From: Pseudomonas sp. 21 | GTDB taxonomy: Bacteria; Pseudomonadota; Gammaproteobacteria; Pseudomonadales; Pseudomonadaceae | Direction of reading: 5' to 3' | Length of the DNA stretch: 64,000 nt | NCBI RefSeq assembly: GCF_000955805.1 | Contig: NZ_JYOA01000004.1 | Span: forward strand, 62,001-126,000 | Shown here: positions 1-64,000 of the stretch, piece by piece | Layout: every line of letters starts with the position of its first letter | Numbering within the stretch: the first letter of the stretch is position 1 | Notes under the pieces: generated by a model | Told to the model about the DNA's origin: nothing | The model's database searches: none | Seen by the model: only the letters and a program-made list of their open reading frames with translations | Position numbers and translations under genes: made by a program

Positions 1-57
1 CAGGACGAGCGCGGACTTTTCCGCAAAACAATATTCAATTGTTCAAGGTGTATTTCC

Positions 58-267
58 ATGTCGAATCGTCAGACCGGCACCGTCAAGTGGTTCAATGACG
101 CCAAGGGCTTCGGCTTCATCACTCCGGAAAGCGGCAACGATGTCTTCGTGCACTTCCGCTCCATCCAGGGCACCGGCTTCAAATCGCTGCAGGAAGGCCA
201 GAAGGTCTCCTTCGTTGTGGTTGAAGGCCAGAAGGGCCTGCAGGCTGACGAAGTTCAGGTTATCTGA
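58..267 (+). CDS. capB: Cold-shock / cold-acclimation protein, CspA family
   Basis: This 69-residue protein is a single cold-shock domain, a five-stranded OB fold that binds single-stranded RNA or DNA and melts RNA structure in the cytoplasm. The RNP1 motif KGFGFI (residues 16-21) and RNP2 motif VFVHF (29-33) are both intact, and TVKWFN (8-13) opens the fold. The length is normal for the family. The ATG at 58 is preceded by AAGGTG at a suitable distance. A strong hairpin terminator follows at once and also faces the convergent gene behind it. Gene order (cold-shock gene, transporter-acyltransferase, TonB receptor, AraC regulator) matches what I recall around PAO1 capB (PA3266), which is the basis for the symbol. 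The promoter and any cold-responsive leader lie mostly outside the window. Confidence 0.93.
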
Positions 268-284
268 ACCGCGACACGCCCATG

Positions 285-313
285 AAAAAGCCCCGGCATT
301 GCCGGGGCTTTTT
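285..313. terminator. Bidirectional rho-independent terminator
   Basis: A perfect GCCCCGGC/GCCGGGGC stem is flanked by A-runs on the left and T-runs on the right, so it works on both strands. It separates capB from the convergent transporter-acyltransferase gene. Confidence 0.9.
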
Positions 314-330
314 CTTTGCCGCCAATAAAG

Positions 331-2205
331 TCAGCGGGCCGCGCCGCGCAGCGCAGCGACCTGCTCCTGCAGCACCAGGCGCTTGGCCGCCTCTGGTGCC
401 ACCGGCTGACCAGCCACCAGACAGACCCGCGACCACAGGCGGCGAAGGAAGCCCTTCTGCGGGTCGCGGCTGAAGAAGCTGCCCCACAGCCCCTGCAGCG
501 CCATCGGGATCACCGGCACCGGGGTTTCCTCGATGATGCGCTCCACGCCGCCGCGGAACTCGTTCATCTCGCCATCCAGGGTCAGCATGCCCTCGGGGAA
601 GATGCATACCAGCTCCCCTTCACGCAGGTACTCGGCGACTTTGGCGAATGCCTTCTCGTAAGTCTGCGCATCCTCGTTGCGACCGGCGATGGGCACCGCG
701 CCCGCAGTGCGGAAGATGAAATTGAGCACCGGGATGCGGAAGATCTTGTAGTACATGACGAAGCGCACCGGACGCCGCACCGAACCCGCAATCAGCAGCG
801 CGTCGACGAAGGACACGTGGTTGCACACCAGCACCGCCGGGCCTTCGTCGGGAATGGCTTCGAGATTGCGATGATCCACCCGGTACATCGAGTGGGTCAG
901 CAGCCAGACCAGGAAGCGCATGGTGAACTCGGGCACGATCTTGAAGATGTACACGTTCACCGCGACGTTCATCAGCGAGAGCACGAGGAACAGCTCGGGG
1001 ATCGACAGCTTCGCCACCGACAGCAGCAGGATCGAAACGATCGCCGCGACCACCATGAACAGCGCGTTGAGGATGTTGTTCGCCGCGATCACCCGCGCGC
1101 GCTTGTCTTCCTCGGTGCGAGCCTGGATCAGCGCATACAGCGGCACGATGTAGAAGCCGCCGAAGATACCGATGCCAAGGATGTCGGCCAGCACTGCCCA
1201 GGACTGCGAGTGCTCCAGCACCGCCAGCCAGTTGTAGGGCTGCTCACCCTGCGGGAAGCCGCCCGAATGCCACCACAGGAGGATGCCGAACAGGCTCAGG
1301 CCGATGGAGCCGAAGGGCACCAGGCCGATCTCCACCTTCTTGCCGGAGAGCTTTTCGCAAAGCATCGAGCCCAGCGCGATACCCACCGAGAATACCGTGA
1401 GGATCAGCGTCACCACGCTCTCGTCGCCGTGCAGCAGTTCCTTGGCGTAGGTCGGGATCTGCGTCAGGTAGACCGCGCCGAGGAACCAGAACCAGGAGTT
1501 GCCCACCAGCGAACGCGACACCGCCGGGCGCTGGCGCAGGCCGAGCAGGAGGATGCTCCAGGACTGGCGGAAGATGTTCCAGTCGACCTTCAGGTCCGGC
1601 AACGCAGCAGCCGCGCGGGGAATGTTGCGGCTGGCGAGGAAACCGCAGACGGCCACCAGCACCACGGCAATGCCGACGCCGGCCGCATAGTCCTGCCGCG
1701 ACATCAGCACGCCGGCGCCGATGGTGCCGCAGAGGATGGCGAGGAAGGTGCCCATTTCCACCAGGGCGTTGCCACCGACCAGTTCGTCCTCGCGCAGGTG
1801 CTGCGGCAGGATCGAGTACTTCACCGGGCCGAACAGCGCCGAGTGCGTGCCCATGGCGAACAGCGCGAGGAACAGCAGCGGCAGGCTGCCGAACACGAAG
1901 CCCGCGGCGCCCACCGCCATGATCACGATCTCGGCCAGCTTCAGCGCGCGCATCAGCGCGTCCTTGTTGAACTTCTCGCCGAACTGCCCGCCCAGGGCGG
2001 AGAACAGGAAGAACGGCAGGATGAACAACAGCGCGCAGAGGTTGACCAGCAGGTTGCGATCACCGCCGACGGTGAGGTGGTAGAGGATCGCCAGGATCAG
2101 CGACTGCTTGAAGATGTTGTCGTTGAAGGCACCCAGCAGCTGGGTGATGAAGAAGGGCAGGAATCGCTTGGTGCCCAGCAGGGCGAATTGCGAGTGTTGA
2201 GACAT
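331..2205 (-). CDS. MFS transporter (LplT-like) fused to a PlsC acyltransferase
   Basis: The 624-residue protein has two parts. Residues about 15-425 form a hydrophobic major-facilitator domain with the AFNDNIFKQS motif near residue 26 typical of LplT-type lysophospholipid flippases. Residues about 440-620 are a PlsC-type acyltransferase with the catalytic H463-x4-D468 motif and a FPEG motif at 536-539. The expected role is to flip lysophospholipid across the inner membrane and re-acylate it. Unlike the E. coli Aas/LplT pair there is no acyl-ACP synthetase domain, so acyl groups must come from acyl-ACP or acyl-CoA made elsewhere. The start at 2205 begins the conserved N-terminus. It lies downstream of the TonB receptor gene on the same strand but is separated from it by a terminator, so it is probably transcribed alone. 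It corresponds to PA3267 by gene order. Substrate is inferred. Confidence 0.88.
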   Translation of the reverse strand: MSQHSQFALLGTKRFLPFFITQLLGAFNDNIFKQSLILAILYHLTVGGDRNLLVNLCALLFILPFFLFSALGGQFGEKFNKDALMRALKLAEIVIMAVGAAGFVFGSLPLLFLALFAMGTHSALFGPVKYSILPQHLREDELVGGNALVEMGTFLAILCGTIGAGVLMSRQDYAAGVGIAVVLVAVCGFLASRNIPRAAAALPDLKVDWNIFRQSWSILLLGLRQRPAVSRSLVGNSWFWFLGAVYLTQIPTYAKELLHGDESVVTLILTVFSVGIALGSMLCEKLSGKKVEIGLVPFGSIGLSLFGILLWWHSGGFPQGEQPYNWLAVLEHSQSWAVLADILGIGIFGGFYIVPLYALIQARTEEDKRARVIAANNILNALFMVVAAIVSILLLSVAKLSIPELFLVLSLMNVAVNVYIFKIVPEFTMRFLVWLLTHSMYRVDHRNLEAIPDEGPAVLVCNHVSFVDALLIAGSVRRPVRFVMYYKIFRIPVLNFIFRTAGAVPIAGRNEDAQTYEKAFAKVAEYLREGELVCIFPEGMLTLDGEMNEFRGGVERIIEETPVPVIPMALQGLWGSFFSRDPQKGFLRRLWSRVCLVAGQPVAPEAAKRLVLQEQVAALRGAAR

Positions 2206-2326
2206 CGTCCTTGTTTACCTGCGTAGCGGCCTTGAGCCGGAATGACAGCACGGATATGACGGCAACAGCGTGAAGAAAAGCCACATTTCCCGCACAAATC
2301 CATTCCAGTGACGAAATCCCGGAAAG

Positions 2327-2356
2327 AAAAAGCCCGTCACGCAGGACGGGCTTTTT
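2327..2356. terminator. Rho-independent terminator after the TonB receptor gene
   Basis: A 12-bp stem (AAAAAGCCCGTC paired with GACGGGCTTTTT) with a 6-nt loop. Flanking A and T runs make it bidirectional. It lies just past the stop codon of the receptor gene on the minus strand. Confidence 0.88.
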
Positions 2357-2374
2357 CGCTACAGCGCAAGACGA

Positions 2375-4540
2375 TCAGAAGCCGACACTGCCCTGCACGT
2401 AGAAGGTGCGTGGCTCGCCCAGGTAGATACCGGCGTTGTTGTCGCTGGAGCGGGTGTAGTTCATCTGGTCGAAGAGGTTCTTCACCCCGGCGGCGACCTT
2501 CAGGTTCGACGCCTGCGGCCCGAAGTCGTAACCCACGCGGGCGTTCCACAGCACATAACCGGGAATGTCGCCGTACTGGCCATCGGCGCTTGGCTCGGTG
2601 ATGTAGTTGCCGGTGAAGCTGCCGTTGGAGTTGGTGGTCGGACCGGGCGCGCGCTGTCCCGACTGGGCGAAACCGTCGAAGTTGTAGGTCCAGCGGTCGT
2701 GCTCGTAGCGCAGGCCGATGGTGGCCACCTGGCGCGAGTACAGCGGCAGGTCGCGGCCCTTGAACGACGGGATCTCGCCTTCGTAGGTAGCGCGGGTATA
2801 GGTGAAGGTGCCGTAGGCAGTCAGGCCGGCGAGAACCGGGTCGAGCGCGGCCATGTCGTAGTGCGCCGAGGTCTCGATGCCCTGGTGCTTGGTGGCGCCC
2901 AGGTTGGTCCAGCCCACGTCGTTGCTGATGTACTGCAGCTCGTCGTCGAAGTCGATGTAGAACAGCGTGACTTCGCCACCCCAGGTGCCGTTGTCGTAGC
3001 GGGTGCCCACTTCGTAGGTCTTCGCCTTTTCCGGCTGCAGGCCGCTGGCGGTGTCGTTGCCGCTGCCGCCCTGGCCGAGCTGGAAGTACTGCAGGCTGCC
3101 GAAGGAGGTCTCGTAGTTGGCGAACAGCTTCCACTCGTCCGACAGGTGATACATCACCGCCAGCGCCGGCAGTGGCTCGTTGTAGTCCTTGCTGCGGTTC
3201 TTCTCCTGGACCGGCTTGCCCTTGTTGTCGAGCACGGGGCGTTCGTGCCAGTCGGTGGAGATGCGCTCGAAGCGGATGCCTGGGGTGACGGTCCAGTTGC
3301 CCACGTCGATCTTGTCGTCGAGGTAGAGGGAGTTCGCCTCGGTGCCGCCGGTGCGGTCCTGGTAGGTGTGGCCGTCGGCGCCGGGCATCGGCGTCGGGAT
3401 GTTGTTCACCAGGGCGACCTGGCTGGCGCGCTCGTGCATCGCCTCCTTCAGGTAGCGATAGCCGATGCTGGCTTCCTGGGTGGTCGGGCCGACCATGAAG
3501 ATCTTCGACACGCGCGGCTCGATGCCGAAGGTGTGGTAATCGCGCGGGTAGGACGCCAGGGTCTTGAGGTCGCGGTTGGCGATGTTGCTGCCACGGAAGC
3601 TGTCGCTGTAGTAGGTCAGTACTTCGACCTGGGTGAGGTCGTCGATCTGCCGCTTGTACTTGAGCGAGACGTCCTTGCGCCGGCCGGTGAAGTTGTCGTA
3701 GTCGCGCACCGACTGGTACGGGTCCTTGTCGAACTGCGCCTGGGTCAGGCCGCCGGGCATGTCGGCGCTGCCGTCGTAGTAGTGGAAGTTGGCGGAGAAC
3801 TCGTCGACGTCGGTGGGCGCCCAGTGGGTCTTGAACATCACGTCGTCGATGTCGGTGGCGTCGTTGCTGTCGCGATAGCCCGCGCCCTTCACGCCCGAAT
3901 ACAGCAGCGCAGCGCCCATGCCGTTGTCGGCGGTGCCGCCGAGGAAGGCGTTGTAGAGCTTCTTCCAGCCGCCGTGGGAAGCGGTTTCCACGGTGCTGCC
4001 GACGTCGCCGGAGAACTCCTTGGGAATCGCACGGGTGACGAAGTTGATCACTCCGCCGACGTTCTGCGGTCCATAGCGCACGGAACCGGCGCCACGCACG
4101 ACATCGACACTGTCGAGGTTGCCCACCGACAGCGGGAACATCGACAGCTGCGGCTGGCCGTAGGGCGCCACGGCGGCCGGGACGCCATCGATGAGCACGG
4201 TGGAGCGCGGCGACAGGCGCGAGGTCAGGCCGCGTACGCCGACGTTGAGGGAGACATCGCTGCCGCCGGTGCCGTTGTTGTCCTGCACCTGCACGCCGGG
4301 AATACCGCGCAGCACGTCGCGTACGTTCTGCGCGCCCTCTTCGATCATCTGCTCGCGGCGTACCACGGTGCGCGCGCCGGGGTGGTTCTGCACCACCTGC
4401 TGCTCGGCCTCGCCGAGCCAGTCACCGACGACGGTGACGGTCTCCAGTTCCTTGGTGTCTTCTTCGGCCTGCACCGGCAGCAGCGGCGTGGCCAGGGCAA
4501 CGGCGATCGCCAGGCGCGACCACGAACGAACGTGCGACAT
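2375..4540 (-). CDS. TonB-dependent outer-membrane receptor, FecA/ferric-siderophore type
   Basis: A 721-residue outer-membrane receptor expected to import a metal-chelate, probably an iron siderophore, using TonB energy. Residues 1-25 are a signal peptide ending near PVQA. A plug domain follows (NVRDVLRGIPGVQVQD, about residues 72-87), then a long beta-barrel with alternating aromatic residues that ends in the terminal phenylalanine (QGSVGF) needed for Bam-mediated insertion. No N-terminal signalling extension is visible, so it is not coupled to an anti-sigma factor. Control more likely comes from the AraC-type regulator encoded just upstream on the same strand. The start is supported by GGGGAGGGGGAAGC directly before ATG. 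It matches PA3268 by gene order. The ligand cannot be read from sequence. Confidence 0.9.
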   Translation of the reverse strand: MSHVRSWSRLAIAVALATPLLPVQAEEDTKELETVTVVGDWLGEAEQQVVQNHPGARTVVRREQMIEEGAQNVRDVLRGIPGVQVQDNNGTGGSDVSLNVGVRGLTSRLSPRSTVLIDGVPAAVAPYGQPQLSMFPLSVGNLDSVDVVRGAGSVRYGPQNVGGVINFVTRAIPKEFSGDVGSTVETASHGGWKKLYNAFLGGTADNGMGAALLYSGVKGAGYRDSNDATDIDDVMFKTHWAPTDVDEFSANFHYYDGSADMPGGLTQAQFDKDPYQSVRDYDNFTGRRKDVSLKYKRQIDDLTQVEVLTYYSDSFRGSNIANRDLKTLASYPRDYHTFGIEPRVSKIFMVGPTTQEASIGYRYLKEAMHERASQVALVNNIPTPMPGADGHTYQDRTGGTEANSLYLDDKIDVGNWTVTPGIRFERISTDWHERPVLDNKGKPVQEKNRSKDYNEPLPALAVMYHLSDEWKLFANYETSFGSLQYFQLGQGGSGNDTASGLQPEKAKTYEVGTRYDNGTWGGEVTLFYIDFDDELQYISNDVGWTNLGATKHQGIETSAHYDMAALDPVLAGLTAYGTFTYTRATYEGEIPSFKGRDLPLYSRQVATIGLRYEHDRWTYNFDGFAQSGQRAPGPTTNSNGSFTGNYITEPSADGQYGDIPGYVLWNARVGYDFGPQASNLKVAAGVKNLFDQMNYTRSSDNNAGIYLGEPRTFYVQGSVGF

Positions 4541-4564
4541 GCTTCCCCCTCCCCGGGTACTTCG

Positions 4565-4660
4565 TGAAGGGGCGGCAAATTAAAACCGAATGTAAATTTT
4601 GTAAATGCAAATGTATCGCAAATGAAAAAATATTCCGGTTGACTCAGATTCTCTTTTCGG
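4565..4660 (-). promoter_or_regulatory. AT-rich promoter/operator region of the TonB receptor gene
   Basis: This stretch is much more AT-rich than its surroundings. Read on the minus strand it carries several TTTRCA-like repeats (ATTTGC, ATTTGC, ATTTAC, ATTTAC) in tandem within about 40 bp upstream of the receptor start. Such repeats suit a binding site for the adjacent AraC-family regulator or an iron-responsive repressor. No clean Fur consensus was found, so the factor is left open. Confidence 0.45.
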
Positions 4661-4745
4661 CATCTCGAACGACTGTTCATCAGCCGCGGCAACGGGCCAG
4701 TCGCCCGTCGGTGGCGAGATCTGGCTGATTACGGCGCGGGGAAAT

Positions 4746-5597
4746 TCAGGCGGGGCGGAAAGACCGTGCACAAGCCTGGCGGTACTCGCCGGGGCCGACG
4801 CCATAGGCCTGCTTGAACTGCCGGCTGAGGTGACTCTGGTCGGCGAAGCCCAGCTGCATGGCCACATTCACCGGCATGCAGCCCTGCTTGAGCAGGGCAC
4901 GCGCCTGCTCCAGCCGGCGCTGCTTGAGCCAGGCGTGGGGCGGCAGGCCAGTAGCCTTGCGGAACACGCGGGCGAAGTGGAAGGGCGACAGGCCGACGGC
5001 GGCGGCCAGTTCTTCCAGTGACGGCGGCTCCATCAGCCGCGACCCGAGCAGCTCGCGGGCGCGGGCCACGGCCACCGGTTCATTGCCCGCAGGCGGCGCC
5101 TCGGGAATCCTCGCGTGGCGCTGGAACAGCAACAGCAGCGCCTCGCGCCAGCAGGTCTGGCGCTGCAGCACGGTGGCGTCGGAATCCACCAGCCGGTGTG
5201 CGGCGAACAGCGCCTGCACCAGTTCCGGGTCGAATACCACGCTGGCGTCGAACGACGGCGTGCCGCCTCCGCCCAGCTCCAGTTCCTCCAGCACGCCGGA
5301 AACCTGCGCCAGCTCCGGGTAGAAGCCGCGGTAGCGCCAGCCGGCTTCGTCGGCCTTGGAGCCGGTGTGGACCTCGTCGGGGTTGATCAGCACCACGCTG
5401 CCGGCCGGGGCGAAGTGCTCGGCACCGCGATGGTGAAAGCGCTGCGCGCCCTGCTCGATCATGACGAAGGCGAAGCCTTCATGGACGTGGGGCGAGAACA
5501 CCTGCTCGATGTAGCGCGCATGCAGCAACTCGACGCCACCCAGTTCCTGGGCGCGCCAGAAGCGGGTGCGTTCGCCGCTCGCGTCGTGTTCTGCCAT
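4746..5597 (-). CDS. AraC-family transcriptional regulator
   Basis: A 283-residue regulator. Residues about 20-150 form a cupin-like sensing domain (AraC-type arabinose-binding fold, with HVHEGFAFVMIEQG and PGSVVLINPDEVHTG-type beta strands). Residues about 180-280 carry two helix-turn-helix motifs, SLEELAAAVGLSPFHFARVFRKATG and MPVNVAMQLGFADQSHLSRQFKQAYG in outline. The gene lies about 200 bp upstream of the TonB receptor gene on the same strand, so it probably activates that receptor in response to the imported ligand, as several Pseudomonas AraC regulators do. It matches PA3269 by gene order. The inducer is unknown. Confidence 0.88.
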   Translation of the reverse strand: MAEHDASGERTRFWRAQELGGVELLHARYIEQVFSPHVHEGFAFVMIEQGAQRFHHRGAEHFAPAGSVVLINPDEVHTGSKADEAGWRYRGFYPELAQVSGVLEELELGGGGTPSFDASVVFDPELVQALFAAHRLVDSDATVLQRQTCWREALLLLFQRHARIPEAPPAGNEPVAVARARELLGSRLMEPPSLEELAAAVGLSPFHFARVFRKATGLPPHAWLKQRRLEQARALLKQGCMPVNVAMQLGFADQSHLSRQFKQAYGVGPGEYRQACARSFRPA

Positions 5598-5658
5598 GGG
5601 TCATTCCGCCAATCGATTCTCTGGGCGCTGCGCCATTCGGGAGCTACTACGGTGCCAG

Positions 5659-5788
5659 CGCTTTCCCCTCACCCCAGCCCTGGCTACGCGCCCCGCTCAG
5701 AGGGAGAGGAGGCCGTCCGTGCTGGCTGACACAACGGCTTCATCCTGCGCCGATCAGTCCCCTCTCCTCTGGGGGAGAGGGTTAGGGG
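5659..5788. repeat. Inverted pair of CCCCT(C/A)ACCC-type intergenic repeat units
   Basis: Two related C/G-rich units face each other. The left begins CCCCTCACCCCAGCCC and ends GAGGGAGAGGAGG. The right begins CCCCTCTCCTCTGGGG and ends GAGGGTTAGGGG, close to the reverse complement of the left unit. They fill the gap between the AraC and GNAT genes. Units of this kind are dispersed non-coding repeats in many gammaproteobacteria; I do not know a fixed name. Confidence 0.6.
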
Positions 5789-5814
5789 TTCTGAAGCCGC
5801 GACCAGAGTACCAC

Positions 5815-6384
5815 TCAGCCGACGAAACCGGCTTCCAGCGCGGCCTTCACCTGCGGCCATTCCTGGTCGGTGATGCTGTAGAGAATGGTGTCGTCCAGCC
5901 GCCCGCCGGCCAGGCGCCGGTGGTTGCGCAGCACGCCCTCGCGCACGGCGCCGAGCTTCTCGATGGCGCGCTGGGAGCGTTCGTTGCTGGCGGCGGTCTT
6001 GAACTGCACGCGGACCATCTTCCAGCTGTCGAAGGCGTGGCGCAGCATCAGGTACTTCATGGTGGCGTTGAGGCCGCTGCCGTGCTGGTTCTGGTCCAGC
6101 CAGGTGGCGCCGATCTCGCAGGCCGGCAGCGCCGGGAGGAAATCCATGAAGCGCGTGGTGCCGACGATCTGGTTGCCCAGGCGCACCACCAGTGGCAGCG
6201 CCCGGCCCTCGCGCTGGTCGGCCAGGCCCTGGCGGTACCAGTCCGGGCGCCCCGGAGCGCTCATGAACTGCAGGACATCGCGGTTCTGCTCCGCCAGCGT
6301 CACCAGGTCCGGCACGTCGGCCTCCACCATCGGCTCCAGGCGCAGGGCCCCGCGCTGCAAGGTGATGGGTAACGGTCTGAACAT
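5815..6384 (-). CDS. GNAT-family N-acetyltransferase (RimJ/RimL-like)
   Basis: The 189-residue protein has a GNAT acetyltransferase fold that transfers acetyl from acetyl-CoA to an amine. It resembles the RimJ/RimL ribosomal-protein acetyltransferase group: an early LRLEPMVEADVPDLVTLAEQN-type strand-helix, then IGATWLDQNQHGSGLN in the acetyl-CoA loop region, then NERSQRAIEKLGAVREGVLR in the typical C-terminal segment. The start at 6384 is chosen because GGAGG lies 7 nt upstream and the conserved N-terminus begins there. A longer reading frame continues upstream to 6549 without family resemblance. It corresponds to PA3270 by gene order. The substrate is unknown. Confidence 0.85.
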   Translation of the reverse strand: MFRPLPITLQRGALRLEPMVEADVPDLVTLAEQNRDVLQFMSAPGRPDWYRQGLADQREGRALPLVVRLGNQIVGTTRFMDFLPALPACEIGATWLDQNQHGSGLNATMKYLMLRHAFDSWKMVRVQFKTAASNERSQRAIEKLGAVREGVLRNHRRLAGGRLDDTILYSITDQEWPQVKAALEAGFVG

Positions 6385-6644
6385 GGCGCCCTCCTCGAAA
6401 CACGACGCGAAATCATCGCTCACATCAGAGCGTAGCGGCCCGGCGAAGTGCCGCGTACCCAGCCGGGCGCGACAGACGGACCGCGAAAAGCCCGGCAAGC
6501 TATCAGTACCGCGCCCTCCCCTCAAGTGTGAGGCGCGACACAGCGCCACTGAGACATTGGTAGCAGGCGTCTGACAGTTCCGGACTTTGGTGCGAAACTG
6601 CTGCCAGCGCTCCTGCGGGGGAGCCAGTCATTTCCGGAGTCAGC

Positions 6645-9600
6645 ATGTCGTTGTCCAGTGGGTTGATCGCAACGGTCGCCCTGCTCTACATGGCGGTCCT
6701 GTTCGCCATCGCGTTCTATGGCGACCGCCGTCGCGCCCCACTTTCGCCGCGTGTCCGCGCCTGGGTCTACAGCCTCTCGCTGGCCGTCTATTGCACCAGC
6801 TGGACCTTCTTCGGCGCCGTCGGCCAGGCCGCCGACCAGCTCTGGTCGTTCCTGCCGATCTACGTCGGCCCCGTGCTGCTGATGCTCTTCGCGCCCTGGG
6901 TGCTGCAGAAGATGATCATGATCAGCAAGCAGGAGAACATCACCTCCATCGCCGACTTCATCGCCGCGCGCTACGGCAAGTCCCAGGCGCTGGCGGTCGT
7001 GGTGGCGCTGATCTGCGTGGTCTGCGTGCTGCCCTACATCGCCCTGCAGCTCAAGGGTATCGTTCTCGGGGTGAACCTGCTGATCGGCGCCGGCCCCGAC
7101 TCCACCGGCATTCGCGCCCAGGACACGGCGCTGATCGTGTCGCTGATCCTGGCGCTGTTCACCATCGTCTTCGGCACCCGCAACCTGGACGTCACCGAGC
7201 ACCACCGCGGCATGGTGCTGGCCATTGCCTTCGAGTCGCTGGTCAAGCTGACCGCCTTCCTCGCCGTCGGCATCTTCGTCACCTACGGCCTCTACGACGG
7301 CTTCGGCGACCTGGTGGACAAGGCCCGCGTCGCGCCGCAGCTCAATGAATACTGGAAGGAAACCGTGCACTGGCCGGCCATGCTGCTGCAGACCGGCGTG
7401 GCGATGACCGCGATCATGTGCCTGCCGCGGCAGTTCCACGTGCTGGTGGTGGAAAACATCGAGCCGCGCGACCTCAACCTGGCGCGCTGGGTGTTCCCGA
7501 TCTACCTGGTGCTGGCCGCGCTGTTCGTGGTGCCCATCGCCCTGGCCGGGCAGATGCACCTGCCGGCGGGCGTGATGCCGGACTCCTTCGTGATCAGCCT
7601 GCCACTGGCCGAGGCCCATCCCGCGTTGGCGCTGCTGGCCTTCATCGGCGGCGCTTCGGCGGCCACCGGCATGGTGATCGTCGCCAGCGTGGCGCTGTCC
7701 ACCATGGTCTCCAACGACATGCTGCTGCCCTGGCTGCTGCGCCGCAAAGGCGAGGCCGAGCAACCCTTCGAGGTGTTCCGCCACTGGCTGCTGACCGTGC
7801 GCCGGGTGAGCATCGCGCTGATCCTCCTGCTGGCCTACGTCAGCTACCGCCTGCTGGGCTCCACCGCGAGCCTCGCCACCATCGGCCAGATCGCCTTCGC
7901 CGCCATCGCCCAACTGGGCCCGGCGATGATCGGCGCGCTGTACTGGAAGCAGGCCAACCGCCGTGGTGTGTTCGCCGGCCTGGCCGCCGGCTCTTTCCTC
8001 TGGGCCTATACCCTGGTGCTGCCGGTGGTCGCCAAGGGCCTGGGCTGGCCGCTGGAAACCTTCCCCGGCCTGGCCTGGCTCGCCGGCCGCCCGTTCGGCC
8101 TGTCCATCGAGCCACTGACCCTCGGCGTGCTGCTTTCGCTGATCGGCAACTTCGCGCTGTTCGGGCTGGTCTCGGTGTTCTCCCGCACCCGAGTTTCCGA
8201 GCACTGGCAGGCCAGCCGCTTCATCGGCCAGGAAATCTCCCAGAAGCTCAGCTCGCGCTCGATGCTCGCCGTACAGCTGGAAGACCTGCTGATGCTCGCC
8301 GCACGCTTCGTCGGCGAGGAGCGCGCGCGACAGAGTTTCATCCGCTTCGCCTACCGCCAGGGCAAGGGCTTCACCCCCAGCCAGAACGCCAACGACGAGT
8401 GGATCGCCCACACCGAACGCCTGCTCGCCGGCGTGCTCGGCGCCTCCTCCGCGCGCGCCGTGGTGAAGGCCGCCATCGAAGGCCGCGAGATGCAGGTGGA
8501 GGACGTGGTGAAGATCGCCGACGAAGCCTCCGAGGTGCTGCAGTTCAACCGCGCACTGCTGCAGGGCGCCATCGAGAACATCACCCAGGGCATCAGCGTG
8601 GTCGACCAGTCGCTGCGCCTGGTGGCCTGGAACCACCGCTACATCGAGCTGTTCGAGTACCCGGACGGGCTGATCTACGTCGGCCGCCCGATCGCCGACA
8701 TCATCCGCTACAACGCCGAGCGAAACCTCTGCGGCCCGGGCGACCCGGACCTGCACGTCGCCAAGCGCCTGTACTGGATGCGCCAGGGCACGCCGCACAC
8801 CTCCGAGCGGCTGTTCCCCAACGGCCGGGTGATCGAGCTGATCGGCAACCCGATGCCCGGCGGCGGCTTCGTCATGAGCTTCACCGACATCACCAACTAC
8901 CGCGATGCCGAACAGGGCCTGAAGGACGCCAACGAAGGCCTGGAGCAACGCGTCCAGGAGCGCACGTTCGAGCTGTCGCAACTGAACCAGGCGCTCACCG
9001 AGGCCAAGGGCACGGCCGAGGCGGCGAACCAGTCGAAATCGCGCTTCCTCGCCGCGGTCAGTCACGACCTGATGCAACCGCTGAACGCCGCGCGGCTGTT
9101 CTCCGCCGCCCTCGCCCACCAGGAAAAACTGCCCGAGGAGGCCACCGAACTGGTGCGCCATCTGGATTCGTCGCTGCGCTCGGCGGAAGACCTGATCACC
9201 GACCTGCTGGACATCTCGCGACTGGAAGGCGGCCGCGTCAGCGCCGACGTCGCGGCCTTCCCGCTGAGCAACCTGTACGACACCCTCGGCGTGGAATTCC
9301 GCGTGCTGGCCCAGGAGCACGGCATCGACTTCCACGTGCGCGGCAGCAAGCTGCGCGTGGAGAGCGACATCAAGCTGCTGCGCCGTGTGCTGCAGAACTT
9401 CCTCACCAATGCCTTCCGCTACGCCAAGGGCCATGTGCTGCTCGGTGTACGCCGCGAGGCTGGCCATCTGCGCCTGGAAGTCTGGGACCACGGCCCCGGC
9501 ATCCCGCCGGACAAGTTGCAGGTGATCTTCGAGGAATTCAAACGCCTGGACAGCCACCAGACCCGCGCCGAAAAAGGCCTGGGCCTGGGCCTGGCCATCG

Positions 9601-10121
9601 CCGACCGACTCTGCAAGGTGCTCGACCATCGCCTGGAAGTGCGCTCGTGGCCGGGCAAGGGCAGCGTGTTCAGCGTCAGCGTGCCGCTGGCTCGCCAACC
9701 CGCTCCGGCGCCGCTCAACGGGCACAAGGTGGAAACCCCGGAACAGCTCAACGGCGCGCAGGTGCTCTGCGTGGACAACGAAGACAGCATCCTCACCGGC
9801 ATGAACAGCCTGCTGACCCGCTGGGGCTGCCGCGTGCTAACCGCACGCAGCCGCGAGGAGTGCCAGGCCCTGCTGGACGGCGACGCGCGCCCGCAACTGG
9901 CCCTGATCGACTACCACCTGGACGACGGCGAGCTGGGCACCGACCTCATGGCCTGGCTGCGCACCCGCCTGGGCGAGCCGGTGCCGGGCGTGGTGATCAG
10001 CGCGGACGCCCGCCCCGAACTGGTGGCGCAGATCCATGCGGCGGGGCTGGACTTCCTGCCCAAGCCGGTGAAGCCGGCGGCGTTGCGGGCGTTGTTGAGT
10101 CGGCATCTGAGTTTGAGATAA
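6645..10121 (+). CDS. Hybrid sensor histidine kinase with N-terminal sodium/solute-symporter domain
   Basis: The 1158-residue protein joins a transporter to a two-component sensor. Residues about 1-490 form a multi-span sodium:solute symporter (SSF/PutP) domain. A PAS-type domain follows at about 640-760 (GISVVDQSLRLVAWNHRYIELF), then a coiled segment (about 765-795). The histidine-kinase domain has the phosphoacceptor H807 in SHDLMQPLNAARLF and an ATPase domain with DHGPGIP and LGLGLAI. A C-terminal receiver domain has its phosphorylatable aspartate at D1089 (ALIDYH). The architecture resembles CbrA and matches PA3271 by gene order. The symporter part may transport or merely sense a nutrient. 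No response-regulator gene lies beside it, so the output partner is elsewhere. The start at 6645 has GGAG upstream. Confidence 0.9.
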   Translation: MSLSSGLIATVALLYMAVLFAIAFYGDRRRAPLSPRVRAWVYSLSLAVYCTSWTFFGAVGQAADQLWSFLPIYVGPVLLMLFAPWVLQKMIMISKQENITSIADFIAARYGKSQALAVVVALICVVCVLPYIALQLKGIVLGVNLLIGAGPDSTGIRAQDTALIVSLILALFTIVFGTRNLDVTEHHRGMVLAIAFESLVKLTAFLAVGIFVTYGLYDGFGDLVDKARVAPQLNEYWKETVHWPAMLLQTGVAMTAIMCLPRQFHVLVVENIEPRDLNLARWVFPIYLVLAALFVVPIALAGQMHLPAGVMPDSFVISLPLAEAHPALALLAFIGGASAATGMVIVASVALSTMVSNDMLLPWLLRRKGEAEQPFEVFRHWLLTVRRVSIALILLLAYVSYRLLGSTASLATIGQIAFAAIAQLGPAMIGALYWKQANRRGVFAGLAAGSFLWAYTLVLPVVAKGLGWPLETFPGLAWLAGRPFGLSIEPLTLGVLLSLIGNFALFGLVSVFSRTRVSEHWQASRFIGQEISQKLSSRSMLAVQLEDLLMLAARFVGEERARQSFIRFAYRQGKGFTPSQNANDEWIAHTERLLAGVLGASSARAVVKAAIEGREMQVEDVVKIADEASEVLQFNRALLQGAIENITQGISVVDQSLRLVAWNHRYIELFEYPDGLIYVGRPIADIIRYNAERNLCGPGDPDLHVAKRLYWMRQGTPHTSERLFPNGRVIELIGNPMPGGGFVMSFTDITNYRDAEQGLKDANEGLEQRVQERTFELSQLNQALTEAKGTAEAANQSKSRFLAAVSHDLMQPLNAARLFSAALAHQEKLPEEATELVRHLDSSLRSAEDLITDLLDISRLEGGRVSADVAAFPLSNLYDTLGVEFRVLAQEHGIDFHVRGSKLRVESDIKLLRRVLQNFLTNAFRYAKGHVLLGVRREAGHLRLEVWDHGPGIPPDKLQVIFEEFKRLDSHQTRAEKGLGLGLAIADRLCKVLDHRLEVRSWPGKGSVFSVSVPLARQPAPAPLNGHKVETPEQLNGAQVLCVDNEDSILTGMNSLLTRWGCRVLTARSREECQALLDGDARPQLALIDYHLDDGELGTDLMAWLRTRLGEPVPGVVISADARPELVAQIHAAGLDFLPKPVKPAALRALLSRHLSLR

Positions 10122-10152
10122 GTCCGCCCGCCGTTCGTTCGCAGCGGCGGCG

Positions 10153-10228
10153 GTTCGCGAGCAAGCTCGCTCCTACAGTCAGCCGTAACTTCAAGTGGCT
10201 TTTTGTAGGAGCGAGCTTGCTCGCGAAC
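10153..10228. repeat. Inverted pair of REP-type palindromes
   Basis: Two copies of the unit whose core is GCGAGCAAGCTCGC, with a TCCTACA tail, face each other at 10153-10177 and 10204-10228. The same unit occurs as pairs at 17832-17920 and 32151-32227. They sit between converging genes and can form long hairpins. This is typical of Pseudomonas REP elements, which are mobilised by RAYT transposases in trans. Confidence 0.85.
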
Positions 10229-10256
10229 CCGCCCAGCCCCCATGGCAGAAGGCAGC

Positions 10257-10715
10257 TCACGCCACCCTCCCGCGCCACTGCAACAACACCACCCCGGCAA
10301 TGATCAGCCCGATGGCCAGATAACCTTCGGGCGACAACCGCCGCACCGAAAAACCGGCCCAGCCGAACTGGTCGCACAGCGCCGACATCAGCATCTGCCC
10401 CGCCACCACGCAGGCCAGGAAAGTCGCCGCGCCCAGCTGCGGCGCCAGCATCACGGCCACCGTCAGATACGCCGCGCCGAACAGCCCACCCAGCCAGCCC
10501 CACCAGGGCGTGGTGGCGATTCCGGCGGCGGCCGGGAGCGGTACGCGGAACGCCAGCAGCGCAATGATCACCGCCGCCAGGCTGACACCCAGCGAAGTCA
10601 GGCTGGCACTCAGCGGATGCCCCAATTGGCGCCCCAGCAGCGAGTTGCTGCCCGCCTGCAGGGCAACCATTGCGCCCACAGCGATGGCAGGCAATAGCAG
10701 AAGCAGTTTTGACAT
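10257..10715 (-). CDS. YdcZ-type (DUF606) small inner-membrane transporter
   Basis: A 152-residue, very hydrophobic protein with about five predicted membrane segments, starting LLLLLPAIAVGAMVALQAGSNSLLG. The gly/ala-rich WGWLGGLFGAAYLT stretch and the short length match the DMT_YdcZ family of the drug/metabolite transporter superfamily, half-length proteins that probably dimerise. The gene is divergent from a LysR regulator 83 bp away, a standard layout for a transporter controlled by that regulator. The substrate is unknown; some relatives are thought to export small metabolites. Confidence 0.8.
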   Translation of the reverse strand: MSKLLLLLPAIAVGAMVALQAGSNSLLGRQLGHPLSASLTSLGVSLAAVIIALLAFRVPLPAAAGIATTPWWGWLGGLFGAAYLTVAVMLAPQLGAATFLACVVAGQMLMSALCDQFGWAGFSVRRLSPEGYLAIGLIIAGVVLLQWRGRVA

Positions 10716-10798
10716 CGAAGATTCTCCCTGGCTTGTCGATGGAGCTCAGCTTCTGCTATCCATCCAGCTCATGGAAATGAATGATTGGTACATCCTGA

Positions 10799-11707
10799 AT
10801 GCACTCGATTCATGACTTGCGCCGCATCGACCTCAACCTGCTGGTGATCCTCGATGCCCTGCTGGAAGAGCGCCACGTCTCCCGCGCCGCCGAGCGGCTG
10901 GCGATGACCCAGCCGGCGGTGAGCCACGCGCTCAATCGCCTACGCGACCTGCTGGACGACCCGCTGCTGGTGCGCGCCGGCAACCAGATGCAGCTGACTC
11001 GCCGCGCCTTCGAGCTGGCCGGCCCGCTGCGGGAAATCCTCGGCGGCGTACGCCGGCTGGTGCTGGGCGATGATTTCGACCCGGCCAGTGCCGAGCTGGA
11101 GCTGCGCCTGGGCATGTCCGACTATGGCGCCTGGGTGGTGTTGCCAACGCTGCTGCCGGTCCTGCGCCGCGAGGCGCCGGGCATCCACCTGGACGTCCGC
11201 CAGGCTTCGCGCGGGGGCATGGCCGAGCAGGTGGCGAGCGGCGAACTGGATGGCGCCCTCGGGGTCTTCCCGATGCTGCCCGAGGGGCTGCGCGTGCAGC
11301 GCCTGTTCGAGGAGCGCTTCGTCTGCCTGTGCTCGCGCGACACCCTGGGCGGCCGCAAGCGCCTGGACCTGGACGACTACCTCGCCGCGCCGCACCTGCG
11401 GGTCGCCCTGCAACAAAGCCCGGCGGAAGAGATCGACAGTCATCTGGAAAAGCTCGGCCGGCGCCGTCAGGTGGCCTCTACCGTGCCGCATTTCAGCGTG
11501 GCGCCCAGCCTGTTGGCGGGCACCGACCTGGTGCTGACGATTGCTGCGCGGATGCTCCCGGATGATCTCGAAAGCCATGGCCTGGCCAGCTTCGAGCCGC
11601 CGCTGAAACTGGCGCCGTTCGATTTCGTGCAGATCTGGTCGGAGGCCAGCGAGGACGACCCGGCGCGGCGCTGGCTGCGCGGCAAGCTGGCCCAGGCAGC
11701 CAGCTGA
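10799..11707 (+). CDS. LysR-family transcriptional regulator
   Basis: A 302-residue LysR-type regulator. Residues about 8-67 contain the winged helix-turn-helix (FDRASRAAERLAMTQPAVSHALNRLR type, here SRAAERLAMTQPAVSHALNRLRD). Residues about 95-295 form the two-lobed periplasmic-binding-protein-like inducer domain. The N-terminus DLNLLVILDALLEERHVSRA is of the NodD/PcpR/LinR-like subgroup. The short divergent promoter region shared with the YdcZ-like gene suggests it controls that transporter and itself. The ATG at 10799 has only a weak ribosome-binding site, but the conserved domain begins immediately after it. Confidence 0.87.
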   Translation: MHSIHDLRRIDLNLLVILDALLEERHVSRAAERLAMTQPAVSHALNRLRDLLDDPLLVRAGNQMQLTRRAFELAGPLREILGGVRRLVLGDDFDPASAELELRLGMSDYGAWVVLPTLLPVLRREAPGIHLDVRQASRGGMAEQVASGELDGALGVFPMLPEGLRVQRLFEERFVCLCSRDTLGGRKRLDLDDYLAAPHLRVALQQSPAEEIDSHLEKLGRRRQVASTVPHFSVAPSLLAGTDLVLTIAARMLPDDLESHGLASFEPPLKLAPFDFVQIWSEASEDDPARRWLRGKLAQAAS

Positions 11708-11711
11708 CTGC

Positions 11712-12530
11712 CTATTCCGGGGTTTCCAGGCGACGGAGGATTTCCCCGACGCGCTCGCCGAGCATCTCGTTGGCCGAGCGCTTCAGGCCTCGCGCCAGCT
11801 CCACCAGCACCACCTGCTCGGCCACCGGGCGCAGGCGCTGGAAGACTTCGGCAAGGCGCTCCAGATCGGCCGCGCCGGGCAGCAGGTCAGCGCCCGGCTT
11901 GTCCACCAGATGGGTGACCACCAGGCGCACGATGCCGGCGGCCAGGTGTTCCGTATCACGGCGCAATACAGCCAGGTGATCCAGCAGCGACGCCAGCGGA
12001 ATACCCGCGCGGTAGAGCTCGACACCGGCATTGAACAGGCGCGGGCTGGGAATGCTGATGCGCTCGCCATCGAACGCCAGCAGCCCTTGCGCCAGCGCCT
12101 GGTCGATCACGGCGTCGTCCAGCTCATCGCCAAACAGCGCCTGCAGGTCGCTGAACTCGATGCTGCCGGGGGACTCCAGGTTCCACGGCCCGACGATGGC
12201 TTCGTCGAGGCCCAGCACATGGTCCAGGTCATGGCCGCTTTCCCAGCTGTGCAGCAGCTCCTTGATATTGGCGATGTTGTAGCCGCGTTCCAGCAAGCGG
12301 TTGATCAGCCGCAGGCGGCGCAGGTGGCTGGCGAAATACACCCCGGCGCGGCCACGGCGCTCGGGCGGCGGCAGCAGGCCGCGATCCTGGTAGGCGCGCA
12401 GGTTGCGCACCGTGGTGCCGCCCTCGCGGGCCAGTTCATCCACCGAGTACTCGCGCTCGTCTTCCAGCGCGGAAGGCGCGTCATCCGGGCGTTGCAGCAG
12501 GCGCTGCAGGAGGTTCAGGGGTGTGCTCAT
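11712..12530 (-). CDS. MerR-family transcriptional regulator with long C-terminal domain
   Basis: A 272-residue regulator. Residues about 27-95 are the MerR winged-helix DNA-binding domain (YSVDELAREGGTTVRNLRAYQDRGLL, then LRRLRLINRLLERGYNIANIKEL). The remaining 170 residues are helical and lack the cysteine clusters of metal-sensing MerR proteins, so the signal is probably organic. The ATG at 12530 (MSTPLNLL) is preferred. The frame extends to a TTG at 12566 but those residues match nothing in the family. It is divergent from the M24/EphD-like/ferritin-like operon, with palindromes in the 270-bp gap, and is the likely regulator of that operon. Confidence 0.85.
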   Translation of the reverse strand: MSTPLNLLQRLLQRPDDAPSALEDEREYSVDELAREGGTTVRNLRAYQDRGLLPPPERRGRAGVYFASHLRRLRLINRLLERGYNIANIKELLHSWESGHDLDHVLGLDEAIVGPWNLESPGSIEFSDLQALFGDELDDAVIDQALAQGLLAFDGERISIPSPRLFNAGVELYRAGIPLASLLDHLAVLRRDTEHLAAGIVRLVVTHLVDKPGADLLPGAADLERLAEVFQRLRPVAEQVVLVELARGLKRSANEMLGERVGEILRRLETPE

Positions 12531-12800
12531 GGCCGGATGATAGCCATCGACATGCCCCCGGAACAATCGGAAGGATTAATCCTTCGGTGATCTCCTTCTC
12601 ATCCCCGAGGCCCAACCAAAGACGGGAACTGCACCCGCCCGATTTCGCCCTGCCGGCCGCAACCCGCGCCGCCAGCGGCTCCCCGCTCCGGTAACACTCC
12701 AGGCCCGCGACGCACGCATGGCGCAACGGCATCCGATGGGTCAGCATCGATCGTGACATCGCCCGATGTAACGATAACAACAACCAGCCTGGAGAAAGTC
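12531..12800. promoter_or_regulatory. Divergent control region with two palindromes
   Basis: The gap between the MerR gene and the M24 operon carries a perfect 16-bp palindrome GAAGGATTAATCCTTC at 12570-12585, 40 bp before the MerR start. A second palindrome, ACATCG-CC-CGATGT, lies at 12756-12769, about 30 bp before the M24 start. Dyads in these positions fit MerR-type operators, which lie within the promoter spacer. Assignment of either dyad to the MerR protein is inference. Confidence 0.5.
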
Positions 12801-13685
12801 ATGTCCCAAGGCGCCTGGGTGCCCACCCCCGAAGACCTGCGGCACTTCCGCGAGATTCAGCAACTGGCCTACCGCTGCTGCGAAACCATTGCCGGCGAAC
12901 TGCGCCCGGGCATCAGCGAGCGCGAGACCGCCGCGCTGATGAAGACCTGGCTGCTCGATCACGGCGTGCGCGACTGGTTCCACCAGCCCTTCGCCTGGTT
13001 CGGCAGCCGCACCTCGTTCAAGGGCTTCGACGGCCTGCGCCACCTGGGCGGCTTCAACCTGGCCTTCTACCCCGGCAAGCAGCGCCTGGAGGAAGGCATG
13101 CCCTTCATCCTCGATTGCGCGCCGACCCTGGGCGCCTACACGGCCGACGTCGGCTACTCCGGCGCACTGGGCCACAACCTGCTGGTGGAGCGCCTGATGG
13201 ACGACCTGCTGGCACACCGCAACCTGATCGTCGAACAAGTGCGCCAGCGCCTGCCGCTGGCCCAGGTCAGCCAGTCGGTGGACCGCCTCTGCCAGCGCCA
13301 GGGCACCCTGCCGCGGCACAAGGCCTACCCCTTCGAAGTGCTGGCGCACCGCGTGGAAAAACTCGGCGCGCGCAACACCGGCCCGTCGGTGGCGCGCTTT
13401 GGCGTGCGCAACATCGCCACCCTGATGAAGAACGCCCTGATCACCGGCCGCCGCGAGGGCTGGTCGCCGCTGTGGTCGAGCAATGATCGTTCGCAGCACG
13501 CACCGACGCCGGGCCTCTGGGCTGTCGAGCCGCACCTGGGCCTGCGCGGCGTGGGCGCCAAGTTCGAAGAGCTGCTGGTGGTCACCGAGGACGACGCCTA
13601 CTGGCTGGACGACGACCTGCCCCACGTACGCCGCTGGACCGAACGCGGCCTGATCAGCGCCCCGGCGCGGCGGGAGGTGGCATGA
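12801..13685 (+). CDS. M24-family metallopeptidase-like protein
   Basis: A 294-residue pita-bread fold protein of the M24 family (methionine aminopeptidase, creatinase, proline dipeptidase). All five dinuclear-metal ligands expected for the family can be aligned: D105 (FILDCAP), D116 (YTADVGY), H183 (VLAHRV), E243 (WAVEPH) and E256 (AKFEEL). It should therefore be catalytically competent, probably with manganese, cobalt or iron. The ATG at 12801 has GGAG nine bases upstream; an in-frame ATG further upstream at 12753 would overlap the operator palindrome. Its stop overlaps the next start (ATGA), so it is translationally coupled to the hydrolase-SDR fusion. The natural substrate is unknown; the operon context suggests a small molecule rather than a peptide. 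Confidence 0.82.
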   Translation: MSQGAWVPTPEDLRHFREIQQLAYRCCETIAGELRPGISERETAALMKTWLLDHGVRDWFHQPFAWFGSRTSFKGFDGLRHLGGFNLAFYPGKQRLEEGMPFILDCAPTLGAYTADVGYSGALGHNLLVERLMDDLLAHRNLIVEQVRQRLPLAQVSQSVDRLCQRQGTLPRHKAYPFEVLAHRVEKLGARNTGPSVARFGVRNIATLMKNALITGRREGWSPLWSSNDRSQHAPTPGLWAVEPHLGLRGVGAKFEELLVVTEDDAYWLDDDLPHVRRWTERGLISAPARREVA

Positions 13686-15454
13686 ACGCCATGCTGGAGA
13701 AGAGCCTGCCGGCGCCGGAACGGCTGGACGTGCAGTCCGGCAACGTACGCCTGGCCGTCTGGCGCTGGGGCGAGGCGCACCTGCCGATGGTGCTGTTCGT
13801 CCACGGCTACCCGGACAACCACGAAACCTGGCTGCCGCTGATCCGCCACCTCTCGGGGCGCTTCCAGCTGGTGGCCTACGACGTGCGCGGCGCCGGCGAA
13901 TCGGACAAGCCGCGCAAGACCCGCGACTACCGCCTGGAACTGCTCAGCCAGGACCTCAAGGCCGTGCTCGACGCCGTCAGCCCGCAGCGCGCGGTGCACC
14001 TGGTGGCGCATGACTGGGGCTCGATCCAGACCTGGGAAAGCGTCACCGACCCGCAATTGCGCGCCCGCATCGCCTCCTACACCAGCGTCTCCGGCCCCTG
14101 CCTGGACCACGTCGGTTTCTGGATGCGCGACCGCCTGCGCCGCAAGACCCCGCGCGCGCTGCTGCAGATGGCCAGCCAGCTGCTGCACTCCTGGTACATC
14201 TACTACTTCCACCTGCCGCTGCTGCCGTCGCTGTCCTGGCGCTTCGGCGCAGCCAAGGCCTGGCCGCAGTACCTGCGCAAGGTCGAAGGCATCCGCAACC
14301 CGGTGCGCAACCCGCACCAGGCCAGCGATGGCGAGCACGGCGTGAAGCTCTACCGGGCCAACTTCATCACCTCGATCTTCAAGCCGCGCAAGCGCCACAC
14401 CGAGGTGCCGGTGCAACTTATCGTGCCGACCCGCGACCGCTACGTCGGCCAGCAACTGTTCCAGCAGCTTTCGCTGTGGGCGCCGCGCCTGTGGCGCCGC
14501 GATGTCACTGCCGGACACTGGCAACTGCTCGCCGAACCGGCCCGGCTGGGCAAGTGGATCGACGAATTCGTCAGCCACATCGAGGGCGGCGAAGCCACCC
14601 CGGAACTGCAGCGCGCGGCGCTGAAACCCGGCGCCGGCCCCTTCGCCGGCAAGCTGGTGGTGGTCACCGGCGCGGGCGGCGGCATCGGTCGCTCAACCCT
14701 GCTCAGCTTCGCCGAACGCGGCGCCAGCGTGCTGGCCGCGGACATCGACCCGGCCGCCGCCGAACGTAGTGCCGAGCTGGCCCGTGCGGTCGGCGCCACG
14801 GCTCACAGCTATTGCGTGGATGTGGGCGACAGCGCCGCCATGGAGCGCTTCGCGCAGTGGGTGAAGAGCAGCCTCGGCGTACCCGACGTGGTGGTCAGCA
14901 ATGCCGGCATCGGCATGGCCGGGCCGATGCTCAAGACCACCCCGGAGGAATGGGAACGCCTGCTGCGCATCAACCTGTGGAGCGTGATCGACGGTTGCCG
15001 GTTGTTCGGCAAGCAGATGGTCGAGGCCGGCAAGCCGGGGCACCTGGTCAACGTCGCCTCCGGCGTGGCCTTTGCGCCGTCACGCAACTACCCGGCCTAC
15101 GCCACCAGCAAGGCTGCGGTGCTGATGCTCAGCGAGTGCCTGCGCGCCGAACTGGCGGGCCATGGCATCGGCGTCAGCGCGGCGTGCCCGGGCTTCGTCG
15201 ACACCGGCATCGTCCAGGCCACGCGCTTCGCCGGCCTGGATGACGAACAACAGGCGAAACACCGCGCCAAGGTGCAGCGCTTCTACCGTCGGCGCCGGCT
15301 CAGCCCGGACACCGTCGGCGAACGCATCACCCGCGCGGTGGAACGCAACCAGCCGGTGGTGAAAGTCGGCAGCGAAGTGCACCTGGGCGCCCTGCAATGG
15401 CGCTTCATGCCCTGGCTGTCGCGCCTGTTCGCCCGCCTCAATCTCACTGCCTGA
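13682..15454 (+). CDS. Alpha/beta hydrolase - short-chain dehydrogenase fusion (EphD-like)
   Basis: The 590-residue protein fuses two enzymes. Residues about 15-300 are an alpha/beta hydrolase with the oxyanion motif HGYPD (41-45) and a nucleophile elbow AHDWGS with aspartate 111 instead of serine. Asp is the epoxide-hydrolase / haloalkane-dehalogenase type nucleophile. A matching catalytic histidine is H279 (TAGHWQ). Residues about 322-560 are a classical SDR: the nucleotide motif TGAGGGIG near 328-335, NAGIG, and the active-site YATSK near residue 473. The same two-domain layout and length are known from mycobacterial EphD, an epoxide hydrolase-SDR acting on lipids. Here it is co-translated with the M24 gene and followed after 8 bp by a ferritin-like gene. 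An epoxide or hydroxy-lipid substrate is inferred. Confidence 0.85.
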   Translation: MNAMLEKSLPAPERLDVQSGNVRLAVWRWGEAHLPMVLFVHGYPDNHETWLPLIRHLSGRFQLVAYDVRGAGESDKPRKTRDYRLELLSQDLKAVLDAVSPQRAVHLVAHDWGSIQTWESVTDPQLRARIASYTSVSGPCLDHVGFWMRDRLRRKTPRALLQMASQLLHSWYIYYFHLPLLPSLSWRFGAAKAWPQYLRKVEGIRNPVRNPHQASDGEHGVKLYRANFITSIFKPRKRHTEVPVQLIVPTRDRYVGQQLFQQLSLWAPRLWRRDVTAGHWQLLAEPARLGKWIDEFVSHIEGGEATPELQRAALKPGAGPFAGKLVVVTGAGGGIGRSTLLSFAERGASVLAADIDPAAAERSAELARAVGATAHSYCVDVGDSAAMERFAQWVKSSLGVPDVVVSNAGIGMAGPMLKTTPEEWERLLRINLWSVIDGCRLFGKQMVEAGKPGHLVNVASGVAFAPSRNYPAYATSKAAVLMLSECLRAELAGHGIGVSAACPGFVDTGIVQATRFAGLDDEQQAKHRAKVQRFYRRRRLSPDTVGERITRAVERNQPVVKVGSEVHLGALQWRFMPWLSRLFARLNLTA

Positions 15455-15462
15455 GAACTGCC

Positions 15463-16353
15463 ATGAACGATCATCATCACAAGCTGGTGCAACGCAAGGT
15501 GCAGTTCGACTACACCGACTCGCCGCTGCACTGGATTCCCGGCGAGCCCGAGGCGTCCCACGCGATCAACGTCATCCACATGATGCTGCCGGCGGGCGAG
15601 TTGTGGTTCTGCCGGCTGTACAACAAGGCGCTGCCCTTCGTGAAGGAAGGCCGGCTGCGCGAGGACGTGCAGGGCTTCATCCGCCAGGAAGCCATGCACG
15701 CCCGCGCCCACTCGGGTGCCCTGGAGCGCTACCTGAGTCACCACGGCATCGACTCCACGCGCTATCTGAAGGTCATGGACTACCTGTTCGAGCAACTGCT
15801 CAGCGACACGCCGCTGGGTATCGAACTGTTCAATCGCACCCCCTGGCTCAAGCGCTGGTGGATCGGCCAGCGCTGCGCCATCGTCGCTGCGGTGGAGCAC
15901 TTCACCTGCATCCTCGGCAAATGGATTCTCGAAGCCGATGCGCTGGACCGCGCCAAGGCCGATCCGGTGCTGCTCGACCTGTTCCGCTGGCACGGCGCCG
16001 AGGAAGTGGAGCACCGCAACGTCGCCCATGACCTGCACGTGCACCTGGGCGGCACCTTCGTCAGCCGGCAGCTGTGGATGTTCGTGGTGTGGCCGCTGAT
16101 CATCTATCTGTTCGCCTTCGGCACCCGCACCCTGTCGCGACAGGACCCCACCATCGCCAAACCACGCTCCTTCGCCGCAATCTGGCGCGATGGCTCGAAG
16201 TCCGGCGTGCTGCCGAAGATCAGCTCGCTGGCCACCAGCTTCCTGCGCTACTTCAAGCCCTGGTACCACCCGGACCACGAGGCCAACACCCAGGAAGCGC
16301 TGGACTACCTGGCCCGTTCGCCGGCCGCCAGCCGGGCCGCGCGCGCCTCGTAA
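15463..16353 (+). CDS. PF10118-type predicted metal-dependent hydrolase, ferritin-like
   Basis: A 296-residue protein of the family annotated as predicted metal-dependent hydrolases (COG3687). The sequence shows a ligand set usual for diiron-carboxylate proteins: E46, E76-x-x-H79 (QEAMHA), E145 (VEHF) and E181-x-x-H184 (EEVEHR), in mostly helical sequence, with a hydrophobic segment at about 203-218 (LWMFVVWPLIIYLFAFG). This suggests a membrane-associated diiron oxygenase or oxidase rather than a hydrolase. It starts 8 bp after the EphD-like gene and is the last gene of the MerR-linked operon. Family assignment is from overall resemblance and the diiron reading is inference from the residue pattern. 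Confidence 0.78.
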   Translation: MNDHHHKLVQRKVQFDYTDSPLHWIPGEPEASHAINVIHMMLPAGELWFCRLYNKALPFVKEGRLREDVQGFIRQEAMHARAHSGALERYLSHHGIDSTRYLKVMDYLFEQLLSDTPLGIELFNRTPWLKRWWIGQRCAIVAAVEHFTCILGKWILEADALDRAKADPVLLDLFRWHGAEEVEHRNVAHDLHVHLGGTFVSRQLWMFVVWPLIIYLFAFGTRTLSRQDPTIAKPRSFAAIWRDGSKSGVLPKISSLATSFLRYFKPWYHPDHEANTQEALDYLARSPAASRAARAS

Positions 16354-16441
16354 GGCCTGTCGGCGCGCCCGCGCAGTGGATGCGCGGCGCACGCCGATCG
16401 CATACTGCGGCATCCGTTATTCGACTCAGGGATGCCGCCGT

Positions 16442-17788
16442 ATGCCGATGGGAACCTACCCGCTTCACCCCGCCCTTCCCTCCCGCGTGGAGCGCCTGCC
16501 GGAGCAGGTGGACGTGGTCATCGCCGGCAGCGGCATCATGGGCTGTGCCACCGCCTGGCAACTCGCCGGCCAGGGCCTGAGCGTGCTGGTGCTGGACAAG
16601 GCCGGGATCGCCAGCCAGCAATCCACCCGCGCCTGGGGCTTCGTCCGCCAGCAGGCGCGCGATCCGGCGGAAGTACCGTTGATGATGGCGGCGATTCCGC
16701 TGTGGGAACGCCTGGAAGAAGAGCTGCAACTGCCGCTGGAATGGCGCCAGGGCGGCTGCCTGTACCTGGCCGAAACGCCGGAGCAGCAGCGCAAGTACGA
16801 AGACTGGCTGAAGGTCGCCGCCAACTTCGGCCTCGGCACCCGACTGCTGGGCCGCGCAGAAGTCGCACAGATGATGCCGGCGTTGAGCGATCCCGCGCTG
16901 GGCGCCCTGTATACCGCGAATGATGGCCAGGCCGAGCCGCGTCGCGTGGCGCCCGGCTATGCGCTGCGTGCCATTGAGCGTGGCGCCGTGTTCGTCGAAG
17001 GCTGCGGCGTCACCGGCATCGACCGCGCCGCCGGCGCCGTCTGCGGCGTGCAGACCGAGCGCGGCTATGTGAAAACCCGACACCTGTTGATCTGCGCGGG
17101 CGCCAGCAGTTGGCGCCTGGTGCAGAGCCTCGGCCTGGAACTGCCGCAACAGGCCGTGCGCTGTACCGTTTCGCGCACCAGCCCCGGCCCGGACGTTGGC
17201 GCGCAAAGCTTCATCGGCCACGGCATCGGCTTCCGCCAGCGTGCCGACGGGAGCATCAACCTCGCCGACGAAACCCAGGCCGACATCGACCTGAACCTCG
17301 ACTACCTGCGCGGCGCCCGGCACTACCTGCCGCACCTGCCGGAGCACCGCGCGGGATTCTCGTTCAAGCTCAACGGCGCGTTGTTCCACGACCTGCGCCA
17401 GCGCCTGCCCGGTTCGGAAAGGAGCATTAACGGCCCGGTGCTGGGCGAGCGCGATCCGCAGGTAAAGGCGAACACCGCGCGCGTCTTCACGGCACAGCAG
17501 AATCTGGCGAAGGCCTTCCCGGCACTACGCGATGTGAAAGTCGTGGAAAGCTGGGCGGGACTGATCGACGTGCTGCCCGACGGCATTCCCGTGCTCGATG
17601 CACCCGCGCAAGTGCCCGGACTGCTGATCGCCACGGGCTTCTGCGGCCACGGCTTCGCCATGGGGCCGATCGTCGGCCAACTGATGAGCCAGTGGATACA
17701 CAGGGGCGATCCCGGAATGGACCTGCACGCCTTCCGGCTGCGGCGCTTCGCCGATGGCACGGCGGGCAAGCCTTACTCGCTGTTCTGA
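16442..17788 (+). CDS. FAD-dependent oxidoreductase, DAO (glycine oxidase/sarcosine oxidase-like) family
   Basis: A 448-residue flavoprotein with an N-terminal Rossmann motif VVIAGSGIMGCATAWQLA (about residues 25-42) that binds FAD, and a C-terminal GLLIATGFCGHGFAMGP motif typical of the D-amino-acid-oxidase superfamily. The reaction is expected to be oxidation of a secondary or primary amine, with electrons going to oxygen or a quinone. The ATG at 16442 is chosen because the family N-terminus starts there and AGGGA lies upstream. The frame is open from 16190 but only antisense-like residues precede. It lies 88 bp after the ferritin-like gene and could belong to the same transcript. A pair of REP units follows. 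Confidence 0.83.
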   Translation: MPMGTYPLHPALPSRVERLPEQVDVVIAGSGIMGCATAWQLAGQGLSVLVLDKAGIASQQSTRAWGFVRQQARDPAEVPLMMAAIPLWERLEEELQLPLEWRQGGCLYLAETPEQQRKYEDWLKVAANFGLGTRLLGRAEVAQMMPALSDPALGALYTANDGQAEPRRVAPGYALRAIERGAVFVEGCGVTGIDRAAGAVCGVQTERGYVKTRHLLICAGASSWRLVQSLGLELPQQAVRCTVSRTSPGPDVGAQSFIGHGIGFRQRADGSINLADETQADIDLNLDYLRGARHYLPHLPEHRAGFSFKLNGALFHDLRQRLPGSERSINGPVLGERDPQVKANTARVFTAQQNLAKAFPALRDVKVVESWAGLIDVLPDGIPVLDAPAQVPGLLIATGFCGHGFAMGPIVGQLMSQWIHRGDPGMDLHAFRLRRFADGTAGKPYSLF

Positions 17789-17831
17789 CAGAGCGCATAC
17801 GCCCCACCGCGGAAACAACGCCGGGCTCTTC

Positions 17832-17920
17832 GTAGGAGCGAGCTTGCTCGCGAACAGGACCCGTCGGCCACATGGATGTGTACGAGAGATAGGGGTTCGC
17901 GAGCAAGCTCGCTCCTACAG
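17832..17920. repeat. Inverted pair of REP-type palindromes
   Basis: Copies of the GCGAGCAAGCTCGC-core unit at 17832-17855 and 17895-17920 point toward each other, between the converging FAD-oxidoreductase and rmuC genes. Confidence 0.85.
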
Positions 17921-17939
17921 GTCCGTTTGCAAGCCGTGC

Positions 17940-19418
17940 CTACTCGCCCTCTTCCACCACCGGCGCATCATCACTCAACGCCCGCTCCAGCCACTCCGTC
18001 GGCAGGTTCTTGCTGGCCCGCGCACCCAGCAGCTTCACCTGCTCGGCGCGGCTGATCAGGTTGCCGCGCCCTTCGCAGAGCTTGTTGCGCGCAGCGGCGT
18101 AGGTCTTGTCCAACTGCTGCAGGCGAGTGCCCATCTCGTCCAGGTCCTGCACGAAGAGCACGAACTTGTCGTACAGCGCCCCGGCGCGCTCGGCGATCTC
18201 GCGGGCGTTCTGGTTCTGCCGCTCCTGGCGCCACAGGCTGTCGATCACCCGCAGCGTGGCCAGCAGGGTGGTCGGGCTGACGATCACGATGTTGCGCTCG
18301 AAGGCCTCCTGGAACAGGTTCGGCTCAGCCTGCAGCGCCGCTGAAAAAGCGGCTTCGATCGGCATGAACAACAGCACGAAGTCGAGGCTGTGCAAGCCTT
18401 CGAGGCGGCGATAATCCTTGTCGGAAAGGCCCTTCACATGGCTGCGCAACGACAACACATGGGCCTTCAGCGCTTGCTGGCGTATGACCTCGTCGTCCGC
18501 GGCAATGAACTGCTGGTAAGCCGTCAGGCTGACCTTGGCATCCACCACCACCTGCTTGTCGCCAGGCAGACGGATCAGCACGTCAGGCTGGAAGCGCTCG
18601 CCATCCGGCGCGCGCAGGCTGACCTGGGTTTCGTACTCGCGGCCCTTCTCCAGGCCGGCATACTCCAGCACGCGCTCGAGCACCAGTTCGCCCCAGTTGC
18701 CCTGGGTCTTCTGGCCCTTCAGGGCGCGGGTCAGGTTGGTGGCTTCCTCGCCCAGGCGCAGGTTCAACTGCTGCAGGCGCTCCAGCTCCCTGGTCAGCGA
18801 GAAGCGCTCACGGGCCTCGGCCTGGTAACTCTCTTCCACGCGCTTCTCGAAGGATTGGATACGCTCCTTGAGCGGGTCGAGCAGTTGCCCGAGTCGCTGC
18901 TGGCTGGACTCGGCAAAGCGCTGTTCGCGCTCGTCGAAGATTTTCCCGGCCAACTCGGCGAACTGGGCACGCAGGTCGTCCTTCGCGGCTTGCAGGTCGC
19001 CCAGGCGCTGCTGGTGATTGTCCTGCTGCTCGCGCAGCTCGGCCGATAGCGCCGCATGCTCGGCGGAAAGACGGCGCAGCTCGGTTTCCTTGTCGGCGCG
19101 CTCGGCCTGCCAGTCCTGCTCGGCGTTACCCAGGCGGGCCCGCTCTTCCTTGCCCAGTTCAACTTCGCGGCGCAACGCCGCCGCCTCGGCGGAGAGTTCG
19201 CCATGCCGGCCACTCAGGCGCTGGAAAGCATCGCGATCCGCCTCAGCCCGCGCGGACAGCCCGTCCTGCGCCAGTTGCGCCGTCGCCAGCCGCTCGCGCA
19301 GCAAGGTCGCCTCCTGCTCCACCTCGACCCTTCGCGCTTGCAGGCGCCAGGCAAGCGCGGCCATGGGCAGCAATCCGGCGAGCGCTCCGATCAACAGGGC
19401 GGACAGATCGAGGGGCAT
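17940..19418 (-). CDS. rmuC: DNA recombination protein RmuC
   Basis: The 492-residue protein fits RmuC, which limits recombination at inverted repeats. Residues about 5-27 are a membrane anchor (LSALLIGALAGLLPMAALAW). Residues about 30-210 are a long coiled coil rich in Glu, Arg, Leu and Gln. Residues about 225-440 form the PD-(D/E)XK-like nuclease domain, with GNWGELVLERVLEYAGLEKG and VVVDAKVSL as recognisable family blocks and LLFMPIEAAF after them. The C-terminal tail is helical. The gene stands alone; its 5' side faces an unusual AT-rich intergenic region. Confidence 0.93.
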   Translation of the reverse strand: MPLDLSALLIGALAGLLPMAALAWRLQARRVEVEQEATLLRERLATAQLAQDGLSARAEADRDAFQRLSGRHGELSAEAAALRREVELGKEERARLGNAEQDWQAERADKETELRRLSAEHAALSAELREQQDNHQQRLGDLQAAKDDLRAQFAELAGKIFDEREQRFAESSQQRLGQLLDPLKERIQSFEKRVEESYQAEARERFSLTRELERLQQLNLRLGEEATNLTRALKGQKTQGNWGELVLERVLEYAGLEKGREYETQVSLRAPDGERFQPDVLIRLPGDKQVVVDAKVSLTAYQQFIAADDEVIRQQALKAHVLSLRSHVKGLSDKDYRRLEGLHSLDFVLLFMPIEAAFSAALQAEPNLFQEAFERNIVIVSPTTLLATLRVIDSLWRQERQNQNAREIAERAGALYDKFVLFVQDLDEMGTRLQQLDKTYAAARNKLCEGRGNLISRAEQVKLLGARASKNLPTEWLERALSDDAPVVEEGE

Positions 19419-19875
19419 GCAGGTCTCCGAGGTGTGGCAAAGGATCGCGCCAGTCTACCAGCCGCTCGCCAGGAGCGGCCTCGTCCGCCGTAAAGGCCCT
19501 GGAACAAGGCTCCTGAGCAAGCGCTCGGGACAATCCACAGAAGCTGTGGATAACTCAGTGGAGAACTTGCTGAAAACAGCCCATACCCCCAGTGAACTGG
19601 GGCCGTGTGACAGATTGGTGATTTTTTCACCAATCAAAATTTCCTTTATTTTTCAATAAGTTAAAAAACGCAAGGAAATTCAGGAGGTGGCCAACTGCAA
19701 TGTTTCGGGGACTTGACAGAGTGCGTCAGCATTGTGCACAAGTGCGCGCCACGCAGCAGCCGACCGCCCCGTTTCAGGGCAGTGGATAGGAAGTATTCTC
19801 AGGCAGACAGTGCATTCAACACGGGCGACGCGCGCGCCGGAAGCTCCGTCTTCCGACGCCGATACCCGGAGAATT
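19419..19875. other. 457-bp non-coding region with DnaA-box dyad and AT-rich inverted repeats
   Basis: No convincing gene. It holds the perfect DnaA box TGTGGATAA (19545-19553) inside the dyad CCACAG-AAG-CTGTGG (19535-19549). A 9-bp hairpin with a T5 loop (GATTGGTGA / TCACCAATC, 19613-19635) follows, and then the inverted repeat AATTTCCTT (19638-19646) and AAGGAAATT (19672-19680). Positions 19610-19680 are far more AT-rich than the rest of the window. The minus-strand promoter of rmuC should be in its left part. The hairpin could end transcription of the small minus-strand gene to its right. Confidence 0.6.
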
Positions 19876-20085
19876 TCATGCGATCTGAACCTGCCGGCGC
19901 GGCACACGCTGCGGCCGGACGATGCGGGGTGGTTCGGGAAGCTGAATCGACTGCCGCTCGGCGGCGCTGACCCGCGCATAAATGCGCTCGGCAGCACTGC
20001 GGCTGTTGCAGTCGTAGAAGAACTGGTTGAGGTAGACGCGCCAGCGACGATCGTCGCTGGGATGGACAGCTATCCGTATATCCAT
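19876..20085 (-). CDS. Small hypothetical protein, 69 residues
   Basis: I do not recognise a named family. The protein starts MDIRIAVHPSDDRRWRVYLNQFFYDC, with a beta-strand-like, aromatic-rich first half. Its second half is basic and proline-rich (PEPPRIVRPQRVPRRQVQIA), as in many small Pseudomonas proteins of unknown function. A good ribosome-binding site (CAGGGAG, 8-9 nt before ATG) supports translation. The gene lies on the same strand as the RES-Xre genes, 77 bp downstream of the toxin, and could be on the same transcript. Confidence 0.55.
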   Translation of the reverse strand: MDIRIAVHPSDDRRWRVYLNQFFYDCNSRSAAERIYARVSAAERQSIQLPEPPRIVRPQRVPRRQVQIA

Positions 20086-20162
20086 GGTCTGGCGCTCCCT
20101 GCTTGGCCATCCGGTAACTTACACCGCTCACCATGACACGACAGTGGCAAAACGATGAACGG

Positions 20163-20927
20163 TCAGGCCGGATGCGGCAACCTGCCCTCCACCAGGTACT
20201 GCTCGCGCCGGTAGAGCCGCGGGCTGTCGGGCACCTGGGCATGCTTGAAGGCGACGTACTCGGAAGTCGTCTCGCACAGCCACGGCATCAGGTTACGCGG
20301 GCGCTTTTCGGTAAACGCCGAAGGAGCGAACAGCGCTACGTTCACGCCGCCCTGCGGGCAGCGTGCCGAACGGTATTCAAAGGCCTCCACACCCGCCTCG
20401 CGCATCGCGCTGCCCAGGCCCTGGGTCACGCTGTAATCCTGGGGATCGAGCAGCGCTTCGTGTTCACGGAAGGGCGGCAGGTGAAGGCGCACACCTTTCT
20501 GTACCTGGAAACGCGCCTCGAACGAAGCATGCTCGGAAAGGATTCGCCCACTGGGCGGCGGTGTCGCCATGCCTTCCCACAGTACGAAGCGGTAAAAAGC
20601 CGACTCCGCCATGGCCGTTTCCAGCTTGAGCGCGCCGTAGAACAGGCTCGGCTCATGCCGCCGACCGAAACGCGAGCCCCAGCGCAGCGGCGGATAGCGG
20701 AACGGTGTCTTCAATAGATAGTGCAGCGGCTCCGCAGGTGGCGGCATGCGCGGCTTGCTGGTTTCCAGCAACTCCTCGAGCAGCGCCTGCTCTTCCAGGG
20801 TGTCCACCAGCTGCAGCGTCGCCACCTGACCCTGGCTTTCCACCAGTCGCACCAGGCGCCCACGAATGGGGGCGATGACCGAATCCTCATACTTGGCCCA
20901 GAGACGGGCGCCGGCTGTGAAGGACAT
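20163..20927 (-). CDS. RES-domain toxin of a type II toxin-antitoxin system
   Basis: A 254-residue RES-domain protein. RES toxins degrade NAD+ or ADP-ribosylate targets and so stop growth. The family residues are visible: arginines in LRWGSRFGRR (about 81-90), the Tyr of LFYGALKLETAMAE and its Glu (about 95-108), and a serine in NVALFAPSAF near residue 200. The N-terminal 65 residues form a helical extension before the RES core. The start ATG abuts the antitoxin stop (TGAATG), so the two are translationally coupled, antitoxin first, as usual for RES-Xre pairs. It matches the Res family by motif. The precise chemistry is inferred from characterised relatives. Confidence 0.85.
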   Translation of the reverse strand: MSFTAGARLWAKYEDSVIAPIRGRLVRLVESQGQVATLQLVDTLEEQALLEELLETSKPRMPPPAEPLHYLLKTPFRYPPLRWGSRFGRRHEPSLFYGALKLETAMAESAFYRFVLWEGMATPPPSGRILSEHASFEARFQVQKGVRLHLPPFREHEALLDPQDYSVTQGLGSAMREAGVEAFEYRSARCPQGGVNVALFAPSAFTEKRPRNLMPWLCETTSEYVAFKHAQVPDSPRLYRREQYLVEGRLPHPA

Positions 20928-21296
20928 TCAGACCTTGCCCCGGATGGCATCCAGGTATTCGACCACCGCGACCAGGCCCTGCACCTGCTCCATCAACTGC
21001 AATGGCACGCCGCCCAGGTGGCGGTTCTCGGTGCGCAGGAAGTGGCGCATGTCTTCATGATTGCCGCCGAACAGGGCGAACAGCGCGCGGTAGATACGCA
21101 CCAGCAGCAACGCCAGCTCGCCAGTCTTGCTGTCCACGCGCAGGCCGTTCTGCTTCCAGCGACTCACCGCGCTGCGGTCCACTCCGACGATGGCGGCCAG
21201 TTCCTGCTGGGTCATCGCCAGGTGCTCGCGCGCCGTCAGCACGGCCTTGGCCAGGACGGCATCGGCAACCGGGTTTTCCTTCAGCAGAGCGCTCAT
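20928..21296 (-). CDS. Xre/MbcA/ParS-type antitoxin for the RES toxin
   Basis: A 122-residue protein with an N-terminal helix-turn-helix (MTQQELAAIVGVDRSAVSRW, about residues 28-47). A C-terminal MbcA/ParS/Xre toxin-binding domain carries the typical LFALFGGNHEDMRHFLRTENRHLGG-type block and ends in YLDAIRG. The C-terminus normally inserts into and blocks the RES active site, while the HTH binds the operon promoter. It is the first gene of the two-gene operon. Dyad repeats just upstream (21315-21350) are the probable autoregulatory operator. Confidence 0.85.
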   Translation of the reverse strand: MSALLKENPVADAVLAKAVLTAREHLAMTQQELAAIVGVDRSAVSRWKQNGLRVDSKTGELALLLVRIYRALFALFGGNHEDMRHFLRTENRHLGGVPLQLMEQVQGLVAVVEYLDAIRGKV

Positions 21297-21314
21297 GGCG
21301 AATCCCCTGTCAGT

Positions 21315-21350
21315 GCATTTGCTACAAACATATCACCAAATGCTGTAACC
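21315..21350 (-). promoter_or_regulatory. Candidate operator of the RES-Xre operon
   Basis: An inverted repeat GCATTTG (21315-21321) / CAAATGC (21337-21343) overlaps a direct repeat of TGCTACAAAC and TGCTGTAACC. It lies 20-50 bp upstream of the antitoxin start in an AT-rich patch. Position and symmetry fit binding of the antitoxin HTH; the assignment is inferred. Confidence 0.5.
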
Positions 21351-21563
21351 GCACAAAGATCGCGGCACGGGAAATACGCCGAACTCCGCTTTCGCCCGCT
21401 CTGTATCAACGAACTGACAAAGCAGAGAATTTCTTTACCGAACATTTACTTACGCTTGGCGTTCGTTGACCTGACCGCGCGGTCTCATGAAGCACCCGGA
21501 TCGTCCGGGAGATGAAAGCAGGAATCACGCACCGGCAACGCCGGCTGCGCCAGGAGAAATACC

Positions 21564-22025
21564 ATGAAGAAGTCTGTCGCCCTGTTCTGTGCCGCCCTGA
21601 TGCTCGGCAGCCCGCTGGCGAGTTTCGCCCAGCCGGGGGGCGGCCCGGACAATGGTCCGAACCATCCGGATAGTCGACCGCCGCAACAGCAGCAACGGCC
21701 GGACCAGCAGCACAATCAACAACGGCCCCAGCAACAACAGCCTCACGGCAACTACAACCAGGGGCGCAATGGCCACGCGGATCCGCGCTACTACAGGAAC
21801 CCGGACTACCGCCCTCAGGCCGGCATGCCCGTACCCCACCGCGACTGGCGCCGTGGCGTGATCGTGGAGCCGAACTATCGCGGCGACCGCTATTGGGTCA
21901 CCGACTGGCAAGCACGCCACCTGTACGCACCGCCGCACGACCATCGCTGGCTGTACGTCAATGGCGACTACATCCTGGTGGCCATCGCCAGCGGGTTGAT
22001 CGTCAACATCCTAGCCGGTTATTGA
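21564..22025 (+). CDS. RcnB-like periplasmic protein
   Basis: A 153-residue secreted protein. Residues 1-22 are a signal peptide (KKSVALFCAALMLGSPLASFA). Residues about 25-70 are a low-complexity Gln/Pro/Asn-rich linker. The C-terminal half carries the RcnB-type core (GVIVEPNYRGDRYWVTDWQ, then LYAPPHDHRWLYVNGDYILVAIASGLI). RcnB-family proteins are periplasmic and in E. coli modulate nickel and cobalt efflux. Here no rcnA-like exporter is adjacent, so a metal role is not established. AGGAG at 21555 supports the start. Confidence 0.78.
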   Translation: MKKSVALFCAALMLGSPLASFAQPGGGPDNGPNHPDSRPPQQQQRPDQQHNQQRPQQQQPHGNYNQGRNGHADPRYYRNPDYRPQAGMPVPHRDWRRGVIVEPNYRGDRYWVTDWQARHLYAPPHDHRWLYVNGDYILVAIASGLIVNILAGY

Positions 22026-22031
22026 TCCACT

Positions 22032-22466
22032 TCAGGCGCTGGCGCTGAGCATCGAGCCGGCACCACTGCCACCGGCCCTGCGGATCGCCTCGGCCAACGC
22101 CGCGGCGGTCTGCTGCATGGCCGCACTGGTACTGGCGATGCGGCTCTGCAGGGCCATCAGCGCCGCGGTGCGCTCGGCATCCGAGGAATAGTGGCGCTTC
22201 TGTGCTTCGGCCAGCTCCCGCTGCTCCTGCTGCAACTGCTTCTGCAATTCCTTCAGGCGTTTCTGCAATTGCTCAACGGTGGTGCTGGCTTTGCCGGAAC
22301 TGGCGGAGCTGCTGCTCTTTTCGCTTTCCGTCGTTCCGCCTGCCTGCAGACGCGGGCTGCCGGAGCTTTCATTGGCGCTGTCAGCCTGCGTACCAGTGGT
22401 GGTCGAGGTGGCGACGCGTAGCTGACTGGCGAAAGCCTGGTTCGCCGAGGTAATCGAAAGGCTCAT
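22032..22466 (-). CDS. FlxA-like coiled-coil protein
   Basis: A 144-residue Ser/Thr/Gln/Ala-rich protein without a signal peptide. Residues about 60-100 form a strong coiled coil (STTVEQLQKRLKELQKQLQQ onward), and the C-terminal part is alanine/serine-rich and helical. This layout fits the FlxA-like family, small proteins sometimes linked to flagellar regulons in enterics. No flagellar gene is nearby, so the role is unknown. It converges with the RcnB-like gene with only 6 bp between the stops. Confidence 0.6.
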   Translation of the reverse strand: MSLSITSANQAFASQLRVATSTTTGTQADSANESSGSPRLQAGGTTESEKSSSSASSGKASTTVEQLQKRLKELQKQLQQEQRELAEAQKRHYSSDAERTAALMALQSRIASTSAAMQQTAAALAEAIRRAGGSGAGSMLSASA

Positions 22467-22590
22467 GCCGGATGTCCTTTGTACCGGGAGTTCAGCCGCT
22501 CTATCGGCTGCCGCCGGAAAATCTTGAAAGCGCCTTCGCAGGACAGGGCAAAGTCCCTAGGATAGGCGGCTTTATTTCCAGCCCGCCGCC

Positions 22591-23073
22591 ATGGACAAGA
22601 AACGCGCCTACCAACTGATCCTCGCCCGCCTCGCCGAAGACTTGGAGGTCGCCGTGCGCGCCGCCCAGACGGCCCACGAGACCGCGACCCACGAGGAAAA
22701 CATCGCCGAGAACAAGTACGACACCCTCGGCCTGGAAGCAGCCTACCTCGCCGCCGGCCAATCGCGTCGCGTGGAAGAAATCCGCCAGGCCCTGTCGCTG
22801 TTCGAGAACCTTCAATTACGCGATTTCGACGAGGAACAGGGCATCCAGACCAGCGCCCTGGTACAACTGACCAACGAGCGCGACCAACAGCGCTGGGTCT
22901 TCCTCGGCCCGGACGGAGCCGGCCTCAAGGTGCAGCACGAAGGCACCGAGATCCTGGTCATCACCACCCGCGCCCCACTGGGCAGCGCCCTGCTCCAGCG
23001 TCACCCCGGCGATGAAGTCGAAGTGGGTACCGGCAGCGCACGCCAGCGCTATGAAATCCTCGACGTCTGTTGA
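22591..23073 (+). CDS. GreA/GreB-family transcription factor-like protein
   Basis: A 160-residue protein with the two-part layout of Gre factors. Residues about 1-75 form a helical hairpin (KKRAYQLILARLAEDLEVAVRAAQ, then ATHEENIAENKYDTLGLEAAYLAAGQ). Residues about 85-158 form the FKBP-like C-terminal domain (VLITTRAPLGSALLQRHPGDEVEV type). The acidic tip expected of Gre factors is represented by EENIAENKYD. It likely binds RNA polymerase in the secondary channel, but whether it rescues backtracked complexes is not known. The ATG at 22591 lacks a strong ribosome-binding site. Confidence 0.72.
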   Translation: MDKKRAYQLILARLAEDLEVAVRAAQTAHETATHEENIAENKYDTLGLEAAYLAAGQSRRVEEIRQALSLFENLQLRDFDEEQGIQTSALVQLTNERDQQRWVFLGPDGAGLKVQHEGTEILVITTRAPLGSALLQRHPGDEVEVGTGSARQRYEILDVC

Positions 23074-23209
23074 CGCTTGCGCCCTGCAAAGCAGCAACAG
23101 TCGAGCGCATCGATGAAAAATCTGAGCGGAACAGACAATACCCGGCACGCGGACTGACGCAGACTAAGCTTCAAGGCCACACCCACTCCCGGCCTCAAGG
23201 AGAAGCATC

Positions 23210-23557
23210 ATGCTGTTCAATTGGTCCGAGTACGTCCCCGCCGTGAAAAAAGCCTTCGGCGCCCTGGGCAAGAAACACCCGAAAATGATCGCCGCCTACC
23301 AGGCTCTGGAAGCGGCCGCCGCCGACGGCGACGCCCTGGATGCCAAGACCCGCGAACTGATTGCCATCGCCGTGGCCATCACTACCCGCTGCGACGGCTG
23401 CATCGGCGTTCACGCCGAGGCCGCCCGCAAGGCTGGCGCCACCGAAGCCGAGATCGCCCAGACCCTGGCCACCGCCATCTCGCTCAATGCTGGCGCCGCC
23501 TACATCTACTCCCTGCGCGCCCTCGAAGCCTACGAGTCCGCCGCCGCTCCGAAATGA
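23210..23557 (+). CDS. AhpD-like / carboxymuconolactone-decarboxylase-family protein
   Basis: A 115-residue, all-helical protein with the redox motif C-x-x-C-x3-H (TRCDGCIGVHAEAA, about residues 62-75) of the AhpD-like alkylhydroperoxidase family. The pair of cysteines with the nearby histidine and upstream glutamate (KTRELIAIAVAI) supports peroxidase or disulfide-reductase activity instead of true decarboxylation. AAGGAGAAG precedes the ATG at a good distance. It is a single-gene unit between the Gre-like and a small membrane-protein gene. Confidence 0.85.
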   Translation: MLFNWSEYVPAVKKAFGALGKKHPKMIAAYQALEAAAADGDALDAKTRELIAIAVAITTRCDGCIGVHAEAARKAGATEAEIAQTLATAISLNAGAAYIYSLRALEAYESAAAPK

Positions 23558-23654
23558 GCCTGCACCCGCGGCGCCTCGGCGCCGCGGCCTGCCTCTTTCC
23601 CTTGCGGGGTGCGATGGGTTATCTGTGTTGCTCAGCCAACCAAAACCACTGCCC

Positions 23655-24011
23655 ATGCCCCAGCCTACCCTCAGCTTCTGGAAACTCACCCTCGCCATCG
23701 CCGCCGGCATCTGGCTCGGTTGCCTGGCCGTTGCCGCCACCGCGTGGCTGATCTGGCGCGACGCTCCGCTCGCCCTCACCCACCCTCTCGCTCCGTCACC
23801 AACGGCGCCCCCGCCGGCCCGCAGCAACGAAGAAATGTTCCAGCAATACCTGCAACGCCAGCAGGCTACGCAGGAGCAGCAGAATCATGAGATCGAAAAA
23901 GCGGAACGTGACAAACGCTTCAACAGCGCGCCATGTCAGTTCTGGCTGCAGCAGTATCAAGCGGATCCGACGCAGAAGAATCGAGAGAAGATGGATGGGT
24001 ATTGCGGGTGA
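23655..24011 (+). CDS. Small single-pass membrane protein of unknown function
   Basis: A 118-residue protein not assigned to a family. Residues about 9-31 form one membrane span (KLTLAIAAGIWLGCLAVAATAW). A proline-rich stretch follows (HPLAPSPTAPPPA), then a charged, Gln-rich helix (EEMFQQYLQRQQATQEQQN) and a C-terminal segment with two cysteines (SAPCQFWLQQY and DGYCG). The topology suggests an inner-membrane anchor with a periplasmic helical domain and possibly one disulfide. The start at 23655 begins directly before the span. The frame is open further upstream, over the AhpD-like gene, as a reading-frame shadow only. Confidence 0.68.
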   Translation: MPQPTLSFWKLTLAIAAGIWLGCLAVAATAWLIWRDAPLALTHPLAPSPTAPPPARSNEEMFQQYLQRQQATQEQQNHEIEKAERDKRFNSAPCQFWLQQYQADPTQKNREKMDGYCG

Positions 24012-24050
24012 TGGAGCGTAGGGCGGGGACTTTCAGGACGCAGAAAAGAC

Positions 24051-24085
24051 AAAACCCCTGAAACGCTAGGCATTTCAGGGGTTTT
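24051..24085. terminator. Bidirectional terminator between the small membrane-protein gene and tRNA-Ser
   Basis: A 13-bp stem AAAACCCCTGAAA / TTTCAGGGGTTTT with a 9-nt loop. It sits 12 nt past the 3' end of the minus-strand tRNA gene and also after the plus-strand gene. Confidence 0.85.
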
Positions 24086-24097
24086 GGCCATCTGTAA

Positions 24098-24187
24098 TGG
24101 CGGAGAGATAGGGATTTGAACCCTAGGAACTGTTGCCAGTTCAACGGATTTCGAATCCGTCCCGTTCGGCCACTCCGGCATCTCTCC
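24098..24187 (-). tRNA. tRNA-Ser (anticodon CGA)
   Basis: On the minus strand the 90-nt sequence folds as a class II tRNA. The acceptor stem is GGAGAGA pairing with TCTCTCC, the anticodon arm is ACGGATTCGAAATCCGT with anticodon CGA, and there is a long variable arm and a T-arm GGGTTCAAATCCC. The 3' CCA is encoded (24098-24100). It decodes UCG. It lies beside purC as in PAO1 (PA1013.1). Confidence 0.95.
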
Positions 24188-24282
24188 GTGCGGCGCGCAT
24201 GATACCAGCTTGAAGCCTGAAGGCGAAGCCCTTATTCAGGATTTTTTCGCGTGGTATCAGACGCTTGCGTGCACTGGTCGGA

Positions 24283-24993
24283 TCAGAGCGGCACGCCGAG
24301 GCGGTGAGCCACTTCTTCGTAGGCCTCGATGACGTCGCCCAGACCCTGGCGGAAGCGGTCCTTGTCCATCTTCTTGCGGGTTTCCTTGTCCCACAGGCGG
24401 CAGCCGTCCGGGCTGAACTCGTCGCCCAGGACAATCTTGCCGTGGAACAGGCCGAACTCGAGCTTGAAGTCCACCAGCAGCAGGCCGGCGTCGTCGAACA
24501 GCTTGTTCAGCACTTCATTGACCTTGAAGGAGTAGGCCTTCATTTCGGCCAGTTGCTCCAGGGTCGCCCAGCCAAAGGCCTGGACGTGGGATTCGTTGAT
24601 GAACGGGTCACCCAGGGCGTCGTTCTTCAGGAACAGTTCGAAAGTCGGCGGAGTGAGCTGCAAGCCCTCTTCCACGCCCAGGCGGCGTACCAGGCTGCCG
24701 GCGGCGTAGTTACGCACCACGCACTCGACCGGGATCATGGCGAGCTTCTTGACCAGTACTTCGTTGTCCGACAGCAGGGCGTCGAACTGGGTCGGGATGC
24801 CGGCGGCTTCGAGCTTCTGCATGATGAAGGCGTTGAACTTGTTGTTCACCATGCCTTTGCGATCGAGCTGCTCGATGCGCTTGCCGTCGAACGCCGAGGT
24901 GTCGTTGCGGAACAGCAGGACGAGGCGGTCGGCGTCATCGGTGGTGTAAACCGACTTGGCCTTGCCGCGATAGAGTTCTTCGCGTTTTTCCAT
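24283..24993 (-). CDS. purC: Phosphoribosylaminoimidazole-succinocarboxamide synthase
   Basis: A 236-residue SAICAR synthetase that joins aspartate to CAIR using ATP in step eight of purine synthesis, in the cytoplasm. The ATP-grasp-like N-terminus ([20 protein letters not shown], about residues 6-25) and the family blocks [15 protein letters not shown]-type and [10 protein letters not shown] are present. The length is that of the Pseudomonas enzyme. The ATG at 24993 starts the conserved [13 protein letters not shown]. It is the last gene of a minus-strand series (bamC, metallo-hydrolase, purC). Confidence 0.96.
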
Positions 24994-25022
24994 GATGGGC
25001 TCCGCTTGCTTAGGGGGTGGGC

Positions 25023-25781
25023 TCAGGCGATGGTGCGCCAGTCGAGTCCAGAATGCTGATCGGCTACCTGCAGCCAGTCCGGGTCGCACCCGAGGGTGTC
25101 GACGAAGCTTTGCCGGGCCAGCTGCGGCGAGTTGTTCTTTTCGCTGAGATGCGCCAGCACCAGGTGCTGCAAGCTTTCCCAGCCCAGCTGAGCCACGAGT
25201 TCGGCGGCCTGCCGGTTGTTCAAATGTCCCCACTGGCCGCCTACACGAACCTTGAGTGGGTAGGGATACGGACCGCGGGCCAGCATGTCGGTATCGTGAT
25301 TCGCCTCGATGATCAACGCATCGAGGCCACGATAGCATTCCAGCACCTGCGCCGTGGCAGCACCCAGATCGGTGAGCTGCCCAAAGCGCTTCCGGCCATC
25401 GGAAAACACGTACTGCAGGGGCTCCCACGCATCGTGGGAGACGCTCACTGCAGTGACTTCCAGGTCTTTCAGTACCAGGCGGTCGCCGCACTTGAGCAGC
25501 CCCGCCGGCGTCACCGGCTTGCGCATTCCCTGCAGGGTGCCGGCGCTGAGGTACACGGGTATTCGATGGTGCCGGGCCAGCAGTTCGACGCCGTTGATGT
25601 GATCGGAGTGCTCGTGCGTGACCAGTACCGCGTCCAACTGCCCGGGCTCTACACCCAGGCGCGCCAGACGGCGGATGGTTTCACGCAGCGGGAAGCCGCA
25701 ATCGATCAGTATCCGGGTGTCAGAACTGCTCACCAAGGCCGAATTGCCCCGGCTTCCGCTCCCCAGGACCGCGAAGTGCAT
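25023..25781 (-). CDS. MBL-fold metallo-hydrolase (YycJ/WalJ-like)
   Basis: A 252-residue metallo-beta-lactamase-fold protein. The zinc-binding motif THEHSDH is at about residues 55-61, and [16 protein letters not shown] and ANHDTDML supply further ligands. It resembles the YycJ/WalJ group of probable nucleases or phosphodiesterases. The ATG at 25781 is chosen because the conserved [14 protein letters not shown] starts there and AGGAGAG lies upstream. The 5' end overlaps the 3' end of bamC by 62 bp, so translation is probably coupled. It corresponds to PA1012 by gene order. The substrate is unknown. Confidence 0.87.
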
Positions 25782-26910
25782 TCCGCATACTCTCCTGGAG
25801 TTTTTCCAACACACCCTGCGCCACGTCAGCCGGTGCGGAGGTGTTGATGTCTTTGTCGACGGTGATCTGGACGGTGTTGCTCACGCTGGTCAGGCGAACC
25901 TGGTAGCGCTGGGCCTTGGCGTCTTCCTCTTCCTTGGTCTTCTCGCCACCGCCGAACAGGCGGCTGAAGAAGCCAGGCTTGTCTTCGTCCTTCTTCTTCG
26001 CGCCTTCGGCGATGTTGACGTAGTACACGCCCAGGCTGCGGTTGAGGTCGTCGACACGGATGTCGGCGCGATCCAGTGCACGGCCGACGCTGACCCAGGC
26101 ACGGTCGAAGTCGGAGTCGACGGTCAGTACCGGGTTGCCGCTGCCGTCCTTGTTCAACTGGACGGCGCCGGGGGTGTCGTAGTCCGAATGCGCGGCGAGC
26201 AGGGAGACGGAGCCGCCCTTCTCGGCGCTGGTGGCCATGCTGGCGATCATCTCGTCGAGCAGCGCGGCGTCCAGGCTCGGTACGGCCGGCTTGGTCGGCC
26301 AGTCACCGCTGGCGGTGCTGCCGGCCGGGCGGGTTTCGCTCAGCACGTAGACTTCACTGGTGTTGGTCTGCACACCTGGCTCGATGCGCACGCGAACGCG
26401 CGCTTCGCTGTCAGGCTCGACGCCCGACACACGACTGCTCAGGCGACGCGCCAGGGGCGCGGAGAGCTGCGACAGCGGCTGCCAGTTGGTGCTGAATTCG
26501 CCAGTCTGCGGACGTTCGTTGGCAATGGAGAAGCCGTTGTCCTGGAAGAACTGGTGGGCGACCGGCCAGACTTCGGCCGGCGGGCGCTGGGCAACCAGCC
26601 AGCGCGAGTCGCCGCTCTTCTGCAGGCTGAAGTCGCTGACTTCGCCGGCGCCGGACAGCGGCTGCGGACGCGGCACTTCGAACTCGCCTTCCTTCTCGGT
26701 GCTGGTGGCGACGTTCATCGGGATGGGCAGCAGCGGGTCGAGCTGTTTGCTCTGCATGCCCTCGGGCACCTTCATCGGTGCGGTTTCACGGGCGTTGAGG
26801 TAGTCGTCGCCACGGTCACGGAAGTAGCCTTCCGGGCCCCACAGCCAGCCGCAGCCGGAGGTGTTGCCGATAACCAGGGCGAGCGCAGTCAGTCCTGCCA
26901 GTCGCTTCAT
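25720..26910 (-). CDS. bamC: Outer-membrane assembly lipoprotein BamC
   Basis: A 396-residue lipoprotein of the BAM complex that inserts beta-barrel proteins into the outer membrane. The N-terminus is a lipoprotein signal with the lipobox TSGC (cysteine near residue 20). Two helix-grip domains follow, an N-terminal one near 90-210 and a C-terminal one near 225-340, linked by unstructured segments. The terminal part is Lys/Glu-rich. Its 3' end runs 62 bp into the metallo-hydrolase gene. dapA is 13 bp upstream on the same strand, an arrangement also known from E. coli (dapA-bamC). Confidence 0.92.
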
Positions 26911-26923
26911 GCGAGGGAGCTCC

Positions 26924-27802
26924 TTAGGCCAGGACGCCGGTCTGGCGCATGGCCTGACGCAGCGGTTCGTGGCAGCGCGGGCTGAGCCAGGTCAGAGGCA
27001 GGCGGATGCCCTCTGGAATCAGCCCCATTTCGTGCAGGGCAAACTTGACCGGGATGGGGTTGGATTCGATGAACAGGGACTTGTGCAGCGGCATCAGGCG
27101 ATCGTTGATGGCACGGGCAGCGGCGGCATCGCCACGCATGGCGGCGGCGCAGAGGTCACTCATGGCGCGCGGGGCGACGTTGGCGGTCACCGAGATGTTG
27201 CCCTTGCCCCCCATCAGCATCAGCTCGACAGCGGTGGCGTCGTCACCGGAGTAGACGAGGAAATCCTTGCCGACGCGGTCCAGTACTTCCTTGCCGCGCT
27301 GCAGGTCGCCGGTGGCTTCCTTGATGCCGACGATGTTCGGCACCTTGGACAGGCGCTCGACGGTCTCGGGCAGCATGTCGCAGGCGGTACGGCCCGGCAC
27401 GTTGTAGAGGATCTGCGGGATGGCCACGGCTTCGGCGATGTGGCGGAAGTGCTGGTAAAGGCCTTCCTGGGTCGGCTTGTTGTAGTACGGGGTCACCAGC
27501 AGGCAGGCGTCGGCGCCACCGGACTTGGCAGCCTCGGTCAGCTCGACCGCCTCGCGGGTGGAGTTGGCGCCGGTGCCGGCGATGACCGGGATACGGCCGT
27601 TGACCTGGTCGACGACGCGACGGATGACGTCCAGGTGTTCGTTCACGTCCAGAGTGGCCGACTCACCCGTGGTGCCGACCGCTACGATGGCATTGGTGCC
27701 TTCCTGCAGGTGGAAGTCCACCAGCTTGGCGAGGCTGTCCCAATCCAGTCGACCCTGAGCATCGAAGGGGGTGACCAGCGCCACCATACTGCCCGCAATC
27801 AT
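26924..27802 (-). CDS. dapA: 4-hydroxy-tetrahydrodipicolinate synthase
   Basis: A 292-residue TIM-barrel aldolase that condenses pyruvate with aspartate semialdehyde in the lysine and diaminopimelate pathway. The active-site tyrosine ([14 protein letters not shown]) and Schiff-base lysine (VGIKEATGD) are present, as is the GTTGES pyruvate-binding motif near residue 44. The ATG at 27802 begins the family N-terminus [13 protein letters not shown]. The frame continues upstream without similarity. It is divergent from gcvR and followed closely by bamC. Confidence 0.96.
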
Positions 27803-27973
27803 GCAACCGCTCCTGCCGGAAAAAGAAAGCCGTAATGGTACTGTCGCCACCGGCCACGCACAAGGTGACGCAGCGACCCGCGAGCGGCCAGACATTCCCC
27901 TCATCGGCGCTTTTCGCTACCCTTTCTCCTTTGTCGATGCGGCCCGCTTGGCCGCCACTCCCAGGAAAGCTGC

Positions 27974-28531
27974 ATGTCCGCCTCTCACCCTCGTGAACAA
28001 TTCCTTCTGATCAGTGCTCTGGGCCCGAACCCGATGGAGTTGACCAGCGTGCTGTGTCGCACCTGCGTCGACAACCGCTGCTCGGTGGTCAGCAGCCGCC
28101 TGACCCGCCATGGCGAGTTCAGCGCGCTGATCCTGCAGATCTCCGGCAGCTGGGATGCCCTGGCCCGCCTGGAGGGCGGCCTGCCTCCCCTGGCCAAGCG
28201 CCACGGCTTCACCCTCAGCGTCACCCGCAGCAATGTCCACGTAACCCGCGCCCAGGCCTTGCCCTACGTGGCTTATGTCAGCGCCGTCTATCGCCCGGAC
28301 ATCCTCAACGAGCTGTGCCAGTTCTTCATCGATCACAATATCGAACTGGAGAACCTCACCTGCGACACCTACCAGGCGCCGCACACCAACACCAGCATGC
28401 TCAACGCCACGCTCACCGTGACGCTGCCGGCCGGCACCCAGATCAGCTGGCTGCGCGATCAGTTCCTCGACTTCGCCGATGCGCTGAACCTGGATGCGCT
28501 GATCGAACCCTGGCGTCCGCAGCATCCGTAA
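27974..28531 (+). CDS. gcvR: Glycine-cleavage regulator GcvR-like, double ACT domain
   Basis: A 185-residue protein made of two ACT domains (about residues 8-85 and 93-175), matching GcvR, which in enterics binds GcvA and represses the glycine cleavage genes when glycine is scarce. It has no DNA-binding motif, so it should act through a protein partner. AGGAAAG precedes the ATG. It lies 25 bp before bcp and is probably co-transcribed with it, as in E. coli and PAO1 (PA1009-PA1008). Confidence 0.88.
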   Translation: MSASHPREQFLLISALGPNPMELTSVLCRTCVDNRCSVVSSRLTRHGEFSALILQISGSWDALARLEGGLPPLAKRHGFTLSVTRSNVHVTRAQALPYVAYVSAVYRPDILNELCQFFIDHNIELENLTCDTYQAPHTNTSMLNATLTVTLPAGTQISWLRDQFLDFADALNLDALIEPWRPQHP

Positions 28532-28556
28532 GGATGCTCCCAAGGAGAACATTCCA

Positions 28557-29027
28557 ATGGCAGTCGAACTGAACAAGCCCGTCGCCGATTTCCAGGCCCC
28601 GGCCACCAGCGGCGTCGAATTCCGCCTGTCCGAGCTCAAGGGCAAACAGGTCGTCCTGTACTTCTACCCCAAGGACAGCACCCCGGGCTGCACCACCGAG
28701 GGCCAGGGCTTCCGCGACAAGATCGAGGACTTCGCCAAGGCCAACACCCTGGTATTCGGTGTCTCCCGAGACGGCATCAAGTCCCACGAGAACTTCAAGG
28801 CCAAGCAGTGCTTCCCCTTCGAGCTGATCAGTGACAAGGACGAAGCCGTCTGCCAGCTGTTCGACGTGATCAAGCTGAAGAAGCTCTACGGCAAGGAATA
28901 CATGGGGGTCGACCGCAGCACCTTCCTGATCGACGCCAAGGGCGTGCTGCGCCAGGAATGGCGCGGCGTGAAAGTGCCCGGGCATGTGGATGCCGTGCTC
29001 GCTGCCGCCCAGGCGCTGAACCAGTAA
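28557..29027 (+). CDS. bcp: Thioredoxin-dependent peroxiredoxin Bcp/PrxQ
   Basis: A 156-residue thiol peroxidase that reduces hydrogen peroxide and organic peroxides. The peroxidatic cysteine lies in DSTPGCTTEG (about residue 45). The position five residues on, which carries the resolving cysteine in E. coli Bcp (CTVQAC), is glutamine here (CTTEGQ). The protein may work as a one-cysteine enzyme or use a later cysteine (AKQCFPF, AVCQLF). AGGAG precedes the start. A terminator follows closely and is shared with the convergent permease gene. Confidence 0.94.
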   Translation: MAVELNKPVADFQAPATSGVEFRLSELKGKQVVLYFYPKDSTPGCTTEGQGFRDKIEDFAKANTLVFGVSRDGIKSHENFKAKQCFPFELISDKDEAVCQLFDVIKLKKLYGKEYMGVDRSTFLIDAKGVLRQEWRGVKVPGHVDAVLAAAQALNQ

Positions 29028-29047
29028 GCCGCGGAGCCAGCTCCATG

Positions 29048-29075
29048 AAAAAGGCCGCTGATCAGCGGCCTTTTT
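29048..29075. terminator. Bidirectional terminator between bcp and the PerM-like gene
   Basis: A perfect stem AAAAAGGCCGCTGA / TCAGCGGCCTTTTT with no unpaired loop base, and A and T runs at the ends, lies between converging stop codons. Confidence 0.88.
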
Positions 29076-29078
29076 CCT

Positions 29079-30158
29079 TTACATCATCGGACTGACTTGC
29101 GGCTCCAACGGCGGCTGCCGCGGCCAGGCATCCAGCACGGCCTTCACCAGGGTCGCCAGCGGGATGGCGAAGAACACGCCCCAGAAACCCCACAACCCGC
29201 CGAACAGCAGCACCGCACAGATAATCGCTACCGGGTGCAGGTTCACCGCTTCGGAGAACAGCAGCGGCACCAGCACGTTGCCATCCAGCGCCTGGATGAT
29301 CGCGTGCGCAGCCATCAGGTAGATGAACTGGTCGCTCCAGCCCCACTGGAACAGCGCGATCATCGCCACCGGCACGGTGACCACCACCGCGCCGATGTAC
29401 GGCACCACCACCGAAAGACCGACCAGCAGCGCGAGCAGCGCCGCGTAGTTGAGCCCCAGCACGGCGAAGGCGATGTAGGTCGCCACGCCGGTGATGAAGA
29501 TCTCGATGACCTTGCCGCGGATGTAGTTGGCAATCTGCTGGTTCATCTCGTTCCACACCTGCTTCATCAGCCCGCGCTCGCGGGGCAGGTAGCGGCGGAA
29601 CCAGTGGTAGAAGCGCCGGCGATCCTTGAGGAAGAAGAACACCAGGATCGGCACCAGCACCAGGTAGATCATGATGTTGACCACCACCGGCAGCCCAGAC
29701 AGGGAGAAGGTCAGCGCCCACTGGCCAAGCTGCCCCAGCTCGTTGCGCGCCGCCTCGACGGTACGCAGCACCTGTTCCTCGGTCACCATGTCCGGGTAGC
29801 GCTCGGGCAGCATCAGCAACGTCGCCTGCCACTCGCCGAGCATGCCGGGCAGCTCGTTGAACAGGGTGAACAGCTGCTTCCACAGCAGCGGCACCAGCAC
29901 CAGCAGGAACACCGCCAGCAGGCCAAGGAACAGCGAATACACCAGCCACACCGCGAACAGGTGCGGCACGCGCAGGCGCTCCAGCACACCGACCATGCCC
30001 TGGATCAGGAAGGCGATGACCATCGCTGCCAGCACCGGAGCGAGCATCCCGCCAAAGGCCAGGATGACGGTGAACCCGAGCCCGAGAATGACCGCCAGCA
30101 CTATCGCCTCCTCGTCGGAGAAATAGCGCTGCATCCAGTCCTGCAAAACCTTGAGCAT
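29079..30158 (-). CDS. AI-2E/PerM-family permease
   Basis: A 359-residue inner-membrane protein of the AI-2 exporter/PerM family, with about eight spans: a cluster at 15-95, a long periplasmic or cytoplasmic middle region (about 100-210), and more spans at about 150-170 and 210-340. The family C-terminal block (LVPLLFSEAVNLHPVAIICAVLLFGGLWGFWGVFFAIPLA in outline) is clear. Some members export autoinducer-2 or act as sodium/proton antiporters; the substrate here is unknown. It lies just downstream of the tusA-like gene on the same strand. Confidence 0.87.
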   Translation of the reverse strand: MLKVLQDWMQRYFSDEEAIVLAVILGLGFTVILAFGGMLAPVLAAMVIAFLIQGMVGVLERLRVPHLFAVWLVYSLFLGLLAVFLLVLVPLLWKQLFTLFNELPGMLGEWQATLLMLPERYPDMVTEEQVLRTVEAARNELGQLGQWALTFSLSGLPVVVNIMIYLVLVPILVFFFLKDRRRFYHWFRRYLPRERGLMKQVWNEMNQQIANYIRGKVIEIFITGVATYIAFAVLGLNYAALLALLVGLSVVVPYIGAVVVTVPVAMIALFQWGWSDQFIYLMAAHAIIQALDGNVLVPLLFSEAVNLHPVAIICAVLLFGGLWGFWGVFFAIPLATLVKAVLDAWPRQPPLEPQVSPMM

Positions 30159-30214
30159 GTAAGGGCCTACGAAACGACAAAGGGTAACGTCCCGGTTACC
30201 CGGAAACTTCAGGG

Positions 30215-30466
30215 CTACTTCTTGCGAAGCCAGTAGCGATAGACGCCGCCTTCGACCTCTTCATGCAGCAGTGAGTGCCCGGCAAGATCGGCGAAAACGC
30301 GGAAGTCGCGCTGGGAGCCAGCATCGGTGGCGATCACCTTGAGCACCGCCCCGCTGGGCAGCTTGTTCAGCTCGAGCTTGGCCTTGAGCAGCGGCAACGG
30401 ACAATTGAGACCGCTGGCGTCCAGCTCCGCGTCACAGGCGGGAACGGACGGCGTGGAATCGGACAT
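30215..30466 (-). CDS. TusA-family sulfur carrier protein
   Basis: An 83-residue two-layer alpha/beta protein with the TusA signature LDASGLNCPLPLLKAK (about residues 15-30), in which the cysteine of CPxP carries the persulfide. It should relay sulfur from a cysteine desulfurase to tRNA thiolation or molybdenum-cofactor pathways. The homologue in PAO1 (PA1006) is reported to affect molybdenum homeostasis. It lies 56 bp before the permease gene on the same strand and is divergent from bepA. Confidence 0.9.
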   Translation of the reverse strand: MSDSTPSVPACDAELDASGLNCPLPLLKAKLELNKLPSGAVLKVIATDAGSQRDFRVFADLAGHSLLHEEVEGGVYRYWLRKK

Positions 30467-30692
30467 CGAAACGAACTCCGGTCAGGGCGCCCAAGAATAC
30501 CGAAAGCGTTGGAAAAGTAACCAGGCCCGGCCGAGACACAGACCATTAATCAAGCCGTCAGCCTCGCGGGTTAAAACGGCAGCGGAGCGGAAATACCCGT
30601 TTCGAATTGCGCCGTACTTCCGCCCTGCAAACTAGGCATAGGCGTTTGCGTGCAGCTAAAGTAGAGCCTTTCTCGGAACGAGCCTCGTGTAC

Positions 30693-32129
30693 ATGAAAGT
30701 ACTCCGCCCTGCCCTGCTGTCGCTCGCTATCGCCTTTGCCATGCCAGCCCTGGCGGACGACCTTCCTTCCCTGGGGGACGCCAGCTCGTCCATCGTTTCC
30801 CCGGAGCAGGAATTCCAGCTCGGCCGCGCCTGGCTGAGCATGCTGCGCAACCAGGTCGACACGCTCAACGATCCGCAACTCAAGGACTATGTCGAGTCCA
30901 GCGTCTACCGCCTGGCCGAGTCCAGCGAACTGCAGGACCACCGCCTGGCCTTCATCCTGATCCGCGACAAGCAGATCAACGCCTTCGCCGCCCCTGGCGG
31001 CGTGGTCGGCGTCAACGGCGGCCTGTTCATCTACGCCCAGACCGAAGGCGAATACATCGCGGTACTGGCGCACGAACTCGGCCACCTGAGCCAACGCCAC
31101 TTCGCCCGCGGCATCGAGGCGCAGCAGCGCATGCAGATCCCGGTGATGGCCGCCATGCTGGCCGGCATCGTCGCCGCTGCCGCGGGCGCCGGTGACGCCG
31201 GCATTGCCGCCATTGCCGGCACCCAGGCCGCGGCGATCCAGAACCAGCTGCGCTTCTCCCGGCAGAACGAGCAGGAGGCCGACCGCGTCGGCGTCGCCAC
31301 CATGGTCCGCGCCGGCTATGACCCGCGCTCCATGCCCAACATGTTCGAGCGCCTGGCCCGCCAGTATCGCTACGAGGGCAAGCCGCCGGAATTCCTGCTG
31401 ACCCACCCGGTCACCGAGTCGCGTATCGCCGACACCCGCAACCGCGCCGAGCAGTATCCCAAGGGCGGCAAGGAAGACTCGCTGCGCTACGAGCTGATGC
31501 GCGCCCGCGTCCAGCAGATGTTCGAAGACACCCCCGGCATGGCCAGCAAGCAGTTCCGCGCGCAACTCGACGATGACCCGAAGAACGACGCCGCGCGCTA
31601 CGGACTCGCGCTGTCGCAGACCAAGATCGGCCAGCTCAACGACGCCCGCAGCAACCTCCAGCAACTGCTGGCCAAGGCACCCAACGACATCAGCTACAAC
31701 CTGGCCATGTCCGATCTCGACATCACCGCCAACAAGCTGCCCGACGCCCAGGCGCGGGTGCAGAAGATGCTCGGCCAGTACCCGGACAGCTACCCGCTGA
31801 TCCAGGCCAATGCCGACCTGATGATGAAGACCAACCGCGCCGCCGACGCCGAGAAGACGCTGTTCAAGCTCTCCCAGCGCCGCCCGCTGGACCCGGACGT
31901 GTGGAACCGCCTCGCCGACGCCTGCACCCTGAGTGGCAACGCCATTGGCGTGTACCAGGCCCGCGCTGAGTACTACGCGCTGACCGGCGACTACAAGCAG
32001 GCGATCGAGCAACTGGACTTCGCCAAGCGTCGCGCCGGCGGCAACTTCACCCTGGCGGCGCGCCTGGATGCACGCCAGCAGGAGTTCCGCGATCAGGAAC
32101 GCATCCTCAAGGAAATGATGGGGCGCTGA
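30693..32129 (+). CDS. bepA: Periplasmic M48 metalloprotease with TPR repeats, BepA-like
   Basis: A 478-residue secreted protease/chaperone that helps assemble or degrade outer-membrane proteins such as LptD. Residues 1-22 are a signal peptide (LRPALLSLAIAFAMPALA). The M48 zinc motif HELGH-type (VLAHELGHLSQRH) is at about 122-134, with the third ligand in QEADRVG. Residues about 300-470 form TPR helices. The ATG at 30693 is preferred; a GTG two codons upstream (30687) is possible and would only add two residues. It matches PA1005 by gene order. REP units and a terminator follow. Confidence 0.9.
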   Translation: MKVLRPALLSLAIAFAMPALADDLPSLGDASSSIVSPEQEFQLGRAWLSMLRNQVDTLNDPQLKDYVESSVYRLAESSELQDHRLAFILIRDKQINAFAAPGGVVGVNGGLFIYAQTEGEYIAVLAHELGHLSQRHFARGIEAQQRMQIPVMAAMLAGIVAAAAGAGDAGIAAIAGTQAAAIQNQLRFSRQNEQEADRVGVATMVRAGYDPRSMPNMFERLARQYRYEGKPPEFLLTHPVTESRIADTRNRAEQYPKGGKEDSLRYELMRARVQQMFEDTPGMASKQFRAQLDDDPKNDAARYGLALSQTKIGQLNDARSNLQQLLAKAPNDISYNLAMSDLDITANKLPDAQARVQKMLGQYPDSYPLIQANADLMMKTNRAADAEKTLFKLSQRRPLDPDVWNRLADACTLSGNAIGVYQARAEYYALTGDYKQAIEQLDFAKRRAGGNFTLAARLDARQQEFRDQERILKEMMGR

Positions 32130-32150
32130 GCAATCACGCAGGCCCTGCCT

Positions 32151-32227
32151 GTAGGAGCGAGCTTGCTCGCGAACCCATTACGGCAGTCAGTGGTATCAAG
32201 CGGTTCGCGAGCAAGCTCGCTCCTACA
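32151..32227. repeat. Inverted pair of REP-type palindromes
   Basis: Copies of the GCGAGCAAGCTCGC-core unit at 32151-32174 and 32203-32227 face each other between bepA and the convergent nadA, immediately before a terminator. Confidence 0.85.
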
Positions 32228-32239
32228 AAAGCCCCAAAG

Positions 32240-32267
32240 AAAAAGCCCGGCATCTGCCGGGCTTTTT
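32240..32267. terminator. Bidirectional terminator between bepA and nadA
   Basis: The stem AAAAAGCCCGGCA / TGCCGGGCTTTTT with a 2-nt loop lies between the converging genes. Confidence 0.88.
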
Positions 32268-32283
32268 CATGGCGCCGCGCGCG

Positions 32284-33342
32284 TCAGGCGTTGCCCGCCA
32301 GTTTCAGCTTCGCCGCCTGGGTGAAGTCGAGCATGCGCTTGAGCGGCTTGATCGCCTTGGGAATCAGCGCCGGGTCGACGAGGATTTCCCCCGAGCCTTC
32401 CTTCAGGCACGCCAGGGTACGCTCCAGGGTGTTCATGGCCATCCACGGGCAGTGCGCGCAGCTGCGGCAAGCCGCGCCGTTACCGGCGGTGGGCGCCTCG
32501 ATGAACTCCTTGTCCGGGCACAGCTGCTGCATCTTGTAGAAGATGCCGCGGTCGGTGGCGACGATGAAGCGCTTGTTCGGCATCGTCTGCGCGGCCTTGA
32601 TCAACTGGCTGGTGGAGCCCACCGCATCGGCCAACTCAACCACCGCTTCCGGTGATTCCGGGTGCACCAGGATCGCGGCGTCCGGATAGACGGCCTTGAG
32701 GTCTTCCAGCTGCTTGGCCTTGAACTCCTCGTGAACGATGCAGGCACCGTCCCAGAGCAGCATGTCCGCACCGGTTTCGCGCTGGATGTAGCGGCCCAGG
32801 TGCTGGTCCGGCGCCCAGAGGATCGGCTCGCCGTTGTCCATCAGGTGCTCGACGATCTCCACGGCGCAGCTGGAGGTCACCACCCAGTCCGCACGCGCTT
32901 TCACGGCCGCCGAGGTGTTCGCGTAAACGACCACGGTGCGCTCCGGATGCTGGTCGCAGAACGCCGAGAACTCCTCCACCGGGCACCCCAGGTCCAGCGA
33001 GCAGGTCGCCTCCAGCGTGGGCATCAGCACACGCTTTTCCGGGTTGAGAATCTTCGCGGTCTCGCCCATGAAGCGAACACCGGCCACCACCACGGTCTGC
33101 GCCGAGTGCTGGTTGCCGAAGCGGGCCATTTCCAGCGAATCGGAAACGCAGCCGCCGGTCTCTTCAGCCAGCGCCTGGATCACCGGATCGCAGTAATAGT
33201 GCGCGACGAGCACAGCGTTCTGCGCCTTCAACTCGGCAGCGATGGCCGCACGGTAGTCGGCCTCTTCCTGTGCGCTCAACACCCGCGGCTGTTTCGCCGC
33301 CAGATGGGCCTGAACCAGAAGGCGTTCGGAAATCTGGGACAT
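32284..33342 (-). CDS. nadA: Quinolinate synthase NadA
   Basis: A 352-residue 4Fe-4S enzyme that condenses iminoaspartate with dihydroxyacetone phosphate to quinolinate for NAD synthesis. The conserved N-terminal [21 protein letters not shown]-type block and cluster cysteines (in [18 protein letters not shown] and the C-terminal [14 protein letters not shown]) are present. The length is normal. It has its own promoter region, with only about 160 bp separating it from tRNA-Lys, where PAO1 has the pqs, phn and mvfR genes. Confidence 0.95.
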
Positions 33343-33456
33343 CGTGTGTAAACCTCAACAGGCACGGTCTGATTATGCCGGCGATTTTATCACCACCATC
33401 CCTCGTCGCGGCGGGCCGAGGACTGCCGCGCGGCGGACTTTTTCCGGCACATGGCA

Positions 33457-33487
33457 AAAGCCCCGTGACCTTTCGATCACGGGGCTT
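33457..33487. terminator. Terminator downstream of tRNA-Lys
   Basis: A 12-bp stem AAAGCCCCGTGA / TCACGGGGCTTT with a 7-nt loop, 14 nt past the 3' end of the minus-strand tRNA-Lys gene. Confidence 0.8.
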
Positions 33488-33500
33488 TCACAGGATTTGA

Positions 33501-33576
33501 TGGTGGGTCGTGTAGGATTCGAACCTACGACCAATTGGTTAAAAGCCAACTGCTCTACCGACTGAGCTAACGACCC
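33501..33576 (-). tRNA. tRNA-Lys (anticodon TTT)
   Basis: The 76-nt minus-strand sequence starts GGGTCGTTAGCTCAG, carries anticodon TTT in GGCTTTTAACC, has the T-arm GTAGGTTCGAATCCTAC, and ends with an encoded CCA (33501-33503). In PAO1 the equivalent tRNA (PA0976.1) is an attachment site for PAPI-1/pKLC102-type islands. No island is attached here. Confidence 0.96.
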
Positions 33577-33635
33577 GACGTGGTGCGTATAATACTGATT
33601 TCTAACGTAAAAACAACACCCCGAGAAAACTTTTT

Positions 33636-34328
33636 TCAGAAATATCGCGTGGGGTCGGAAATTCCGGCGGCGGAAAAGCCTTCGGAGCGCAGTCGGCAGC
33701 TGTCACATTTGCGGCAAGCACGCCCCTCATCGTCGGCCTGATAGCAGGAAACGGTGAGGCCATAATCGACGCCGCGAGCGACGCCTGCCTCGATGATCTG
33801 CGCCTTGGAAAGGAACTGTAGCGGCGCCTGGATACGGAAGCCGTCGCCCTCCACTCCTGCCTTGGTCGCCAGGTTCGCCATGCGCTCGAACGCCTCGACG
33901 AACTCCGGGCGGCAGTCCGGGTAGCCGGAGTAATCCACGGCATTCACGCCGATGAAGATGTCCCGTGCGCCCAGCACTTCCGCCCAGCCCAGGGCCAGCG
34001 AAAGGAACACGGTATTGCGCGCCGGCACATAGGTCACCGGAATGCCTTCACTGGGGGCTTGGGGAACATCGATGCTGCTGTCGGTCAGCGCGGAACCACC
34101 GATGCCATTCAGATCGAGGCCGATCACCTTGTGCTCGACCACGCCCAGCTGGCGGGCGACGCGCTCAGCGGCCTGCAACTCGGCGCGGTGACGCTGGCCG
34201 TAGTCGAAGCTCATGGTGTAGCAGTCGTAACCCTCGGCCTTGGCCATGGCGACCACGGTCGCGGAATCCAGGCCACCGGAGAGCAGGATCACGGCCTTCT
34301 TGTCGTTCGTAGCGTTCTTGTCGGACAT
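33636..34328 (-). CDS. queC: 7-cyano-7-deazaguanine synthase QueC
   Basis: A 230-residue enzyme that makes preQ0 from carboxy-deazaguanine and ammonia, using ATP, in queuosine synthesis. The PP-loop [15 protein letters not shown] is at about residues 12-26, and the C-terminal zinc cysteines lie in [19 protein letters not shown]. The ATG at 34328 is used; a TTG directly upstream shares the same ribosome-binding site (GGAGGAG). It is 20 bp downstream of queE and the two form an operon. Confidence 0.93.
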
Positions 34329-34348
34329 CAACAGGGTCTCCTCCGCGC

Positions 34349-34996
34349 TCAGTGGCCCGGCTCATCGTTCCAGAGAATCTTGTGCAATTGCAGCTGCAGG
34401 CGGACCGGCAGGTTGTCGCTGACAATCCAGTCGGCCAGCGCGCGCGCGTCCACCTGGCGGTGGCTGGGCGAGAACAGCACCTCGCCGGCGCGCTCCTCCA
34501 GGCGATACTCGATCAGCTTGGAGACCGCCCAGTCGTAGTCCTCGCGGGAGCAGATGACGAACTTGACCTGATCGTTGGAGGTCAGCTCGCCAACATTCTC
34601 GTAGCGATTGCGCGCCACTTCCCCGGAGCCGGGGGTCTTCAGGTCAAGAATGCGGCTGACGCGGCGGTCGGTGACGGAAATGTCCAGCGCGCCACTGGTT
34701 TCCAGCGAGACGTCGTAGCCGGCATCGCACAGGCGCTCGAGCAGCGGAATGCAGTTTGGCTGCGCCAGCGGCTCGCCGCCGGTCACGCAGACGTAGCGCG
34801 GGCGATACCGGGCGACCTGATCGAGGATAGCGTCGAGGCTCTGGATTTCGCCGCCACTGAAGGCATAGGCGGTATCGCAGTAATTGCAGCGCAGGGGACA
34901 GCCGGTCAGGCGTACGAACACGGTCGGCAAGCCGGCGGTGCGCGTTTCCCCCTGCAGCGAGTAGAAAATCTCGGTAATGCGCAGGGTCTGTTGCAT
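34349..34996 (-). CDS. queE: 7-carboxy-7-deazaguanine synthase QueE
   Basis: A 215-residue radical-SAM enzyme that converts carboxy-tetrahydropterin to 7-carboxy-7-deazaguanine. The cluster motif C-x3-C-x2-C lies in [10 protein letters not shown] (about residues 31-40), and the SAM-binding GGEPL motif is at about 81-85. The protein begins [14 protein letters not shown]. The ATG at 34996 is the family start, though the ribosome-binding site is weak. An in-frame ATG at 35029 would add 11 residues. It precedes queC in the same operon. Confidence 0.93.
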
Positions 34997-35149
34997 ATCA
35001 GCCACGGGCGTGACGGCTATACAGGCCATCCGCCTCCGTTGCGTTGGAGTCGTGAGCGCACTGGAGAGGCGCTCGGCAATCCCGGTACACAGCAGACATC
35101 AGCGCGGCTGAAACCACTGGCTTTTTCCGGGGGCGGGAATTCTAACGAA

Positions 35150-35174
35150 AAAACCCGCGACGGGCGCGGGTTTT
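35150..35174. terminator. Terminator downstream of cpoB
   Basis: The stem AAAACCCGCG / CGCGGGTTTT with a 5-nt loop lies 21 bp past the cpoB stop and ends the ybgC-tol-pal-cpoB unit before queE. Confidence 0.85.
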
Positions 35175-35194
35175 CAGACTGCGAGATAGGAAGC

Positions 35195-36043
35195 TTACTT
35201 GAGGTTCTTCAGATCACGCTGGGACAGCTGGGCAGCGGAAGTGCCCGGATACTGCGCGACCACCTGCTGCAGGATGCCGCGAGCCTTGTCGTTGTTGCCC
35301 AGGCGGCGCTCGACGTCGGCGAGCTTGTACAGCGAGTCCGGCACCTTGGCGCTGCTCGGGTAGGCCTGGCTGACGCGGGCGAAGGCCTGGCCGGCTCCCT
35401 GCAAGTCACCTTTCGCGAGGTTCACTTCACCGAGCCAGTACTGCGCGTTACCCGCGTACTGGCTGTTCGGGTACTTGCGCAGGAAAGCGCCAAAGGCCTG
35501 GCTGGCCTTGTCAAAGTCCTTGGCCTTGATCAGGTCGAAGGCGGCGTCGTAGTACAGCTTCTCTTTTGCCGGGTCACCCGGCTCGCTGCTGGCAGCGGGC
35601 TGCTGTTGCTGGGCGGCGGCAACGCCTGCTCCGGCGGCAGCTCCGGCACTGGCGCCGGCAGCGGCAGCGGGGGAATTGGATTGAACAGCAGCACCGGCCG
35701 CTCCTGCACCTGCACCGCTGGAAAGGCGGCTGTCGATGTCCTGGAAGCGTTCCTGGTTTTCCTGCTTCATTTGCTGGATCTGGTTCTGCTGCTCTTCGAG
35801 CATGCCGCGCAGACGGGACATTTCGTCCTGCATCTGCTGCAGCTGCATGAACAGCTGAGCCTGACCGGAGACGGGAGTTGTCATCCCGCCTCCGGCGTAG
35901 GCGCCATCAGCGCCTGCGGTGCCATAACCCGAGGGCGGTGTGCTGGCATAGCCACCATTACCGTCCTGTACCGGAACCGCGGCTGCCGCCATGAGGGGCA
36001 GTCCGCATGCGATCAAGGTCAGAAAACGCAGGCGCATCGGCAT
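35195..36043 (-). CDS. cpoB: Cell-division coordinator CpoB (YbgF)
   Basis: A 282-residue periplasmic protein that links peptidoglycan synthesis to Tol-Pal-driven outer-membrane constriction. Residues 1-22 are a signal peptide. Residues about 60-110 form the trimerising coiled coil (FMQLQQMQDEMSRLRGMLEEQQNQIQQMKQ in outline). A low-complexity Ala/Gly/Gln linker follows (about 112-152), and residues about 155-282 hold TPR repeats. The gene is the last of the tol-pal cluster, 6 bp after oprL, as is usual. Confidence 0.94.
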   Translation of the reverse strand: MPMRLRFLTLIACGLPLMAAAAVPVQDGNGGYASTPPSGYGTAGADGAYAGGGMTTPVSGQAQLFMQLQQMQDEMSRLRGMLEEQQNQIQQMKQENQERFQDIDSRLSSGAGAGAAGAAVQSNSPAAAAGASAGAAAGAGVAAAQQQQPAASSEPGDPAKEKLYYDAAFDLIKAKDFDKASQAFGAFLRKYPNSQYAGNAQYWLGEVNLAKGDLQGAGQAFARVSQAYPSSAKVPDSLYKLADVERRLGNNDKARGILQQVVAQYPGTSAAQLSQRDLKNLK

Positions 36044-36049
36044 CAGGTC

Positions 36050-36556
36050 TTACTTCTTCAGCTCAACGCGACGGTTCTGGGCCCAGGACTGCTCGTCGTG
36101 GCCAGTGGCAACCGGACGCTCTTTGCCGTAGGAAACCAGTTCCAGCTGAGCCGGGGAAACGCCCTGCAGTACCAGGTAGCGCTGAACGGCCTTGGCGCGA
36201 CGCTCGCCCAGAGCCATGTTGTACTCGCGGGTGCCGCGCTCGTCAGTGTGACCTTCCAGGACTACGCGCTGGCCGGAACCTTTCAGGTCCTTGGCGTGTA
36301 CGTCCAGGGCACGCATGGCTTCCGGCTTCAGGTCGGAGCTGTCGTACTCGAAGTAGAAGGTGGTGATAGCGCGCAGAGCGGCTTCGTCGCTCAGGGAGCC
36401 GTCAACGGCACCGCTGTTGGCGCCGTAGCCAGCGTTCGGATCAACGCCGCCATTGGCGCCTTCACCAGTAGCATCGCCTTTCTTGGACGAGCAGCCTACG
36501 GCAACGGCCATGGCGAGGGCGATAACGGCAAATTTGCCGAATTTCAGCATTTCCAT
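36050..36556 (-). CDS. oprL: Peptidoglycan-associated lipoprotein OprL (Pal)
   Basis: A 168-residue outer-membrane lipoprotein that anchors the outer membrane to peptidoglycan and binds TolB. The lipobox is MAVAVGC with the lipidated cysteine near residue 22. Residues about 60-168 form the OmpA-like peptidoglycan-binding domain ([24 protein letters not shown]). The start at 36556 gives MEMLKFGKF, the known P. aeruginosa N-terminus and length. A preceding ATG at 36559 is also possible. AGGAG is in place. Confidence 0.96.
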
Positions 36557-36608
36557 CATGTAACTCCTAATGAACCCCAGTGTATAAATTTGAAACAGTT
36601 GGCAACCG

Positions 36609-37907
36609 TCAGTTCAGGTAAGGGGACCAGGAAGGCTCGCGCACGTCGCCTTGAGCGGTGGGTAGCGGTAACCGAACACGTCCGTTGATGCTCACGAGCA
36701 TCAACACGCCCCGGTCCTGCTGGCGGGTGGCATATATTAGCATCGTGCCATTTGGCGCAACAGTGGGCGAATCATCCAGGTTGGTGTTGGAAAGTACCCG
36801 GAGATTACCGCGCTGAAGGTCCTGGGCTGCAATCTGGAAGTTGGTGAAACCGTCCTGGCGATGAACCATGACCAGGGTCTTCTCGTCAGCCGACAGTTTC
36901 GGGTTGGCGTTGTAGTTGCCGATGAAGGTCACGCGGTCGGTAGCGCCCGAGTTCACGTTCATCTTGTAGATCTGCGGTTTGCCGCCACGATCCGAGGTGA
37001 AGTACAGGGTCGAGCCGTCCGCGCCCCAGAAAGGTTCGGTGTCGATCGCCGAGTTGTTGGTCAGGCGACGCAGCTGGCGGCTGCCCAGGTCCATCACATA
37101 GATCTCCGGGTTGCCGTCGCGCGACAGCACGAAGGCCAGGCGGTTGCCGTCCGGCGAGAAGGCCGGGGCGCCGTTGAGGCCTTCGAAGTTGGAGATCTGC
37201 TCGCGGCGGCCAGTGTCGACGTACTGCATGAAGATGCGCGGACGCTTCTGCTCGAAGGACACGTAGGCGATACGACGACCATCGGGCGAGAAGCGCGGCG
37301 AAAGGATCGGCTCGCGCGATTGCAGCAGGGTCACCGGGCGAGCGCCATCATAATCGGAGCGCTGCAGGGTGTAGCGGGTGTTATCCACCGAGAAGCGCTC
37401 TGCGGTCACGTAGAGCATCTTGGTGGAGAACGCACCCTTGATGCCGGTGAGCTTCTCGAACGACTGGTCGGCGATGTAGTGCGACATGTCGCGCAGTTGG
37501 TCGGTGGTGCCGCCCACGCTGCCGGTCAGGACCTGCTCCTGGGTCGCCACGTTGAGCAGGGCGTACTGGATCTGCAGACGGCCACCGCTGGGCACGATGC
37601 TGCCGACCAGCACGTACTGCGCGCCGAGTGCCTGCCAGTCGCGGTAGATCACTTCGCTGGCCTGGGCCGGCTGACTGATCATGTTCTGGCGCGGAATCGG
37701 TTCGAAGTAACCGGAGTTGCGCAGGTCGTTGCCGATGATGTTCGACATGTCTTCGGGCAGGACGTTGCCGCCCTGCCAGCCGAACGGAACCACGGCGATC
37801 GGGACGGCCGAGTCACGACCACTGGAGATCACCAGCGGGTCGGCGGCCTGCGCTGCGCCGGCCACCAGGGCCAGGGCGAAGAGCGCAAAGCGAATCAGGG
37901 TACTCAC
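36609..37907 (-). CDS. tolB: Tol-Pal translocation protein TolB
   Basis: A 432-residue periplasmic beta-propeller that bridges TolA and Pal. Residues 1-21 are a signal peptide ([17 protein letters not shown]). The N-terminal alpha/beta domain runs to about residue 165. Five or six propeller blades follow, each with the [11 protein letters not shown] / [10 protein letters not shown]-type WD-like repeat. The gene starts with GTG, overlapping the tolA stop (GTGA), which couples translation. Confidence 0.95.
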
Positions 37908-38956
37908 AGATCTAAATCCTCCGGTTTGAAGACCATTCGGCGCTGACGATACAGGCTATCGAAAGTGGCGCGATCCAGTTTTTGCAGTTCGGGAATACGG
38001 CCCACATTTCGGACCGCGGCCACCGCCGAATCGTCGAACGGCTTGTCACCACTGGAGCGGGTCACGCTCACGTTGGTGATGGCGCCGCTCGGCAGCATCT
38101 GAATCAGCACTTCTACGCTCATTCCGTTACGAGCTGAAGGAGGACGGCTCCACTGCTGGCTCACCAGGCTGACGATCAGATCGTCGAAGTTGCCCGCCAC
38201 CTCGTTACCCTGCTCGTCGGCCAGGGCCTGTTGCCGTTGCGTGTCATCCGACAGCAGTTCGGCCAGCGCCTGGGCCTTCTTGTCTTCCGTTGCCTTGCGG
38301 GCTGCGGCGGCGGCTGCAGCGGCAGCCTTCTTCTTCGCAGCTTCGACCGCGGCAGCCTTCTTCTTGGCATCATCCGCGGCGGCTTTTTTCTTCGCGTCCT
38401 CGGCGGCCTTCTTCTTGGCCTCCTCGGCAGCTTTCTTCTTCGCCTCTTCAGCGGCCTCTTTCTTGGCCTCTTCCTCGGCTTTCTTCTTGGCGATATCCGC
38501 CTGCTGTTTCTGCTCGGCAGCCTTGGCCTCAGCCGCTTTCTTGGCCGCCGCAGCGGCATCAGCCACCCTCTTGGCGTCGTCAGCCTTCTTGGCTTCAGCG
38601 GCCTTCTCAGCGGCATCTGCAGCCTTTTGAGCCGCATCAGCCTTCTTTTGTTCCTCGGCTTTCGCAGCAGCCAATGCCTGCTGCTCAGCCTTCTTCTGCT
38701 CGAGCTGCTCCTGCTCGTATTGCTTGGCCGAAGTCTTCTTCGCCTCGCCGGCTATCTTCTGGTTGGTCTGCTGGGTCGCCTGGCTCTTGGACTTCAGCTG
38801 GTACAGGGTAGCCTGGACGATCGGCCGCGAAGGCGGCAGTTCAGGCGTACTGGCCCAGCTGACGAACAGCATGGCGAAGATCAGGACATGCAGGGCCACG
38901 GCCAGGACCGTTGGCCAGAAGTAGCCTTCCGATTGAGAGCGCTCGAGCTGGTGCAT
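37904..38956 (-). CDS. tolA: Tol-Pal protein TolA
   Basis: A 350-residue inner-membrane protein spanning the periplasm. Residues about 16-36 form the membrane anchor ([19 protein letters not shown]). Residues about 60-240 are a long helical domain made of short Lys/Ala/Glu repeats ([20 protein letters not shown] type). The C-terminal domain III (about 250-350), with [21 protein letters not shown], binds TolB. The ATG at 38956 overlaps the tolR stop (TGATG). The repeat region shows alanine/lysine-codon repeats in the DNA, a natural site for length variation. Confidence 0.95.
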
Positions 38957-39420
38957 CAACTACCTGGTGCCTCGGTAATCAGACCGACGTTGCCGACTCC
39001 GGCTTTCTGCAGACCGCCCATGACGGCCATGACCGAGCCATAGTCGACTGCCTTGTCCCCACGGACGAAGACCTGGACTTTCTTACCCTGGCGGCTGTTC
39101 TCGGCCATGATGCCGGTGGCAGCGTTGACCAGTTGATCGAGGTCTACGGCAGTCTGGCTGCCCTTGCCCTGATCCGGGTCCACTTCGGAGCCCATGTTCC
39201 AGTAGTAGGTCTTGTCGGCCTTGATGGAGATGGTGAGCACGCGGGAATCGTTATCCTGCGGCAGCGCTTCGCTGGAAACCTTGGGCAGGTCGACCTTGAC
39301 CCCCTGGTTGAGCATGGGCGCGGTCACCATGAAAATGACCAGCAGTACCAACATCACGTCGATGTAGGGCACCACGTTCATTTCCGCGACCGGCTTGCGC
39401 TTGTGACGAACTCTTGCCAT
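38956..39420 (-). CDS. tolR: Tol-Pal protein TolR
   Basis: A 154-residue inner-membrane protein of the ExbD/TolR type. Residues about 17-37 are the single span, with the proton-path aspartate in VVPYIDVMLVLLVIFMV (D20 region). The periplasmic domain follows. It works with TolQ to energise TolA. It is 24 bp downstream of tolQ and its stop overlaps the tolA start. Confidence 0.95.
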   Translation of the reverse strand: MARVRHKRKPVAEMNVVPYIDVMLVLLVIFMVTAPMLNQGVKVDLPKVSSEALPQDNDSRVLTISIKADKTYYWNMGSEVDPDQGKGSQTAVDLDQLVNAATGIMAENSRQGKKVQVFVRGDKAVDYGSVMAVMGGLQKAGVGNVGLITEAPGS

Positions 39421-39444
39421 GACGGCTTACCTCTTGGTCGTCGA

Positions 39445-40140
39445 TCAATCGTCGCTGGTGTGCACTTTGCGGTGCAGGATCGCCTGGAACTCGTCGGCGA
39501 AGGTGTAGTAGCGGCCGATGAGCATTTCCGAGCGGGCGGCGAAACGGTTGTAGGCGATGACCGCGGGGATGGCCGCGAACAGGCCGATGGCGGTGGCGAT
39601 CAGCGCTTCGGCGATACCCGGCGCCACGGTGGCGAGGGTGGCCTGCTGCACGGTGGCCAGGCCACGGAAGGAGTTCATGATGCCCCACACGGTGCCGAAC
39701 AGACCGATGTACGGGCTGGTGGAGCCGACAGTGGCGAGGAACGGCAGGCTGGTTTCCAGCTTTTCTTCCTCACGGGAAATGGCGACGCGCATGGCGCGGG
39801 AAACGCCTTCCATCACCGCATCCGGGTCAACGCCAGCCTGCTGGCGCAGACGGGAGAATTCCTTGAAGCCGGCACGGAAGATCTGCTCGACCCCCGAATC
39901 CGGATCGGGGTTGCTGCCCGCCTGACGATAGAGCTTGGACAGGTCGATGCCCGACCAGAAGCGCTCTTCGAAAGTTTCCAGGGCCTTCTTCGCCGAGCGC
40001 ATCATGTTGCTGCGCTGGAAAATCATGATCCAGGAAGTGACCGATGCGGCCACCAGGGTCAGCATCACCAGCTGTACCACGACGCTGGCGTTACTGATCA
40101 AGCTCCACATGGAAGTATGGTCGACGACGTTCGGTTCCAC
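39445..40140 (-). CDS. tolQ: Tol-Pal protein TolQ
   Basis: A 231-residue ExbB/TolQ-type inner-membrane protein with three spans (about 15-37, 135-160 and 168-195) and the conserved SPYIGLFGTVWGIMNSF and TAIGLFAAIPAVIAYNRFA blocks. It forms the proton channel with TolR. The start is a GTG at 40140 (VEPNVVDHTS), with AGGAG seven bases upstream, and gives the P. aeruginosa length. It begins one base past the ybgC stop, so the two are translationally coupled. Confidence 0.94.
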   Translation of the reverse strand: MEPNVVDHTSMWSLISNASVVVQLVMLTLVAASVTSWIMIFQRSNMMRSAKKALETFEERFWSGIDLSKLYRQAGSNPDPDSGVEQIFRAGFKEFSRLRQQAGVDPDAVMEGVSRAMRVAISREEEKLETSLPFLATVGSTSPYIGLFGTVWGIMNSFRGLATVQQATLATVAPGIAEALIATAIGLFAAIPAVIAYNRFAARSEMLIGRYYTFADEFQAILHRKVHTSDD

Positions 40141-40141
40141 G

Positions 40142-40591
<450 letters not shown>

Positions 40592-40640
40592 CTAAAACCA
40601 AGTCCTGGCTTTGCCAATCGGCAATCGCCTACAAATGCAA

Positions 40641-41699
40641 TTAATTACCATCTTCAGGGGCGAACAGATCCGGCGTCGCCCCCTCCCCCATCCGCTTCGG
40701 CACATTCAGGCCGAAATGCAGGTACGCGTGCCGGGTCACCACACGGCCGCGCGGTGTGCGCATGATATAGCCTTGCTGGATCAGATAGGGCTCCAGCACA
40801 TCTTCAATCGTGTGTCTTTCTTCGCTGATGGCGGCCGCCAGGTTGTCGACGCCCACCGGTCCACCGTCGAACTTGTCGATCATGGTCAGCAGCAGACGGC
40901 GATCCTGGTGATCGAAGCCCCTTTCGTCCACGTCCAGCAGGTTCAGCGCCTTGTCGGCGATGTCGCGGCTGATGTGCCCGGTGCCACGCACCTCGGCGAA
41001 ATCCCGCACCCGGCGCAGCAGGCGGTTGGCGATACGCGGCGTGCCACGGGCGCGCCGGGCGATCTCGAAGGCGCCCGCCGGCTCGATCTCCAGGCCGAGG
41101 ATCCCCGCCGAGCGGGCGACGATGCTGGACAGGTCGTCCACACCGTAGAACTCAAGACGCTGCACGATGCCGAAGCGGTCACGCAGCGGATTGGTCAGCA
41201 TGCCGGCGCGAGTCGTCGCACCGACCAGGGTGAAGGGCGGCAGGTCGAGCTTGATCGAGCGCGCGGCCGGGCCTTCGCCGATCATGATATCCAGCTGGAA
41301 GTCTTCCATGGCCGGGTACAGCACTTCCTCGACGATGGGCGACAGGCGATGGATCTCGTCCACGAACAGCACGTCGTTAGGCTCGAGGTTGGTCAGGATC
41401 GCCGCCAGGTCGCCAGGGCGTTCCAGCACCGGGCCGGACGTGCTCTTGATCGAAACCCCCATTTCCTGGGCGATGATGTTCGCCAGGGTGGTCTTGCCCA
41501 GGCCGGGCGGGCCGAAGATCAGCGTGTGATCCAGCGCTTCCTGACGCCCGCGGGCCGCCTGGATGAACAGCTCCATCTGCTCGCGCACCACCGGCTGACC
41601 GACATAGTCCGCCAGCTTGAGCGGGCGGATGGCGCGGTCGAACTGCTCTTCGCGGTCGCGACTGGAGGCTGAGGAAATCAGGCGATCGGCTTCGATCAT
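40641..41699 (-). CDS. ruvB: Holliday-junction branch-migration ATPase RuvB
   Basis: A 352-residue AAA+ motor that drives branch migration with RuvA. Walker A is [12 protein letters not shown] (about residues 55-66), Walker B is [10 protein letters not shown], and sensor 1 is in LVGATTRAG. The C-terminal winged helix runs from about 260 ([23 protein letters not shown] onward). ATG at 41699 gives [10 protein letters not shown]; a GTG one codon upstream is not needed. It is 10 bp after ruvA. Confidence 0.96.
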
Positions 41700-41709
41700 C
41701 ACTATCTAC

Positions 41710-42315
41710 CTAGACCATGCCCTTGAGGGAACGGCGGATGAGTTCTTCGCTGGACAAGCCTTCCTCCTGCACGGCGGCCACGGCGCGGCTCGCCTCCTGG
41801 GGTTTGAAGCCCAGGGCGATCAGCGCGCTGACCGCATCGGACTCGGCGCTTGAGACTGCGGCAACCCGCATGGGTTCCACCACCAGCGGGGCGATGGAAG
41901 GAATATTCTCCCACGCCTTGAAGCGGTCTTTCAGCTCTACCAGCAGGCGCTCGGCAGTTTTCTTGCCGACACCCGGAATCTTCACCAGGGTCGAAGTATC
42001 CTGCGCCTGCACGCAGCGCACCAGTTCATCGACCTCCAGCCCCGACATCAGCGCCAGCGCCAGCTTCGGCCCCACGCCATTGAGGCGGATCAGCTCGCGG
42101 AACAGCTCGCGCTCGCGCTTCTCGGCGAAGCCGTAGAGCAGGTGGGCATCCTCGCGCACCACCAGGTGGGTGTGCAGGGTCACCGGCTCGCCCAGGCTCG
42201 GCAAGCGGTACAGGGTGGTCATCGGCACTTCCAGCTCGTAGCCCACGCCGTTCACGTCGACGATCAGGTGCGGCGGCTGCTTCTCCGCCAGGGTGCCACG
42301 CAGGCGTCCAATCAC
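41710..42315 (-). CDS. ruvA: Holliday-junction DNA-binding protein RuvA
   Basis: A 201-residue protein that forms tetramers on four-way junctions. Residues 1-64 are the OB domain, residues about 65-140 hold the two helix-hairpin-helix motifs ([18 protein letters not shown] and [19 protein letters not shown]), and the C-terminal domain that contacts RuvB follows a flexible linker. The start is GTG (42315), as in many pseudomonads. It lies between ruvC and ruvB on one transcript. Confidence 0.95.
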
Positions 42316-42349
42316 GGGTGTTTGTCCTTGCTCAATGTTTTTCCGGATA

Positions 42350-42874
42350 TCACAGGCGCAGGCGTCCGCCGCGACGGCGGGCCCCCATCAGGCCATGCGG
42401 CACCAGGCTTTGCCGGGTGTGCGCGTGGCACAGGGCGATGGCCAGGGCGTCGGAGGCGTCGATCTGCGGCTTCTGTACCAGCTTGAGCAGGTGCATGACC
42501 ATCATCTGCACCTGCTGCTTGTCCGCGCCGCCGGTGCCGGCAATCGCCTGCTTGACCTGGCTGGCGGTGTACTCGGCGATCTGCAGGCCTTCCTCCGCCG
42601 CCGCGACTATGGCCGCGCCGCGCGCCTGCCCCAGCTTCAGCGCCGAGTCGGCATTGCGCGCCATGAACACCTGCTCGATGCCCATCATGGTCGGCTGGTA
42701 GGTCTGGATGACCTCGCGCACACCACGGAAGACGATCTGCAGGCGCTCGAACAGCTCGCCATTGCCGGTGCGGATGCAGCCCGAAGCCACGTATTCACAA
42801 CCACGGCCGGTGTCGCGCACCACGCCGAATCCGGTAATCCGTGAGCCTGGGTCGATACCGAGAATCAGGGTCAT
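42350..42874 (-). CDS. ruvC: Holliday-junction endonuclease RuvC
   Basis: A 174-residue resolvase with an RNase H-like fold. Active-site acids appear as D7 (ILGIDPGS), the glutamate of MGIEQVF near 66, and the C-terminal [13 protein letters not shown] pair near 139. The ATG at 42874 begins the usual [11 protein letters not shown]. It is the first of ruvC-ruvA-ruvB, with a terminator between it and yebC. Confidence 0.95.
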
Positions 42875-42923
42875 GTCCGTTCGATCACACCTAGTCTGCA
42901 ACGCGCATTTCAGATAACAAAAA

Positions 42924-42965
42924 CCGGAAGCGGGAGGCGCCGCTGACGACCACTCCCGCTTCCGG
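42924..42965 (-). terminator. Terminator after yebC/pmpR
   Basis: A 13-bp perfect stem CCGGAAGCGGGAG / CTCCCGCTTCCGG with a 16-nt loop. Read on the minus strand it is followed by a T run. Confidence 0.82.
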
Positions 42966-42990
42966 CTTCAGCACATCGCCGGTGGTGGGA

Positions 42991-43737
42991 TCAGCCCAGC
43001 TGGGCCATTACCTCGTCCGGGATGTCCGCATTGGAGTAGACGTTCTGCACGTCGTCCAGGTCTTCGAGCATGTCGATCAGCTTGAGGACCTTCTGCGCGG
43101 TGTCCAGGTCCAGGGTCGCCACGGTCGACGGGATCATGGTGATCTCCGCGTCCTCGCCCTTGAAGCCCGCTTCGGTCAGTGCTTCGTTGACCGAGATGAA
43201 ATCGGCGAAGGTGGTGAAGACGTCGATGGAACCGTCGTCGTTGACCACTACATCGTCGGCGCCGGCTTCCAGCGCGGCATCCATCAGGGCCTCTTCGTTC
43301 ACGCCCGGCGCATAGCTGATCTGGCCCTTGCGCTCGAACATGTAGGCCACCGAACCATCGGTACCCAGGTTGCCGCCGCACTTGCTGAAGGCATGGCGCA
43401 CTTCGGCCGCGGTGCGGTTGCGGTTGTCGGTCATGGCCTCGACGATGATCGCCACGCCGCTGGGTGCGTAGCCTTCATAGGTCAGCTCGGCCATGTTGTC
43501 CGCTTCGCTGGAGCCCACGCCGCGCTGGATGGCACGGTCGATGGTGTCGCGGGTCATGTTGGCGGTCAGCGCCTTGTCCACGGCCAGGCGCAGACGCGGG
43601 TTGTCCGCCGGGATCCCGCCGCCCTGCTTGGCAGCGACGGTCAGCTCACGAATGAGCTTGGTGAAGATCTTGCCCTTCTTGGCGTCCTGACGTTCCTTGC
43701 GGTGCTTGATGTTGGCCCATTTGGAATGACCAGCCAT
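42991..43737 (-). CDS. pmpR: YebC/PmpR-family regulatory protein
   Basis: A 248-residue YebC-family protein beginning [14 protein letters not shown], the family hallmark, with three alpha/beta domains. In P. aeruginosa the orthologue PmpR is reported to repress pqsR (mvfR) and quinolone signalling. Other members of the family have been described as translation factors relieving polyproline stalls. It is between aspS and ruvC on the same strand. The pqs locus is absent from its PAO1 place in this window, so the role here may be the more general one. Confidence 0.94.
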
Positions 43738-43811
43738 AACTCACTCCGTATCGCTTGTTTGCTTCGCTGGCAGCGTCCGTTGCGCGGGCGCCGCCAGCTA
43801 TTCGAATCGAC

Positions 43812-45590
43812 TTACTCGGCGGCCTTCTGCTGCTCGCGCAGGCGGATGTTCAGCTCGCGCAGAGCCTTGGCATCCACGGTGCCCGGCGCCTGGGTCATCA
43901 CGTCGCCGGCGCTCTGGGTTTTCGGGAAGGCGATGACTTCGCGGATCGACGCTGCGCCGGTCATCAGCATCACCAGACGGTCCAGGCCGAAGGCCAGGCC
44001 ACCGTGCGGCGGTGCGCCGTACTTCAGGGCGTCCAGCAGGAAGCCGAACTTCTCTTCCTGCTCTGCATCGTCGATGCCCAGCACGCGGAACACTGCCTGC
44101 TGCATGGCCTTGTCGTGGATACGGATGGAACCGCCGCCCAGCTCGGTGCCGTTGAGCACCATGTCGTAGGCACGGGACAGCTTGCCGGCCGGGTTGGCCT
44201 CCAGCTCTTCCGGGGTGCACTTGGGTGCGGTGAACGGGTGGTGCAGGGAAGTCAGGCTGCCGTCGTCGTTCTCTTCGAACATCGGGAAGTCCACGACCCA
44301 CATCGGCGCCCACTCCTTGGTGAGCAGGTTGAGGTCATGGCCGACCTTGATACGCAGCGCGCCCAGGGCGTCGCAGACGATCTTGGCCTTGTCGGCGCCG
44401 AAGAACACGATGTCGCCATCGACCGCACCGACGCGATCGAGGATCTCGTTCAGGTTCGGCTCGGCGATGTTCTTCACGATCGGCGACTGCAGGCCTTCCA
44501 CGCCCTTGGCGCGTTCATTGACCTTGATGTAGGCCAGGCCCTTGGCGCCGTAGATGCCGACGAACTTGGTGTAGTCGTCGATCTGCTTGCGCGGCATGCT
44601 CGCACCGCCCGGAACGCGCAGCGCGGCAACGCGGCCCTTCGGATCATTGGCCGGGCCGGAGAAGACCTTGAACTCGACGTCCTTCAGTTGATCGGCCACA
44701 TCGACCAGTTCCAGCGGGATACGCAGGTCAGGCTTGTCCGAACCGTAACGGCGCATGGCCTCTTCGAACGGCATGTGCGGGAACTCGTCGAACTCGACGT
44801 TCAGCACTTCCTTGAACAGCTGGCGCACCATCTTCTCGGTGATCTCGATGATGTCGCTTTCTTCCAGGAAACTGGTCTCGATGTCGATCTGGGTGAATTC
44901 CGGCTGGCGGTCGGCACGCAGGTCTTCGTCGCGGAAGCACTTGGCGATCTGGTAGTAACGGTCGAAGCCGGCCACCATCAGCAGTTGCTTGAACAGCTGG
45001 GGCGACTGCGGCAGGGCGAAGAAGTGGCCCGGGTAGGTACGGCTCGGCACCAGGTAGTCACGCGCGCCTTCCGGCGTCGGGCGACCGAGGATCGGGGTTT
45101 CCACGTCGAGGAAGCCGTTCTCGTCCAGGTAGCGGCGGATGCTGCTGGTGATGCGCGCGCGCAGCTTCAGCTTGGCGGCCATTTCCGGGCGACGCAGGTC
45201 GATGAAGCGGTAGCGCAGGCGGGTTTCCTCGCCCACGTCGGAGTATTCGTCCAGCGGGAACGGCGGGGTTTCCGCCTGGTTCAGCACTTCCAGCTCGTGG
45301 CCCAGCACTTCGATGGCGCCCGAAGCCATGCTCGAGTTGCGCGCACCTTCGGGACGCAGACGCACCTTGCCGGTGATCTTCACCACGTACTCGCTGCGCA
45401 CGCGGTCGGCCTTGGCGAAGGTCTCGACGCGATCCGGGTCGAACACCACCTGGGCCAGACCTTCACGATCACGCACGTCGAGGAAGATCACCCCGCCGTG
45501 GTCGCGGCGACGGTGTACCCAACCGCAAAGAGTGACTACCTGGCCGTCCAGGCTCTCGTTCAACTGGCCGCAATAGTGGCTGCGCATCAT
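43812..45590 (-). CDS. aspS: Aspartyl-tRNA synthetase (non-discriminating bacterial type)
   Basis: A 592-residue class IIb synthetase. An N-terminal OB anticodon-binding domain ([26 protein letters not shown]) is followed by the catalytic core with class II motifs (motif 2 [18 protein letters not shown], motif 3 [13 protein letters not shown]) and an inserted GAD domain at about 290-410. The ATG at 45590 gives [10 protein letters not shown]; a second ATG follows at once. Pseudomonads charge tRNA-Asn through this enzyme and GatCAB in many cases. It lies 43 bp after the FmdB-like gene. Confidence 0.96.
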
Positions 45591-45633
45591 GGTGTGTTTC
45601 GCTTCTCGAAAGTCTTGAATTCTAGGGAACCGC

Positions 45634-45903
45634 TCATTCGCTGGCGGAGCAGGCGCCGGCACCGCAACCGGTGGCCGGACAGGCCGCTGGGGCATCGCCG
45701 GAGGCCAGGTTCTTCTTCGCTCCGGTCTTGAAGTCGGTCTCGTACCAACCGCTGCCGCCCAGGCGGAAGCCCGGAGCCGACAACATCTTCTTCAATTCGG
45801 GAGCCTTGCAGGCCGGACAATCGACCAACGGCGCATCGCTGATCTTCTGCAGCGATTCCAGCTGATGCGCGCAGGACTGGCACTGGTACTCGTAAATCGG
45901 CAT
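45634..45903 (-). CDS. FmdB-family zinc-ribbon regulatory-type protein
   Basis: An 89-residue protein that starts [20 protein letters not shown]. Its zinc ribbon has two CxxC pairs (CQSC, CPAC), and a Ser/Ala/Cys-rich tail ends [11 protein letters not shown]. FmdB proteins are small and their function is largely unknown. The gene precedes aspS, as in many proteobacteria. The stop is 44 bp before the aspS start, on the same strand, so they are likely co-transcribed. Confidence 0.88.
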
Positions 45904-46055
45904 GGAACACCTTGGCTGTGTAACGCCACGGGTCCGCGTCCCGCGGCAAAGAGGCCGATTATAGCCTGAAAAATCCGCAGGTTGCAGCCGGGCTCCGGTG
46001 GCGGAAAAGCCTGCCGGGCGCACAGCCTTTTAATAGAAATGCTCAATCGATTGCC

Positions 46056-46069
46056 TTGATATAGACCAA
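46056..46069 (+). promoter_or_regulatory. Candidate Anr/Fnr box upstream of the dps-like gene
   Basis: TTGAT-ATAG-ACCAA matches the Anr/Fnr consensus TTGAT-N4-ATCAA with one change. Its centre is 81 bp before the gene start. A TGATAG hexamer at 46090-46095 would place a start site near 46104 with the box near -41.5, the class II activator position. Computed by eye only. Confidence 0.5.
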
Positions 46070-46143
46070 GAGCTTCGCACCTGCGCCGGTGATAGCCTCG
46101 AATCCAGCGTTTTAAATCATTCATGCACGATGAGGAGATCGCC

Positions 46144-46614
46144 ATGGACATCGATATCGGAATCGCCAAAGAAGATCGCGCCGCCATCGCCGACGGCCTG
46201 TCTCGCCTGCTGGCCGACACCTACACGCTGTACCTGAAAACCCACAACTTCCACTGGAACGTCACCGGGCCGATGTTCAATACCCTGCACCTGATGTTCG
46301 AGGGGCAGTACAACGAACTGGCACTGGCCGTGGACAGCATCGCCGAACGCATCCGCGCCCTGGGCTTCCCGGCGCCGGGCACCTATGCCGCCTACGCCCG
46401 CCTGTCCTCGATCAAGGAAGAAGAAGGCGTACCGGACGCCCAGGAAATGATCCGTCTGCTGGTTCAGGGCCAGGAAGCCGTGGTGCGGACCGCCCGCAGC
46501 ATCTTCCCGCTGGCCGACAAGGTGGCGGATGAGCCCACCGCCGACCTGTTGACCCAGCGCATGCAGGTACATGAGAAGACCGCCTGGATGCTGCGCAGCC
46601 TGCTCGCCGAGTGA
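46144..46614 (+). CDS. Dps-family DNA-binding stress protein / ferritin-like
   Basis: A 156-residue Dps-like protein that stores iron and protects DNA. The intersubunit ferroxidase residues are visible in [17 protein letters not shown] and [23 protein letters not shown] (His, Asp and Glu ligands). The start at 46144 has GAGGAG nine bases upstream; a further in-frame ATG at 46123 is less likely. It matches PA0962 by gene order. Its leader carries a candidate Anr box, which suggests induction under low oxygen. Confidence 0.9.
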
Positions 46615-46616
46615 TC

Positions 46617-46656
46617 CTTCCTTATATAAGGAAGCTCGCCGCCCCGGCGGGCTTCC
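46617..46656 (+). terminator. Overlapping hairpins after the dps-like gene
   Basis: A perfect palindrome CTTCCTTATATAAGGAAG at 46617-46634 shares GGAAG with a second, stronger hairpin at 46630-46656 (GGAAGC-T-CGCCG / CGGCG-G-GCTTCC, loop CCC). The second, followed by a pyrimidine-rich tract, is a terminator candidate; only one of the two can form at a time. Confidence 0.6.
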
Positions 46657-46686
46657 CTCCCCCTACGAATGGCCTAAGCGGTTGAT

Positions 46687-46715
46687 TTGAGAAGGCAAGT
46701 GGTTTGCTGTTAAAT
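46687..46715 (+). promoter_or_regulatory. Candidate sigma-70 promoter for the membrane cold-shock gene
   Basis: TTGAGA (46687-46692) and TTAAAT (46710-46715) are separated by 17 bp, with TG two bases upstream of the -10. A long leader of over 110 bp to the start is implied, as is common for cold-shock genes. Confidence 0.45.
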
Positions 46716-46833
46716 ACCCGCCGTGCACTTCTTGCATAGGCCGCCCGGCACGCTTTCATTTTTCCTTTCTGGCGTCGCACCCGGGGCTGGCTGCTTCTTT
46801 ATTTCGTTACCCGCTCAAGGTGAATCCGTAGCC

Positions 46834-47430
46834 ATGTTGAAGATCGTCCATCTCGTGACGGGCGTCGCCGCACTCTTGCTGTCCTTGATCCCGAGTCTGC
46901 GTAGTGATGCCCTGCCCTACCTGCAACAGAGCGATGCCATCTACCTGGCACTGCTCGGTCTGACCAGCCTCCTGCTCGCCCCGAGCAGCCAACTGAAACA
47001 TCCCTCCGCCCTGCAGAGCCTCGCCACGGCCCTGGTCGTGCTGGCCGTGGTCCTGCAGATCCTGATCCTGCTCGCCCCGCTGCCCTTCATCGGCGACCAG
47101 CCGGCAATCGTGCTGCCACTGCTGAGCCTGGCCGGCGCCGTTGTCCTGCAGTGGATCGCCAGCCTCCACAACCCGAGCGCCAGCGCCACTATCGAAGCCT
47201 TCTCCGGCGTCGACCGCGAAACCGGCACCGTGAAGTGGTTCAACACCTCCAAGGGCTTCGGCTTCATCTCCCGCGACTCGGGCGAAGACATCTTCGTCCA
47301 CTTCCGCGCCATCCGCGGCGAAGGCCACCGCATCCTGATCGAAGGGCAGCGGGTGGAGTTCTCGGTGGTGCAGCGCGACAAGGGCCTGCAGGCGGAGGAC
47401 GTGATTGCCGCCCTGCCCAACCGCCGCTGA
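46834..47430 (+). CDS. Membrane-anchored cold-shock-domain protein
   Basis: A 198-residue protein that combines four predicted membrane spans (about residues 3-18, 30-46, 55-77 and 84-110: [20 protein letters not shown] onward) with a C-terminal cold-shock domain (about 128-195). That domain has the RNA-binding motifs KGFGFI and IFVHF both intact and is close to CapB at the start of this window. RNA would be bound at the inner face of the membrane. It corresponds to PA0961 by gene order, annotated there as a cold-shock protein. The start at 46834 is chosen because MLKIVHL begins the first span; the frame is open to 46723. Confidence 0.85.
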
Positions 47431-47444
47431 TCCACACCCCCATG

Positions 47445-47472
47445 AAAAAGCCCGCCAATCGGCGGGCTTTTT
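47445..47472. terminator. Bidirectional terminator between the cold-shock and slyX genes
   Basis: The stem AAAAAGCCCGCCA / TCGGCGGGCTTTTT (core GCCCGCC / GGCGGGC) with A and T runs lies between converging genes, 3 bp before the slyX stop. Confidence 0.88.
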
Positions 47473-47475
47473 CTA

Positions 47476-47682
47476 TTAATAGTGCGGCGGCGGAGCGTCA
47501 TCTTCCGCGACGCCAACCTGGCCCTGCAGGTCTTCCAGGCGCTTGAGCAGCGCCTGCATCTGCAGACGGGTGCGCTCGATCACCCGCTCCTGCTCGTAGA
47601 CCACGTCGCTCAGGGTCTGCAGTGCGTCATCCTGAAAAGCCAACCGGCTCTCCAGGTCCATCACTCGAGTCTCCAGATCCAT
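47476..47682 (-). CDS. slyX: SlyX-family coiled-coil protein
   Basis: A 68-residue protein, one coiled coil (DLETRVMDLESRLAFQDDAL onward) with a C-terminal PPPHY ending, as in SlyX proteins. The function is unknown. The ATG at 47682 has AGGAG inside the end of the upstream HIT gene, so the two are translationally coupled. It corresponds to PA0960 by gene order. Confidence 0.88.
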   Translation of the reverse strand: MDLETRVMDLESRLAFQDDALQTLSDVVYEQERVIERTRLQMQALLKRLEDLQGQVGVAEDDAPPPHY

Positions 47683-47685
47683 CAC

Positions 47686-48111
47686 TCACTCCTGACTGAA
47701 GCGAAAGCCATCGCCCAGCACCATGCGCAGCTTCTCGCGCACCCGCGCCAGCTCTTCTTCTTTATAGGGAACCGCCGGGTGCTTGCCCCAGACCGGCCCC
47801 GGCCACGCGACATCGTCCCGCTTGCGCACGATCACATGCACGTGCAACTGGCTGACGACGTTGCCGAGATTGGCCACGTTCATCTTGTCCGCGTCGAAAG
47901 TGTCCTTGAGCACTTCCGCCAGCTGAGTCGCTTCACGCCACAACTGCTGCTGATCGGCGGAGTCCAGCTGGAAGATTTCACTGACGTCTTCGCGACGCGG
48001 AACCAGGATGAACCACGGGTACTGTGAGTCGTTCATCAACAGCAGGCTGCTCAGCGGGAAATCACCCAGCGCAATGGTGTCCTGCTGGAGACGGGAATCC
48101 AGGGCGAACAT
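47686..48111 (-). CDS. HIT-family hydrolase
   Basis: A 141-residue histidine-triad protein. The signature H-x-H-x-H is in SQLHVHVIVRKRDD (about residues 91-97), preceded by the family strand NVANLGNVV. HIT proteins hydrolyse nucleotide phosphoramidates or dinucleoside polyphosphates. The start at 48111 (MFALDSRLQQ) is the family start; the frame is open upstream. It is the first gene of the HIT-slyX pair and matches PA0959. Confidence 0.87.
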   Translation of the reverse strand: MFALDSRLQQDTIALGDFPLSSLLLMNDSQYPWFILVPRREDVSEIFQLDSADQQQLWREATQLAEVLKDTFDADKMNVANLGNVVSQLHVHVIVRKRDDVAWPGPVWGKHPAVPYKEEELARVREKLRMVLGDGFRFSQE

Positions 48112-48827
48112 AAGACCTCTCCTGTTCGACGAGCCTTGTTTAAGCCTAGCTCCACAGGGGAGCCGAAGGGCGCGAAGAATACTAGAGAGCCCTTCCGGCG
48201 AACATGCCCGACCGACGCATCGCGCCGGAGCACGCCCTTTGCCGTGCTGCACCAGGATCGCGCATGGCGCGGATTGGCATATCCCGACAACAGGCGCGTG
48301 CAGGAATCTGCACGGCAAACACGGCAATCAGTAGCGAAAAATCGTTTAAACAGCCACAACTACCGGATGCCAGAAAACGACATGCGTGCTCGTGGATGTT
48401 GCAAATCCCCAACGGAAGCCGTGAAATGCGTCAACGCGTCGCAAGACGAACACTGTGAAGGCGGCTCCGGGCATTTGTGCACGGTTGTTGCTAGAGGCAA
48501 GGACAACGCACCGACGGCCACCCCTATTGGAGAAGTGGACGCGGAAGCGGGAGAACTTAAGAAGTGGTCAATGGAATAGAGAACCACAAGGACTGAAGCA
48601 TCAATGAAGCAATCAGGGGGCAATCTCTTTTTGCAACATGAAAACTGCTTGAATGCGACATGCGTCATGCAGCTTTGCGACAGTCCCGTAAAGATTTTGT
48701 GTGTTCATTTGGGCAACTATCGCCAACTGAACACGCGTGCTATAAGTTAGCGCCGACAAAAAAAGAAAGAGCCGTCACCGCGGCATTAGTGATGGCGAAT
48801 AATTTCAAAACCAAAGGAGCAATCACA
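48112..48827. other. 716-bp non-coding region upstream of oprD
   Basis: No convincing protein gene was found between the HIT gene and oprD. The right-hand 250 bp is AT-rich. It carries two GCGACA repeats (48655-48660 and 48677-48682) and a -10-like TATAAG (48741-48746) about 82 bp before the oprD start. The HIT promoter must lie in the left part, on the minus strand. Confidence 0.6.
48655..48682 (-). promoter_or_regulatory. Candidate ArgR operator of oprD
   Basis: TGTCGC occurs twice on the minus strand, 22 bp apart, in direct orientation. The P. aeruginosa ArgR site is a pair of TGTCGC-type half-sites with that spacing class, and ArgR activates oprD in response to arginine in P. aeruginosa. 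The link here is inferred from sequence position. Confidence 0.5.
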
Positions 48828-50150
48828 ATGAAAGTGATGAAGTGGAGCGCCATCGCCCTGGCCGTTTCTGCAGGCAGCACACAACTGGCAATGGCCGAGC
48901 CCTTCGTAGGCAATCAGGCTGACGCTAAAGGCTTTGTCGAAGACAGCAGCCTGAACTTCCTGGTTCGCAACTACTACTTCAATCGCAACAAGAAAGACGG
49001 CGCCACCGATGCCCGTGACTGGACCCAAGGCTTCTGGGCCAATTACAACTCCGGCTTCACCCAAGGCACCGTTGGCTTCGGCGTTGACGCTTTCGGCTAC
49101 CTGGGTCTGAAACTCGACGGTGGCAGCGGCTACGGCGGCACCGGCAACCTGCCGGTTCACGATGACGGCGACAAGGCTGACGACTTCGGCAAAGCCGGCG
49201 CAGCTGTCAAGATCCGCATCTCCAAGACCGAGCTGAAATTCGGCGACATGCAGCCCACCGCTCCGGTGTTCGCTGTAGGCGGCACCCGCCTGCTGCCGCA
49301 AACCGCCAGCGGCTTCAGCCTGATGAGCAGCGAAATCGACGGCCTGGATCTGGAAGGCGGTCACTTCTACTCCGGTACCGGCCAGGACACCACCAACCGT
49401 GACGGTGAGATCTGGTCCCAGTACGGTGGCGTTACCGCCAACAGCGCTGACTTCCTGGGCGGCAAGTACGCCATCAACGACCAGTTCTCCGCTTCGCTGT
49501 ACGGCGCCAAGGTCGAAGACCTGTGGGACCAGTACTACGTGAACCTGAACTACACCCTGCCGATCGCTGACAATCAGTCCCTCGGCCTGGACTTCAACTA
49601 CTACAACACCCGCGACGAAGGTTCCGCCAAGCTCGGCGACATCAGCAACAACACCTTCTCGCTGGCTGCCGCTTACACCATCAGCGCGCACACCCTGACC
49701 CTCGCCTTCCAGAAAGTGAACGGCAACACTCCGTTCGACTACATCGGTATTGGCGACAACAACGCCGGCGGCGACTCGATCTTCCTCGCCAACTCCGTTC
49801 AGTACTCCGACTTCAACGGCCCGGGTGAAAAATCCATCCAAGGCCGTTACGACCTGAACATGGCCGAGTACGGTGTTCCGGGCCTGACCTTCATGGGCCG
49901 CTACATCTACGGTAAGGACATCGACGGCGACAAGATCGATCCGAACAGCCCCTACGCCAACTACGGCTACGGTCCGGACGGCAAACACCGCGAAACCAAC
50001 CTGGAAGCCAAATACGTTATCCAGAGCGGCCCGGCAAAAGACCTGTCCTTCCGTGCTCGTCAGGCTTGGCACCGCGCCAACGCCGACCAGGCTGAAGGCA
50101 ACGTCGATGAGTTCCGCCTGATCATCGACTACCCGCTGTCCGTTCTGTAA
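48828..50150 (+). CDS. oprD: OprD-family outer-membrane porin
   Basis: A 440-residue outer-membrane channel for basic amino acids and small peptides and, in P. aeruginosa, the entry route for carbapenems. Residues 1-24 are a signal peptide (MKWSAIALAVSAGSTQLAMA). The mature part starts EPFVGNQADAKGFVEDSSLNFLVRNYYFNRN, the OprD family opening, and the rest is an 18-strand barrel. AAGGAG precedes the ATG at 48828. It sits between the HIT-slyX pair and proS as in PAO1 (PA0958), which supports the symbol; related OprD-family members exist. Confidence 0.92.
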   Translation: MKVMKWSAIALAVSAGSTQLAMAEPFVGNQADAKGFVEDSSLNFLVRNYYFNRNKKDGATDARDWTQGFWANYNSGFTQGTVGFGVDAFGYLGLKLDGGSGYGGTGNLPVHDDGDKADDFGKAGAAVKIRISKTELKFGDMQPTAPVFAVGGTRLLPQTASGFSLMSSEIDGLDLEGGHFYSGTGQDTTNRDGEIWSQYGGVTANSADFLGGKYAINDQFSASLYGAKVEDLWDQYYVNLNYTLPIADNQSLGLDFNYYNTRDEGSAKLGDISNNTFSLAAAYTISAHTLTLAFQKVNGNTPFDYIGIGDNNAGGDSIFLANSVQYSDFNGPGEKSIQGRYDLNMAEYGVPGLTFMGRYIYGKDIDGDKIDPNSPYANYGYGPDGKHRETNLEAKYVIQSGPAKDLSFRARQAWHRANADQAEGNVDEFRLIIDYPLSVL

Positions 50151-50174
50151 TCCAGAACGCACTGCAGGTAACTG

Positions 50175-50202
50175 AAAAGCCCGGCTTCTGCCGGGCTTTT
50201 TT
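50175..50202. terminator. Terminator after oprD
   Basis: The stem AAAAGCCCGGC / GCCGGGCTTTT with a 4-nt loop and T6 run, 24 bp after the oprD stop. Confidence 0.88.
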
Positions 50203-50235
50203 ATTGCAACTTACCTACAACTTCGAACGTATCTG

Positions 50236-50652
50236 TTACATCGGCAATACATAGGTGCCGGTTACATGGGCAACCAACTCCTGGGGATTGCTGACCGAGT
50301 AGACAGCTACTTCGCAAACCACCTGCCGACGCCCCTGCTTCAATATCTTCGCTTCCGCCAACAGGTCCTCCGGCTTCGGCTTGCTGAGAAAGTTGATATT
50401 GAGATTGGAAGTAACGGCCATCTCGACGTTATCCAGCTGCGCCAGGATTACCGCGTACATCGCCGCATCCGCCAGCGACATGATGGTGGGGCCGGACACC
50501 GTTCCGCCCGGGCGAACCATCCGGTCGTGGAAAGGAACCCGCACGAAGGCACTGCGCCCTTCCAGTGCATCGATGCGTAAATCCATTTCGTCCGCCATGG
50601 GTAATCCCGCACGGATGAACGCCTGTACCTGGGCTGCATTCAAACGACTCAC
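50236..50652 (-). CDS. PaaI-type hot-dog thioesterase
   Basis: A 138-residue hot-dog-fold thioesterase (4HBT/PaaI group). The active-site region reads [26 protein letters not shown] (about residues 48-73), with the catalytic acid in SLADAA. The start is a GTG at 50652 ([12 protein letters not shown]) with GGAGGAG four bases upstream. It matches PA0957. The acyl substrate is unknown. Confidence 0.83.
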
Positions 50653-50754
50653 GCCACTCCTCCGTCTCCGCCCGCCGCGCCCTGTACGCGGCCAGACCTG
50701 CACCGTACAATGCCCAGCCTATATTCCCCTTCGCAACCGACAAAACGGCCAAAG

Positions 50755-52470
50755 ATGCGTACCAGTCAGTACCTGCTGTCCACCTTGAAAGAAACCCCTT
50801 CCGATGCGGTCGTCATCAGCCATCAGCTGATGCTGCGCGCCGGCATGATCCGCAAACTGGCGTCCGGTCTGTACACCTGGCTGCCAATGGGTCTGCGGGT
50901 ACTGCGCAAGGTGGAGACCATCGTTCGCGAAGAGATGAACGCCGCCGGCGCCCTGGAAGTGCTGATGCCCGCCATCCAGCCCGCCGAACTGTGGCAGGAA
51001 TCCGGCCGCTGGCAGCAGTACGGCCCCGAGCTGCTGCGCCTGAAGGATCGCCATGATCGCGACTTCTGCGTCGGCCCGACCCACGAGGAAGTGATCACCG
51101 ATCTGGCGCGCAACGAGCTGAACAGCTACAAGCAGCTGCCGATCAACATGTACCAGATCCAGACCAAGTTCCGTGACGAGATCCGTCCGCGCTTCGGCCT
51201 GATGCGCGGTCGCGAGTTCATCATGAAGGATGCCTACTCCTTCCACGCCAGCCAGGACTCGCTGCAGGCGACCTACGACGTCATGTACGGCGCGTACAGC
51301 AAGATCTTCACCCGCCTGGGCCTCGACTTCCGCGCCGTGCAGGCCGACAACGGCTCCATCGGCGGCAGCGGCTCCCATGAGTTCCACGTGCTGGCCGGTT
51401 CTGGCGAGGACGATATCGTCTTCGGCGAGTCCACCGACTACGCCGCCAACATCGAGAAGGCCGAGGCCCTGCCCCGCGAAACCGCTCGTGGTGCGGCCAG
51501 CGAAGAGCTGCGCCTGGTCGACACCCCCGAGACCAAGACCATCGCCGCCCTGGTGGAGAAGTTCGGCCTGCCGATCGAGAAGACCATCAAGACCCTGGTG
51601 GTGCACGCCGCCGAGGAAGGCAAGCTGATCGCCCTGATCGTCCGTGGCGACCACGAGCTCAACGAGATCAAGGCCGGCAACCACCCGCTGGTGGCCAGCC
51701 CCCTGCAGATGGCCAGCGAAGCGGACATCAAGGCCGCCATCGGCGCCGCCCCCGGCTCCCTCGGCCCGCTGAACCTGCCGCTGCCCTGCATCATTGACCG
51801 TTCCGTCGCCCTGATGAGCGACTTCGCTGCCGGCGCCAACGTCGACGACAAGCACTACTTCGGCGTGAACTGGGAACGCGACCTGCCGGTACCGGAAGTC
51901 GCCGACCTGCGCAACGTCGTCGAAGGCGACCCGAGCCCGGACGGCAACGGCACCCTGATCATCCGTCGCGGCATCGAAGTCGGCCACATCTTCCAGCTCG
52001 GCACCAAGTACAGCGAAGCCATGAAGCTCTCCGTACTGGGTGAGAGCGGCAAGCCGGTCACCCTGATCATGGGCTGCTACGGCATCGGCGTATCCCGCGT
52101 GGTCGCCGCCGCCATCGAGCAGAACTACGACGACCGCGGCATCCTCTGGCCGGCCGCACTGGCGCCCTTCCAGATCGCCATCGTACCGATGAAGTACGAG
52201 AACGAGGCCGTGCGCGCCGCCACTGACAAGCTCTACGCGGACCTCACCGCCGCTGGCTTCGAAGTGCTGCTGGACGACCGCGACAAGAAGACCAGCCCCG
52301 GCGTGAAGTTCGCCGACATGGAGCTGATCGGTATCCCGCACCGCATCGTCGTCAGCGAGCGCGGCCTGGACGAAGGCACCCTGGAGTACAAGGGCCGCCG
52401 TGACGCCGAGTCGCAGCCTGTCGCCCTGTCCGACCTGCAAGCCTTCATCACGGCCAAGATCCGCAACTGA
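50755..52470 (+). CDS. proS: Prolyl-tRNA synthetase
   Basis: A 571-residue bacterial-type prolyl-tRNA synthetase. Class II motifs are present (motif 2 near [19 protein letters not shown], motif 3 near [13 protein letters not shown]). The YbaK-like editing insertion, which removes misacylated alanine, lies at about residues 220-405, and an anticodon-binding domain lies at the end. The length is that of the P. aeruginosa enzyme with ATG at 50755 (MRTSQYLLS). It is divergent from the thioesterase gene. Confidence 0.96.
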
Positions 52471-52478
52471 GCAGAGCG

Positions 52479-53435
52479 ATGTCCACCGGAAGTACCACAA
52501 GCCTCGCGGCTGCCGCCCTGTGCGGCAGCCTCCTGCTGAGCGGCTGCGCCAACCAGCTGTCGCAACGCAGCGAGCATGAAGAGCGAGTCGAGCGCAAGCT
52601 GCTCGACCACAGTCTGCAGATCGACGTGGGCACACCGGGCACCCTGGAACTGCCGCAACGCCGCATTCGCGTGCAGGAACAGAAGACCTTCGAAGTCACC
52701 GAGTTCGAGGTCACCCGTCGCTATGACCGCTACACGCCCTACCAAGGCTGGCGCAAGGTGTACGAAATGCCGCTGGGCATCGTCGCCTTCGTCGGCGGCA
52801 TCGGCGCCAACGTGGTCAACGTGTTCGCCCTCGGCAACCTGCCCGAGAGCGTCACCCGCGGCTGGATTCGCTATGGCGTAGACGGCATGAACCCGTTCAT
52901 GAACGTCGAGTCCAACGGCCGCGCCGAGCAGAACCTGGCCTCGATCGACGAGAAGCAGCGCGACAAGCGTACCGAGTACTCCAGCCTGCCCTGGTCGGAG
53001 CGCCCGGTAACCGTCACCGCCGGCAAGAACTCCCAGGAGCTGCTCACCGACCGCCACGGCGTGCTGCGCCTGAACCTGCTGGAAGGCCCCTTCAGCGACG
53101 ACGAAGTGAGCCGTATTGGCCGCCTGCAGTTCAGCGTCCAGGACCCTTCGGACGACACCCGCGCCGACGCCAGCCTGCTGGTCAGCCGCTCCCTGCGCGG
53201 CAAGCTGCAGGAGGCCCACGCGCTGATCTACGACGACCTGGAAGGTGATGACGTGCACCACTGGGTACACCGGGTGAAGCGCCTCTCCGACCTCGGCCTG
53301 GAAGAGGAAGCGAGTGAACTGGAACAGAGCCTGATCGAGCTGACCCGCAACGATCCGGAGCTGCAGAAGGAATTCCTCCACAGCCTGATGACCGACGCCG
53401 GTCGCCTGGTAGCAGACCCCGGCGTCAGCAACTGA
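52479..53435 (+). CDS. Conserved lipoprotein of unknown function
   Basis: A 318-residue protein with a lipoprotein signal: lipobox LLLSGC, cysteine near residue 23. No catalytic motif is recognised. The mature part contains a short hydrophobic stretch at about 108-125 (GIVAFVGGIGANVVNVFALG), mixed alpha/beta segments, and an acidic C-terminal helix (SDLGLEEEASELEQSLIEL). It corresponds to PA0955 by gene order, 8 bp after proS, which suggests co-transcription. Converges with acyP. Confidence 0.8.
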   Translation: MSTGSTTSLAAAALCGSLLLSGCANQLSQRSEHEERVERKLLDHSLQIDVGTPGTLELPQRRIRVQEQKTFEVTEFEVTRRYDRYTPYQGWRKVYEMPLGIVAFVGGIGANVVNVFALGNLPESVTRGWIRYGVDGMNPFMNVESNGRAEQNLASIDEKQRDKRTEYSSLPWSERPVTVTAGKNSQELLTDRHGVLRLNLLEGPFSDDEVSRIGRLQFSVQDPSDDTRADASLLVSRSLRGKLQEAHALIYDDLEGDDVHHWVHRVKRLSDLGLEEEASELEQSLIELTRNDPELQKEFLHSLMTDAGRLVADPGVSN

Positions 53436-53438
53436 CGC

Positions 53439-53714
53439 CTAGCGGCGAACGATGAAGCCGGTGATGCCCTGGGGCGTCATCGGCTGCAACTCCACCGCCG
53501 TCACCCTGGCCTTCACCGGGCCGCGCGCCAGCCACTTCTCCAGTTCGCGCACCGCGTCTTCCTCACCTTCAATCAACAGCTCGACGCGCTCATCCTCGAG
53601 GTTGCGAATCCAGCCGTCGATGTCCAGGCGCTCGGCCTGCTCCTGGGTGCTCTGGCGGTAGTAAACACCCTGCACCTTGCCGCTGATGTAGCCATGCAGA
53701 CAGATCCTCGCCAT
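53439..53714 (-). CDS. acyP: Acylphosphatase
   Basis: A 91-residue acylphosphatase. The catalytic arginine is in the family loop HGYISGKVQGVYYRQ (about residues 6-20), and the asparagine in DGWIRNLEDERVEL follows. It hydrolyses acyl phosphates. The ATG at 53714 overlaps the stop of the upstream thioredoxin gene (TGATG). It ends 3 bp from the convergent lipoprotein gene. Confidence 0.92.
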   Translation of the reverse strand: MARICLHGYISGKVQGVYYRQSTQEQAERLDIDGWIRNLEDERVELLIEGEEDAVRELEKWLARGPVKARVTAVELQPMTPQGITGFIVRR

Positions 53715-54184
53715 CACTGCTTCTCCTCGCGCAATGCACTCAGGCGCGCCTGCAGGCCGGCGGCGGTCTGCTCACCGAGCAACTGCTCACGCATCTTGCC
53801 CTCAGGGTCGACGATGTAGGTTACAGGCAGCGCTTCGCTGCGCGGCAGGCTGTAGCGCGGCGCAGGGTCGTCGGCCAGCACGGTGTACTGCACGCCCAGG
53901 GCCTGCGAGGCCTTCGCCAGGTCCGCGTTGCGCAGTCCATCGAAGTTCACCCCCAGCACCCGGAAACCCTTCGCCTTGCCCTCCTCAGCCAGATGATTCA
54001 GCTCGGGAATTTCCTTGCGGCAGGGTGCGCACCACTCCGCCCAGTAATTAATAACTAGCCACTGGCCATCCACACTCTTAGCGGGTACTTTCTGTCCATG
54101 CTGATCGGTGCCATAGTCCGCCGAGCACCCGGCCAGGATCAGGCCGGCCATCAAGCCCATCACAATACGGAGCCGCACTCCCAT
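53714..54184 (-). CDS. TlpA-like thioredoxin-fold lipoprotein
   Basis: A 156-residue lipoprotein with lipobox LILAGC (cysteine near residue 18) and a thioredoxin fold with the redox motif WCAPCRKE (about residues 50-57) and a cis-proline in ALPVTYIVDPEG. It is likely a periplasmic thiol-disulfide protein, possibly assisting cytochrome or lipoprotein maturation. The start at 54184 has GAGGA eight bases upstream; the frame is open to 54313. It matches PA0953. Confidence 0.86.
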   Translation of the reverse strand: MGVRLRIVMGLMAGLILAGCSADYGTDQHGQKVPAKSVDGQWLVINYWAEWCAPCRKEIPELNHLAEEGKAKGFRVLGVNFDGLRNADLAKASQALGVQYTVLADDPAPRYSLPRSEALPVTYIVDPEGKMREQLLGEQTAAGLQARLSALREEKQ

Positions 54185-54214
54185 GCCTTCAATCCTCGTG
54201 TATGCGGGGTGGTC

Positions 54215-55624
54215 ATGATGCTCGATGCCCTGCGCCTGGAGGTGCCGGACATCCTCGAAGAAGACGCCGAGGCAATGAGCAACCTGGCGGTCAGGCTCCA
54301 GGAATCGCGGCAACAGCCCCTGCAGGAAGGCCTGCAGAAGGCGTTGGGCACGCTGTTTCGCCTCAACCGATGCGCGCTGACCTTACTGGAAAGACAACGC
54401 GCCCTGCAAAGCCTCAGCGAAGAATACCGGCATTACGAACGGCTGATCCGCCAGGAAAAGGCCCCGCCGGCGCTCTTCGTGCACTTCTGCAGCGAACTCG
54501 CCGCCGGCTTCAAGCGCCTGCTGCTGCAGATCCTGCACGGCCGCAAACCGTCGCGGCCGCACATGGCCTGGTGCCTGTACATGGCCCAGCACTTCCTCGC
54601 CCAGGCCCTGCTGCGTCACTACCAGCAGTACCAGCAGCCACCGGGCAGTTTATGGCGCGATAGCCACCTGCTGTACTGGATCGGCGAGCACCAGGAGTGC
54701 CTGGACGAACCGGTGGCGGCGGCATTCGACCCGATCCCGGCCGGCACCTTGCGCGGGCTGTACCAGCAGATCCTGCTGCTGGCCCTGAGCAACCCGTTCC
54801 ACCTGACCGAGGGCGAAGCCCCCCAGCTGTTCTCGGCCCTGGCGCCCCTGGCCGCGCTGAGCCGCCTGCTGCCCTGGGACGACGAGGAACAGGAAGGCTT
54901 CGTCGTCGACCTGGGTTCGGACGAGCCCTGCCTTGCAGTTGAACAGGCCGCTGATGCACCGGCCGATCAACTGCGCCGGCTGGAACTGGGCGCCCTGCTG
55001 ATTGCCCTGCACGACCCGGCGCCACTGCGCCGCCTGGACCAGGGCGTGCTGCTGGAGCGCGTACGACACCATTGGCTTGGACACCAGACGCGCCGTCATG
55101 AGCGTGCCGAACAGCAGGGTACCTGCCGTGTCGTCGTCGGCCTGCCGGCCATTCAGCAGCACCTGCTGGACAGTTCGGCCAGCCCCTGCCGGGAAGCGGC
55201 CCTGATGGACGCCAGCGCAGGCGGCGCCCGTATTCTCTGCACCGGCCAGCACGCCGGGCAGTTGCCGGTTGGCCAGTTGCTGCTGATCCCCGGCAATGGC
55301 GGCACGCCGACCCTCGCCGTGGTGCGCTGGCGGCACCTCAACAACGAAGGACTGCACCTCGGCCTGCGCTACCTTAAAGGCCTTCCCCGTCCGGTCTGGC
55401 TGCGCCGCGCACCTGACGCGCAGCGTCACCCGGGCGTCCTGCAGAGTACGCCGGAGCCGGGCAACGGCTGGTATCACGGTCTCTGGGTAGCCCAGGGGCA
55501 GTTCGTCGAAGGCGAGAACCTGTGGCTGCAACTGGCCAGCTTCGACAACCAGACCATATTGCCGCTGCCCGTAGCCAACCTCAGCACGCCATTGGTAGCT
55601 CGCCACCCGCTGCGCCTGGCCTGA
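54215..55624 (+). CDS. Conserved protein with a PilZ-like C-terminal domain
   Basis: A 469-residue protein. The N-terminal 340 residues are mostly helical (LQESRQQPLQEGLQKALGTLFRLNR and similar) with no known motif. Near residue 293 is RRHER, an RxxxR motif, and near residue 334 is DASAGGARI, a DxSxxG motif, followed by beta-strand residues ending AVVRWRH and GLHLGLRYL. RxxxR and DxSxxG are the c-di-GMP-binding signature of PilZ domains. They are about 35 residues apart here, close to what the fold expects. The binding assignment is inferred; the gene matches PA0952, annotated as hypothetical. Confidence 0.72.
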   Translation: MMLDALRLEVPDILEEDAEAMSNLAVRLQESRQQPLQEGLQKALGTLFRLNRCALTLLERQRALQSLSEEYRHYERLIRQEKAPPALFVHFCSELAAGFKRLLLQILHGRKPSRPHMAWCLYMAQHFLAQALLRHYQQYQQPPGSLWRDSHLLYWIGEHQECLDEPVAAAFDPIPAGTLRGLYQQILLLALSNPFHLTEGEAPQLFSALAPLAALSRLLPWDDEEQEGFVVDLGSDEPCLAVEQAADAPADQLRRLELGALLIALHDPAPLRRLDQGVLLERVRHHWLGHQTRRHERAEQQGTCRVVVGLPAIQQHLLDSSASPCREAALMDASAGGARILCTGQHAGQLPVGQLLLIPGNGGTPTLAVVRWRHLNNEGLHLGLRYLKGLPRPVWLRRAPDAQRHPGVLQSTPEPGNGWYHGLWVAQGQFVEGENLWLQLASFDNQTILPLPVANLSTPLVARHPLRLA

Positions 55625-55694
55625 TTGTCGAATTTGGGAGAGATATCACAGGCAAGATCGGCAGTAAGCCCGGAATGCCTGGACGCCACCTCCC

Positions 55695-55700
55695 TATAAT
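55695..55700 (+). promoter_or_regulatory. Perfect -10 hexamer TATAAT
   Basis: TATAAT lies 110 bp upstream of the 131-residue gene. The matching -35 (GGAATG, 17 bp away) is poor, so an activator or another sigma factor could be needed. Confidence 0.3.
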
Positions 55701-55809
55701 TCGAACGTTCGTCCTGATTCTCGGGACGACTCTCGCTCGCCGATTATTCAGCGGCCTTCAGAATGCGACTGGCGCCATGCACGCCAGCCTCCATCGACAG
55801 GACAGCCCG

Positions 55810-56205
55810 ATGCAGCCTACAGACCAGCTTGTCAGCAAGGTTCCCAGCCATATTGTCGCCAGCGCACGGCCGGCCAATGCGGCCAACGGGGGACGACTGG
55901 TCGACTTCAATGTCGCGGTCTGGCTACATTTGCCCGGCGTGGCGGAACTGCCGGTGACGCTGCTGCTCAGCTACCGTGATGGCGAGCGCAGCCGGGAAGT
56001 GGTGATCGACCATGGCACGGTCAACAAGCAGAGCCGCATCCTGCTGTCTGCCGTAGCCCGGCTGCCGTTTTCACAGCGGATCGAGGATGCGCAGATCAAG
56101 CTGCGCGCAGCCATTCCCCTGTCGCGGGTAATCGCCGAGGAAGTCTTCATGCAGGCGGTGGAACAGCAGGCCGGCGCAACGCGTCCGGTAGCCACCAGCC
56201 TCTGA
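55810..56205 (+). CDS. Conserved hypothetical protein, 131 residues
   Basis: Not recognised. The protein is rich in beta-strand-like segments (FNVAVWLHLPGVAELPVTLLLSYRD, REVVIDHGTV) with a charged helix at the end (RIEDAQIKLRAAIPLSRVIAEEVFMQ). It has no signal peptide or membrane span. It starts ATG at 55810; the frame runs further upstream without likeness to a protein. It converges with a 65-residue gene 5 bp away and appears between PA0952 and PA0951 homologues. Confidence 0.6.
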   Translation: MQPTDQLVSKVPSHIVASARPANAANGGRLVDFNVAVWLHLPGVAELPVTLLLSYRDGERSREVVIDHGTVNKQSRILLSAVARLPFSQRIEDAQIKLRAAIPLSRVIAEEVFMQAVEQQAGATRPVATSL

Positions 56206-56209
56206 AGGC

Positions 56210-56407
56210 TCAGCCCAGCTGACGCACCAGCGTATCGTCGTCCGACGACTCGACAGCGGCGGGTTCGGCAGCTTCCTGAGCAACGGACGGCAGGAGCGAT
56301 TCGGGCCAGCTGCTGAACTGCAGACCAGTGATTCTATTCAACCGCTCCAGGGCGCTCGTCAGATCGCGCTGGTGCAGATGTACTACGTTGTTCTGGTCTT
56401 TTTTCAT
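56210..56407 (-). CDS. Small conserved hypothetical protein, 65 residues
   Basis: Unrecognised. It starts MKKDQNNVVHLHQRDLTSALERLNRITGL in outline, an amphipathic helix, and ends in an acidic tail (ESSDDDTLVRQLG). The ribosome-binding site is weak, so it may be transcribed from an upstream AT-rich stretch at 56400-56530. An alternative start upstream (56506) has no support. Confidence 0.5.
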   Translation of the reverse strand: MKKDQNNVVHLHQRDLTSALERLNRITGLQFSSWPESLLPSVAQEAAEPAAVESSDDDTLVRQLG

Positions 56408-56564
56408 GGATTCGCTGGCCCTGGAGGAACTTCTAAAGGACTCCTGTGTCCTGAATCCTCCATAGCCAGAACTGTGCCAATTCTGAAATAGCCAGAAATG
56501 GCGCATTTCTGAAGTGGTACAAAGTCGTCAAAGAATCAGATTCGCCGCAAACTGACGTTTTCCG

Positions 56565-57794
56565 TCACTCGGAATGTGACGGCTTCAACCATTTCGCCAG
56601 ACTGTCCCCGAACAGCTCTTGCCGATCGGCCTGATAGCGCGCCAGCGTTTCACGCAATTCAGGGTACCAGGGCTCGTCCAGCTCGGCCGGCAAGGCTTCC
56701 AGGCAAGGCAACGGCCAGGGGCTGCGGTTGAGCAGGTGATGCAGGCTGTAGCTGCCCAGGTCGCGGCACAGCACCCAGGCGGCGGTGGTCGAGCCGGCAC
56801 GGCAGACCAGTTGCTCGCCCTCGAGAAAATCCAGCACTTCTTCCCACTCGTCTTCCGGCAGCAACCAACCGGCGCGGTGCAGATGCACCAGGCGCGTCGG
56901 CAGGCCGTGGCGCTGACGGTCGAAGAACACCCGCAGCACGCCGAGGATCACCAGCAGACGCGGCAGGGCGCGGCGGCGCCAGAGCCGGGTCGAGGACAGG
57001 TTGCAGACCAGCTCGGCACCGAACAGCACGATCAGCCAGGACAGATACACCCAGAGCAGGAACAGCGGCACGGTGGCAAAGGCACCGTAGATCAGCTTGT
57101 AGCCGGGGAAGAAGCTCACATAGAAGCCGAACAGCGACTTCGCCGCTTCGAACAGGATCGACGTGAAGACACCACCCGCCAGCGCGTGCAGGAACGGCAC
57201 CCGCGCATTGGGCACCGCCGCATAGATCAGGGTGAAGGCCGCCACGCTGGCCAGCAGCGGCATGAACTTCAGCAGCATCGCCGCCCCCGGCAACGCATGG
57301 GGCCCGGAGAGCAGCGATAGCGAAGTGATGTAGGTGGACACGGCGAAACCGGTGCCCAGCAGCAGCGGGCCAAGGCTGAGGATCGCCCAGTACAGCAGGA
57401 ATCGAGTCACCCCCCGGCGCGGCTGGCGCACGCGCCAGATGGCATTGAAGGCCTTCTCGATGGTCACCAGCATGGTGAAGGCGGTGACCGCCAGGAAAGC
57501 CACGCCCAGCCAGGTCAGATGCCGCGCCTGCACTGTGAAGTTGCGCAGGTAGGCTTCCACCGCCTCGCCGGTGGACGGCACGAAGTTGCGGAACACGAAC
57601 AGCTGGATGCGCTCGCCCATGCCCTCGAAGGCCGGCACGGCCGAGAGCATGGCGAAGGTCACCGTCATCATCGGGACGACCGCGAACAGCGTGGTGTAGG
57701 TCAGGGCCGCGGCGCTGTTGGGCGCTTTGTCGGCCAGGAAGCGCTGGACCAGATAACGGCCGAATTCGACCAGGCCCTGCAAGCGTTCGTGCAT
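56565..57794 (-). CDS. YihY/UPF0761-family inner-membrane protein
   Basis: A 409-residue protein. Residues about 20-290 form the YihY domain with six predicted spans and the family blocks [21 protein letters not shown] and [26 protein letters not shown] in outline. A soluble C-terminal extension of about 120 residues follows. Older annotation called the family ribonuclease BN, which is now considered wrong. The function is unknown. It matches PA0951. Confidence 0.85.
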
Positions 57795-57920
57795 GAAGTG
57801 TCCTTTGGCTGCACTGAAAAAAACCGTCCTCGTAGATCGCGGCGAACGACAGCGGTTCAGTCCAGTCCGAGGAGGCGGTTAGAATAGCCGCCACTTCATC
57901 GGCCTTGCGAGTCCCGGCAC

Positions 57921-58867
<947 letters not shown>

Positions 58868-59287
58868 ATGGCCCGCAAGAACAAACCGCTGCCGCCCATG
58901 GAATGGCTCAAACCCCGGCTGGCCGCCAGCCGCGCGGTCGCACTCGGCAGCTTCATCGGGCTGATCCTGCTCATCGTCATCTGGGACCTGCTGTTCGCCG
59001 ATGCCCACGGTGGCGCGCACTGGGTGCCTTGGGCCTTCCTGGGCTTCAAGCTGCTGCCGCTGCTGGTGGTGGCACCGGGCATCCTGATCGGCAGCGCGCG
59101 CGGCCATGCCTGGGCGTGCTACGTGATCAACCTGTACTTCATCCTCGGCGTGCTCAACGCCTTCGATCCCAACCACGCCATCTTCGGCTGGGCGGAGATC
59201 ATCCTCAGCGTGTCGCTGTTCTGTTCGGCGCTGATGTACACGCGCTGGCGCTTCCAGTACGACCGCAAGCTCGCTGGCGAGAGTTGA
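58868..59287 (+). CDS. DUF2069-type inner-membrane protein
   Basis: A 139-residue membrane protein with about four spans (residues about 20-40, 55-75, 80-98 and 103-125). The sequence, including ASRAVALGSFIGLILLIVIW and YVINLYFILGVLNAFDP, fits the DUF2069 family. The function is unknown. It starts one base after the wrbA stop, in the arsC-wrbA operon, and matches PA0948. Confidence 0.82.
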   Translation: MARKNKPLPPMEWLKPRLAASRAVALGSFIGLILLIVIWDLLFADAHGGAHWVPWAFLGFKLLPLLVVAPGILIGSARGHAWACYVINLYFILGVLNAFDPNHAIFGWAEIILSVSLFCSALMYTRWRFQYDRKLAGES

Positions 59288-59290
59288 CCG

Positions 59291-59968
59291 GTGCGGTTGC
59301 TGCTTCTACCTGGGCTTAATGGCAGCAACCGTCTATTCACCCCTCTACTGCCTCATCTGCCAGCCAACCTGACCGTGGAATGTCTTGAACTGCCTGAAGA
59401 GGGTGCCCAGGACTACCCGAGCCTGGCGGACGCACTACAACCCAAGTTGGGAAGTACTCCCTTCGTGCTGCTGGGCGAATCATTCTCCGGCCCCCTGGCC
59501 AGAATGCTCGCCCAACGCTCTCCAGCAGGGTTGCGAGGAATCGTTTTCGCCGCCACCTTCGCCGAACGGCCGAGCCCGCTGCTTCGCCTGCTCCAGTTCC
59601 TTCCTCTGCCGCCAGCCGCTCTGCTAGCCCAGCGCAGATTGATTCGTCAGTTCTGTGTGGGGCGGAGTGCTTCGGAAGCGCTGGTGAATTTGGTCGCTGA
59701 TGAAGTCCGCCGACTGCCAGCAGCACAGATTCAGGCGCGTCTGAAGGTGCTGGCCCAACTTCGCAAATCGACCTCGCCACTGAGAACTCCCTGCCTGAGC
59801 CTGGTGCCGCTGAACGACCAACTGGTGAGCATGCGCGCACGAGCCAGCGTTGCCGCCGGCTGCGAAAACATCAGGACGAAGGAAATTACCGGCCCGCACT
59901 TTCTGCTGCAAAGCAGACCTGAACCCTGTGCGGCCGCCATCGCGGCGTTTCTGAATGAGCTGAGCTGA
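59291..59968 (+). CDS. Alpha/beta hydrolase, probably acquired
   Basis: A 225-residue alpha/beta hydrolase. LLLPGLNG is the early oxyanion strand, LLGESFSGPLA (about residues 70-80) the nucleophile elbow, and TGPHFLLQ the catalytic-histidine segment near residue 206. The elbow reads G-E-S-F-S-G, so the last glycine of GxSxG is serine. The start is GTG at 59291, 3 bp after the DUF2069 stop. Its base and codon use are less GC-biased than its neighbours, and I do not recall a gene in this place in PAO1. Confidence 0.72.
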   Translation: MRLLLLPGLNGSNRLFTPLLPHLPANLTVECLELPEEGAQDYPSLADALQPKLGSTPFVLLGESFSGPLARMLAQRSPAGLRGIVFAATFAERPSPLLRLLQFLPLPPAALLAQRRLIRQFCVGRSASEALVNLVADEVRRLPAAQIQARLKVLAQLRKSTSPLRTPCLSLVPLNDQLVSMRARASVAAGCENIRTKEITGPHFLLQSRPEPCAAAIAAFLNELS

Positions 59969-59977
59969 AACCGGGGC

Positions 59978-60682
59978 CTACCAGCCCATGGTTTCCTTGA
60001 GGAAAGGAATGGTCAGCTTGCGCTGGGCCTGCAGCGAGGCCTTGTCCAGCTCGTCCAGCAGGTCGAAGAGGAACTGCATGCTGCGCGCGCCGCGGGTGAG
60101 GATGAAGCGCCCCACTTCGTCGGTCAGGTGCAGGCCACGGCGCGACGCGCGCAACTGAAGGGCGCGCAGCTTCTCGTCGTCGGTCAGCGGGTGCAGCTGG
60201 AAGATCAGCGAGAGCGTCAGGCGGGACTTCAGGTCCGGCAGCTTCACCCCCAGCTCGCGCGGCGACACCGAGGCCGACAGCAGCAGCTTGCGACCGGAAT
60301 CGCGCAGGCGGTTGAACAGGTGGAACAGCGCCTCTTCCCATTCGCGCTTGCCGGCCAGGGCGTCGAGATCGTCCAGGCACACCAGCTCGCGCTGTTCGAG
60401 GTTGTCGAAGATTTCCGGGCCGTAGGCCACCAGATCGGCCATCGGCAGGTAGACCGACGGTTCGCCCAACTGCTCGGAGCGAATGCACGCAGCCTGCAGC
60501 AAGTGGCTGCGGCCCACGCCCTCGGCGCCCCAGAGATAGATCAGGCTTTCCGTCCACCCTGCCTCGGGCTCGCACAGACGCTCGACATAGCCGAGCGCCG
60601 CGGCGTTGGCACCGGGGTAGTAGTTGGCGAACGTTGCGTCATCGCGCAGACGTACGCTGAGTGGGAGCTGCATAGGAGTCAT
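59978..60682 (-). CDS. hda: DnaA regulatory inactivator Hda
   Basis: A 234-residue AAA+ protein homologous to the ATPase core of DnaA. Hda with the DNA-loaded clamp stimulates ATP hydrolysis by DnaA. The N-terminal clamp-binding motif QLPLSV is at about residues 4-9, the Walker A-like loop is in YLWGAEGVGRSHLLQAA, and sensor residues follow. The start at 60682 adds three residues before the conserved MQLPLSV; 60673 is also possible. It converges with the alpha/beta hydrolase gene. Confidence 0.88.
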   Translation of the reverse strand: MTPMQLPLSVRLRDDATFANYYPGANAAALGYVERLCEPEAGWTESLIYLWGAEGVGRSHLLQAACIRSEQLGEPSVYLPMADLVAYGPEIFDNLEQRELVCLDDLDALAGKREWEEALFHLFNRLRDSGRKLLLSASVSPRELGVKLPDLKSRLTLSLIFQLHPLTDDEKLRALQLRASRRGLHLTDEVGRFILTRGARSMQFLFDLLDELDKASLQAQRKLTIPFLKETMGW

Positions 60683-60827
60683 GCCGGGCCGGGCGTTTCT
60701 TCAATCGCTTGGGGTGGGCCTTGGTGACTGAAAGTTTATCCAAATCAGAAGGATAACGCAGCTACCACGTGCGACTCAGAGCCACCGGCGCCAGGAAGCG
60801 GGACTTTGCCCGCTTCCGCAGGGCTCA

Positions 60828-61868
60828 TTACCAGTGGAAGCGCAGGGTGTTCTGCGCCGGCACGGCCGCGTTCGGCACCGCTTGGCCATTGGCGTCGACC
60901 GCCGGTTGCGCAGGCTCGGCCGGGGCCTCCTGCAGGCGGGCCAGTGCCAATTGCGCACGCAGTTGCTCGGTGCTGGCAGTCACGCGGTAGACGAGCTTGT
61001 TACCCTGGACCTCCACCAGCTTGGCACCCATCGGCTCCAGCAGGCGCGAGACTTCGGCGTAACGGGCCAGGTCGGCGCCCTCGATCTGCAGGACCTGGGC
61101 CGAAGCCGAGCCGGCCGAACCGACGAAACGCTGCGACAGGCGCTGGGACACGCCGAGCATCACCGCATCGGCCAGCGCGTCCGGGGTATCGCCCTGGGCC
61201 TGGCCCTGTTCACGGCTGTCGCCCATCCACACGCGCCAGGTGGCGGTCCACTTGCCGTCGGCTTCCTTGGCGTCCACCGCCAGCAGGGCATCGGCGCCAT
61301 AGCGTTCGGAGGCGGCCTTCAGAGCGTCAGGCTGCGCGGCGTTGAGGTTCTCCGGAGTACCGACCTGCTGCTCGCTGAGATCGGCCATCGGCAGACGCAG
61401 CGGCAGGCCACGGCGCTGGGCGGCACGGTTCAGCGGGGCAGAGGCTTCCTGGCTATCACCCACCAGGCTGCTGCCGTTGGCGCTTTCGTTCAGCCACCAG
61501 GCCAGCACGCTCGGGCGGCTGGCGCCCCAGACCGGCAGGCCGGCCTGGCGCAGGGCGTTGTCGGTGGCGGTCGGGTCGAAGTCCACCACCAGCGCCATGG
61601 GCGGGCCGTTCTCGAAGCCGTACTGGCTGATCAGTTGCTGCGGATCCTTGAAGTAACCGGCCAGCGCCGGGCTCTGCGCGGCGCTGGCGTTGCCGGTCAG
61701 GCGCAGCACCAGGGTCTGCAGGGCGCGGGTCAGGCCGGCATTGCGCTCGTCCGGCTGCTGGGAAGCGACCGGTTCGTGCACCTGGTACAGGTTGCCCAGC
61801 GTTTCAGCGAAGGACGGCAGGCTGAACAGCGTCAGGCAGAGGATCAACAGGCGGGCGGTCAGGCGCAT
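60828..61868 (-). CDS. DUF2066-family periplasmic protein
   Basis: A 346-residue protein with a signal peptide ([19 protein letters not shown], cleavage near 21), beta/alpha segments in the middle ([22 protein letters not shown]), and a C-terminal helix. It matches the DUF2066 family that accompanies purM in Pseudomonas (PA0946). The function is unknown. It is divergent from purM, with 213 bp between. Confidence 0.82.
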
Positions 61869-62081
61869 GGCGGGTTCTCGCGCAGGAAAACGAAGGCGCC
61901 GTCGACAAACGCGACGGCAAGGAAGGCCTATACCTTAAACAGCCGTCCGGCCAGCGGCAACAGCGCGAGATGGCCGCTGCCGGGCAAGCCTGATAAAATC
62001 CCGCGCCTCCCGCGCAGGCCGGGAAGCGCGAACGGCGCACCCGGCGGCAAGACGAATCATCCCTTCTATAGGCCTGGATTT

Positions 62082-63143
62082 ATGAGCAACAAGCAACCCT
62101 CGTTGAGCTACAAGGACGCCGGTGTGGACATCGACGCCGGCGAAGCCCTGGTCGAACGCATCAAAGGCGTCGCCAAGCGCACCGCACGTCCTGAAGTGAT
62201 GGGAGGCCTGGGTGGCTTTGGCGCTCTGTGCGAAATCCCGGCCGGCTACAAGCAACCCGTACTGGTCTCCGGCACCGATGGCGTCGGCACCAAGCTGCGC
62301 CTGGCGCTGAACCTGAACAAGCACGACAGCATCGGCCAGGACCTGGTCGCCATGTGCGTGAACGACCTGGTCGTGTGCGGCGCCGAGCCGCTGTTCTTCC
62401 TCGACTACTACGCCACCGGCAAGCTCAATGTCGACGTGGCTGCCACCGTGATCACCGGCATCGGCGCCGGCTGCGAGCTGGCCGGCTGCTCCCTGGTCGG
62501 TGGTGAAACCGCCGAGATGCCGGGCATGTACGAAGGCGAAGACTACGACCTGGCCGGCTTCTGCGTCGGCGTGGTGGAAAAGTCCGAGATCATCGACGGC
62601 TCGAAAGTGGTCGCCGGCGACGCCCTGATCGCCCTGCCCTCCTCCGGCCCGCACTCCAACGGCTACTCGCTGATCCGCAAGATCATCGAAGTCTCCGGTG
62701 CCGACATCGAAGCCACCCAGCTGAACGGCCAGCCCCTGGCCGACCTGCTGATGGCCCCGACCCGCATCTACGTGAAGCCGCTGCTGCAGCTGATCAAGCA
62801 GACCGGCGCGGTCAAGGCCATGGCCCACATCACCGGCGGCGGCCTGCTGGACAACATTCCGCGCGTACTGCCGGACAACGCCCAGGCGGTGGTCGACGTG
62901 GCCAGCTGGCAGCGCCCGGCGGTGTTCGACTGGCTGCAGGAAAAAGGCAACGTCGACGAGACCGAGATGCACCGCGTACTGAACTGCGGCGTGGGCATGG
63001 TCATCTGTGTCGCCCAGGACCAGGTCGAGGCATCCCTGAAGGCCCTGCGTGACGCCGGCGAGCAGCCGTGGGTCATCGGCCGCATCGAGGCTTGCGCCGC
63101 CGACGCCGAGCGCGTGGTCCTGAACAACCTGAAAGGCCACTGA
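62082..63143 (+). CDS. purM: Phosphoribosylformylglycinamidine cyclo-ligase
   Basis: A 353-residue AIR synthetase, purine step five. Typical blocks are [33 protein letters not shown] (ATP binding) and [21 protein letters not shown]. The ATG at 62082 gives [11 protein letters not shown], the P. aeruginosa length. The frame is open far upstream, but over the DUF2066 gene in antisense. The stop overlaps the purN start (TGATG). Confidence 0.97.
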
Positions 63144-63793
63144 TGTCCACACCTTGCAATGTCGTGGTGCTGATTTCCGGCTCCGGCAGCAACCTGCAAG
63201 CCCTGATCGACAGTCTCGCCGGCGCTGAAACGCCGGCGGTGATCCGCGCGGTGATCTCCAACCGCGCGGACGCCTACGGCCTGGAGCGTGCGCGCCAGGC
63301 CGGCATCGAGACCCGTTTCCTCGACCACAAGGCCTACCCCGACCGCGAAAGCTTCGACGCCGCGCTGATCCAGGCGATTGACGGCTTCGACGCCGATCTC
63401 GTGCTGCTCGCCGGCTTCATGCGCATCCTCAGCGCGGACTTCGTGCGTCACTACCAGGGCCGCCTGCTGAACATCCATCCGTCCCTGTTGCCCAAGTACA
63501 AGGGCCTGCACACCCACCAGCGGGCGCTGGAGGCTGGCGATGCCGAGCACGGCTGCAGCGTACACTTCGTCACCGAGGAACTTGATGGTGGTCCTCTGGT
63601 CGTACAGGCGGCAATCCCGGTAGAGTCTGACGACACGCCGGAAACGCTGGCGCAGCGCGTGCACGTGCAGGAACATGTGATCTATCCGCTGGCCATGCGC
63701 TGGTTCGCCGAAGGCCGAGTCAGGCTGGGCGAACATGGCGCCATGCTGGATGGGGAGCTTCTGCCCGCATCCGGCCATTCGTACCGAACCTAG
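63143..63793 (+). CDS. purN: Phosphoribosylglycinamide formyltransferase
   Basis: A 216-residue folate-dependent transformylase, purine step three. It shows VVLISGSGSNLQALID (phosphate loop, about residues 6-21), the catalytic blocks LAGFMRILS and NIHPSLLPKYKGLHTHQRALEAGD, and HFVTEELDGGPLV. It is translationally coupled to purM through TGATG. Confidence 0.97.
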   Translation: MSTPCNVVVLISGSGSNLQALIDSLAGAETPAVIRAVISNRADAYGLERARQAGIETRFLDHKAYPDRESFDAALIQAIDGFDADLVLLAGFMRILSADFVRHYQGRLLNIHPSLLPKYKGLHTHQRALEAGDAEHGCSVHFVTEELDGGPLVVQAAIPVESDDTPETLAQRVHVQEHVIYPLAMRWFAEGRVRLGEHGAMLDGELLPASGHSYRT

Positions 63794-63803
63794 GAGATTC
63801 GCG

Positions 63804-64000
63804 ATGCGTAGAGCTCTGTTATTCCTGATGGCCGTGCTGACCCTGCCGGCCCAGGCTTATGAGCTGGAACCGTTCGACGCCAGCTACACCGCCGACTGGA
63901 AGCAGATGCCCATCAGCGGCACCGCCTCCCGCAGCCTCAAGCAAGGCGACGGCGGCCGCTGGGAGCTGAATTTCAAGGCCTCCATGCTGCTGGCCAGCCT
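63804..64000 (+). CDS. DUF3108-family periplasmic protein (partial)
   Basis: Only the first 65 residues are in the window. They hold a signal peptide (RRALLFLMAVLTLPAQA) and the opening ELEPFDASYTADWKQMPISGTASRSL of the DUF3108 family. AGGAG lies 9 bases before the ATG. It lies 10 bp after purN and matches PA0943. The gene is cut by the window end. Confidence 0.8.
   Translation, partial: MRRALLFLMAVLTLPAQAYELEPFDASYTADWKQMPISGTASRSLKQGDGGRWELNFKASMLLAS

Follow-up and report, generated by a model that had tools for sequence, protein, structure and literature searches.

A conserved MerR-linked operon of Pseudomonas combining an M24 metallohydrolase, an EphD-like hydrolase-SDR fusion and a predicted R2-like dimetal oxidase

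The mycobacterial protein EphD, an epoxide hydrolase-SDR of the NF004514/PRK05855 type, shares its two-domain layout and its length, as judged through the family model, with a fusion protein encoded in the Pseudomonas locus considered here. The N-terminal domain of EphD has been reported to open 9,10-cis-epoxystearic acid (PMC7998700). The M24 protein, the PF10118 protein, the MerR regulator and the palindrome that accompany the fusion are features of the Pseudomonas operon, and none of them is described for EphD in the portion of the EphD literature on which we draw. For the PF10118 protein, the counterparts are R2lox and ribonucleotide reductase R2, with which it appears, from a structural model, to have the fold and the dimetal ligand set in common, although it is set apart from them by its own gene neighbours and by sequence. 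R2lox has been reported to bind a fatty acid (PMC6399176), and one R2lox to be an alkane monooxygenase (PMC10867098).

The locus lies in a 64-kb stretch of the Pseudomonas sp. 21 genome (hereafter the window) and its features are collected in the table. The source genome spans 6.3 Mb in 42 contigs and contains three PF10118 genes. It is a near relative of the P. nitroreducens group: the PF10118 protein encoded in the window shares 98% identity with its counterparts in P. pseudonitroreducens and P. nitroreducens TX1. The first-pass annotation had described a MerR gene facing a tight three-gene operon, and this arrangement is borne out by the coordinates, by the 4-base overlap of the M24 and fusion genes and the 8-base gap between the fusion and PF10118 genes, and by family scores far above the cut-offs. 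The MerR gene ends 1 base ahead of the interval initially singled out (from 12531), which thus begins in the intergenic stretch. MerR regulators have their operator in a long spacer that separates the -35 and -10 elements; a scan for sigma-70-like promoters found none here, and a terminator scan at the end of the operon likewise found no terminator. Downstream of the PF10118 gene is a gene for an FAD-dependent (DAO) oxidoreductase (16442-17788), which recurs in P. nitroreducens-like loci and, in locus L114, adjoins a hydrolase gene that stands alone; it is outside the wider conserved set.

Table. Features of the MerR-linked operon and its upstream region (positions in the window)
Feature	Position	Strand	Evidence and remarks
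MerR-family regulator gene, 272 aa	11712-12530	-	PF13411 71.6 bits; divergent from operon
Palindrome TGACATCGCCCGATGTAA, likely operator	12754-12771	.	sequence pattern; 29 bases upstream of M24 start codon
M24 (pita-bread) metallohydrolase gene, 294 aa	12801-13685	+	PF00557 63.1 bits, cut-off 23; five metal ligands kept
Hydrolase-SDR fusion gene, 590 aa	13682-15454	+	NCBIfam NF004514 849 bits, cut-off 455
Fusion, N-terminal alpha/beta epoxide hydrolase domain, residues 1-310	13682-14611	+	PF00561 78.5 bits
Fusion, C-terminal SDR domain, PF00106 from residue 324	14651-15454	+	PF00106 160 bits
PF10118 protein, 296 aa, predicted R2-like dimetal-carboxylate oxidase	15463-16353	+	PF10118 230.2 bits, cut-off 33.2

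Among 248 Pseudomonadaceae genomes searched (orthologue thresholds of E <= 1e-50 for M24, E <= 1e-70 for PF10118 and E <= 1e-120 for the hydrolase; adjacency judged by eye from coordinates), M24 adjoins the fusion and PF10118 in all 23 genomes with an M24 orthologue, and PF10118 adjoins an EphD-like hydrolase in 37/37 genomes with a PF10118 orthologue. Hydrolase orthologues occur in 41 of these genomes, with the SDR part kept in 29 of the 41. In a cross-taxon survey of the best 80 of 588 confirmed places, the order M24, hydrolase, SDR, PF10118 was found in Pseudomonas, Nevskia, a Moraxellaceae MAG, Burkholderia, Paraburkholderia, Ralstonia and four Streptomyces loci, and an operon on a Dietzia plasmid consists of M24, fusion, PF10118, a 2Fe-2S reductase and TetR. 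Scattering of the genes in relatives had been named beforehand as the observation that would speak against a functional unit; the linkage found is the opposite, and together with the cross-taxon gene order it rules out a chance neighbourhood. That these are unrelated neighbours kept together through descent alone is scarcely credible: pseudomonads with reduced sets do exist, but the identical order in Actinomycetota and Pseudomonadota, as well as the palindrome common to distant loci (see below), argues against it.

M24 was found in only one of 274 genomes of the class, the source genome itself, and the full set is therefore rare and patchy. It is also the gene most often absent where the rest of the set persists. 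Among relatives, L111 retains a 104-residue M24 remnant, L115 has an 84-residue remnant and has lost PF10118, and in L114, L116 and L117 the hydrolase alone is left (rows with stops or too short are excluded from the candidate lists). The genes flanking the Burkholderia and Streptomyces operons offered no shared clue, and a literature search for these families in combination found none, its one match concerning other di-iron enzymes.

The active sites that had been read from the single sequences hold up across alignments. In the M24 protein, metal ligands D105, D116, H183 and E243 are invariant in 18/18 rows; L025 is truncated ahead of E256, which is invariant in the remaining 17. With PF00557 above the cut-off and all five ligands present, the protein belongs to the M24 peptidase family. 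It has no match among NCBIfam models, and its closest PDB profile match, with the first half covered, is methionyl aminopeptidase (E 2.4e-4). The Asp nucleophile D111 and its partner H279 in the fusion are invariant in 20/20 rows, and so are D252, Y172 and Y224, the Tyr pair being the ring-opening residues of epoxide hydrolases (PMC8244358). By this alignment, the active-site set for epoxide hydrolysis is complete. The best PDB sequence match of the domain is the epoxide hydrolase 5ng7 (E 1.5e-19), and the fusion matches NF004514 over residues 16-587 above the curated cut-off, i.e., is of the EphD type. We consider with good confidence that the hydrolase domain is a real epoxide hydrolase.

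The diiron-type ligand pattern ascribed to the PF10118 protein (E46, E76, H79, E145, E181 and H184) is invariant in 48/48 rows, in an alignment that includes the own-genome paralogues at 27% identity. The ligand spacing in the window protein is 30-3-66-36-3, and the spacings in soluble methane monooxygenase and R2lox are similar. Modelling, which the first-pass annotation had suggested as a check, yielded an AF2 model (pLDDT 93.8) with an R2-like fold and with the ligands located on helices (E46 in 29-59, E76 and H79 in 63-91, E145 in 127-157, E181 and H184 in 168-194). All 50 of the matches listed for this model in a structure comparison (VIA-align) are ribonucleotide reductase R2 or R2lox. 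The protein thus shares with R2lox/R2 dimetal-carboxylate proteins a four-helix core that carries four Glu and two His, as well as the predicted fold. Weak additional Pfam matches of family members are to COQ7 (14/46), Ferritin_2 (6/46) and AurF (4/46). Searching the PDB with the PF10118 family profile gave 0 sequences at E <= 10, and with a single PF10118 sequence one match only, chance-like (E 0.32); given the lack of a sequence relation in the profile search, we do not class PF10118 as R2lox proper. Because of the invariant ligands, the R2-like model and the R2/R2lox structural matches, PF10118 is nevertheless very probably an R2-like dimetal oxidase.

The database label of the family (Metal_hydrol) reads 'metal-dependent hydrolase', and the name used in Pfam and RefSeq is what speaks for taking PF10118 as such an enzyme. 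We regard this as very improbable in view of the six-ligand dimetal-carboxylate set, the R2-like model and the reductase neighbour described below; moreover, in a library of 5.39 million papers searched by family name, a single paper mentions PF10118 and none COG3687. The family is hardly studied and its current name is probably wrong. Should its members be R2-like oxygenases, a large number of proteins listed as 'hydrolases' would turn into candidate oxygenases of lipids or hydrocarbons.

Neighbouring genes point to a redox partner for PF10118. Of 26 actinobacterial loci, 22 have, directly downstream of PF10118, a gene for a reductase that combines NAD-binding and 2Fe-2S domains; the other four are M24-hydrolase-SDR-PF10118 operons. 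In Rhodococcus fascians, a limonene-1,2-epoxide hydrolase (PF07858 55.7 bits, cut-off 24), which is unrelated to the alpha/beta type, is encoded downstream of the PF10118 and reductase genes. The notion that PF10118 makes a product which is opened by the hydrolase is indirectly supported by these reductase neighbours, including the one in the Dietzia operon, and by the fact that an unrelated epoxide hydrolase of the limonene type follows the PF10118-reductase pair. It seems probable that the hydrolase and PF10118 act in one pathway, and the chance that the epoxide itself is made by PF10118 would be a little short of even.

In a quick-method tree of PF10118 (112 rows, after removal of 10 near-identical rows from 122, with a long-branch warning), a branch with support of 100 places operon members, reductase-linked, limonene-type and solo Acinetobacter copies on one side and own-genome paralogues, copies linked to a flavin monooxygenase (FMO) and two tandem extra copies of Nevskia on the other. 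The Nevskia tandem pairs (L020 1328-3087 and L021 2887-4655) contain one gene from each big clade. Genes seen beside other PF10118 clades encode AraC regulators, FMO, SDR, GMC oxidoreductase or a lipase-like hydrolase, and FMO, SDR and alpha/beta hydrolase co-occur with another PF10118 clade in operons that we take to resemble the mycobacterial mymA or Acinetobacter AlmA type; unlike those, the window operon has no FMO. An own-genome PF10118 paralogue has a Crp-family regulator and genes for an FMO and an SDR nearby (L107, G000:C12:71500-82500); the palindrome is absent there. PF10118 genes were detected in 39 of 249 sampled Pseudomonadota genomes, with up to nine copies per genome. A 2.3-Mb genome of the same order as the source (G585, L120-L126) has eight of them, some beside AraC regulators or GMC oxidoreductase.

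The company of these other clades, i.e., FMO, SDR, lipase-like hydrolase, GMC oxidoreductase and AraC, together with the R2lox reported as an alkane hydroxylase (PMC10867098), is compatible with PF10118 hydroxylating or desaturating a saturated carbon, with the alpha/beta domain acting on an ester or other group rather than on an epoxide made by PF10118. We find this improbable, given that all five epoxide-hydrolase residues, both tyrosines included, are invariant in 20/20 rows and that an unrelated epoxide hydrolase family takes the place of the hydrolase in R. fascians.

A palindrome marks the operon, an observation that goes beyond the first-pass annotation. TGACATCGCCCGATGTAA is the window's sole match to TKACAT-N6-ATGTNA (0.03 expected). 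The stricter TKACATYRNNYRATGTMA has a single site in the source genome and a single site in each of six further Pseudomonadaceae genomes, in 7/7 cases just upstream of the M24-fusion-PF10118 operon; the backwards-pattern control gave 0 in these seven genomes. Upstream of 23 M24 genes from other groups, the best palindrome match has no mismatch in 4, one in 11, two in 4, three in 2 and four in 2, with single-base shuffles as the control. In ten further genomes, the pattern was found at 20 sites, distributed over nine genomes (backwards control, 2), and 16 of the 20 precede genes of the operon set or an FMO-SDR-PF10118 operon, a proportion favoured by the sampling, since the ten genomes were chosen for carrying the set. 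The four sites elsewhere comprise G750:C1:713 and three from B. singularis: a perfect palindrome flanked by genes for an amidase and a DUF6670 protein (L192 863-3853), one site in the vicinity of LysR and a polyketide-cyclase-like gene, and one upstream of an amidohydrolase.

The MerR protein has the DNA-binding domain of its family, and we infer that it binds the palindrome, which would then be a likely operator. In the 11 genomes where MerR is located away from the M24 operon, there is exactly one full-length match each (E <= 1e-12, 42-49% identity). In seven of the 11 (G748, G749 and G751-G755), it lies near an FMO-SDR-PF10118 operon, with PF10118 of another clade; these loci include an EphD-like hydrolase in L167, L174, L175 and L201 and a different alpha/beta hydrolase in L170 and L202, with none seen in L168. 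A PF10118 gene adjoins MerR in G758, the FMO operon is ~9 kb from MerR in G750, and no FMO-SDR-PF10118 or PF10118 gene was seen near MerR within the stretch examined in G756 and G757. Judged by gene neighbourhoods, membership of the MerR gene in the conserved unit is supported.

The first-pass annotation had proposed that the set processes an oxygenated lipid or terpenoid, with a diiron oxygenase, the hydrolase, the SDR and the M24 enzyme acting in turn, the last of them on an amide or ester. The conserved unit, the membership of MerR, the complete epoxide-hydrolase site and the dimetal ligands on a predicted R2-like fold lend weight to this idea at the level of sequence; the order of reactions, the substrate and the role of M24 are still those that we infer. 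In the scheme that we propose, at about even confidence, MerR controls a module oxidising a hydrophobic substrate, probably a lipid or terpenoid. PF10118, fed by a reductase, would oxygenate the substrate, an epoxide being the most likely product; from this epoxide the EphD-like domain would form a vicinal diol, which the fused SDR would oxidise to a hydroxyketone; and M24 might hydrolyse a later or conjugated product. The electron donor in the Pseudomonas genome would be encoded away from the operon. In Burkholderiales, the FMO under the same DNA signal could insert oxygen beside the ketone, which would set the chain up for cleavage.

Detoxification is a role often proposed for epoxide hydrolases (PMC7998700), and the hydrolase outlasts the other parts in decaying operons (L114, L116, L117), as could be expected if the hydrolase-SDR cleared spontaneous or external lipid epoxides and PF10118 reduced peroxide instead of making the epoxide. 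We consider such a role rather unlikely: oxygen activation accounts at least equally well for a 2Fe-2S reductase beside PF10118, and the FMO within the same palindrome set points to catabolism. A more specific version of the proposed oxidation scheme, which we offer tentatively and would not rate as likely, is that PF10118 represents a new two-component R2-fold oxygenase family (oxidase plus 2Fe-2S reductase) that epoxidises alkenes or unsaturated lipids, and that the MerR set carries out an oxidative cleavage through epoxide, diol, hydroxyketone and Baeyer-Villiger ester (via the FMO, in Burkholderiales) to hydrolysis. With a built-in epoxide hydrolase, a reductase (in Dietzia) and a single DNA signal, the operon offers a compact system for testing PF10118 as an oxygenase.

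In Limnobacter (L199 4495-7939), the palindrome is followed by genes for an SDR, then a protein whose AurF match lies below the cut-off (E 1.9e-4), then an FMO. A profile comparison of this AurF-like protein with PF10118 gave a weak match (probability 1.5%, E 0.035), and it may be a stand-in for PF10118.
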